Source of the DNA: an uncultured Acidobacteriia bacterium
GTDB taxonomy: Bacteria > Acidobacteriota > Terriglobia > Bryobacterales > Bryobacteraceae
Reading direction: 5' to 3'
DNA length: 35,008 nt
Assembly: GCA_903900705.1 (NCBI GenBank)
Contig: CAIUOG010000161.1
Span: 1-35,008 of the forward strand
A model generated the notes under the pieces. That model had not been told where the DNA came from, searched no databases, and saw only the letters and a list, made by a program, of their open reading frames with translations. The position numbers and the translations under genes are program-made. Positions 1 to 35,008 of this stretch are shown piece after piece. Within the stretch, counting starts at the first letter, position 1. The number at the start of each line of letters is the position of its first letter.

Positions 1-320
1 ACCGCCATCACATTCTTCGCCACTTCCGGATCCGGTTTCGCCGTCCCCGCCGGAGGCATCTGCCCCATCTTCAGCACGTAGGACGTCTTCTCCCACGTGT
101 CCACCTGCTGCGCCGTCACCCCCGTCGCATACTTCAGAACCTCAAAGTTGATCCCCCCGGATTTCAGCTGATTGCTGTGGCACGGCTGGCACGTGCTTTC
201 CAGAAACGGGCGCACCGTATTGCCAAACGTGGGAGCGGGCGGAGTGGGCGGGGGCGTTGGCTGTGCATAAACAGAGGTGGCAACAAATGCCATTGCGGGG
301 AGCAGGATACGACGTTCCAT
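1..320 (-). CDS. Secreted cytochrome c-domain protein (PSCyt1-like), C-terminus outside window
   Basis: Read on the minus strand from the ATG at 318-320, this gives a signal peptide (MERRILLPAMAFVATSVYA), a Pro-rich linker, then a haem-binding motif CQPCH in the context FLESTCQPCHSNQLKSGG and a downstream KMGQMPPAG stretch that can supply the axial methionine. That arrangement is typical of the planctomycete-type cytochrome c domain found at the N-terminus of large secreted proteins (often followed by DUF1587/DUF1592 domains) in Acidobacteria and Planctomycetes. The frame is open to the window edge, so about 106 residues are visible. The rest of the protein, and therefore its role, cannot be judged. 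No clear Shine-Dalgarno sequence precedes the ATG. It is the downstream neighbour, same strand, of the DUF1801 gene. Confidence 0.75.
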   Translation of the reverse strand, partial: MERRILLPAMAFVATSVYAQPTPPPTPPAPTFGNTVRPFLESTCQPCHSNQLKSGGINFEVLKYATGVTAQQVDTWEKTSYVLKMGQMPPAGTAKPDPEVAKNVMA

Positions 321-422
321 AGACGATGATTTATCGGAGGGCTTTCGGCGGTCATCTTATCACGCACCGGGCCGCCCGGCCACATAACCCTCCGGCGGGC
401 TTCCAGCGGAATTTGCCGCGTT

Positions 423-878
423 TTACGACCCGGTTGACTTACCTCTTGCCTTAGGGGTGCCCGGCTTAAGTTGACGGCGGACCGCGACTGCCTGGACGCA
501 CATCTGTTCGAGAACGGCGAGATCGACATCGGCCAGCTTTTTGATGTAGACGCAGCCTTTGCCGGTAGTGTGCTTGCCGAGTTTTGCGAGCAGTTCCCCG
601 GCGCCCGGAAAACCGGCCGTTCCGTACAGAACCGTGGCGGGTTTGCGGGGAGAGAAGCCGATCAGCGGCATGTCGCCTTCCCGCCCGCTGTCATAGACGT
701 AATGGTGGGTTCCGAAGCCGACAATCGAAGGTCCCCAGAGTGTGGCTTTTTCCCCCGTCGCTTTCTCCATGAGTTCGGCCAGAGTCCGGGCGTCGGCGCG
801 GCGCGCGGGTTCCGGGATGGCGTCGAGGTATTCCTGAGCGGAGACGGTCGTCGCTTTGGTTTTGTTTTCAGCTGCCAT
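423..878 (-). CDS. DUF1801 domain protein (YdhG-like)
   Basis: This is a 151-residue cytoplasmic protein. The core has the DUF1801 pattern: an N-terminal helix with a YLDAIPEPARRAD-type motif, then LWGPSIVGFGTHHYVYDSG, then PLIGFSPRKPATVLY and a C-terminal segment with KLGKHTTGKGCVYIKKLADVD. Members of this family are small single-domain proteins sometimes called iron-chaperone-like, but the biochemical role is not settled. The length fits the family. It is the first gene of a leftward pair with the cytochrome-domain gene, 102 bases apart, and is divergent from the cytochrome c gene at 967. The basic tail (KPGTPKARGKSTGS) is probably disordered. Confidence 0.85.
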   Translation of the reverse strand: MAAENKTKATTVSAQEYLDAIPEPARRADARTLAELMEKATGEKATLWGPSIVGFGTHHYVYDSGREGDMPLIGFSPRKPATVLYGTAGFPGAGELLAKLGKHTTGKGCVYIKKLADVDLAVLEQMCVQAVAVRRQLKPGTPKARGKSTGS

Positions 879-966
879 GGGGCTGTACCTTTGCTAAGCG
901 TACTCTCAGGCTGCAGGAATTGCACCAGTTGCCCTCGTTCGCCGACGTCATGCTATCGTTCCTCCT

Positions 967-1557
967 ATGAAAGCCCTCCCCTGGTTCCTGTGCGGCGTCC
1001 TCGCCACCGGCGCGGCTTTCATCCTCTCCGCCGCCGCCTTTATCCTCTTCAGCGCCAACGGCTTCGCCGCCAGCTCGCGGCCCGGTCCGCTCGAAACCTG
1101 GCTCGCCACCCATGCCCGCGCCGCCGCCATTCCCGCCTCCGCGCGCAACCTCGCCAACCCCATTCCCGACACCGCTGAAACCCTCTCCGAAGCCCGCGCC
1201 CACTGGGCCGACCACTGCGCCTCCTGCCATGCGGCCGATGGCAGCGGAGACACCCCCCTGGGCCGCCACACCTGGCCCCCCGCCCCCGACATGCGCCAGC
1301 CACCCACCCAGCGCCAGACCGACGGCGAACTCTTCTTCACCATCCAGAACGGCGTCCGCTTCACCGCCATGCCCGCCTGGGCCACCGGCGCCGCGCATGA
1401 CGCGCACGATTCCTGGAAGCTCGTCCGCCTCATCCGTCACCTTCCCGCGCTCACCGCCGACGAAAAGGCCGATATTCTGCGCCAGACCCCGCGCACCCCG
1501 GCCGAACTTCAGGAAGAAATCGAAGAACAGAAATTCCTCAACGGAGATAAAGAATGA
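967..1557 (+). CDS. Membrane-anchored class I cytochrome c
   Basis: This is a 196-residue protein. Residues 5-31 form one hydrophobic anchor or uncleaved signal. A monohaem cytochrome c domain follows, with CASCH at 84-88 (Cys84, Cys87, His88) and a likely axial Met135 in the TAMPAW motif. The charged C-terminal tail (AELQEEIEEQKF) is probably helical. It faces the periplasm and would carry electrons. The ATG is the first start in frame after the divergent gap; no good Shine-Dalgarno precedes it. The stop overlaps the start of the next gene (ATGA at 1554-1557), so the two are probably translationally coupled. Together with the ABC genes that follow it looks like the head of a plus-strand operon. 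The partner oxidoreductase is not in the window. Confidence 0.88.
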   Translation: MKALPWFLCGVLATGAAFILSAAAFILFSANGFAASSRPGPLETWLATHARAAAIPASARNLANPIPDTAETLSEARAHWADHCASCHAADGSGDTPLGRHTWPPAPDMRQPPTQRQTDGELFFTIQNGVRFTAMPAWATGAAHDAHDSWKLVRLIRHLPALTADEKADILRQTPRTPAELQEEIEEQKFLNGDKE

Positions 1558-1859
1558 CCCTCAACCGCACCGCGCTTCTCACTCTCGCCTGCGCCCTCTC
1601 TGCTCTGGCCCACGGCGGCTTTGACCATGTCATGGGCACCGTCGCGAAGCTTTCCGGCAACGTCCTCACCGTCAAAACCGCCAAAGGCAATGTCGACGTT
1701 ACGCTCGACGCCAAAACCGAACTCACCAAAAACAACCAGAAGGCGCAGGCCACAGACCTCGTCACCGGCGCGCGCGTCGTTGTCGATATTCCGGAGGGCG
1801 CAAAGGAAAAGGTGGCGCATTCCGTGAAAATCGGCGTCGCCCCCGCCGCCCACAAGTAG
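1554..1859 (+). CDS. Small exported DUF5666-like protein
   Basis: This is a 101-residue protein with a signal peptide (MTLNRTALLTLACALSALA) followed by HGGFDHVMGTVAKLSGNVLT, a run of short beta strands (LTVKTAKGNVDVTLDAKTEL) and a VTGARVVVDIPEG segment. This is the OB-fold-like pattern of DUF5666 and related periplasmic proteins. The mature N-terminus begins with His-Gly-Gly and contains several His residues, so metal binding is conceivable but unproven. It overlaps the cytochrome c gene by four bases and lies 7 bases ahead of the ABC ATPase gene, which suggests a shared transcript. The function is unknown. Confidence 0.7.
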   Translation: MTLNRTALLTLACALSALAHGGFDHVMGTVAKLSGNVLTVKTAKGNVDVTLDAKTELTKNNQKAQATDLVTGARVVVDIPEGAKEKVAHSVKIGVAPAAHK

Positions 1860-1866
1860 GCCTCGC

Positions 1867-2568
1867 TTGCTCTTTGAGGTCCACCAGCTCTCGAAACGCT
1901 TTGGCCGTCTGCCCGCGCTCTCCGGCGTCAGCTTCCGCGTCCAGCCCGGCGAGATCCTCGGCCTCATCGGGCCCAACGGCGCAGGCAAATCCACCTTGTT
2001 CGAATGCCTCGCCGGCGTGCTGCCCTGTGACGAGGGCCAGTTGCTGCTGGAGGGCTTTCCGCTCGCGCCGCGCGACCGCCACTCGCTCCTCTTTTATGTC
2101 CCCGACGGCATCGCGCCCTGGCCCGCGCAACCCGTCGGCTGGGTGCTCGACTACACCATCGGCTTCCTCGGCGGCAACCCCGCCCTTCGCGACGAAGTCA
2201 TCGCCCAGCTGGATCTCTCCACCCTCCTGCGCCAGCCTCTCGGCACCCTGTCGAAAGGCCAGCGCAAACGCGCCCTCCTCGCCGTCGGCCTGCTCACCCG
2301 CCAGCCCGCGCTCCTGATCGACGAACCCTTCGAAGGTCTCGATCTCCGCCAGTCCCGCGACATCGGCGCGGCCCTCCGCCTCCACGCCGCCCGCGGCCGG
2401 ACCCTGTTCCTCTCCATCCACCAGATCGCCGACGCCGCCCGGCTCTGCGACCGCTTCGTCCTTCTCAACGGCGGCGAAGTGCGCGGCGAGGGCACCGTCG
2501 CCGAACTCGCCAGTCTCGCCGGCGTCGACACCACGAATCTCGAAGAGGTGTTCCTTGCCCTCACCTGA
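1867..2568 (+). CDS. ABC transporter ATP-binding protein
   Basis: This is a 233-residue single ABC cassette. It shows Walker A GPNGAGKS at 35-42, the ABC signature LSKGQ at 128-132, Walker B ALLIDEP at 148-154, the D-loop region after GLDL, and a switch His at about 185 (LSIHQ). The signature has Lys where Gly is commoner, but the motif is otherwise intact. The start is TTG at 1867, since no upstream ATG is in frame after the preceding stop. The class is that of ATPases paired with ABC-2 type permeases (export or lipoprotein/gliding-type systems). It overlaps the permease gene by 14 bases, so it almost certainly energises that permease. The substrate is unknown. Confidence 0.9.
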   Translation: MLFEVHQLSKRFGRLPALSGVSFRVQPGEILGLIGPNGAGKSTLFECLAGVLPCDEGQLLLEGFPLAPRDRHSLLFYVPDGIAPWPAQPVGWVLDYTIGFLGGNPALRDEVIAQLDLSTLLRQPLGTLSKGQRKRALLAVGLLTRQPALLIDEPFEGLDLRQSRDIGAALRLHAARGRTLFLSIHQIADAARLCDRFVLLNGGEVRGEGTVAELASLAGVDTTNLEEVFLALT

Positions 2569-3892
2569 CCGTTCCCTCCGGCGCTTCCTCTGGCTGCTGA
2601 ACAAGGAATTCCGCGAACTCGTCGCCTCCAAAGCCTGGTGGGTCCTGCTGCTCGCCATGGGGCCGCTCACCGGCATGTCCTTTATCGGCGCCATGCGGAC
2701 CTACGCGGAAGTCTCCGGCCTCAACGGCGGCTCCGCGGGCGTCGGGGAGGCGCTCTCCCCGCTCATCGGCGTCTGGGCCCCCGCCTTCAGTTCCTGTGAA
2801 CTCGCCGCCGTCTTCCTGTTGCCCTTCGTCGCCATCGGACTGGTGGCGGGCGACCGCCAAAGCGGCGCCCTGCGCCTCGAAATGCAGCAGCCCTTCGGCC
2901 CCGGGCTCCGCATCACAGCCAAAGCGCTCGTGCTCCTCGCCGGCTGGCTGCTCGCCATGTTGCCCCCGCTCAGCGCCATCCCGCTCTGGGTCAGCCTCGG
3001 CGGCTCGGTCTGGCCACCGGAACTGCTCACACTCGTCCTCGGGCATCTGCTCAACGCGGGCCTCACCATCGCCCTGGCCGCCGCCATGGCATCCCTCGCC
3101 GAACACCACGCCACCGCCGCCATCCTGACCCTCGGCGTCACCGTCGGCACCTGGATCCTCAGCTTCCTCGGCGCAATCCAGGGCGGCCTCTGGGAGCGCG
3201 CCGCCGCCTACACTCCCGCCGTCATGGTCTCGCAGTTCCAGCACGGCCTCATCCGGCTGGATGTTCTCGGCGCCGCCTCCCTCCTCATCCTCGCGGGCCT
3301 CGCGATCGCCGCCCTCTGGCTGCGTACCGGCGTCTCCGTCCCCCGGCGGGGCAGGGAATCGGCCGTGCTGCTCACCGCCACCGCCGCTCTCCTCGCCGCC
3401 TGCACCCTGCTCACCCCCAGCTGGGATACCTCGGAAAGCCGCGGCAACTCCTTCCCGCGTGCCGATGAACAGGCCCTCGCCGCCATCCGCCAGCCTCTCT
3501 TCATCGAAGTCCATCTCGCGCCGGAAGACCCCCGCCGCGTCGAACTCGAAGCGCGCGCCCTTTCGAAACTCCGCCGCGTTCTGCCCGGCGTCCAGGTCCG
3601 CTACGTGTCTTCCTCTTCCATTGGTCTCTTTGAACAGGCCCAGCCCGGTTATGGGGAGATCTGGTATTCGCTCGCCGGCCGCCGCGCCATGAGCCGCGCC
3701 ACCACGCCGGATGGCCTGCTTGAAGCCATCTACTCGCTCGCCGGCATCACCCCGCCCCTCGAATCCGGCGCGGATATCTTCCGCGGCCACCCGCTCGCCA
3801 AAGAGCCCAAAGGCGCGGCGGCGCTGTTCTACTTCGTCTGGCCGGCCGCGTTCCTGGCGGGTGCAATAATCGCACGAAGGAGACTTTCATGA
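2555..3892 (+). CDS. ABC-2 type permease with GldG-like extracytoplasmic domain
   Basis: This is a 445-residue membrane protein starting at TTG 2555, inside the ATPase gene. About six to seven hydrophobic segments occupy residues 25-285, including AWWVLLLAMGPLTG, AVFLLPFVAIGLVAG and LVLLAGWLLAMLPPL. A soluble stretch follows at about 290-415, and a last membrane helix (FYFVWPAAFLAGAII) with a basic tail ends the protein. The soluble part has the look of the auxiliary domain of GldG-type ABC proteins: PLFIEVHLAPEDPRR, an ELEARALSKLRRVLPGVQV helix-strand, and a GEIWYSLAGRR strand. That domain assignment is by eye and moderate. Permease and accessory domain would thus be fused in one chain. The stop overlaps the next gene's ATG by four bases. 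Confidence 0.82.
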   Translation: MPSPDRSLRRFLWLLNKEFRELVASKAWWVLLLAMGPLTGMSFIGAMRTYAEVSGLNGGSAGVGEALSPLIGVWAPAFSSCELAAVFLLPFVAIGLVAGDRQSGALRLEMQQPFGPGLRITAKALVLLAGWLLAMLPPLSAIPLWVSLGGSVWPPELLTLVLGHLLNAGLTIALAAAMASLAEHHATAAILTLGVTVGTWILSFLGAIQGGLWERAAAYTPAVMVSQFQHGLIRLDVLGAASLLILAGLAIAALWLRTGVSVPRRGRESAVLLTATAALLAACTLLTPSWDTSESRGNSFPRADEQALAAIRQPLFIEVHLAPEDPRRVELEARALSKLRRVLPGVQVRYVSSSSIGLFEQAQPGYGEIWYSLAGRRAMSRATTPDGLLEAIYSLAGITPPLESGADIFRGHPLAKEPKGAAALFYFVWPAAFLAGAIIARRRLS

Positions 3893-4680
3893 AGGCAGCT
3901 CTACGCAGTGGAATAGTACTAGTTACGGTCGTTTTCCTCGCGAGTCCGGCGGACGTCAAAGTCGATCTGAAGGCCGAGCAGGTCGGTCGCGCTCCCGCGA
4001 AGTTCGAACCCATCGTCGGCGCCTGGGTGGTCGCGCAGGATGGCGCTGACAAAGTCGTCATGGTCGATGGCCGCCCCTGGGTCGCCAGTAAAGACAACCC
4101 CACCAAACTCCTCGTCCAGACCGCCCGCAAACTCTACGGCGCTTCCAACGAAGAGCTCATGGATAACGCGAAGCAGTTCGCCTTCTACCCCGTCGCCCTG
4201 CTGCGCGGCCTCGACAACTTCTCGAACGGTTCCATCACCGTGAAGTTCAAAACCGTCGCGGGCGACGCCGACCGCTGCTCCGGCATCCTCTTCAACGTGA
4301 AGCCCAACGGCGAATGGCTCGCCCTGCGTTTTAACGACACCGAAAACAACGTCGCCCTCTGGGAATTCCATGACGGCATTCGTCGCAACCTCCGCTTCAG
4401 TGACCGCGAGAAGCCGTTCAAACTCGACCGCGCCCAATGGCACGAACTGAAGCTCGTCGTCGATGGCGCCAGCATCAAAGGCTTCCTCGATGGCGCGCCC
4501 GCCATCGAATACACCCTCGGCGTCGACCCCGTCCCCGGCCGCAAAGGCGCGCCGAATCCCGATCTCTTCCCGGCCAATAACCCGGTTCTCCGCGTGCCCG
4601 TCGCCGGCCGCGTCGGTCTCTGGTCGAAGACGGACAGCACCAGTTACTTTAAGGATTACGTCGTCAGCCCGAAGCCGTAG
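3889..4680 (+). CDS. Secreted DUF1080-like (concanavalin-fold) protein
   Basis: This is a 263-residue protein with an N-terminal signal peptide (AALRSGIVLVTVVFLASPA). The body resembles DUF1080/3-keto-glycoside hydrolase-like concanavalin folds: FSNGSITVKFKTVAGDADRC, GILFNVKPNGEWLALRFN, WHELKLVVDGASIKGFLDG and a closing GRVGLWSKTDSTSYFKDY strand. Proteins of this fold bind or cleave sugars, but many members are uncharacterised and no catalytic residue can be assigned here. It overlaps the ABC permease gene by four bases (ATGA), so it belongs to the same operon and could be a substrate-binding or surface-located partner of that transporter. Confidence 0.75.
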   Translation: MKAALRSGIVLVTVVFLASPADVKVDLKAEQVGRAPAKFEPIVGAWVVAQDGADKVVMVDGRPWVASKDNPTKLLVQTARKLYGASNEELMDNAKQFAFYPVALLRGLDNFSNGSITVKFKTVAGDADRCSGILFNVKPNGEWLALRFNDTENNVALWEFHDGIRRNLRFSDREKPFKLDRAQWHELKLVVDGASIKGFLDGAPAIEYTLGVDPVPGRKGAPNPDLFPANNPVLRVPVAGRVGLWSKTDSTSYFKDYVVSPKP

Positions 4681-4721
4681 CGCCCCTGTAACGGGCACGC
4701 TGTGTTAACTTGTTCGCAGTC

Positions 4722-5423
4722 ATGCGTTTTTCGTCTTTTCCCGGAGTTTTCGTTTCTGCCTGCGGTCTGCTTGCCGCGGTCTCCTGCCTGAGCGCGCAGC
4801 CGCCCGCGCCGGAAGCGCCCGCACCGCGCGTCGTCCAGGGCATCCCGCCGCGCACCGCGCCCACGGAGTACATCTCGCAGGGCACCGTCGGCAAGATCAC
4901 CATCGGTGCGGAGTTTATGGGGCATTCGGTGCCCACGCCGCAGGCGACCTTCACCACCGAAGAATACGTCTGCGTCGAAGTCGGCCTCTTCGCCGCGCCC
5001 GGTACGAAGCTCGTCATCAAGCCCGAGCAGTTTTCCCTGCGCGTAAACGGCAAAAAACAGGCCCTCCCCAGCCAGGCCTATGAGCTGATCTTTCACAACC
5101 TGAAAGATCCGGAGTGGGAAGCGGCCCAGGCGATCAAGGCCGTCGAGAAGTCAAAGACCAGCCTGAACGGCAGCGGCGGCGGTGGTGGCGGCCTGGGCGG
5201 TGGCGGCCAGGAAGACAAGCCCGCGCCCCCCAAAATGAAGATCGAAGAGCGCCGCGCCATGGAAGCCAAAGTCCTCAAGGCCTCCTTCCCCGAAGGCGAC
5301 CGGCCTCTGCCCCAGGCGGGCCTGCTCTACTTCCAGTACGGCGGCAAAACCAAAGGCCTGAAGTCCCTCGAACTGCTCTACGAGGGGCCTGCCGGCAAAG
5401 CGGCGATCGCGCTCCAGCCGTAA
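4722..5423 (+). CDS. Unrecognised secreted protein with polyglycine linker
   Basis: This is a 233-residue protein from the ATG at 4722. A TTG 12 bases upstream is in frame but is not needed for the signal peptide. Residues 1-26 are a signal peptide ending near SCLSAQ, and a Pro-rich mature N-terminus follows. The central part is beta-rich (TVGKITIGAEFMG, EYVCVEVGLFAAPGTKLVIK, FSLRVNGKKQALPS). A pure glycine/serine linker at about 150-163 separates it from a short helix (KMKIEERRAMEAKVLKASF) and a final strand pair (AGLLYFQYGGKTKGLKSLEL). I do not recognise the family. It sits 41 bases after the DUF1080-like gene and 9 bases before the TPR gene, so it is probably co-transcribed with the latter. 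Confidence 0.75.
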   Translation: MRFSSFPGVFVSACGLLAAVSCLSAQPPAPEAPAPRVVQGIPPRTAPTEYISQGTVGKITIGAEFMGHSVPTPQATFTTEEYVCVEVGLFAAPGTKLVIKPEQFSLRVNGKKQALPSQAYELIFHNLKDPEWEAAQAIKAVEKSKTSLNGSGGGGGGLGGGGQEDKPAPPKMKIEERRAMEAKVLKASFPEGDRPLPQAGLLYFQYGGKTKGLKSLELLYEGPAGKAAIALQP

Positions 5424-5432
5424 AGGGTTCCC

Positions 5433-7022
5433 ATGCGGCTCGCAGGCGTTCTGTTTCTCTCCGCTGTGGCTGCCCTCGCGCAGCACCATGCTATGCCGCC
5501 GGCCGTCGAAAAGCCGGTCGCGCTCTACAAGGGCCTCGGTCTCTGGTCTCACCCCATCGCGACCAAAAACGCCGAAGCGCGGAAGTACTTCGATCAGGGC
5601 CTTGCTCTGCTCTACGGCTTCAACCGCTATGAGTCTCTGCGCTCCTTCCGCAAGGCCTCCGAACTTGATCCCGCGGCCGTGATGCCCTACTGGGGCATGG
5701 CCGCATCCCTCGGCCCCTACGTCAACATGGATGGCGACCTCAGCTACAACCTGAAAGACTCCTGCGCCGCCGTCGAAGCGGGTCGCAAAGTCGCCTCCAA
5801 CGCTTCCGACCACGAGCGCGCTTACCTCGAAGCCGCCGCCTCCTGGTGCCCCGAATACAGGCCGGCCGTCTACATCCAGGCCATGAAAGCCGTCGCTGAA
5901 AAGTGGCCCGACGATCTCGACGCTCGCACGCTCTACGCCGACTCGCTCATGATCGCCCAGCGCTGGAAATGGTACTCCTCAGACGGCCACCCCGCCGAAG
6001 GCATGCCGGAGGCCGAGAGCGCCCTTGAAGCCGTCCTGCGGCGCTGGCCGGACCATCCCGGCGCCAACCACCTCTACATCCACGCCGTCGAATCTTCCCC
6101 CACCCCCGAACGCGCCATCCCCAGCGCCCAGCGCCTCATGGGCATCACTCCCTGGGCGGGCCATCTGGTCCACATGCCCGGTCATATCTGGCTCACCCTC
6201 GGCGAATGGGAACTCGCCGCCGGCGTGAATGAACGCGCCAGCGCCGTCGACCGGGAGTACATGACCGCCAGCAACATCGCGCTCAACTCCTACACCGGCT
6301 ACTACATCCACAACCTGAACTTCGTGGTCTATGCCCGCGCCATGCAGGGCCATCGCGCCCAGGCTCTGCAAGCCGCGGATGCCATGGCTGCCGCGGGCGC
6401 TCTCCTGGTCGCTTCCATGCCGCAGATGGCGGATAACTCCCTCACGCAGCCCATCTTTGCGCGGGTCCGTACCCTTGCCTGGGATGACGTTCTGAAATCA
6501 CCCGCCCCCGGTCCGCGGTTGCCCGCCGCCACCATGGTCTGGCACTATGCGAGGACCCTCGCTTTCCTTGCCAAAAAGGACCGCGTCGCCGCCCTGAAAG
6601 AGCGCGACCTGTTCGACCAGTCCGCCGCCAGCGTGCCCGCCGACGCCGATTGGGGCAACAACAAGCTCGGCCCCGTTCTCGACCTCGCCCGCGAAATCGT
6701 CGCCGCCCGCTTCGGCGATGATGCCCTCGCCCACTGGCGCAAGGCCGTGGCAATTCAGGATGCCTTCACCTACGATGAACCGCCCGCCTGGTATTACCCG
6801 GTGCGCGAGTCCCTCGGCGCGGCCCTTTTACTCGCCGGCAATGCCGCCGAAGCCGAGTCCGTGCTGCGCGAAGGCCTTCGCCGCTCGCCCCGCAATGGCT
6901 ACCTGCTGTTCGGTCTGCTCGAAGCCCTCAAAGCGCAGCGCAAAGATTTCGAAGAGGTGCGGCGCGAGTTCAAAACCGCCTGGGCGAAGTCGGATATCGT
7001 ACTCAGCCTCGGCGTCTTATAA
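5433..7022 (+). CDS. Secreted tetratricopeptide-repeat protein
   Basis: This is a 529-residue protein with a short signal peptide (MRLAGVLFLSAVAALA), then a His/Met-bearing N-terminus and helical repeats. The clearest TPR-like unit is ARKYFDQGLALLYGFNRYES followed by LRSFRKASELDPAA. Later units include NHLYIHAVESS, HMPGHIWLTLGEWELA and a C-terminal pair around LLLAGNAAEAESVLREGLRR. This full-length architecture recurs in Acidobacteria as an uncharacterised periplasmic TPR family with conserved His and Trp residues. A good Shine-Dalgarno (AAAGGG) precedes the ATG. It probably scaffolds protein-protein contacts outside the cytoplasm; no enzyme motif is visible. Confidence 0.85.
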   Translation: MRLAGVLFLSAVAALAQHHAMPPAVEKPVALYKGLGLWSHPIATKNAEARKYFDQGLALLYGFNRYESLRSFRKASELDPAAVMPYWGMAASLGPYVNMDGDLSYNLKDSCAAVEAGRKVASNASDHERAYLEAAASWCPEYRPAVYIQAMKAVAEKWPDDLDARTLYADSLMIAQRWKWYSSDGHPAEGMPEAESALEAVLRRWPDHPGANHLYIHAVESSPTPERAIPSAQRLMGITPWAGHLVHMPGHIWLTLGEWELAAGVNERASAVDREYMTASNIALNSYTGYYIHNLNFVVYARAMQGHRAQALQAADAMAAAGALLVASMPQMADNSLTQPIFARVRTLAWDDVLKSPAPGPRLPAATMVWHYARTLAFLAKKDRVAALKERDLFDQSAASVPADADWGNNKLGPVLDLAREIVAARFGDDALAHWRKAVAIQDAFTYDEPPAWYYPVRESLGAALLLAGNAAEAESVLREGLRRSPRNGYLLFGLLEALKAQRKDFEEVRREFKTAWAKSDIVLSLGVL

Positions 7023-7024
7023 CC

Positions 7025-7411
7025 CCCCGCTACTGCGCCGAAGGAAAAGCCGGCGAAGAAGTCCTTCTGCTCCCCTGGCCCTTTTTCCGCCTCTGCCGGA
7101 GCATCAGCGCGTCGCCACAAAACATACCTGATGGCCACCGTCGGCGATACACGACATCGAAACGAGATCAGGAGTTGCTACGACAACTCCTGCATCCTTC
7201 CCGGTCATGTCAATTCGGTGGATGAATAGCTGCCCGGCGGCAGTGACCCGGGGTGGCGCGCCCATCGTAGTCAAAAGTAGTGTGACGACGACGCCAAGGG
7301 CGAAGTATGTAGCTTTCTGTTTCATGGCTAACCATAATGTCACGGAATGCCATCCCGTCACGCGGATATTATCGTCGTAAGTTATTGCCCTGATCAGCCC
7401 CGCTACTGCGC
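7025..7411. repeat. 14-bp direct repeat bracketing the small exported-peptide gene
   Basis: CCCCGCTACTGCGC occurs at 7025-7038 and again at 7398-7411. The second copy covers the stop codon of the M14 peptidase gene. The 359 bases between them hold the 73-residue exported peptide gene. The repeat may be a recombination or insertion scar, but a 14-mer repeated this closely in GC-rich DNA can also arise by chance. Confidence 0.35.
7104..7325 (-). CDS. Small exported two-cysteine peptide
   Basis: From the ATG at 7323-7325 this encodes 73 residues: a clear signal peptide (KQKATYFALGVVVTLLLTTM, cleavage probably after VTAA) and a mature part of about 43 residues with exactly two cysteines (SMSCIADGGHQVCFVATR at the C-terminus) that could form a disulfide. 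A longer in-frame start at 7361 would spoil the signal peptide, so the shorter one is chosen. Its Shine-Dalgarno is weak. It lies 77 bases downstream of the M14 peptidase gene on the same strand and may be the last gene of that operon. I do not recognise a family. The main doubt is whether it is expressed. Confidence 0.55.
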   Translation of the reverse strand: MKQKATYFALGVVVTLLLTTMGAPPRVTAAGQLFIHRIDMTGKDAGVVVATPDLVSMSCIADGGHQVCFVATR

Positions 7412-10069
7412 TGACCAGTACAGCGCATTGAACAGCATCGGCACCGTCGCATGCGTCTGTGCCCGATGCTGCGGCCTCAGCCCGAACAGCACCACTTTCC
7501 CCGGATTCATCTCAATCGCCACCACCGCCGCGCGCCCATACATCAGATCTTCCCCGCGCAGCCAGCCCGACGCATTCACGTTCGTGTTCGGATACCGCGC
7601 CACCACGCTCACCTTTTGCGAAGAGAAACTCTCCGTCAGCGTGAAAAACGGCGAATTGATGTAGTATCCCCACGTCTCCGGCGCCATGCCCCAGCCCAGC
7701 GGATGGGCCGTATCCACCTGCAGATTCACAATCGTGCCCGGCGCGAAGTGCTGGTCCCGGTTGGTGGTGCGCTTCACGTCCTTCACGCCCAGCGGCATCT
7801 TGTCCAGCAGGAAGTTGGTGGCATCGCCCATCGCCACCAGCGTGCCGCCTTCATTCACAAACTGCTTCAGCGCTTCCAGACCCTTCTCCCCAATGCCGCC
7901 GCGATACTCCGGCACGATGGTCTTGTAATCCAGACCATTGAGAATCGCCTCCCCGCGCTGGTCCGGAATAATGATCGCGTCGTACTTCTTCCGCAACTCG
8001 CCGGCCTTGATGTCGTCGTTGTGCAGCTTCGTGTAAGGCGCTTCGTAGCTGTCCAGAATGAAGCGCGTCCAGCCTTCGTCCATCGAAGGGTCGAACGACT
8101 GGTACATGCCCACGCGCGGCGCGCGCAGCGGTGTCGCCTTCTGCATCACTTCCCCCGCCTCCGCCTTCCCGGTCGTGATATTCATGCCCGCCGTCGCGGT
8201 TTTCCACGCCTCCGCCTTCGCCGCCGCGAACACGGTCGCGACGCCCGTGTAATCCGGCTTCGTGATCTTCACGCTAACGCCCGCCTTCAGCAGCCGGTTG
8301 ATCAGCAACGCGCTCGTCGCTCCGTTATACGGGAAGCTCCAGTTGCCGCCGGTCTGCGCGGCTGCAAGCGTCGGCTGCAGGGGCGCGGCAATGCGCTCCA
8401 TTTCCAGCTTGCCGTCGAGCGCCGTCTTCGCGAACTCCGTCTTCACGCCGAACTGCATCCCCAGCGACCACGCGGACACGTCATACGGCGCTTCCGCCGG
8501 CGCTCCCGGCGCGCGACGCACTTCCGGATAAGTCTGCTTCTCCAGCATGTCCTTCGCATAGCGGGCAAACACCTGCGTGAACGGAATCACATAGGTTCCG
8601 GCCGCATACGTCTTCTCGTCCTGTTTGAATTCCTTCGTCGCGCGATAAACCTCCACGCCCGCAATCATCAGGCGGTTCACCAGATCCGCCGCTTCCGCCG
8701 GATCATGCTGGCTGGCCGAAGGAATCAGCACTCCATACGTCTTCGCCTCGTTCCCCGCGCCGATCTCGCCCTTCTTCCCGGCCTCAATCGTGTTGCGATT
8801 CATGCTGTAGACTTCGCGCAGCAGCGTTTCCCGGTTGCCCGCCGCCGTATCCAGCAGCGCATAGGTCGCAATCAGTTCGTAGTCCACAATGTCCCGCAGC
8901 GTCCACTTCCCGCCCATCCATGGCTTCGGGTACTCGGTGCGCGCCGTGGTGTCCCGCGGGGCCGCAATCGGGTCATTCGGGCGCTCGAAAGACCGCGTCC
9001 GCTCCGCCTGGAAGTCGGTTGTCGCCGCCGGCCCAGTCGCCGCCGCGCGCGCCGGAGCCGCATTCGACGCGCCCCCGCGCGCCGGTTCCGCCTTCAGTTG
9101 CACAATCGGCGTCGCCATGCGTGCGCTCGCCACTTCCGTCAGCAGTCCCACCTGGTTGTGCCACCATCCGACCCACGCCATCGCGCCCTGCCAGTAATTC
9201 GTGTAAGTCGAATTGAAGATAATGCCCGTCTTGCCTTCCGCCTCCAGCGCCGCCGCCTGGCTCTGCCCGTAAAGCGTATTCAGCCGGTAAACCAGCGGGT
9301 CCACATTCGGATTGATCGGATCCGTGGCGGGCATCGTGAAGATGCGCGGGCCGCTCGTGCCCTGCTGGTGCTCATCCAGCCAGATGGCCGGGAACCAGTC
9401 ATGCCAGAGAATCTCCGCCGTCATCCGGCTCTCTTTCTGGCTGAACAGATACATGTCGCGATTATTATCGTGGCCCGTGTAAGGGTGATAAAGATAAGGC
9501 AGCGGACTCGCCTCGTTCGGCGTATCCACCACCTTGTTGTACCAGTCCGTCACCATAATCTGCCCGTCCGGATTGAGTGACGGCACCAGCAGCAACACCA
9601 CGTTATCCAGAATCTTCTGAATCTCCGGAGAGTTCTCCGTCGCCAGCCGGTACACCAGTTCCACCACCATCTGTGACGCGCCGATTTCCGTCGAATGGAT
9701 GTTATTCGTAATGATCACGACGGACTTGCCCGTGCGCAGAATCTCCTCGCGCTCCGCCTCCGTGGGCGCGCCGCCCTGGAAGTACAGCTTCTTCTCCAGC
9801 GCCTTGATGTGGTCCAGATTTTTGATGTTCTCCGCCGAACTGATTTCCAGCATCACAAAGGGATTGCCGGAAGTCGTCGGGCCCAGATTGCGGTACTTCA
9901 CGCGCGGCGAATCCGCCGCAATCTTCTGGAAATATTCCATCGCCTTGTCATAGCGGACAAGCTTCTTATCGGCGCCGATTTTGAAGCCGAAGTAAGCTTC
10001 GGGATCAGGCACGGCGGCGGATACCAGCAAGGCGCCGGCGATAAGCGTGAATAACAGACGAGTGCGCAT
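7403..10069 (-). CDS. Secreted M14-family zinc carboxypeptidase
   Basis: This is an 888-residue protein with a signal peptide (MRTRLLFTLIAGALLVSAA). The M14 catalytic domain fills roughly residues 40-340. It shows zinc ligands His125 and Glu128 in HSTEIGAS, the SLNPDGQ motif at 164-170, NNRD at 202-205, third zinc ligand His234 in LDEHQQG, and the catalytic Glu312 in LLTEVAS. A low-complexity Ala/Arg-rich stretch follows at about 325-370. The remaining ~500 residues include a segment (AIIIPDQRGEAILNG, then GIGEKGLEALKQFVNEGGTL) that looks like the class I glutamine amidotransferase-like fold fused to large M14 proteins of this type. It would remove amino acids from peptides outside the cytoplasm. 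It lies 32 bases downstream of the thioredoxin-fold gene. Confidence 0.93.
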   Translation of the reverse strand: MRTRLLFTLIAGALLVSAAVPDPEAYFGFKIGADKKLVRYDKAMEYFQKIAADSPRVKYRNLGPTTSGNPFVMLEISSAENIKNLDHIKALEKKLYFQGGAPTEAEREEILRTGKSVVIITNNIHSTEIGASQMVVELVYRLATENSPEIQKILDNVVLLLVPSLNPDGQIMVTDWYNKVVDTPNEASPLPYLYHPYTGHDNNRDMYLFSQKESRMTAEILWHDWFPAIWLDEHQQGTSGPRIFTMPATDPINPNVDPLVYRLNTLYGQSQAAALEAEGKTGIIFNSTYTNYWQGAMAWVGWWHNQVGLLTEVASARMATPIVQLKAEPARGGASNAAPARAAATGPAATTDFQAERTRSFERPNDPIAAPRDTTARTEYPKPWMGGKWTLRDIVDYELIATYALLDTAAGNRETLLREVYSMNRNTIEAGKKGEIGAGNEAKTYGVLIPSASQHDPAEAADLVNRLMIAGVEVYRATKEFKQDEKTYAAGTYVIPFTQVFARYAKDMLEKQTYPEVRRAPGAPAEAPYDVSAWSLGMQFGVKTEFAKTALDGKLEMERIAAPLQPTLAAAQTGGNWSFPYNGATSALLINRLLKAGVSVKITKPDYTGVATVFAAAKAEAWKTATAGMNITTGKAEAGEVMQKATPLRAPRVGMYQSFDPSMDEGWTRFILDSYEAPYTKLHNDDIKAGELRKKYDAIIIPDQRGEAILNGLDYKTIVPEYRGGIGEKGLEALKQFVNEGGTLVAMGDATNFLLDKMPLGVKDVKRTTNRDQHFAPGTIVNLQVDTAHPLGWGMAPETWGYYINSPFFTLTESFSSQKVSVVARYPNTNVNASGWLRGEDLMYGRAAVVAIEMNPGKVVLFGLRPQHRAQTHATVPMLFNALYWSAQ

Positions 10070-10101
10070 GATTTGTTAAATGATAGCTTTCAGATGCAGT
10101 C

Positions 10102-11301
10102 TCAGCGTTCGGCGAGCAGCGTCGTAACCAGGTGGGTGATTTCCTTCACCAGTTCATCGTGCAGCGGTCCCATCGCATGGCCCGTGAAGCCCGAATGAAT
10201 GGCGTGCACCAGACCATCGCGGCCAATAAAGAACGTGGTGGGGAAGGCGTCCAGATGCTCGGCCTGCGGCAGTTTCGCGGCCAGCTGTTCTATCTCGCCC
10301 GCCAGCACCACCGGATATTCCACGCCATAGTCTTTAATAAATTCGCGCAGCCGCGTCGGGTTCGCCAACTGCTCGGCCTCTTCGAACGACAGCTCGATAA
10401 TCTCCAGCCCCTGCGCGTGGTACTTACGGTAGAGGTCCCCCAGCACCGGCGCTTCGTCATGGCAGTTCGGGCACCAGCTGCCGCCGATGCTGACGATCAC
10501 CACCTTGCCTTTGAACCGCTCATCGGTGCTCGAAATCACGTGGCCGTCCAGATCCGGAAACGCAAACCGCAGCGGCTCTTTCGGATTCCGCATCGTGGTG
10601 TGCCGCAACGGATCCTCGGGGTCGGGTATGCCCTTGGTCTTCGCCTCCCCGGCCTTCACGGCGGTCAGCTTGCGAATGCCGTTCTGCAGGATATTCAGCG
10701 AGCCATCGGCCGCGGGCGTCAACTGGAACACTACCGGCCGCGCGCCGGAGAAGTGGCTCATCGTGAAACTGCCGCCCGCATAGCGCCCGGTCAGCGTGCC
10801 CGTGTCGCCATCCACCCGCAGCAGCGCCCCGGTCACTTCCGCACCCTTCTGGCGAATCACCAGCCTCCACGCCTTCTCACCCGTCTGATTGCCCGTCGCC
10901 ACCAGCCAGGAACCGCCGATCTGCGGCGCCGGACCCTCCGGTGGCGGCGGATTCCGGTGGCGCACCGCGGTCACCGGATACGTCTTGCCATCGCGGATAT
11001 AGCGGCCCTCGAACGTGTCGCCTTTCACCGTGGCTTCAAGGCGCGAATTGTATTGCTTGAAATAGGCGGTGAACGCCGTCGGCGTCGCTTCCGCGCTGGT
11101 CGAAATCGTTTTCTCGTCGCCGTTGAAGAACCAGGCCTTCAGCGTCTTGCCGGAGCCGGAGAACTGCACGCGAAAGGGCACCTGCGTTGGATTATTGGAA
11201 AGCGTGGCGGAAAGCTGGGCATCCCACAATCCCGCCAGCTTTTGCGCATTCGCGGCGGGTGCTGCCAGCAGCAGCAGGCAGACTGCAACTTCTCGGTTCA
11301 T
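10102..11301 (-). CDS. Exported TlpA/redoxin-type thioredoxin-fold protein
   Basis: This is a 399-residue protein from the ATG at 11299-11301, preceded by AGGA at a sensible distance; longer in-frame starts lie upstream but lack a signal sequence at the terminus. Residues 1-19 are a signal peptide (MNREVAVCLLLLAAPAANA). Residues ~20-230 form a beta-rich N-terminal region of repeated strands (GLWDAQLSATL, GDTFEGRYIRDGKTYPV, GALLRVDGDTGTLTGRYAGG). The C-terminal ~150 residues are a redoxin domain with the active site WCPNC (Cys277, Cys280), followed by FPTTFFIGRDGLVHAIHSGF with the cis-Pro region. It probably acts as a periplasmic thiol:disulfide reductase. The position between a TonB receptor and a peptidase suggests a role in processing imported or secreted peptides. 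Confidence 0.88.
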   Translation of the reverse strand: MNREVAVCLLLLAAPAANAQKLAGLWDAQLSATLSNNPTQVPFRVQFSGSGKTLKAWFFNGDEKTISTSAEATPTAFTAYFKQYNSRLEATVKGDTFEGRYIRDGKTYPVTAVRHRNPPPPEGPAPQIGGSWLVATGNQTGEKAWRLVIRQKGAEVTGALLRVDGDTGTLTGRYAGGSFTMSHFSGARPVVFQLTPAADGSLNILQNGIRKLTAVKAGEAKTKGIPDPEDPLRHTTMRNPKEPLRFAFPDLDGHVISSTDERFKGKVVIVSIGGSWCPNCHDEAPVLGDLYRKYHAQGLEIIELSFEEAEQLANPTRLREFIKDYGVEYPVVLAGEIEQLAAKLPQAEHLDAFPTTFFIGRDGLVHAIHSGFTGHAMGPLHDELVKEITHLVTTLLAER

Positions 11302-11396
11302 CAGGAGTCCTGTCGTAATACTGTCGTTCGGGCGCTTTTCTTCACGTGCCGGGACGACAGGGTTCCGGTGCAAAGCAATCCTGTAGTATCGCAAAC

Positions 11397-14300
11397 TCAG
11401 AACAGGTATTTCAGCGCGAACTGAATCAGTCGCGGCGCGACGGACGTCTGCGTAATCACCCCGAACGTCGCCGTGCCCAGCGTCGTGCCCGGGTTGGCGA
11501 ACTGCGCATGGTTCAGCGCGTTGTAAAACTCCATGCGGAAGCCCAGCACGGCATCCTCGTGAATGCCGCCCACCCGCGCCGTCTTGCTCAGTGAGAAATC
11601 GGTATTGATCTGCCCCGGTCCATTCAGAATGCTCTGGCCCGCCGTGCCATAGGCCGTCGATTTATCCGCGCCCACCGGCGTCGCGGCGCAGATGGCCGTG
11701 GTGTTGATCCACTGATTCAGCCGCGCTTCCACGCCGCCCGCGGTCGCCAGACCGCCGTAGCTCGCGCCGGGGCAGAGCGTGATAGTGGAAGGTGCCGCCT
11801 TGCCGTACACCGTGCCGCCATTGGGGTCCGTCAGCGTCAGCGGCAGCGCGCTCTGCGCAATCACGATGCCGGAGACCGACCAGCCTTTTGAAACCCTCGG
11901 CATCGCCCGGTACACCGGCAGTTCGTAATCGAAATTCGCAATCAGCCGGTTGGTGCGGTCAAAGGCCGCGCGAGCCTTATCCAGCCGCAGGTTCGTCAGG
12001 TCGTTATAGATCGTGGTGTTGCTGGTGGCCTTCGAATACGTGTACGCCGCCTGGAACGAAAGCCCCCGCGCGGGCTGCAGGCGCAGCGTCGTCTGCAGGC
12101 TGTTGTACCAGGACGAGCCCGCATACTCGTTATCGGAAAGCGCGGTCGGCGTCTCGCCCATAATGGGTACGCGCAGCTTCGCGTTGGCCTGCGTATTCGT
12201 CGTAATGCAGTCCGCGCCCACGCCGTCATAACCGCAGTTCACGGGGTTCGCCACGCTCGCGAGCAGCGGCTGGTTAATCCCCCGCGCGATCAGCAGGTCG
12301 CTGCCTTTCGAGCCAACATAGCCGGCATCCAGCGTGAGCGTCTTCGTCAGCTTGTACTGCGCGCTCAGGTTCCATTGCTGCAGCCGCGGGATGCGCAGCA
12401 TCGGCCCCGCAATGCGGTCGGATAGCTGTGACGTGGGTGTGCGCGGCACATAGCCCAGCGTGGTGGTGGGGAACGGCCTGGCAAACGACGAAAGATTGTT
12501 GCTCGCGTCCGCATTCGTGAAGCCCTGCGCGAAGGGCGCGGGCGTGAACAGCGGCGCTCCCGCCGCATTGCCGCTGAACAACGGCGCCTGATAGAAAATC
12601 CCATAGCCCGCGCGCGCCACCAGCCTGCCCCCCAAATGCGGCGGCTGCCACGAAAAGCCCATGCGCGGCGCGAACGTCCCCAGCGGTGCGCTGTTCTGGT
12701 AATAGCTGTTATTGGGCCGCACCACCACACCCGCGGGAGGCGCGCCAAACGCCTGGCCCGTGTAGGGGTTAATCAGCGCCGGGTTGTAATTCTTCGGTAC
12801 CGTGTTGCCCGCCAGCGTCCCGGCGGCCGATGGGATCGCCACGCCCGCCAGCAGCGCGGGCCACACGTTCGCGTTGGTCCCCGCCACATCAATCGCCGGC
12901 GCCAGATACTCCCAGCGCACCCCCACATTCACCGTCACCGTCGGGCTCACCTTCACGTCGTCCTGCACGAATGCCGACCCGTACCAGGTCCTGTACTGAT
13001 AACGCACCTCGCCATTCGGTCCCACGCCTTCATTGGCCTGAATCGCCTGAATGTTGCTGCGTCCCGCCGGGCTCAGATTGTCCGCCGCGCTCAAACCCAC
13101 CAGGAAATCTTCAAAGCTCTGAAACGTGAGCCGTCCGCGTGATGTGCCTGTATCGAGGCGCGCATTGAACTGCGTCAGCATCGTCGCCCCCGCGCGCAGA
13201 TTCTGCCGTCCATGCGACCACGACACGTTGTCCGCGCCGGACCACGTATTAATGTGCTGCGAGAAGTCATTCCACGTGCTGCCAAACAGCCGGAACGTCC
13301 CCAGCGGCCCCAGAATCGCGATCTCCGGCGTCTGCGGCAGATACGGGTCCACCGCCGTCATCCCGATCGATCCCGCCGAAGGCGTCCCCACCCCCTGCGC
13401 CGCCTGAATCGTGCGCGTAAAGCTGATGCGCGCTTCATTCACCACGTTGTGGCTCAGCGTGCTGGTCGCTTTGATCGTATTCACATAGTCTTCGGCATGC
13501 AGCGCCTGTGGCGAACCGGCCAGCGGCGCCATCGGCGCTCCAGGGTACGAACCCGGCGCGCCGAAACTGCGGTACTGTGTCACCGTCGCCAGATACCCGC
13601 GCCACGAAAGCGTATTTTTCTTGTTCAGCAGATAGTCGCCATTCAGCAGATACTGGCCATCGTGATACGTGGAGGGCAGGCTGTAAGCGGAAAAGCCCAG
13701 CCCCGCGTTGCTGCCCCCCTGCAACAGTGTTTGCGGATTCGGCGCCAGCCAGTTGCCATCCGCCAGCTTTGTCTGCAGAATGCGCAGCGCCACCGGATTG
13801 ATCGGCGCCGTCGTGTTCGACGAACGGTTGAAGCAGTCCAGTTGCTTCCCGCCCGCAAACGTCAGGTAGCGCGCATCATTCGGATGATTGGCCGGGCAGA
13901 ACTGCGCCGCCAGCGCGGCGGCGGAACGGTCGTTCGTCAGCGCCGGCAGAATCGGGTTTGAGGTCGACGTCGTGTCCAGCGCGTTCGTCTGCCGCGTCCC
14001 CTGCCAGGAGCCGAAATAGAACAGCTTATTCTTCCGCAACGCCGCCCCCAGTGTCCCGCCATACTGGTTCTGCTTCAGGTTGGGCCGCGATTGCCCCGCC
14101 GAATTCCGGAAAAACGCGTTCGCATTGAAAATATCGTTCCGTACGAACTCCCACGCGTCGCCATGCAGGTCATTCGCGCCGCTGCGCGTGATCAGCGTGG
14201 TGCTGGGCGCCTGCGCGCCATACGCCGCGTCGTACTGCGAGGTCTGGATCTTCAGCTGCGAAATCGCATCCGGATTCGGCGTCACCGTGGGCGAATACGC

Positions 14301-14879
14301 GCCATCCAGCGAATAGGCGCCGGCGGTCGTGTTGCCGTTCACATTCACGTTCGGCGTGCCGCGCCCCAGCGTGCCGGCGTTATTCACATCCGCCGCCGAG
14401 CCGGAAGACATCGAAAGCACCTGCGTCAGATTCCGCGTATTCAACGGGACCGAACGAATCGTCTTGCCATCCACCAGCGTGCCCGTCGACGAAGCCGCCG
14501 TCATCCCGGCCACGCAATGGCAGGCGCGGGGCAGGGGATTGTCGCTCGGCTCCAGCGCCGCGTCCAGCGTCGGATTCTCCGCCACATTCACCACCATCGA
14601 AGTCATCAGTTCCGTCTGATAGCCCGATACCGCGAACCGCACCTCGTAATCCCCCGGCGTCACCAGGCTGAAGTGATAGCCGCCGTTCGCCCCGGTCTTA
14701 GCCGTGATCGCCTGACTCGTGGCGTGGTTAACCAGCGATACCGTCACGCCCGGAATCGGCGCGCCGTGCGCATCCCGCACCACGCCGTCCAGAGCCCCCG
14801 TCGTTCCCGACTGCGGCAGGGCGAAGCCGGCGGTCATAGCAATGGCAAGGGCGAGGGTCAGGGCGCGGATTCTCGACAT
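11397..14879 (-). CDS. Oar-like TonB-dependent outer-membrane receptor
   Basis: This is a 1,160-residue protein taken from the ATG at 14877-14879, which places a signal peptide (SRIRALTLALAIAMTAGFAL) at the terminus; in-frame starts up to 15008 would add about 43 basic residues. Residues ~27-105 are a carboxypeptidase-regulatory-like Ig fold (GALDGVVRDAHGAPIPGVTV). A plug-like region with VPLNTRNLTQVLSMSSG follows, then a very long beta barrel ending in the aromatic terminus LIQFALKYLF. This is the architecture of the large Oar-type receptors that are abundant in Acidobacteria. It would import an unidentified large ligand. It is first in a minus-strand run with the redoxin and M14 genes, which points to peptides as cargo. 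Confidence 0.92.
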   Translation of the reverse strand: MSRIRALTLALAIAMTAGFALPQSGTTGALDGVVRDAHGAPIPGVTVSLVNHATSQAITAKTGANGGYHFSLVTPGDYEVRFAVSGYQTELMTSMVVNVAENPTLDAALEPSDNPLPRACHCVAGMTAASSTGTLVDGKTIRSVPLNTRNLTQVLSMSSGSAADVNNAGTLGRGTPNVNVNGNTTAGAYSLDGAYSPTVTPNPDAISQLKIQTSQYDAAYGAQAPSTTLITRSGANDLHGDAWEFVRNDIFNANAFFRNSAGQSRPNLKQNQYGGTLGAALRKNKLFYFGSWQGTRQTNALDTTSTSNPILPALTNDRSAAALAAQFCPANHPNDARYLTFAGGKQLDCFNRSSNTTAPINPVALRILQTKLADGNWLAPNPQTLLQGGSNAGLGFSAYSLPSTYHDGQYLLNGDYLLNKKNTLSWRGYLATVTQYRSFGAPGSYPGAPMAPLAGSPQALHAEDYVNTIKATSTLSHNVVNEARISFTRTIQAAQGVGTPSAGSIGMTAVDPYLPQTPEIAILGPLGTFRLFGSTWNDFSQHINTWSGADNVSWSHGRQNLRAGATMLTQFNARLDTGTSRGRLTFQSFEDFLVGLSAADNLSPAGRSNIQAIQANEGVGPNGEVRYQYRTWYGSAFVQDDVKVSPTVTVNVGVRWEYLAPAIDVAGTNANVWPALLAGVAIPSAAGTLAGNTVPKNYNPALINPYTGQAFGAPPAGVVVRPNNSYYQNSAPLGTFAPRMGFSWQPPHLGGRLVARAGYGIFYQAPLFSGNAAGAPLFTPAPFAQGFTNADASNNLSSFARPFPTTTLGYVPRTPTSQLSDRIAGPMLRIPRLQQWNLSAQYKLTKTLTLDAGYVGSKGSDLLIARGINQPLLASVANPVNCGYDGVGADCITTNTQANAKLRVPIMGETPTALSDNEYAGSSWYNSLQTTLRLQPARGLSFQAAYTYSKATSNTTIYNDLTNLRLDKARAAFDRTNRLIANFDYELPVYRAMPRVSKGWSVSGIVIAQSALPLTLTDPNGGTVYGKAAPSTITLCPGASYGGLATAGGVEARLNQWINTTAICAATPVGADKSTAYGTAGQSILNGPGQINTDFSLSKTARVGGIHEDAVLGFRMEFYNALNHAQFANPGTTLGTATFGVITQTSVAPRLIQFALKYLF

Positions 14880-15040
14880 GGGGTTCTGGATAACCCGCAC
14901 GCTGATGGCCACCACCATCGCCCGCAAACCCCACCGTTTCAGCCTTCTCCCACCACCGAAAGCCGCGAACCCGCGCTGCTCTGCGCGCTCTCGCGCAGCC
15001 GGAGCCAACCCCTCGGAGATAATCGGGTAGAAGGAAAACC
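14880..15040. promoter_or_regulatory. Divergent intergenic region, receptor gene / symporter operon
   Basis: These 161 bases separate the minus-strand receptor gene from the plus-strand microprotein-symporter pair, so both promoters should lie here. A GC-rich inverted repeat with 7-bp arms (CTGCGCG at 14981-14987, CGCGCAG at 14992-14998, 4-base loop) has no T-run and is not a canonical terminator. A GATAAT at 15018-15023 could be a -10 for the plus-strand operon, but no matching -35 is visible. A 5-bp hairpin (14881-14896) touches the receptor start codon. Promoter positions are therefore not resolved. Confidence 0.4.
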
Positions 15041-15190
15041 GTGAAGCTCTCCAACCAGATCAATCATGATATTCACGATTCCGAGCCGCCCCCCATTCTC
15101 GGACGCTGGCGGAATATCAACATCCTCGTGCTCTGCTGGCTCGCCTTCCTGATCCTGCTCTTCTACGGCTTCACCCGATACTTCTCTTAA
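15041..15190 (+). CDS. 49-residue single-span membrane microprotein
   Basis: A GTG start at 15041 is preceded by a strong Shine-Dalgarno (AAGGA at 15031-15035) and opens a 49-codon frame ending in TAA at 15188-15190. The product has a polar N-terminus (MKLSNQINHDIHDSEPPPI), a short basic linker (LGRWRNIN) and one hydrophobic helix (ILVLCWLAFLILLFYGF), ending in TRYFS. By the positive-inside rule the N-terminus should be cytoplasmic. It lies 11 bases ahead of the sodium:solute symporter gene, whose own Shine-Dalgarno is weak, so translation may be coupled. Small single-span proteins encoded next to symporters of this family are known as accessory subunits in other organisms. That role here is inference. 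Confidence 0.75.
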   Translation: MKLSNQINHDIHDSEPPPILGRWRNINILVLCWLAFLILLFYGFTRYFS

Positions 15191-15201
15191 ACGGCCTCCC
15201 G

Positions 15202-16905
15202 ATGACACCACTCGACTGGATCGTCATGGTCCTGACCATCATCGCCATCCCAAGCTTCGGCCTCTGGAAAGGGCGCGGCAGCAAGACCGTCAACCAGTAC
15301 CTGCTGGCCGGCAAAACCATGCCCTGGTACGCCATGGGCCTCTCCATCATGGCCACCCAGGCAAGCGCCGTCACCTTCATCGCCACCACCGGCCAGGCCT
15401 ACGTCGATGGCATGCGCTTCGTTCAGTTCTACTTCGGTCTGCCGGTCGCCATGGTCATCCTCTCGGCCACGGCCGTCCCCATCTTTCATAAATCCGGCGT
15501 CTACACGGCCTATGAGTATCTCGAAAAGCGCTTCGACGCCAAGACGCGCGCCCTCGCCGCTATCGTCTTCCTCGTGCAGCGCGGCATGGCTGTCGGCGTC
15601 TCCATCTATGCGCCCGCCATTGTGATGAGCGTGATCTTCGGCTGGCCGGATCGCGTCACCACCCTGATCATCGGCATCTTCTGCGTCTTCTACACCACCA
15701 AGGGCGGCATCCCCGCCGTTACCTGGACGGACGTGCTGCAGATGACCATCATCTTCTCCGGGCTCATCCTCGGCCTCTTCACCGTCGTCTCTCTGATGCC
15801 CCATGGCGTGAGCTTCGCGGACGCCGTCTATCTGGCCGGCGCGGTCGGCAAGCTGAACGCCGTCGATCTGAAGTTCGATCCCAACAACCGTTACAACCTC
15901 TGGAGCGGTCTCATCGGCGGAGCCTTCCTCGCGCTCGGCTATTTCGGTTGCGATCAGTCCCAGGTGCAGCGCTACCTCACCGGCAAATCGGTCGCCCAGA
16001 GCCGTCTCAGCCTGCTGTTCAACGCGATGGCGAAGGTCCCCATGCAGTTCTTCATCCTCTTCGTCGGCGCCATGGTGTTCGTGTTCTATCTGTTCATTCA
16101 GCCACCCATGCTGTTTGAGAAGAACGCCATGAAGGTGCTCTCCACGCAACCCGGCTACAGCCAGGTGCAGGGCCGTTTCGATGCCGCCTGGCAGCGCCGC
16201 CAGAAGGCCGCCGAATCCCTGAATTCCGCCCGCAAGCGGGAGAGCCCGGCCGCCCTCACCGCCGCCACCGCGGAATATCGCGCCGCCCAGCACGAACTCG
16301 ATGACAGCCGCAAAGCCGGCATCGCGCTGTATGAAAAATCCCAAACCCGCGGCGTGCTCAAACCCGCGGCTTTCAATGACACCAACTACATCTTTCTCTC
16401 GTTCGTCACCCGGTTCTTTCCCGTTGGAATCGTAGGCCTGGTCATTGCCGTCATCTTCACGGCCGCCATGTCCTCCAGTTCCGGCGAACTGAACTCGCTC
16501 GCCGCCGTCAGCGTGATGGATATTTACCGGCGTCATATTAAAAAGGACGCCACTGATCGCCAGTACCTCATCGCCTCCCGTTTATTCACCGCCATGTGGG
16601 GTGCCTGGGCCGTGGTCTTCGCCCAATATGCGAAATATCTGGGCTCCCTGGTTGAGGCCGTGAATCAGGTGGGTTCCTTCTTTTATCCCGTGCTGCTGGG
16701 CGTCTTTGTGCTCGCGTTTTTCTTCCGCCGCGTGCGGGGTTCCGCCGCTTTCTGGGCCATGCTGCTGGGCGAAGCCGCCATCATCGCCCTCGCGGTTTTC
16801 ACAAAAGTGGCGTTCCTCTGGTACAACGTGATCGGTACTGTAATCGTAGTGATTTGCGGCTTATTGCTCTCGCTTGTGCAAAAACAGACGCCCGCATCCG
16901 ACTGA
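15202..16905 (+). CDS. Sodium:solute symporter (SSS family)
   Basis: This is a 567-residue polytopic protein with about 13 hydrophobic segments and the SSS landmarks: an N-terminal helix, LLAGKTMPWYAMGLSIMATQ followed by ASAVTFIATTGQ, and YTTKGGIPAVTWTDVLQ in the middle. It would use a sodium gradient to import a small solute. The substrate (sugar, sialic acid, amino acid or other) cannot be told from sequence alone. Residues ~303-393 form an unusual hydrophilic insertion between two membrane spans, with an Ala/Arg/Glu-rich stretch (about 319-372) likely to be coiled coil or a helical hairpin. The upstream 49-residue membrane protein is probably a partner. Confidence 0.9.
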   Translation: MTPLDWIVMVLTIIAIPSFGLWKGRGSKTVNQYLLAGKTMPWYAMGLSIMATQASAVTFIATTGQAYVDGMRFVQFYFGLPVAMVILSATAVPIFHKSGVYTAYEYLEKRFDAKTRALAAIVFLVQRGMAVGVSIYAPAIVMSVIFGWPDRVTTLIIGIFCVFYTTKGGIPAVTWTDVLQMTIIFSGLILGLFTVVSLMPHGVSFADAVYLAGAVGKLNAVDLKFDPNNRYNLWSGLIGGAFLALGYFGCDQSQVQRYLTGKSVAQSRLSLLFNAMAKVPMQFFILFVGAMVFVFYLFIQPPMLFEKNAMKVLSTQPGYSQVQGRFDAAWQRRQKAAESLNSARKRESPAALTAATAEYRAAQHELDDSRKAGIALYEKSQTRGVLKPAAFNDTNYIFLSFVTRFFPVGIVGLVIAVIFTAAMSSSSGELNSLAAVSVMDIYRRHIKKDATDRQYLIASRLFTAMWGAWAVVFAQYAKYLGSLVEAVNQVGSFFYPVLLGVFVLAFFFRRVRGSAAFWAMLLGEAAIIALAVFTKVAFLWYNVIGTVIVVICGLLLSLVQKQTPASD

Positions 16906-16965
16906 AACACCGGTCCGACCAAAACACGCTATGATGGCTTTCTGGCGTTTTGCCGGATTCCTCAC

Positions 16966-18081
16966 TTGAACGACCTGAATAAACTCGTCGGGCGCGCCCG
17001 GTTTCTTTTCGAAATCCGCTCGCCGTGGCTTCGGTACGGCGTGGCCGTTGCCGGCGTGCTCTTCTCCTGGGCGCTGAGCAGGCAACTTTCCCATCCTTCG
17101 CCGTTCCTGTTCGGTTTTCTCGCCGTCATTCTCGCGTCCGGTCTTGCCGGACCCGGACCCGCCGTTCTCTCCACTGGCCTCGCCACCCTTTGGTGCTGGG
17201 TCGTCCTCCGCGACCATGCGCCCGTTTCCGAATCCGGCCTGTGGCTCCGCTGCGTTCTGTTCGCTCTGGAATGCCTCTTCCTCTGTGCCTGCGGCGAGCG
17301 TCTCCGCCGCGCCATCGATAAGGCGGCCACCAGTGAAACCTGGCATCGCAGTCTGGTGGAGACCGCCGCCGAAGGGATCTGGGTGATCAGCGCGGAAGGT
17401 CTCATCACCTTCGCCAATCCCCGCATCGGCGAACTCCTGGGAGTCCCTTGCCTCTCCCTCCCCGGTCGCCGCCTGGACGACTTCCTCTTCCCCGAAGACC
17501 GCCCGGCCGAGGCCATCCGTCTCCGCAACCACCGCCCCGCCGTCCGGCAGCAGTTCGATCGCCGCCTGCGACGCGAAGGCGGCGTCGAACTCTGGGTCCT
17601 CGCCTGCACCAGCGTCCTGCCCCATGGGCCCGGTGGCGCAGGCGTCCTGTGCATGATGACCGACATCACTGAGCGCAAACAGGCGGAACTCTCCCTGCGC
17701 CGCTCCGAACAGCGCTTCCGCAGCCTCTTCGACAACATCGTCGAAGGCGTCTACCAGACCACGCCCGATGGCCGCATCCTCGCCGCCAACCCCACCCTGC
17801 TCCGCATGTTGGGCCTCCGCAGCGAGGCCGAACTCAGCGAGGTCATCGCCACAGACCTCTATGTCGACCCCGACCTCCGCCGCCGCCTCACCGCCCAGCT
17901 CGAAATCGAAGGGCGCTTCCAGCAGGTCCGCTACCAGCTCCGCCGCCGCGATGGCCGCATCATCACCGTGCAGGAAAACGCCCGCGTCGTCCGCGACCAC
18001 GATGGCAAGGTGCTCTGGTACGAGGGCACCCTCACTGACGTAACGCCCCTCGCCGCCGCCGCCCGCTCCTCCCTCTCCTAA
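16966..18081 (+). CDS. Membrane PAS-domain sensor without output domain
   Basis: This is a 371-residue protein starting at TTG 16966 (no in-frame ATG gives a better start). Residues ~24-105 hold three to four hydrophobic spans resembling the KdpD-type DUF4118 sensor module (SPFLFGFLAVILASGLAGPG). Two PAS domains follow: ~115-240 (VETAAEGIWVISAEGLITFA through MMTDITERKQAE) and ~246-365 (RFRSLFDNIVEGVYQTTPDG through GTLTDVT). The chain then stops after a short Ala/Ser tail. There is no histidine kinase, GGDEF, EAL or DNA-binding domain, so the signal must be passed to another protein. It lies between the symporter gene (60 bases upstream) and infC. Confidence 0.85.
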   Translation: MNDLNKLVGRARFLFEIRSPWLRYGVAVAGVLFSWALSRQLSHPSPFLFGFLAVILASGLAGPGPAVLSTGLATLWCWVVLRDHAPVSESGLWLRCVLFALECLFLCACGERLRRAIDKAATSETWHRSLVETAAEGIWVISAEGLITFANPRIGELLGVPCLSLPGRRLDDFLFPEDRPAEAIRLRNHRPAVRQQFDRRLRREGGVELWVLACTSVLPHGPGGAGVLCMMTDITERKQAELSLRRSEQRFRSLFDNIVEGVYQTTPDGRILAANPTLLRMLGLRSEAELSEVIATDLYVDPDLRRRLTAQLEIEGRFQQVRYQLRRRDGRIITVQENARVVRDHDGKVLWYEGTLTDVTPLAAAARSSLS

Positions 18082-18102
18082 AACAATTGAAAAAACTGAG
18101 GC

Positions 18103-18132
18103 TTTACAAAACCCCTCCAATGCCGTTAGACT
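18103..18132 (+). promoter_or_regulatory. Candidate sigma-70-type promoter for infC
   Basis: TTTACA at 18103-18108 (5 of 6 against the -35 consensus) is followed after 18 bases by TAGACT at 18127-18132 (4 of 6 against the -10). It lies in an AT-rich pocket that stands out from the GC-rich surroundings. Transcription would begin near 18139-18141, about 25 bases ahead of the infC start. The assignment is by eye only. Confidence 0.4.
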
Positions 18133-18139
18133 AACTATT

Positions 18140-18169
18140 ATGTTGGGGCATAGTCTACTCACCGCATGA
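18140..18169 (+). other. Nine-codon open frame overlapping the infC start
   Basis: An ATG at 18140 opens a nine-residue frame (MLGHSLLTA) that stops at TGA 18167-18169, sharing ATGA with the infC start codon at 18166. Such an arrangement could couple infC translation to a leader. The frame lacks a Shine-Dalgarno and may begin at, or even before, the proposed transcription start. It could be chance. Confidence 0.25.
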
Positions 18170-18777
18170 TTCCAGGCCGCAATTTCCCGCCTCGAAAGCC
18201 CAGTCGCCGAGAAAACGTCAACGAATCGATCCGTGCCAGGGAGGTACGCGCTGTATTCCCTGATGGCACCGCAGAAATCATGCCCACTTCCGCCGCCCTT
18301 CGCCGGGCTCAGGAACTGGGGCTGGATCTCGTCGTGGTGTCTCCCACCGCGGTTCCTCCTGTTGCCAAGGCAATCGACTACGGCCATTATCAGTACGAAC
18401 TGAAGAAGAAACAGCACGAAGCCAAGAAGAAGCAGCACGTGGTCCAGGTGAAGGAACTGAAGTTCCGTCCCAATACCGATGACCACGACTACGACTTCAA
18501 AAAGAACCACGCCATCCGCTTCCTCCAGGAAGGCAATCGCGTGAAGGCCGTGGTGCAGTTCCGCGGACGCGAAATCGCTCACACCGATCTCGGCCGCAAA
18601 CTCCTGCTTCGCTTCTCCGAAGATCTCACGGCCTATGGACTCTCCGATGGCCCGCCGCGCATGGAAGGCCGCAACGCCCACATCCTGCTCAGCCCGGTGA
18701 AAGCGGTCACCAAGCCAGGCGGCAAGGTCGATCACGCCGCGCCACCGGCCCAGAACCCCGGCCCCGCGGCGCACTAA
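18166..18777 (+). CDS. infC: Translation initiation factor IF-3
   Basis: This is a 203-residue protein with both IF-3 domains. The N-terminal domain (about 15-80) has RRENVNESIRAREVR, LDLVVVSPTAVPPVAKAIDY and GHYQYE. A basic linker helix follows (LKKKQHEAKKKQ, 79-90). The C-terminal domain (about 92-180) has VKELKFRPNTDDHDYDFKK, RFLQEGNRVKAVVQFRGREI and PPRMEGRNAHILLSP. The usual PPVCRIMDYG is PPVAKAIDYG here. It binds the 30S subunit and polices start-codon selection. A non-conserved tail (~20 residues, Pro/Ala-rich) extends past the family end. The start is ATG, not the rare AUU of enterobacterial infC. The usual rpmI and rplT genes do not follow; the next gene is convergent. Confidence 0.95.
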   Translation: MIPGRNFPPRKPSRRENVNESIRAREVRAVFPDGTAEIMPTSAALRRAQELGLDLVVVSPTAVPPVAKAIDYGHYQYELKKKQHEAKKKQHVVQVKELKFRPNTDDHDYDFKKNHAIRFLQEGNRVKAVVQFRGREIAHTDLGRKLLLRFSEDLTAYGLSDGPPRMEGRNAHILLSPVKAVTKPGGKVDHAAPPAQNPGPAAH

Positions 18778-18799
18778 CCTCGTTCACATTCCGAACTCT

Positions 18800-20767
18800 T
18801 CAGCGTCGCCGGGCCAGCAAAAGCCCGGCGATTGCCGTTAGACTCACCAAAAACAACCCGCGCCCCACCACATTTTCAAACGGCGTCTCAAACCGCATCC
18901 GGATCGTCTCTCCACCCGCCGGCGCATCCACCACCATAAAGCCCATCACCGGGTCCGGCCGGATCTCCACGTCCTTCCCGCCCGCCCGCGCATGCCACGC
19001 CGGGTCGTACGTCTCCTGAATCAGCACCGCCTCGCCGGCCCGCGCGCGGCTGGTGATGTCCATCTCATCAAAGCCCTTCCACTTGACGTCCGTCGGCGGC
19101 TGCGCCGGATTCTCCACCAGCTCCACATACTTCTTCAGCCCCGCCGTATCCGCGCCGCCCTCCAGCTTCCGGGCCGCCAGGATCGCCTGCTTCGGCACCA
19201 CCCGGCCAATGCCGGGCTGCACGCGCGGAATCCTGTAAATCACCGTGCCATGCCCGTCATCGAACAACACCGGCGTCGCCCCCCGGAACTTCTCCGGATG
19301 GTCGTAGTCATGGTAGGAATCCGGCGCCTGCTTGTCCGGCACAATCACCGCGTCCGTCCCCAGCGCCTGCAGCCAGAGAATCGACGGCTCCGCCTCGGTT
19401 CCCTTTTGCAGCTGATAAAGCGCCCCCGGGATGTTCTGGTTCAGCATCCCCTGCATCGAACCGCCGTCCGGCTGCGCATTGTCCGCCCACGTATCGAACC
19501 AGAAACGCGCCGACCCCGAAGGCAGCACCCGCGCCCCCGGCAGATTCTCCCGCGTCCACCTGGCGATCTTATATTCGTACTGGCTCTCCACCGCCTGCGC
19601 TTTCGGGAACGGCAGCCAGACATACTGCAGATAAACCACCGCCGGCGAGAACAACGCCACCGTCAGCGCGATCACCACACCCCGCCCCACCCGGTTTCCC
19701 CGCGTCCACGCCACCCGCGCCACCTCGAAGAACCCCAGCAGCAGCGCCAGATCCAGCTCCGGCAGCAGCCGCACCGTGTTGCCCGCGAACCGGAACCCGA
19801 TGAACTCCGCGCCCATCACGCTCACGCTCATCAGCAGCGCAGCCCCCGCCACAAACACGCTCCAGCTCCGCTCCGCGCGGCCCCCCGCCAACCGGTGGCT
19901 GACGTAGCACCACACCGCCATCACCCCGAACAGCAATGGCGCCGACCATGAATTGCCCGGTTCCGCCACCCACCGCAGATCCGTCAGCGTGATGGCGGCA
20001 TAAGATGGCGTCAGCCAGAACGCCGAAAGCCCATACGCCAGGCCCGCGATTCCCGCCGCCCGCGGCCACACCCTGCCATCCCGCTCCCCGTTCCACACCG
20101 CGAAGACCAGCACCGGGAAAAAGAACGCCAGCGCCGTCGCACCATAGAAGTTCGTCGCCACCGTCAGCGCCGCCAGCCCCGCCGCCATCGCCAGCGCCGC
20201 CGGATTCCACCGCCGCAGCGCGAACCAGCTCGCCGTCAGCACCGCCGGCAGCACGCACAGTGCGGAGATGTGTGGCCCTTCGCCATACCCCATCAACACA
20301 TGCAGCCGCTGCGGAATCCAGAAGCCGCTGTCGATCCGGTACCGCGACATCAGCAGGAAACTCGGGCTCAGCAGCGCCGTCCCCGCCGCGCTCAGCAGCG
20401 CCGTCACCCGCGACCGCGACCCCGCCCGCACCAGCCAGTAAACCGCCAAAATGCCGAAAACGTACATCACCGCCGTGTAGAGGTGGTATGCCCGCGCCGT
20501 CGTCATGTGGAACAGCACAGAGAGCAGCGCCGTGCCGTACCGCAGCGCCGGCGGATACACATAGTCAAACCGCGTCCCGCAATACCAGAGCGGCTGCCAG
20601 CCCGGATGCGGCAGATGTTCCGCCAGCATGCGGGCATCGGAAATGAAGGTGCTTTCAATGGACGACCAGATGTCCAGATACTTCAGCCGGAAAAGCGGCC
20701 AGATCAGGGCGCAGGTCAGACTCAGGACAACCAGGCTGTCCGTCAGCAGCGACTTGTTTCGCTTCAT
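18800..20767 (-). CDS. Polytopic membrane protein, GT-C/YfhO-like
   Basis: This is a 655-residue protein with about ten to eleven membrane spans in residues ~10-385, a large extracytoplasmic domain at ~390-630, and a last span (GLFLVSLTAIAGLLLARRR). The N-terminal part (FISDARMLAEHLPHPGWQPL followed by WYCGTRFDYVYPPAL) matches the layout of membrane proteins annotated as 6-pyruvoyl-tetrahydropterin-synthase-related or YfhO-like, which belong to the GT-C glycosyltransferase superfamily. An Asp in the first loop (SDAR) sits where GT-C enzymes carry an acidic catalytic residue. It probably transfers a sugar from a lipid carrier, though a catalytic role is unproven. Its ATG overlaps the stop of the glycosyltransferase gene by four bases. 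Confidence 0.75.
   Translation of the reverse strand: MKRNKSLLTDSLVVLSLTCALIWPLFRLKYLDIWSSIESTFISDARMLAEHLPHPGWQPLWYCGTRFDYVYPPALRYGTALLSVLFHMTTARAYHLYTAVMYVFGILAVYWLVRAGSRSRVTALLSAAGTALLSPSFLLMSRYRIDSGFWIPQRLHVLMGYGEGPHISALCVLPAVLTASWFALRRWNPAALAMAAGLAALTVATNFYGATALAFFFPVLVFAVWNGERDGRVWPRAAGIAGLAYGLSAFWLTPSYAAITLTDLRWVAEPGNSWSAPLLFGVMAVWCYVSHRLAGGRAERSWSVFVAGAALLMSVSVMGAEFIGFRFAGNTVRLLPELDLALLLGFFEVARVAWTRGNRVGRGVVIALTVALFSPAVVYLQYVWLPFPKAQAVESQYEYKIARWTRENLPGARVLPSGSARFWFDTWADNAQPDGGSMQGMLNQNIPGALYQLQKGTEAEPSILWLQALGTDAVIVPDKQAPDSYHDYDHPEKFRGATPVLFDDGHGTVIYRIPRVQPGIGRVVPKQAILAARKLEGGADTAGLKKYVELVENPAQPPTDVKWKGFDEMDITSRARAGEAVLIQETYDPAWHARAGGKDVEIRPDPVMGFMVVDAPAGGETIRMRFETPFENVVGRGLFLVSLTAIAGLLLARRR
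18807..18830 (+). terminator. Hairpin 3' of infC, possible terminator
   Basis: CGCCGGGC (18807-18814) and GCCCGGCG (18823-18830) form a perfect 8-bp stem with an 8-base loop, 30 bases past the infC stop and inside the end of the convergent membrane-protein gene. No T-run follows on either strand, so if it ends transcription it is not a classic intrinsic terminator. Confidence 0.3.
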
Positions 20768-22302
20768 GCGCGGTTCGGGGCTTTGGCTTCGGCGGCCTCG
20801 AAGGCGTCCGCCCGCTGCCGCGACTGTTCCTTGGCCGTATGCAGCAGGAACTCCAGCGCGGGCCTCGGCTTAATCCGCAGAAACATCTGGTATGAGAACA
20901 TGCCGCGCGAAATCCGGATCAGGAACCGGTTGATCCCCACCAGCATCCGGCTCGCGAAGTTATCGCCCATCGCCAGCGGGAACGGCCCCGGAATCCCGAT
21001 CACTTCCAGCACCTCGAATCCGGCCTGCTCCAGCGTTCGCCGGAACGAACCGAAAGTGAACAACCGGGTATGCGTCAGGTCCAGAATCCCCCGCTTCCCG
21101 TAGTTAAACTGCCCCAGCAGCAGCATCAGCCGCGTCACAAAAAACGCCACATTCGCGGTGCTGATATAAATCTCCGCCGTCGGATTCTCGCACAGCGCAT
21201 GCCCCAGCTGGTCCATGAACCGTTCCGGGCTCGCCAGATGCTCAATCACGTCCAGCATCAGAACATATTCGTACTTCGGATAATCCAGCTCCGGCAGCCC
21301 CGCGTTCAGATCATGCAGCGTGAAAGACGCCAGCCCCTTCTCCACCACCGGGAAACAATCAATCCCGTCCACCACGCAGGACTTGTTCCGCGTCAGGTGG
21401 CCGCCCAGATACCCGCCCGCGCAGCCGATATCCAGCACCCGCGCCCCTGGCCGGATCAGCTCGAACGCCACCGAGTGCGGGCTCATATAGTCGAACTTCG
21501 GCTCGTACTGCGAGTTGTCGTTCGGCGCGCAATCGAACTTCCGGTCGTAGAAAAGCCCCATGTGCTGCAGACGCGCCTTCAGCGCGGACACGCACACGTC
21601 CAGCGCATACCGCATCCCGTTCACATAGCAGATCTCGTCGCCATAGTAAGTCGGAATCGGCAGCTCCAGAATCTTCTGTTTCGCAATCAGCAGCTGAATA
21701 ATAATCTCGGTATCGAAGTGGAATACGTTCGAATTCCGCTCGAACGGAATCCTCCGCAGCGCCGCCGTCGAGTAGATCCGGTAGCCGGAATGGAACTCGC
21801 TCAGTGACGCATCCAGCAGCCGGTTTTCCACATATGTCAGAATCCGGTTCCCCACGAATTTATAGAGCGGCATGCCGCCCCGCAGCGCGCCCGAAGGCTC
21901 CAGCATGCGCGACCCGAATACCGCCGCCGCCTCGCCCTTCCGCAGCGGCTCCAGCATCGCCGGCAGACATTCCGGCGCATACTGGCCATCGCCATGTATC
22001 AGTGCCACAAAGTCGTAACCGTTCTCAATCGCGTAGCGGTATCCCAGCTTCTGGTTCCCGCCGTACCCCTGATTCACCGGATTGAAAAGTACCGTCGTCC
22101 GGAAAGGCAACGCCTCGTCTTTGCTGGCCGAGTATCCCTTCTCGAAGGTTTCGTCCCGCGACGCGTCGTCGATGATCAGCACCTCGACGTCATACGTCTC
22201 GTTCAGCGACGCCGGGATCCGGAACAGGACCTTCGAGATCGTCTTCTCGGCGTGATAAGCGACGATAAAAACCAGCAGTCTCGACTTCCCGCTCTCGGCC
22301 AT
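20764..22302 (-). CDS. Family 2 glycosyltransferase fused to SAM methyltransferase
   Basis: This is a 512-residue two-domain enzyme. Residues ~8-235 are a GT-A family 2 domain of the dolichyl-phosphate-mannose-synthase type: VFIVAYHAEKTI, IIDDASRDE with Asp45/Asp46, NQGYGGNQK, HGDGQY at 103-108 and HSGYRIYS. Residues ~275-430 are a class I methyltransferase: motif I VLDIGCAGGYLGG (289-301), then MLDVIEHL (349-356), with a C-terminal helix region lacking clear spans. The first domain would charge a lipid or sugar acceptor from a nucleotide sugar; the second would methylate a related product. It is translationally coupled to the downstream GT-C-like membrane protein and divergent from the UDP-glucuronate decarboxylase gene, which points to a cell-surface glycan. 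Confidence 0.88.
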   Translation of the reverse strand: MAESGKSRLLVFIVAYHAEKTISKVLFRIPASLNETYDVEVLIIDDASRDETFEKGYSASKDEALPFRTTVLFNPVNQGYGGNQKLGYRYAIENGYDFVALIHGDGQYAPECLPAMLEPLRKGEAAAVFGSRMLEPSGALRGGMPLYKFVGNRILTYVENRLLDASLSEFHSGYRIYSTAALRRIPFERNSNVFHFDTEIIIQLLIAKQKILELPIPTYYGDEICYVNGMRYALDVCVSALKARLQHMGLFYDRKFDCAPNDNSQYEPKFDYMSPHSVAFELIRPGARVLDIGCAGGYLGGHLTRNKSCVVDGIDCFPVVEKGLASFTLHDLNAGLPELDYPKYEYVLMLDVIEHLASPERFMDQLGHALCENPTAEIYISTANVAFFVTRLMLLLGQFNYGKRGILDLTHTRLFTFGSFRRTLEQAGFEVLEVIGIPGPFPLAMGDNFASRMLVGINRFLIRISRGMFSYQMFLRIKPRPALEFLLHTAKEQSRQRADAFEAAEAKAPNRA

Positions 22303-22315
22303 AGCTCTATTCTAT

Positions 22316-22356
22316 GTGAACCCGCGCACATGCGGTAATCTGGAGTACTGGTTCAC
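22316..22356. promoter_or_regulatory. Nested inverted repeat in the divergent glycan-gene spacer
   Basis: GTGAACC (22316-22322) and GGTTCAC (22350-22356) are perfect inverted arms, with a second inverted pair CCGC (22322-22325) and GCGG (22332-22335) inside. It occupies the centre of the 78-base spacer between the glycosyltransferase and epimerase genes. It could be an operator shared by both promoters. Confidence 0.3.
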
Positions 22357-22380
22357 CCATCGGCTCCCCATCCAGCTTTC

Positions 22381-23328
<948 letters not shown>

Positions 23329-23343
23329 TCCGCGCGACGCATT

Positions 23344-23357
23344 GAGCATCCGTGCTC
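23344..23357 (+). terminator. Small hairpin after the UDP-xylose synthase gene
   Basis: GAGCA and TGCTC flank a TCCG loop 15 bases past the stop. The stem is only 5 bp and no T-run follows. It may serve either the epimerase gene or the opposing 108-residue gene, or be incidental. Confidence 0.2.
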
Positions 23358-23380
23358 GACCACGCCGGTCGGTTCTCCAG

Positions 23381-23707
23381 CTAAATGAGCCCAACCCCTC
23401 GCCGATTAAGCGGGATCTTGTCGCCGGGGAATTCAACTTCTGTCAGTTCTTCGATTTTCACGTCGTAGTGCTCGACGCCGTTGTGGGTGTACTTTGGAAT
23501 CCATTCCAGGAGCCTGCCCCTGGCACAACGCTTCGCAGGTTTGTCGATCACTATGACGTCCATGCCCCTGATCAGCTGGCCTCGGATTCTTCTTTCCCAA
23601 AAGAGGGCGTATTCCTGACCAGTATTTTCCCTTAAAGTGTTATCGAAGCTTCGATAACCATCGTCTCCGACTTGGTTTCGAGGTGTGCTAAGAACTAAGG
23701 TGCGCAT
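23381..23707 (-). CDS. Unrecognised 108-residue protein in accessory patch
   Basis: From the ATG at 23705-23707 this gives 108 residues: an N-terminal strand MRTLVLSTPRNQ, an acidic middle (YRSFDNTLRENTGQEYALFW), then GMDVIVIDKPAKRCARGRLLEW and a strand-rich end (HYDVKIEELTEVEFPG) closing on NRRGVGLI. The beta-barrel-like pattern recalls small PUA/EVE/ASCH-type RNA- or nucleotide-binding folds, but that is a guess. A longer frame to 23812 exists but would overlap the antitoxin remnant. On the minus strand TATACT (complement of 23716-23721) lies so close to the ATG that the message could be leaderless. Base composition is lower in GC than the neighbours, which suggests transfer. Confidence 0.6.
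   Translation of the reverse strand: MRTLVLSTPRNQVGDDGYRSFDNTLRENTGQEYALFWERRIRGQLIRGMDVIVIDKPAKRCARGRLLEWIPKYTHNGVEHYDVKIEELTEVEFPGDKIPLNRRGVGLI
23639..23658. repeat. Perfect 20-bp palindrome
   Basis: GTTATCGAAG followed directly by its reverse complement CTTCGATAAC, with no loop. It lies within the 108-residue gene, where it encodes YRSFDN. A perfect 20-bp palindrome has an expectation of only a few hundredths in a 35-kb random sequence, so it may be a protein-binding or recombination site. Confidence 0.5.
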
Positions 23708-23777
23708 AGGCGTCCAGTATAAAGATTCACATCCGCGACTGGCCAGGCTTCTTATCCTGACTCGGCGCCGGTAGAGC

Positions 23778-23909
23778 TTATCGCGCCGTGGGCTGACGCA
23801 TAAGCGCTTCATGCAAATGCATTTTGATGTAAGTCTGATACTTCAGGCCTTTGGCCTCCGCCTGCTGTCTCGCCCGCGCCAGTTCTTCGTTGGAGGTGTC
23901 GGCGATTCT
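23778..23909 (-). pseudogene. Remnant of a CopG-type antitoxin
   Basis: Read on the minus strand up to the TAA at 23778-23780, this frame gives RIADTSNEELARARQQAEAK followed by GLKYQTYIKMHLHEALMRQP. This is the C-terminal half of the CopG/ribbon-helix-helix antitoxin family, where a YQT-IK--LHEAL motif is characteristic. No start codon or N-terminal half is present. The open frame simply runs upstream into the end of apbE in another phase, and the neighbouring phase after the apbE stop reads unrelated residues. The piece therefore looks like a truncated gene left by a recombination event that joined at the apbE 3' end. No BrnT-like toxin is visible. Confidence 0.55.
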
Positions 23910-23944
23910 GTGTAAACGGGGTAGAAATGTTCCAATAGCACGGC

Positions 23945-25012
23945 CTACCGTCCCCCGGCCTCACACCCTCCGCCCCCCACCCCCCGAAACACCCGCGCAA
24001 ACCCCGCGCTGCAATGCCGCCGGTTCCCCGCATCAATCTCCATCACTTCCAGCCCCGCCGCCCGCGCCAAATCCATCCCCTCCACCGGCCCCAGAATAAA
24101 CACCCCCTTCTCCAGCGCCACCCCCACCTCCGCCGACTTCGCCATCACCGTCACCGCAATCGACGCCCGCGCCGGCCACCCCGTCCTCGGGTCAATAATG
24201 TGGTGATACCGCACGCCATCCACCACCCGGAACCGCTCGTAATCACCCGACGTCACCACCGCCGCGTCCGATACCTCCACCGCCCCCAGCAGTTCCCCAT
24301 GCGCCCCGCGCGGGTCCTGCACCCCCAGCCGCCACCTCTGCCCGTAGCGCCTGCCGGACGCCAGCACATCCCCGCCACCATCCACCAGCGAGTCCCGGAA
24401 CCCCTTCGCCGCCAGCACCGCCGCCGCGCGGTCCACCGCATAGCCCTTCGCCACGCCGCCCAGCCCGATGCTCATATTCTTCGGCAAATAAACCCGGTTC
24501 CCCTCAATCCGGATCTTCCGGTAATCAATATTCTTCCGCGCCCGCGCCACGCTCTCCGCCGCGGGCACCGCAAACGTATCGTCGAAATGCCAGATCCGCC
24601 CCATGCCGCGCCACGTCACATCGAACGTCCCCTGCGTCTTTTCGCTGTATCCAATGCTGCGCTCAATCAGCTGCCGCAATTCCGCCGGCACCTCCACCGC
24701 ATGATCTCCCGCCGCTGCGTCAACCTGCGAAATCGGCGAATCCGGCCGCCACTCGCTCATCAGCGCGTCAATCCGCACCAGTTCCTGATACGCCGCCGCC
24801 ACCGCCTTCCGCGCCTCTTCCGCCGGCCGCCCATTCTCCGGAACCTCGATATTCCACACCGTTCCCATCAGCGATCGCTGTTCCCGAAACATCCCGCTCG
24901 TTGTCGCCGGATGTAGTCTGGCGCTGCCAAGCCGCAGGCCCAGCAGTCCGCCCGCAATCGCCACCGCAAGAAGTGTGCGTCTCCACATACCCGCATACAG
25001 AGCAGGAATCAT
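23945..25012 (-). CDS. apbE: FAD:protein FMN transferase (ApbE)
   Basis: This is a 355-residue exported protein with a membrane/signal segment at ~10-30; Met9 is an alternative start. ApbE motifs: MGTVWNIEV (49-57), GIGKGYAVD-type GGVAKGYAVD (185-194), DGGGDV (211-216), TSGDYER (254-260) and HIIDPRTG (271-278). The enzyme attaches FMN from FAD to a threonine in S/T-G-A-T motifs outside the cytoplasm, using Mg2+. Its natural clients are RnfG and RnfD, encoded divergently next door with intact motifs. Oddly, the late metal-site motif usually written A-D-A-L-x-T is GVALEK at 297-302, putting Val298 where Asp is expected and Lys302 where Thr is common. This may be a divergent but active subtype or an impaired enzyme. 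Confidence 0.93.
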   Translation of the reverse strand: MIPALYAGMWRRTLLAVAIAGGLLGLRLGSARLHPATTSGMFREQRSLMGTVWNIEVPENGRPAEEARKAVAAAYQELVRIDALMSEWRPDSPISQVDAAAGDHAVEVPAELRQLIERSIGYSEKTQGTFDVTWRGMGRIWHFDDTFAVPAAESVARARKNIDYRKIRIEGNRVYLPKNMSIGLGGVAKGYAVDRAAAVLAAKGFRDSLVDGGGDVLASGRRYGQRWRLGVQDPRGAHGELLGAVEVSDAAVVTSGDYERFRVVDGVRYHHIIDPRTGWPARASIAVTVMAKSAEVGVALEKGVFILGPVEGMDLARAAGLEVMEIDAGNRRHCSAGFARVFRGVGGGGCEAGGR

Positions 25013-25066
25013 GCCAGTGGAAGCGGTTCTTCAATTGGCACGAAGATTGCCGTTGATCATCCCGAA

Positions 25067-25207
25067 ATGACTCCGCATTCCGGCTCCTGGCAGGCGATTT
25101 ACTGGAGGAACACGGCGCGCAACGCCGCTGGTTCCATCCGCCTCGGTGAAATGCCGCAGCGGCCATTCCCGCATACTGCGTTAAACCGCGCAAAGGCCCT
25201 CGCATGA
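25067..25207 (+). CDS. Possible 46-residue leader protein ahead of rnfB
   Basis: An ATG at 25067 opens a 46-codon frame (MTPHSGSWQAIYWRNTARNA and onward) whose TGA shares ATGA with the rnfB start at 25204. The product is basic, has no membrane span and resembles nothing I know. There is no Shine-Dalgarno before its ATG. The exact overlap is what coupled genes show, but it could be coincidence in the 191-base divergent spacer. rnfB has its own AAAGG at 25192-25196. Confidence 0.25.
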   Translation: MTPHSGSWQAIYWRNTARNAAGSIRLGEMPQRPFPHTALNRAKALA

Positions 25208-26121
25208 TCATGGACTTTCTGATCGCCGCCGCGCTGATGGGCGGCATGGGCGCGATTCTCGCCGTTGTTCTCGCCATTGCCGACCGCAAATTCTACGTCT
25301 GGGAAGACCCCCGCATCAATCAGGTGGAGGCTCTGCTGCCCCACGCCAACTGCGGCGCCTGTGGCTGCGCGGGCTGCCATGCGTTCGCCGAAAAAGCCGT
25401 GAATGGCGAGATTTCTCCCGGCAAGTGCACCGTCAACAGCCCGGAAGGTATCGCCGCCGTGGCCGCCCTCTTAAAGGTCGCCGCCGGCTCCGAAGAAAAG
25501 CGCGTGGCCCGCCTCGCCTGCGCCGGTGGCACGCACGTCGCCCGCCAGAAAGCGCAATACAGCGGCCTCGAATCCTGCCGCGCCGCCGCCCTCGTCAACG
25601 GTGGCGGTAAGGGCTGCAGCTGGGGTTGTCTCGGTCTTGCCGACTGCCGCCGCGCCTGTGACTTCAACGCCATTCACATGGACGCGCACGGCCTCCCCGT
25701 CGTCACCGAAAGCCGCTGCACCGCCTGTGGTGATTGCGTCGAAGCCTGTCCCAAGGGCCTCTTCTCGCTCCACGTGGTCAGCCACCGTCTCTGGGTCGCC
25801 TGCCGCAATCTCCTGCAGGGTGACGCCGCCGAAGCCGAGTGCGAAGTCGCCTGCACCGCCTGCGGCCGCTGCGCCGTGGATGCTCCCGCGGGCCTCATCA
25901 GTATCACGAACAATCTGGCGGTGGTCGACTACTCAAAGAACCGCCTCGCAACGCAGGTCCCCATCGAACGCTGCCCCACTGGCGCAATCGTGTGGATCGA
26001 TGAAAAGAAGGGCGTGGTAAAGGGCATGGAGGCGAAGCGGATTACCCGCAAATCTCCGCTCCCCGTGGCATTGGCGCTACTACCAGTTGGCGCAGCTTCA
26101 GAAATGAAAGGGTCCAGGTGA
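25204..26121 (+). CDS. rnfB: Rnf complex subunit B, multi-cluster ferredoxin-like subunit
   Basis: This is a 305-residue protein with an N-terminal membrane helix (MIMDFLIAAALMGGMGAILA). An NCGACGCAGC-type Fe-S module follows (Cys50, 53, 55/58 and Cys75 in PGKC). A first ferredoxin pair comes next (CSWGCLGLADCRRACDFNAI, then CTACGDCVEACPKG), then a second pair that is incomplete: CTACGRCAVDAPAG has Ala227 instead of the fourth Cys, and the last motif keeps only Cys257 in ERCPTGAI. RnfB is the electron entry point that takes low-potential electrons from ferredoxin. It is the first rnf gene here; AGGTG near its end doubles as the ribosome site of the oxidoreductase gene, 7 bases on. Hydrophobic ALALLPVGAA lies at the C-terminus. 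Confidence 0.95.
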   Translation: MIMDFLIAAALMGGMGAILAVVLAIADRKFYVWEDPRINQVEALLPHANCGACGCAGCHAFAEKAVNGEISPGKCTVNSPEGIAAVAALLKVAAGSEEKRVARLACAGGTHVARQKAQYSGLESCRAAALVNGGGKGCSWGCLGLADCRRACDFNAIHMDAHGLPVVTESRCTACGDCVEACPKGLFSLHVVSHRLWVACRNLLQGDAAEAECEVACTACGRCAVDAPAGLISITNNLAVVDYSKNRLATQVPIERCPTGAIVWIDEKKGVVKGMEAKRITRKSPLPVALALLPVGAASEMKGSR

Positions 26122-26128
26122 ACCGATA

Positions 26129-29100
26129 ATGGCATTCTTTTCGAGCAAGGCGGTGACCCCGCGCACGTTCTCCTATCCGGGAGTCCGCCAGGCCATGGAC
26201 GGCAATACCGCCGTCATCATGTGCGAACGCGAATCGACTGACGCGGCCGGAGCCTACCCCATCACGCCTTCCACGCAGATGGGCGAATACTGGGCCGAAG
26301 AATCGGCAAAAGGGCATATCAATATATCGGATCGCCCCCTGATCTTCATTGAACCCGAAGGAGAACATGCCGCCGCGGCCGTCACCGCCGGCCTTTCCAT
26401 GACCGGTCTGCGCGCCACCAACTTCTCCTCGGGCCAGGGCATCGCCTACATGCATGAGTCGCTCTATGCCGCCGTCGGCAAGCGCCTCACCTATGTGCTC
26501 AACATGGGTTGCCGCGCCATGACCAAGGCCACGCTCAACGTTCATGCGGGCCATGACGATTACCACTGCGTCGATGACACCGGCTTCTTCCAGGTCTTCG
26601 GCAAGAGCGCCCAGGAAGTCTGCGATCTCAACATCATTTCTCACCGCATCGCCGAGCTCGCTCTCACGCCCGGCATCTGCGCGCAGGATGGCTTCCTCAC
26701 CACCCATCTCATCGAATCGCTGCTCTTACCCGAGCGCGAACTCATCCGCCGGTATCTGGGCCGCCCGGACGATATTATCGATACTCCCACCCCCGCCCAG
26801 CGCATTCTCTTCGGCAATACGCGTCGTCGCATTCCCGAACTCTGGACCGTCGATAACCCGGTCATGATCGGCACCGTGCAGAACCAGGACGCTTACATGC
26901 AGAGCGTCGCCGCCCAGCGCCCCTTCTTCTTCGAACACCTGCCCGCCCTCACCGAACAGGCGATGGAAGAGTATTTCGAACTCACCGGCCGCCGCTACAG
27001 CCGCGTCAGCACCTATCGGATGGAAGATGCCGAGTACGTGATTCTCGGCATGGGCAGCATGCTCGTCACCGCCGAAGCCGTGGCCGATTATCTCCGCGCC
27101 ACCCGTAAAATCGCGGTCGGCGTCGTGAACCTCACCATGTTCCGCCCGTTCCCCGGCGACCTTCTCGGCGCCCTGCTCAAAGGCCGCAAAGGCGTGGCCG
27201 TGCTGGAACGCGTCGATCAGCCTCTCGCCTCCGATCTGCCTCTCATGCGCGAACTCCGCGCCTCGCTCGGCAAGTGCTCGGAAAACGGTCTCAGCGCCAG
27301 CGGCAGCCTGCCTTATCCCGACCACGCCTCTTACCGTCAGCCCGGTGATCTGCCGCCGCTCTACTCCGGTTCCTTCGGTCTCGGCAGCCGCGACCTGCAG
27401 CCCGAAGGCATCATCGGCGCAATCGAAAACATGCTGCCGGCGGGGCCGAAGAAGAAGTTCTTCTATCTCTCCATCGACTTCCTCCACGACAAGCCCTTCA
27501 CGCCCAAACAGGAACTGCATCAGATTCAGATTGCTGATTCCTATTCCGGCGTGAAAGACCTGGTCGTGCACGGCAGTGAGAATCCCAACCTGATGCCGAA
27601 AAACAGCATCACCGTCCGCATGCACTCCGTCGGCGGCTGGGGAGCAATTACCACCGGTAAGAACCTCGCGATGACCCTGTTTGACCTGCTCGGTTATCAC
27701 ATCAAGGCCAATCCCAAGTACGGCTCGGAAAAGAAGGGCCAGCCCACCACTTACTATCTCTCCGCCGCGCCCGAACCCATCCGGATGAACTGCGACTACT
27801 TCTATGTCGACGTCGTCCTCTCGCCCGACCCCAACGTCTTCCTGCACTCCAACCCGCTCGCCGGCCTCAAGCGCGGCGGCGTCTTCATTCTCCAGAGCGC
27901 GCATGAGACCACCGAAGCCGTCTGGGCGCAGATTCCCGAGAAATTCCAGCGCATTATCATCGAAAACGATATTAAGGTTTTCCATCTCGACGCCTTCCAG
28001 ATTGCCCGCGAAGAAGCCACCGACCCCGAACTCCAGTTCCGCATGCAGGGCATAGCTTTTCAGGGCGCTTTCTTCGCCGTCTCGCCCGTCATGGGCCAGG
28101 CCAGCCTCACCGAAGAAACTCTGTTTGAAGCCATCCGCTCACAGCTGCAGCACAAGTTCGGCGGCAAGGGCGCGCGTGTCGTCGAAGACAACATCCGCGT
28201 CGTCCGTCGCGGCTTCGATCAGGTTCGCGAAATCAAAGACAAGAAGATCTCGGCCATCGCCGCCGTTCTCCGCAAAGCGCCCGACCTTCCCGCCATGCTC
28301 AAAGGTCGTCCCGCCAGTGCCGACCTCACTACCGACATCCACCGCTTCTGGGAACAGACCGGCAACTTCTACATCGGCGGCAAAGGCAACGACAATCTGG
28401 CTGACCCCTTCATCGGCCTCAGCTTCATCCCCGCCGCCACCGGCGTCTTTCGCGACATGTCCGGTGTCCGCTTCGACCATCCCACGTGGCTTCCCGAAAA
28501 CTGCACCGCCTGCGGCTCCTGCTATACCATCTGCCCGGATAGCGCGATCCCCGCGCTCGTCCACCCCATCAGCGCTGTCCTCGAAACCGCGCTGAAGGCC
28601 GTGCAGGATACCGGCGTCAGCCCCAAACACCTGCCCCGCGCCATCCGCACTCTCGAACAGAAACTGCGGCCCATGCTCCAGGCCGCCGGTGAAAAAGCCA
28701 ATGTCCGCGCGCTGATGGCCGATGCCATCCACCTCACCTCGGAAAGCCTCTTCAAAACCGATGGCCCGGATCGCCTCGAACTCGACCACGAACTGGAACT
28801 CCTGCAGCAGGCCATGGGCGACTACAAGTTCTCCCTCACCCAGCCCTACTGGTCCGTCAAAGAGAAGAAGCAGAAGGGCTCCGGCGGCCTGCTCTCCATC
28901 ACCATCAATCCCTACACCTGCAAGGGCTGCATGGAGTGCGTCAAGGTCTGCAATGACGACGCGCTCCGCCCCGTCCCCCAGACGCCCGATTCGCTCGATA
29001 GTCTCCGCCGCGGCTGGAACTTCTGGCAGGCCCTGCCCACCACCTCACCCGAATACATCCGTATTGAGAATCTCGATGAACGCATCGGCGCTCTCGAAAC

Positions 29101-31081
29101 CCTCTTACTCGATAAGAAGAACTATCTCGGCATGACCGGCGGCGATGGCGCCTGCCTCGGCTGCGGCGAGAAGACCGTTGTGCACCTCTTCACCGCCACC
29201 GTGGAAGCCCTCATGCAGCCGCGCGTCGCGAAGCAGGTCGCGAAGCTTGACGACCTCATTCAGCAGCTCGACCAGCACATCCGTCTCCGCCTCGCCGGCA
29301 CCATGGACCTCAGCGACAGCCATCGCGTCGAAGAAGCCCTCGGCAAACTGCGCGATAAGGACGTCACCCTCGCCAGCTTCTCCGAAACGCTCGACGAACG
29401 CCACAGCGGCAAAACCATCGATTCCGACTGGCTCCGCTGGGCCACGCAACTGCTCGCGAAGCTGAAGCACCTGCGCTGGCAGTACACCGAAGGCGTCACC
29501 AAACGGGGCCGCGCCAGCATGGGCATCATCAACTCCACCGGCTGCACCTCCGTCTGGGCGTCCACTTATCCCTTCAACCCCTACCCATTCCCCTGGGCGA
29601 ATAACCTCTTCCAGGATTCGCCGTCCACGGCCATGGGCCTGTTTGAAGGCCACATGTCCCGCATGGCCGATGGCTTCCGCGCCATCCGCATGGCGGAAAT
29701 CGAACTGAAATCCGGCTATAACAAGCAAAAGCACGAGGAATACTTCACTTATTTCAACTGGAAACAGTTCACCGATGATGAATTCCACCTCTGCCCCCCC
29801 GTTGTCGCTATCGGCGGCGACGGAGCCATGTTCGATATCGGCTTCCAGAACCTCTCCCGCATGATGATGTCCGGCAAGCCCATCAAGGTTCTCATCCTCG
29901 ATACGCAGGTCTACTCGAACACCGGCGGCCAGGCCTGCACCTCCGGCTTCACCGGCCAGGTGTCAGACATGGCGCAGTACGGCAAAGCCGCGCAGGGCAA
30001 GGAGGAAATCCGCAAGGAAATCTCCATCATCGCCATGGCGCACCGCACCACCTACGTGATGCAGAGCAGCATCTCCAATCCCACGCATTTAATCGAAGGC
30101 TTCATCGAAGGCATCAACGCCCGCGTCCCCGCTCTCTTCACGGTCTACAGCCCCTGCATGCCGGAACACGGCATCGCCGACGATCTCGCCGAACACCAGA
30201 GCAAGCTCGCCGTCGAATCCCGAGCCTATCCGCTCATCCGCTATAACCCCGAAAAAGGCCCCCTGCCCGAGCAGTGCTTCGACCTCGAAGGCAACCCCTC
30301 GCTCGAAACCGACTGGCCTTCGTACAACCTGCAATACACCGATGAGGATGGCGCCAACAAGAGCATGGAACTGCCCATGACCTTTGCCGATTTCGCCGTC
30401 ACCGAAGGCCGCTTCCGCAAACAGTTCCGCACCGTCCCGCGCGATGCCTGGAACGACAACATGGTCCCGCTTACCGAATATCTCGATCTCTCCACCGATG
30501 ATCGCGATGGCAAATTCCCCTTCATCTGGGCCGTGAATCTGAAAAACCGCCTCATCCGCGTCATCCCCGCCGCGCCCCTCGTGCGGTCCTGCGAAGACCG
30601 CCGCAACTTCTGGCGGATGCTGAAGTCCCTCGCCGGAGTTCGCGAAGTGGTCTCCTCCGTCCCGGCCGATCAGGTCCGCGCCGAATTCGCCCAAAGCGTG
30701 GCCGCGAAGCTTCTCGAATGGGCTGGTGGCGGCGCGGTTCCCCCCGCCGCTCCGGTCGCCATTCCCGCCGCGTCCGCCCCGCTGACCGCGATCCCCGCCG
30801 CTGTACCGGCTCCTGCCGCCGGTGGCGAAGGCTACATCGCGCCCTGGATCGAATCCGCCAACTGCACCTCCTGCGACGAATGCATCGGCATTAATCGAAA
30901 AATCTTCGCTTATGACGAACACAAGCATGCTTATGTGAAAGATCCGAAGGGTGGCCCGTACAAAGACCTGGTCCGCGCGGCGGAGAAATGCACCGCGCAG
31001 ATCATCCACCCCGGCACCCCCGCGGATCCCAATGAGAAGGATGCCGACAAGCTGCTGAAGCGCGCGGCGAAGTACAACTAA
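26129..31081 (+). CDS. nifJ: Pyruvate:ferredoxin oxidoreductase, extended, with C-terminal ferredoxin domain
   Basis: This is a 1,650-residue single-chain 2-oxoacid:ferredoxin oxidoreductase; usual NifJ/PFOR chains are near 1,170-1,200. Order: alpha domain (1-~430, ESTDAAGAYPITPSTQ), gamma domain (~489-690, MHSVGGWGAITTGKNLA), then the EKR-type region. Two [4Fe-4S] motifs follow (Cys792/795/798/802 and Cys931/934/937/941, about 130 residues apart). The TPP domain has Cys1009/Cys1012, N1135-STGC, GDG at 1230-1232 and NTGGQ at 1264-1268. A Pro/Ala linker (~1536-1570) leads to an extra single-cluster ferredoxin domain (Cys1579/1582/1585, Cys1621). It oxidises pyruvate with CoA to acetyl-CoA and CO2. 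Substrate choice among 2-oxoacids is inferred. It is flanked by rnfB (7 bases) and rnfC (9 bases). Confidence 0.92.
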   Translation: MAFFSSKAVTPRTFSYPGVRQAMDGNTAVIMCERESTDAAGAYPITPSTQMGEYWAEESAKGHINISDRPLIFIEPEGEHAAAAVTAGLSMTGLRATNFSSGQGIAYMHESLYAAVGKRLTYVLNMGCRAMTKATLNVHAGHDDYHCVDDTGFFQVFGKSAQEVCDLNIISHRIAELALTPGICAQDGFLTTHLIESLLLPERELIRRYLGRPDDIIDTPTPAQRILFGNTRRRIPELWTVDNPVMIGTVQNQDAYMQSVAAQRPFFFEHLPALTEQAMEEYFELTGRRYSRVSTYRMEDAEYVILGMGSMLVTAEAVADYLRATRKIAVGVVNLTMFRPFPGDLLGALLKGRKGVAVLERVDQPLASDLPLMRELRASLGKCSENGLSASGSLPYPDHASYRQPGDLPPLYSGSFGLGSRDLQPEGIIGAIENMLPAGPKKKFFYLSIDFLHDKPFTPKQELHQIQIADSYSGVKDLVVHGSENPNLMPKNSITVRMHSVGGWGAITTGKNLAMTLFDLLGYHIKANPKYGSEKKGQPTTYYLSAAPEPIRMNCDYFYVDVVLSPDPNVFLHSNPLAGLKRGGVFILQSAHETTEAVWAQIPEKFQRIIIENDIKVFHLDAFQIAREEATDPELQFRMQGIAFQGAFFAVSPVMGQASLTEETLFEAIRSQLQHKFGGKGARVVEDNIRVVRRGFDQVREIKDKKISAIAAVLRKAPDLPAMLKGRPASADLTTDIHRFWEQTGNFYIGGKGNDNLADPFIGLSFIPAATGVFRDMSGVRFDHPTWLPENCTACGSCYTICPDSAIPALVHPISAVLETALKAVQDTGVSPKHLPRAIRTLEQKLRPMLQAAGEKANVRALMADAIHLTSESLFKTDGPDRLELDHELELLQQAMGDYKFSLTQPYWSVKEKKQKGSGGLLSITINPYTCKGCMECVKVCNDDALRPVPQTPDSLDSLRRGWNFWQALPTTSPEYIRIENLDERIGALETLLLDKKNYLGMTGGDGACLGCGEKTVVHLFTATVEALMQPRVAKQVAKLDDLIQQLDQHIRLRLAGTMDLSDSHRVEEALGKLRDKDVTLASFSETLDERHSGKTIDSDWLRWATQLLAKLKHLRWQYTEGVTKRGRASMGIINSTGCTSVWASTYPFNPYPFPWANNLFQDSPSTAMGLFEGHMSRMADGFRAIRMAEIELKSGYNKQKHEEYFTYFNWKQFTDDEFHLCPPVVAIGGDGAMFDIGFQNLSRMMMSGKPIKVLILDTQVYSNTGGQACTSGFTGQVSDMAQYGKAAQGKEEIRKEISIIAMAHRTTYVMQSSISNPTHLIEGFIEGINARVPALFTVYSPCMPEHGIADDLAEHQSKLAVESRAYPLIRYNPEKGPLPEQCFDLEGNPSLETDWPSYNLQYTDEDGANKSMELPMTFADFAVTEGRFRKQFRTVPRDAWNDNMVPLTEYLDLSTDDRDGKFPFIWAVNLKNRLIRVIPAAPLVRSCEDRRNFWRMLKSLAGVREVVSSVPADQVRAEFAQSVAAKLLEWAGGGAVPPAAPVAIPAASAPLTAIPAAVPAPAAGGEGYIAPWIESANCTSCDECIGINRKIFAYDEHKHAYVKDPKGGPYKDLVRAAEKCTAQIIHPGTPADPNEKDADKLLKRAAKYN

Positions 31082-31090
31082 GGGCCCCCG

Positions 31091-32437
31091 ATGCCGCTAC
31101 TCGAAGCCATTACCGGCAAGCGTCTCTGGCGCGGAGTCCATGTCCCGGAACACAAGGAAGACACCGAACGTCTTCCCATCCGCCGCATGCCCTTCGCGCC
31201 CCTGCTGGTGATCCCTCTTTCGCAACACAACGGCGCGCCTTCCATCCCCATCGTGCACGAAGGGCAGGAAGTCGTCCGTGGCGAGCCCATCGCGAAAGCC
31301 GCCGGGTTCATGTCGATTCCCATGCACGCGCCCGCCACAGGCCGCGTGCAGCGCATTGCGCTCGCCCCAGGCGCGCGCGGTGAACTGGGCCTCGCCATTT
31401 ATCTTGCGCCCTACCTCAGCGCCAGCCAGGAGATCCTCTACGGCGCGCCCCGTGACATCGCCGATATGACTCCGGCGGAGATCGTCCAGGCCGTGCAGGA
31501 TACCGGCGTCGTCGGCCTCGGCGGCGCTGCCTTCCCCACCCACGTCAAACTCAAAGTCCCCGAAGGCCGCACCATCGATACCGTCGTCGTCAACGGCTGC
31601 GAATGCGAGCCCTATCTCACCACAGACCATCGCATCATGCTCGAACAGTCCGCGCAGGTGCTGCACGGCACGCGCGTCGCCATGAAGGCCCTGGGCGCGC
31701 CCCGCGCCGTCATCGGAGTGGAAGATAACAAGATGGATGCCGTGGCCGCCCTCCGGCAGGCCAATGGTTCCGCTACCGACATCACTGTCGAATCCGTGCC
31801 CGCCCGCTATCCGCAGGGCGCGGAAAAAATGCTGGTGAAGGTTCTGCTCAACCGTGAGGTCCCCTCCGCCGGCCTGCCCTCCGAAGTCGGCCTCGCCGTC
31901 TTCAACGTCGCCACGCTCGCTCAGATCGGCGACCTTCTCCCACGCCGCGGCGGACTCATCGAACGTGTCATCACCATCGCCGGGCCCGGCGTGAAGAAGC
32001 CCGGAAATTTTCTCGTCGCGCTCGGCACCCCCCTTCGCTGGGCGCTCGAACAGGCCGCCTGTACAGACCGCGTCTCCTCCGTGGTCCTGGGCGGCCCCAT
32101 GATGGGCGCGGCCGTCGGCTCGCTCGACGTCCCTGTTACCAAAGGCGTCAGCGGCATCCTTGTGTTGGAGGATGACCACGGCCCCGCCCATCACAATTAC
32201 ATCCATCCCTGCATCAAATGCGCCGCCTGCGTCGACGTCTGCCCCATGCACCTCAACCCGTCCCGCCTCGGCCTCCTCGCCCGCAAAGAACGCTACGAAG
32301 AGATGGAAACGGACTTTCACCTGATGGACTGCTTTGAATGCGGCTGCTGCAGCTACGTCTGCCCCTCACAGATTCCGCTCGTGCAGTATTTCCGCATCTC
32401 GAAACAGATGAACCGCGAAAGGAAGGCCCGCGCATGA
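31091..32437 (+). CDS. rnfC: Rnf complex subunit C (NADH/FMN and Fe-S subunit)
   Basis: This is a 448-residue peripheral subunit. The N-terminal barrel/biotinyl-like part holds IPMHAPATGRVQRI (~75-90). The flavin/NADH-binding fold has GVVGLGGAAFPTHVKL and VVNGCECEPYLTTDH (~140-180), then GVEDNK and the SLBB-like region. The C-terminal ferredoxin-like domain has two full motifs: Cys374/377/380/384 and Cys414/417/420/424. RnfC passes electrons to NAD+ (or takes them in reverse). All key motifs are intact and the length is normal for the long-lived bacterial form without a long repeat tail. Its TGA overlaps the rnfD ATG (32434), so the two are translationally coupled. Confidence 0.96.
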   Translation: MPLLEAITGKRLWRGVHVPEHKEDTERLPIRRMPFAPLLVIPLSQHNGAPSIPIVHEGQEVVRGEPIAKAAGFMSIPMHAPATGRVQRIALAPGARGELGLAIYLAPYLSASQEILYGAPRDIADMTPAEIVQAVQDTGVVGLGGAAFPTHVKLKVPEGRTIDTVVVNGCECEPYLTTDHRIMLEQSAQVLHGTRVAMKALGAPRAVIGVEDNKMDAVAALRQANGSATDITVESVPARYPQGAEKMLVKVLLNREVPSAGLPSEVGLAVFNVATLAQIGDLLPRRGGLIERVITIAGPGVKKPGNFLVALGTPLRWALEQAACTDRVSSVVLGGPMMGAAVGSLDVPVTKGVSGILVLEDDHGPAHHNYIHPCIKCAACVDVCPMHLNPSRLGLLARKERYEEMETDFHLMDCFECGCCSYVCPSQIPLVQYFRISKQMNRERKARA

Positions 32438-33498
32438 GTTCCGCCAGGGTTGCCGAAAGGGTTCTGGAAGTTCGCACCTCGCCGCATGCTCACAACGCCA
32501 TGTCGGTGGAGAAGATCATGCGCAACGTGGTCTTCGCCCTGCTGCCCATCTCCGCCTACGCGGTCTGGATGTTCGGCATCAGCGCTTTCTTCCTCCTCGT
32601 CACTACTACGCTGGCCTCCCTCGCCACCGAATCCGCCGCCTGCCGCATGAGCGGCAAGCGCTCTTCCATCGGAGACTACAGCGCCGTCATCACCGGCCTT
32701 CTGCTGGGCCTCACGCTGCCCCCCGGCCTGCCTCTCTGGATGGGCGCCCTCGGCGCGTTCATCGCCGTCGGCCCCGGCAAAATGGTCTTCGGCGGCCTGG
32801 GCTTCAACGTCTTCAACCCCGCGCTCGTCGGCCGCGCTTTCCTGCAGGCCGCCTTCCCTGTCGCCATCACCGCTTACACGCCCGCCAAAGCGCTCGGGCG
32901 CTTCACGGAATTCATCCCCTCTTCCCTCGCCTGGCCCTTCATGAAGGCCGCCCCGGTCACCGAATGGATGGCCCGCGTCCGCGTCGATGGCTTCACCGGC
33001 GCAACCCCTCTCATGCTGCGGAAGTTTGACCACATCCAGACAGACCCCTGGTCCATGTTCCTCGGCGAACGCGCCGGCTCCACGGGCGAAACAGCCGCGC
33101 TGCTCATCTTCGTCTGCGGCCTCTATCTCATCATCCGGAAATTCATGGACTGGCGCGTCCCCGCCGCCATGCTCCTCAGCGCCATCGCCGTCGCCGAGGC
33201 CTTTCATCTGGCCGACGCCGCGCGCTATCCCGGCCCCCTCTTCGTGCTGCTTTCCGGTGGCCTCGTCCTCGGCGCAATGTTCATGGCGACCGACCCCGTC
33301 GGTTCCCCCGTCACCCCCCGGGGCATGTGGATCTACGGCATCCTGATGGGCGCCATGACCGTTCTCATCCGCTTCCTCGGCGGCCTCGCCGAAGGCGTCA
33401 TGTATGCCATCCTGCTGGGCAACGCCTTCTCGCCGCTGATCGATAATCTGACCCAGCCAAAAACCTACGGAGAACGCAGAAAGGCGGTGGCGAAATGA
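32434..33498 (+). CDS. rnfD: Rnf complex subunit D (integral membrane, FMN-bearing)
   Basis: This is a 354-residue membrane protein from the ATG at 32434, which overlaps the rnfC stop; an in-frame start 96 bases upstream is inside rnfC and is less likely. It has about eight to ten membrane spans and the NqrB/RnfD signature regions (SPHAHNAMSVEKIMRNVVFA and GPGKMVFGGLGFNVFNPALV). The covalent-FMN motif is intact in DGFTGATPL, with Thr191 the expected attachment site. It forms part of the ion-translocating membrane core. The stop overlaps rnfG by four bases. ApbE next to the operon is the presumed enzyme that loads the FMN. Confidence 0.95.
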   Translation: MSSARVAERVLEVRTSPHAHNAMSVEKIMRNVVFALLPISAYAVWMFGISAFFLLVTTTLASLATESAACRMSGKRSSIGDYSAVITGLLLGLTLPPGLPLWMGALGAFIAVGPGKMVFGGLGFNVFNPALVGRAFLQAAFPVAITAYTPAKALGRFTEFIPSSLAWPFMKAAPVTEWMARVRVDGFTGATPLMLRKFDHIQTDPWSMFLGERAGSTGETAALLIFVCGLYLIIRKFMDWRVPAAMLLSAIAVAEAFHLADAARYPGPLFVLLSGGLVLGAMFMATDPVGSPVTPRGMWIYGILMGAMTVLIRFLGGLAEGVMYAILLGNAFSPLIDNLTQPKTYGERRKAVAK

Positions 33499-34181
33499 GT
33501 CAGCTGATTCCTCCGCCGGAAAGCGCTCCTTCGCGCGAAAACAGCATCCGCATGGTGCGCCTGCTCGGCACGGTCTCGCTCATGTGCGGCGTGCTCATCG
33601 TCGGCACCAACCTCGCCACGCGCGACCGCATCCGGCAGAACCAGGAAACCATCATGCGGGATTCGGTTGCCGAACTCCTGCCCGGCGTAAAGAAGCAGGT
33701 CGTCTACTCCATCGCCGCCAAAGGCGAACTCAAAGTGATGAACGGCATCGAGGGCGAAGGCCAGCGCTTCTTCGCCGGCTATGATGCCCAGGGCAAACTC
33801 GCGGGCGTCGTGATTGAAGCCGGGGAGCGCGGCTATGCCGACGTCATTTCCGCCCTCTACTCCTACTCGCCCGCCACGCAGACCATCATCGGCTTCAAGG
33901 TGGTGGACATGCGCGAAACACCCGGTCTTGGCGACCGCGTACGCAGCGATGAGGGCTTCCTCGCCAACTTCAAACAGCTCGACGCCCGCGTGGAGAACGG
34001 GAAGGAAGTCCATCCCATCGTCACCGTCAAACACGGCGCCAAAAAGAACCCCTGGGAGATCGATGCCATCTCCGGCGCAACCATCTCCTCCCGTGCCGTC
34101 GGGCGCATGCTGCAGAAAAGCGTGGAGAACGTCACTCCGGTGATTCAGAAAAATCTCGACCGCATTGAGCGAGGACAGTAA
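33495..34181 (+). CDS. rnfG: Rnf complex subunit G (periplasmic FMN subunit)
   Basis: This is a 228-residue protein with an N-terminal membrane anchor (MVRLLGTVSLMCGVLIVGTN, about 16-35) and a periplasmic FMN-binding domain. Landmarks are GYDAQGKLAGVVIEAGERGY, KVVDMRETPGLGDRV and the flavinylation motif DAISGATISS, where Thr196 should carry FMN through a phosphoester link. The start overlaps the rnfD stop (ATGA at 33495). The next gene begins 3 bases after its stop. Nothing is missing; the length is typical of the family. Confidence 0.95.
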   Translation: MSQLIPPPESAPSRENSIRMVRLLGTVSLMCGVLIVGTNLATRDRIRQNQETIMRDSVAELLPGVKKQVVYSIAAKGELKVMNGIEGEGQRFFAGYDAQGKLAGVVIEAGERGYADVISALYSYSPATQTIIGFKVVDMRETPGLGDRVRSDEGFLANFKQLDARVENGKEVHPIVTVKHGAKKNPWEIDAISGATISSRAVGRMLQKSVENVTPVIQKNLDRIERGQ

Positions 34182-34184
34182 GCC

Positions 34185-34826
34185 ATGACCGAAACCAAAC
34201 CTTCCGTCATCAACGCCGAAAATACGCCCTTCATCAACGGGCTCTGGCGTCAGAATCCCGTCTTCGTCATGGTGCTGGGCATGTGCCCCACTCTCGCGAT
34301 TACCAACAGCGTTCGCAACGCCGTCTCCATGGGCCTCGCCACCACTTTCGTGATGGCCGTCTCTTATGGCATGATCTCCGCCATTCGCAACCTTATCCCG
34401 AAACAGGTTCGCATCGCGACCTTCATCGCCATCATCGCCTGCGCCGTCACCGTGGTGGACTTCCTCGTCAAAGCCATCAGCATCCCCATCTACCTCGCCC
34501 TGGGCGCTTATATCCCGCTCATCGTTTCCAACTGCCTCACACTTGAACGCGCCGAAGCCTATGCCTGTAAGCAGCCCGTCGTGAAAAGCATGCTCGATGG
34601 TCTCGGCATGGGTCTCGGTTTCGCCTTCGCGCTCACCTGCCTCGGCATCGTGCGCGAAGTTCTGGGCGCCGGCACCTTCCTCGGCTTCCATTTATTTGGC
34701 CCGCATTTTGAACCCCTCGTGCTCTTTCTGCTGCCTCCTGGCGGCTTTATCGCGCTGGCAATCTTACTGCTCGCATTTGCTTATCGAAAGGAACGCCAGC
34801 TTAAAAAGGCGGAGGCGCAATCATGA
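34185..34826 (+). CDS. rnfE: Rnf complex subunit E (integral membrane)
   Basis: This is a 213-residue protein with six hydrophobic spans and RnfE/NqrD marks: NPVFVMVLGMCPTLAITNS at the N-terminus, RIATFIAIIACAVTVVDFLV, GAYIPLIVSNCLTLERAEA with its conserved Cys, and a C-terminal span (FIALAILLLAFAYRKERQ). RnfE and RnfA form an inverted-topology pair around an intramembrane [2Fe-2S] cluster in Rnf/NQR enzymes; the Cys in GMCPTLA and in SNCLTLE are the expected ligands. It overlaps rnfA by four bases (ATGA at 34823). Confidence 0.95.
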   Translation: MTETKPSVINAENTPFINGLWRQNPVFVMVLGMCPTLAITNSVRNAVSMGLATTFVMAVSYGMISAIRNLIPKQVRIATFIAIIACAVTVVDFLVKAISIPIYLALGAYIPLIVSNCLTLERAEAYACKQPVVKSMLDGLGMGLGFAFALTCLGIVREVLGAGTFLGFHLFGPHFEPLVLFLLPPGGFIALAILLLAFAYRKERQLKKAEAQS

Positions 34827-35008
34827 ACGAATCTCTTACTCACATATTTCTGGACTCCTTCCTGATTAACAATTTCGTCTTATGCACGTTCTTGGGCATG
34901 TGCTCCTTCCTGGGCCTTTCCGGTAAGTTCGCCACCGCCTGGCGCATGGGCGTTTCCGTCATGTTCGTCATTACCGTCAGCAGCATTCTGTCCTGGTTTA
35001 CCAATCTG
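34823..35008 (+). CDS. rnfA: Rnf complex subunit A (integral membrane), truncated by window end
   Basis: Only the first 62 codons are present, reading to the last base of the window; the family usually has about 190-200 residues. The visible part has the RnfA/NqrE pattern: FLINNFVLCTFLGMCSFLGL with the cluster-ligand Cys in the FLGMCSFLG motif, followed by GMGVSVMFV-type second span (WRMGVSVMFVITVSS). The start overlaps the rnfE stop by four bases. This gene completes the set A, B, C, D, E and G. Confidence 0.93.
   Translation, partial: MNESLTHIFLDSFLINNFVLCTFLGMCSFLGLSGKFATAWRMGVSVMFVITVSSILSWFTNL

Follow-up and report, generated by a model that had tools for sequence, protein, structure and literature searches.

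Rnf is usually seen as a pump that draws its electrons from soluble ferredoxin, and is best known from anaerobes. The closest solved systems to the locus reported here are Rnf itself (9eri, a Na+-translocating ferredoxin:NAD+ oxidoreductase, and 7zc6) and the single-chain pyruvate:ferredoxin oxidoreductases (PFORs) of Moorella thermoacetica (6cin) and Desulfovibrio africanus (1b0p). Fusion of PFOR to another redox module is known from PNO of Euglena and apicomplexa, in which the partner is a flavin NADP reductase domain.

The window is a stretch of 35,008 nucleotides from an uncultured Acidobacteriia bacterium. It encodes the same subunits as solved Rnf, including a long multi-cluster RnfB, with RnfA present as a fragment only; the best solved relatives of its RnfB and RnfC are 9eri_B and 7zc6_C. 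Unlike solved Rnf, it has the gene order B-[PFOR]-C-D-G-E-A, with a PFOR inside the operon, and its RnfC belongs to a group of its own. The PFOR shares its domain order and its conserved TPP, substrate and cluster residues with 6cin and 1b0p, but solved single-chain PFORs have 1171–1232 aa, whereas this one has 1650, with helical inserts, a linker and a fused ferredoxin. The fused domain has the fold of D. africanus ferredoxin I (1fxr/1dax), which is soluble in that organism. The window PFOR thus resembles PNO in being fused to an electron-accepting module, and differs from it in that the PNO module is a flavin domain outside any ion pump. We found no description of the PFOR–Rnf arrangement in the literature searched; the Biegel 2011 review of Rnf may contain an earlier mention.

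Organization of the operon

Open reading frames and Pfam/NCBIfam scans place rnfB, the PFOR gene and rnfC-D-G-E-A head to tail on the plus strand (Table 1), bearing out the tight run described in the earlier note. The spacings are 7 bases between rnfB and PFOR, 9 bases between PFOR and rnfC and 3 bases between rnfG and rnfE, with 4-base overlaps at rnfC/rnfD, rnfD/rnfG and rnfE/rnfA; the assembly contig stops at 35008, inside rnfA. A promoter and terminator scan of the rnf operon was at chance level (1 promoter site versus 1.8 expected).

Table 1. Coordinates of the PFOR–Rnf locus and its neighbourhood in the window
Feature	Position	Strand	Evidence
apbE, FAD:protein FMN transferase	23945..25012	-	Pfam ApbE 3e-75; divergent from rnfB
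Divergent intergenic region, 191 bases, presumed rnf operon promoter	25013..25203	.	Sequence
rnfB, 305 aa, long multi-cluster RnfB	25204..26121	+	Profile scans; closest solved chain 9eri_B, E 1.2e-54
Giant PFOR, 1650 aa	26129..31081	+	POR_N, PFOR_II, POR (gamma), ferredoxin-type clusters, TPP domain
Ala/Pro-rich linker, residues 1533-1566	30725..30826	+	pLDDT under 50; presumed disordered
Fused C-terminal (tethered) ferredoxin, one [4Fe-4S]	30827..31078	+	Pfam Fer4_13; Cys 1579/1582/1585/1621
rnfC, 448 aa	31091..32437	+	TIGR01945 475 bits, cut-off 246; 7zc6_C E 9e-102
rnfD, likely start 32434	32434..33498	+	TIGR01946 298 bits, cut-off 207; TGAT motif
rnfG	33495..34181	+	Profile scans; SGAT motif
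rnfE	34185..34826	+	Profile scans
rnfA, first 62 codons	34823..35008	+	Profile scans; contig end cuts gene

The Rnf subunit set is recognizable: RnfB, C, D and E score above their NCBIfam subfamily cut-offs, RnfG falls below its own (84 versus 102 bits) yet has the RnfG model as its best match, and RnfA was judged on a 62-residue fragment only. Covalent-FMN (ApbE-type) motifs are present in both flavinylated subunits expected, as SGAT at 193 of RnfG and TGAT at 220 of the listed RnfD frame, and apbE adjoins the operon. The divergent apbE probably belongs with the PFOR–Rnf operon, and, to judge from these motifs, its product is the likely enzyme for covalent FMN attachment to RnfG and RnfD. Among the relatives' loci (the best 80 of 558 relatives), 13 of 80 have an ApbE match.

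A giant PFOR with a tethered ferredoxin

The PFOR comprises POR_N, PFOR_II, POR (gamma) and a TPP domain with GDG and NTGGQ; two ferredoxin-type clusters (Cys 792–802 and 931–941) and a proximal cluster (Cys 1009/1012/1139/1343) complete its core. The active-site residues Thr46, Glu79 and Arg129, which we take to correspond to Thr31, Glu64 and Arg114 of the D. africanus enzyme, are kept in all 82 distinct rows of the sequence clade to which this PFOR belongs (clade I), as are the 12 core cluster cysteines (three [4Fe-4S]), and the TPP motif GDG...NTGGQ is invariant in 54 sequences. In Foldseek, the C-terminal half of the model matches a single-chain PFOR best. Scoring 410 bits against a curated TIGR02176 cut-off of 911, the window PFOR is a divergent relative and no equivalog by NCBI's model. 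From the conserved residues we infer that its substrate is pyruvate. The description of a full PFOR gene in the earlier note stands for the catalytic body, with its active-site and cluster residues, and needs amending for a 1650-aa protein under the family cut-off whose fused C-terminal Ferredoxin-I-type domain had gone unmentioned.

The linker ahead of this domain is modelled at low confidence (pLDDT under 50) and is apparently disordered. Over 95 rows, some of them repeats of one genome, 69–122 aa separate the core from the first ferredoxin Cys. The modelled tethered domain superimposes on 1fxr_A with an rmsd of 0.8 Å over 58 columns (Foldseek; TM 0.85 by target length, E 0.015), and phmmer matches it to ferredoxin I (1dax) at 9e-6. 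Since some genomes are represented by more than one locus, we give distinct counts for the ferredoxin and residue tallies. Of 85 distinct PFORs in clades I and Ib, 84 carry the tethered ferredoxin, and the remaining one (L051) ends at a contig edge; none of 23 distinct PFORs more distant than these has it. For 4 of the 18 distant Acidobacteriota genomes (G070, G137, G191, G236), the ferredoxin lies outside the alignment behind these counts. The large helical inserts, considered as an Rnf docking device, were rejected in that role because clade II PFORs also have them and clade II genomes are without rnf.

Gene order and co-occurrence in relatives

In the best 80 of 558 relatives, rnfC follows PFOR in 72 of 80 loci, with a median gap of 13 bases and at most 1356, which rejects an ordinary PFOR lying beside rnf by chance; 7 of the 8 remaining loci end 0–259 bases past PFOR. 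By record title, carriers among these 80 span more than 10 phyla. Adjacency is not essential, as a few genomes hold both as non-neighbours: in clade Ib, PFOR and rnfC are on different contigs (G164, G224) or 1.4 Mb apart (G216). There is no rnf in the 8.3 kb downstream of the L063 PFOR, nor next to the G832 PFOR within 7 kb.

The earlier note had proposed a dedicated module and had named, as evidence that would speak against it, the same PFOR being common in rnf-less genomes. We found rnfC in every clade carrier tested: 9/9 genomes versus 0/52 others among 61 relatives (Fisher 6e-11), 6/6 versus 0/18 with more distant PFORs in an Acidobacteriota sample (Fisher 7e-6), 12/12 versus 4/136 in Cytophagales (Fisher 1e-14), 20/20 in Gammaproteobacteria and 10/10 genomes picked from fetched loci, in sets that overlap and with Fisher tests that ignore relatedness. 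This co-occurrence supports a dedicated PFOR–Rnf module, and the tethered ferredoxin and rnfC occur together within the same genomes. Across 19 genomes of the window's genus, both PFOR and rnfC are present in 7 and neither in 12. A Bacteroidota sample of 296 genomes yielded clade I PFOR in 2, both already among the fetched loci, and a 43–45% match in 3. Where Gammaproteobacteria have only a 39–45% PFOR-like match, rnfC is on another contig in 3 of 4 genomes; distant PFOR-like genes and classical Rnf coexist there, so the clean 0/18 is valid for Acidobacteriota only.

In the Acidobacteriota sample, 26 genomes with rnfC above the cut-off lack a PFOR of clade I or Ib. Of these, 20 were read, and 17 classical rnf stretches contained no PFOR. 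The view that canonical rnf operons carry no PFOR thus holds for these classical stretches and gives way in a separate Rnf subfamily, where the arrangement is widespread. The RnfC proteins of PFOR operons form a separate group, set apart by a branch with SH-aLRT 99 in a quickly computed tree of 77 hand-picked rows, and their distances correlate with those of the PFORs (r 0.87; 0/2000 permutations). A ferredoxin-NADP reductase-like (FNR-like) gene, usually after rnfA, occurs in 44 of the 54 loci (from the best 80 of 558 relatives) that extend far enough to hold it; its product might be an alternative or additional partner of the tethered ferredoxin.

A parallel KOR–Rnf operon

A parallel operon has the order korA-korB-korT-rnfB-X-rnfC, adding KorT, rnfB and a PFOR relative that lacks catalytic motifs to the known KorAB pair (TIGR03710 alpha). 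KorA of one locus (L149) is above the TIGR03710 cut-off and KorB is near TIGR02177, slightly under its cut-off (239 versus 262 bits); 2-oxoglutarate as the substrate is our guess. KorT consists of a PFOR-beta-like domain that lacks the PFOR TPP motif and, in most cases, a linker and a tethered ferredoxin; no ferredoxin is seen in 5 of 20 rows, one of them from the window's own genome. X is a PFOR relative (pseudo-PFOR) that in 7/7 cases lacks the catalytic motifs and keeps the two ferredoxin-type clusters. Pseudo-PFORs have long branches and an unsure placement (support 90) in the other quick tree, of 68 hand-picked rows. Retention of slot and clusters without catalytic motifs is what would be expected if the PFOR body also docks and wires.

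Discussion

These data are best read as a dedicated Rnf subfamily that receives its electrons from a docked 2-oxoacid oxidoreductase via a tethered ferredoxin. For the window, we consider it probable, from sequence evidence, that the operon encodes a dedicated ion-pumping pyruvate:NAD+ oxidoreductase in which PFOR's tethered ferredoxin feeds Rnf. The giant PFOR would decarboxylate pyruvate with CoA on TPP, and electrons would pass from the proximal cluster over the two ferredoxin-type clusters to the enzyme's own ferredoxin, which would swing on the flexible linker to RnfB, replacing soluble ferredoxin. From RnfB they would run through the membrane and covalent-flavin Rnf subunits to RnfC and NAD+. 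The step from pyruvate to NADH releases roughly 35 kJ/mol, estimated from redox potentials, of which Rnf would store part as a Na+ or H+ gradient; the net result would be the pyruvate dehydrogenase reaction plus an ion gradient. What we infer here is that the enzyme docks on Rnf and that electrons pass through RnfB, together with the identity of the ion and, for this organism, the oxidative direction. The case for electron channelling gains from a carrier fused to the enzyme and from the pseudo-PFOR that the KOR operon keeps in the same slot.

More tentatively, and with slightly less than an even chance in our judgement, the 2-oxoacid oxidoreductase may be a structural part of this Rnf subfamily in both PFOR and KOR types, forming a membrane supercomplex. 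The PFOR body encoded between rnfB and rnfC would dock on Rnf; in the KOR type, its chemistry lost, it would act as an electron wire, with the swinging ferredoxin on KorT. The two types would then be an 'ion-pumping pyruvate dehydrogenase' and an 'ion-pumping 2-oxoglutarate dehydrogenase'.

The same genes could run reductively to fix CO2 or assimilate acetate: NADH and the ion gradient would drive Rnf backwards to the tethered ferredoxin, and PFOR and KOR would serve as synthases of pyruvate and 2-oxoglutarate, respectively. Both Rnf and PFOR can work in either direction, and some carriers (L053, L063, L067) belong to what we presume from their names to be sulfur-oxidising groups; several others (Marivirga, Algoriphagus, Cecembia, Flammeovirga) are, we assume, aerobic heterotrophs, which speaks against this direction and leaves it unlikely in our view. 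Excerpts of a study of Endoriftia lend it some support, describing rTCA genes clustered with an Rnf complex, alongside PFOR isoforms and an Rnf of unknown direction (PMC11636981). Supply of nitrogenase or another low-potential reductase by Rnf in reverse appears highly improbable. Rnf supplies nitrogenase in Azotobacter (PMC12174285) and Rhodobacter (PMC3534657), according to excerpts of both papers, and among 53 carrier genomes nifH occurs in 7, every one from the Gammaproteobacteria; at E 1e-60 it is absent from the other 46, including 14/14 Acidobacteriota and 12/12 Cytophagales carriers, and a tethered ferredoxin would be a poor general carrier. For the window genome, one of those 14, the absence of nifH at this threshold led us to reject nitrogenase supply.

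Co-regulation alone, with shared low-oxygen use, electrons carried by soluble ferredoxin and the fused domain aiding PFOR turnover or stability, would suit the PFORs of clade Ib, L063 and G832, which are not beside rnf, and has a precedent in D. africanus PFOR, whose C-terminal extension is linked to oxygen stability. The extension here, however, is a complete ferredoxin that tracks Rnf and is missing from all 23 more distant PFORs, and a pseudo-PFOR kept between rnfB and rnfC is hard to square with co-regulation, which we regard as improbable.

On the reading we prefer, a separate Rnf subfamily brings along a tethered low-potential electron source of its own, and some of its carriers are genera that we take to be aerobes. 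If this is true, ion pumping would be directly coupled to two central carbon-oxidation steps. The pseudo-PFOR of the KOR-type operon offers a structural test for the supercomplex, and the carriers include named isolates (Marivirga, Algoriphagus, Flammeovirga) in which the proposal can be tested. Should the supercomplex exist, aerobic and facultative bacteria of many phyla would save, at both steps, the energy lost by ordinary dehydrogenase complexes.

Organization of the operon

The plus-strand series rnfB–PFOR–rnfC–D–G–E–A, as an earlier note had claimed, is real by open frames and profile scans, with 62 codons of rnfA present.

Genes of the PFOR-containing rnf operon and the divergent apbE in the window
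Gene	Position	Strand or orientation	Basis
apbE	23945–25012	divergent from the plus-strand rnf series	
rnfB	25204–26121	+	open frames, profile scans
PFOR	26129–31081	+	open frames, profile scans
rnfC	31091–32437	+	open frames, profile scans
rnfD	32434–33498	+	open frames, profile scans
rnfG	33495–34181	+	open frames, profile scans
rnfE	34185–34826	+	open frames, profile scans
rnfA	first 62 codons; contig end at 35008	+	

ApbE-type motifs are present in RnfG and RnfD of the window, whose nearest named relatives, among the best 80 of 558, are Bryobacterales/Bryobacteraceae and other Acidobacteriota. Farther upstream, 18166–18777 looks by eye, from its translation, like infC (translation initiation factor IF-3).

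In the titles, abstract starts and passages of the open-licence literature covered, we found no description of a PFOR (pyruvate:ferredoxin oxidoreductase) encoded inside an rnf operon, of an Rnf-linked PFOR that bears a tethered ferredoxin, or of a KOR–Rnf type operon. In the parts available, a 2025 Rnf/Nqr review (PMC12174285) does not mention PFOR, a flavinylation survey (PMC8238504) does not mention pyruvate, and PMC10439189 and PMC6243061 offer nothing relevant. Passages of other papers report rnfBCDGEA in Caldithrix, with no mention there of PFOR (PMC5317091), and rnfCDGEAB in Melioribacter (PMC3534657), discuss Rnf in sulfur oxidisers (PMC11636981, PMC4914600) and mention it together with hydrogenases in Hydrogenedentota (PMC11406978).

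A divergent PFOR with a tethered ferredoxin

The window PFOR has 1650 residues, whereas solved single-chain PFORs have 1171–1232, and it reaches 410 bits against a cut-off of 911 in the NCBI PFOR model; it is therefore a divergent PFOR relative. In an alignment with solved PFORs, equivalents of the D. africanus active-site Thr, Glu and Arg and the twelve cluster cysteines are kept in all 82 distinct members of clade I, the clade of the window PFOR, and the TPP motif is invariant across 54 aligned sequences. After the core come a linker rich in Ala and Pro and then a four-cysteine domain resembling Ferredoxin I, which we name the tethered ferredoxin (KorT and X, below, are likewise our coinages). 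An AlphaFold2 model of residues 775–1650 (54 sequences, mean pLDDT 82) places linker residues 1533–1566 below pLDDT 50 and the ferredoxin mostly at 84–91. By Foldseek the model matches the Moorella PFOR (E 5e-17, query-normalised TM 0.39); its ferredoxin matches D. africanus ferredoxin I with an rmsd of 0.8 Å across 58 columns and a target-normalised TM of 0.85, at an E of only 0.015.

Scoring the four ferredoxin cysteines in the distinct sequences of one PFOR alignment, we found them in 81 of 82 clade I PFORs (L051, where they are missing, breaks off at its own contig end) and in 3/3 of clade Ib, and in none of 19 clade II or four class III PFORs, which are more distant (one of the four, L020, belongs to clade II but is truncated). 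In a PFOR tree computed without linker and ferredoxin columns, clades I and Ib form one group with support 100, and clade II, class III and canonical PFOR fall outside it. Clade II PFORs show ~38% identity and have mostly 1568–1666 aa; these giants (L131–L142, L013–L019) share the inserts of the window PFOR without the tethered ferredoxin, and rnfC was not found in the sampled Acidobacteriota genomes that carry them.

Gene order in relatives

The rnfB–PFOR–rnfC order was sought in the loci of the best 80 of 558 relatives. There rnfC follows PFOR in 72, with a median gap of 13 bases and 57 of the 72 within 100 bases. Seven of the other eight loci end 0–259 bases past PFOR, and L063 shows 8.3 kb without rnf beside it. 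rnfB precedes PFOR in 52 of the 80 by a script count that misses some loci with overlapping frames (e.g. L072, L092). Most Bacteroidota loci have the order PFOR–rnfC–D–G–E–A–FNR–rnfB. By record title, carriers among the best 80 of 558 include Acidobacteriota, Hydrogenedentota, Verrucomicrobia, Calditrichota, KSB1, Bacteroidota, Gammaproteobacteria, Myxococcota, Planctomycetota, Spirochaetaceae, Kiritimatiellae, Gemmatimonadota, Binatia and SAR324. One Calditrichales contig (L049:403–19361) carries two rnf sets in tandem, with PFOR in the second.

In 44 of the 54 loci long enough to contain it, the gene of an FNR-like (ferredoxin-NADP reductase-like) flavoprotein lies no more than 3 kb downstream of rnfA; the protein resembles PetH/BoxA, with scores under the cut-offs of those models. 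The count scores L087 as lacking the gene, and a longer frame shows one. In the window the gene would fall beyond the contig end. In L024–L103 the tethered ferredoxin could pass electrons to this protein as well.

Co-occurrence of PFOR and rnfC

A search for clade I/Ib PFORs in genomes without rnf, which the earlier note had named as refuting evidence, instead found rnfC present throughout: 9/9, 6/6, 12/12 and 20/20 across the samples below. Fisher tests of this co-occurrence ignore the relatedness of the genomes. The 9 are among 61 genomes (the window's own and the nearest), where rnfC occurs in exactly those with a clade I PFOR and the other 52 have neither. Within the window's genus both genes are present in 7 of 19 genomes; the pair is therefore patchy and goes together.

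Of 297 sampled Acidobacteriota genomes, 24 have a PFOR-like match at E 1e-100 and 32 have rnfC above cut-off. Among the 24, the 6 with at least 54% identity all have rnfC, which adjoins PFOR in 3 and lies elsewhere in G164, G216 and G224; none of the 18 with at most 44% has rnfC at E 1e-60. Directly ahead of rnfC in G216 lies a fragment of 462 aa (L162:9307–10695) that is related to the beta part of PFOR; this 19-kb stretch has no convincing rnfB, just a 28-bit hit to a different 4Fe-4S protein. The unlinked clade Ib PFOR of G216, ~1.4 Mb from the rnf genes, has apbE beside it on the other strand (L130:6729–12842), perhaps the remnant of an earlier operon.

All 12 PFORs among 148 Cytophagales genomes have rnfC directly downstream on the same contig, and 4 more genomes have rnfC without PFOR. 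The 20 clade I carriers (at least 57%) come from 350 Gammaproteobacteria; the match extends to the ferredoxin in 18, the ferredoxin of G1114 is visible in L199, and the G1139 PFOR is cut. rnfC adjoins PFOR in 16 of the 20 by coordinates and in G1082 by reading L192; the stretch after PFOR ends at the contig end in G1036 and G1139, and G832 shows no rnf in the 7 kb after PFOR. Four Gammaproteobacteria have only a 39–45% PFOR match, with rnfC on another contig in 3 and absent in 1, so that beyond the Acidobacteriota a single genome can carry both a distant PFOR and classical Rnf. Ten genomes picked from fetched loci all have rnfC, including that of L063 with its unlinked PFOR. Clade I PFOR is rare across 296 Bacteroidota genomes (2 genomes).

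Parallel KOR–Rnf operons

Twenty-six Acidobacteriota genomes have rnfC above cut-off without a clade I/Ib PFOR. Among 20 rnf loci examined from them, a PFOR-like gene is absent from the stretch in 17; L180, L184 and L187 read korB–korT–rnfB–X–rnfC and on, with korA (of the 2-oxoacid oxidoreductase KOR) only partly visible or lost at the stretch end. L169, the second rnf locus of G258, is a fourth acidobacterial locus of the korT–rnfB–X type. Gammaproteobacterial L194, L195 and L196 show korA–korB–korT–rnfB–X–rnfC–D–G–E–A (2 kb separates X from rnfC in L196), and L198 shows korT–rnfB–X before its contig ends. The KOR substrate, at a guess, is 2-oxoglutarate.

KorT, the third KOR subunit, is homologous to the last third of PFOR (beta-like domain, linker and ferredoxin; best domain E 4e-55 for L149 in a seven-sequence search). 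The PFOR motif TGGQ occurs in 0/20 KorT, the letters GDG in three. A ferredoxin HMM finds the tethered ferredoxin in 15 of 20 rows, or in 14 of 19 once the L034/L149 repeat is dropped, and shows none in L030, L036, L147, L196 and L202; a cruder pattern count missed three that the HMM detected.

X, a PFOR relative in the PFOR slot, scores 710–805 bits in gammaproteobacteria, 360–503 in L180, L184 and L187, and only 46 in L169. In all seven X the two ferredoxin-type clusters retain their eight cysteines, and both NTGGQ and the full set of four cysteines of the proximal cluster are missing. Of the active-site residues, Thr remains in 1/7, Glu in 0/7 and Arg in 3/7.

Several genomes have korA–korB–korT near a PFOR-type operon; for example, it follows rnfB in Algoriphagus L203 (KorT with ferredoxin) and Marivirga L202 (without). 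In the window genome these genes lie on another contig (C66, L147:7938–12401), and no ferredoxin was found on the 519-aa KorT.

A probable dedicated Rnf and a proposed electron route

A quick-method tree was built from 77 chosen RnfC rows. One of its branches (support 99) divides 20 classical RnfC rows from 57 others, of which 49 belong to PFOR loci, 4 are KOR-linked, 2 come from clade Ib genomes and 2 from the Halobeggiatoa genome. PFOR and RnfC distances correlate across 47 loci (r 0.87). For example, Opitutales, Kiritimatiellae and Spirochaetaceae rows group in both the PFOR and RnfC trees, and acidobacterial L087 sits with Myxococcota and Planctomycetota in both. These shared groupings fit transfer of PFOR and Rnf as a unit.

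A supply of electrons to nitrogenase is disfavoured, since nifH was found in none of the 14 Acidobacteriota carriers searched (the window genome and 13 others). Direct hand-over from PFOR to Rnf has two strongest arguments: the fused ferredoxin tracks Rnf rather than PFOR in general, and the pseudo-PFOR X is retained between rnfB and rnfC. We infer that PFOR docks on Rnf, as well as the route and its direction. Most likely, pyruvate electrons would pass through the proximal cluster to the ferredoxin-type clusters of PFOR, then by the tethered ferredoxin to RnfB; from there Rnf would carry them to RnfC, where NAD+ is reduced, and pump ions. Potentials of about -500 mV and -320 mV give ~35 kJ/mol per pyruvate.
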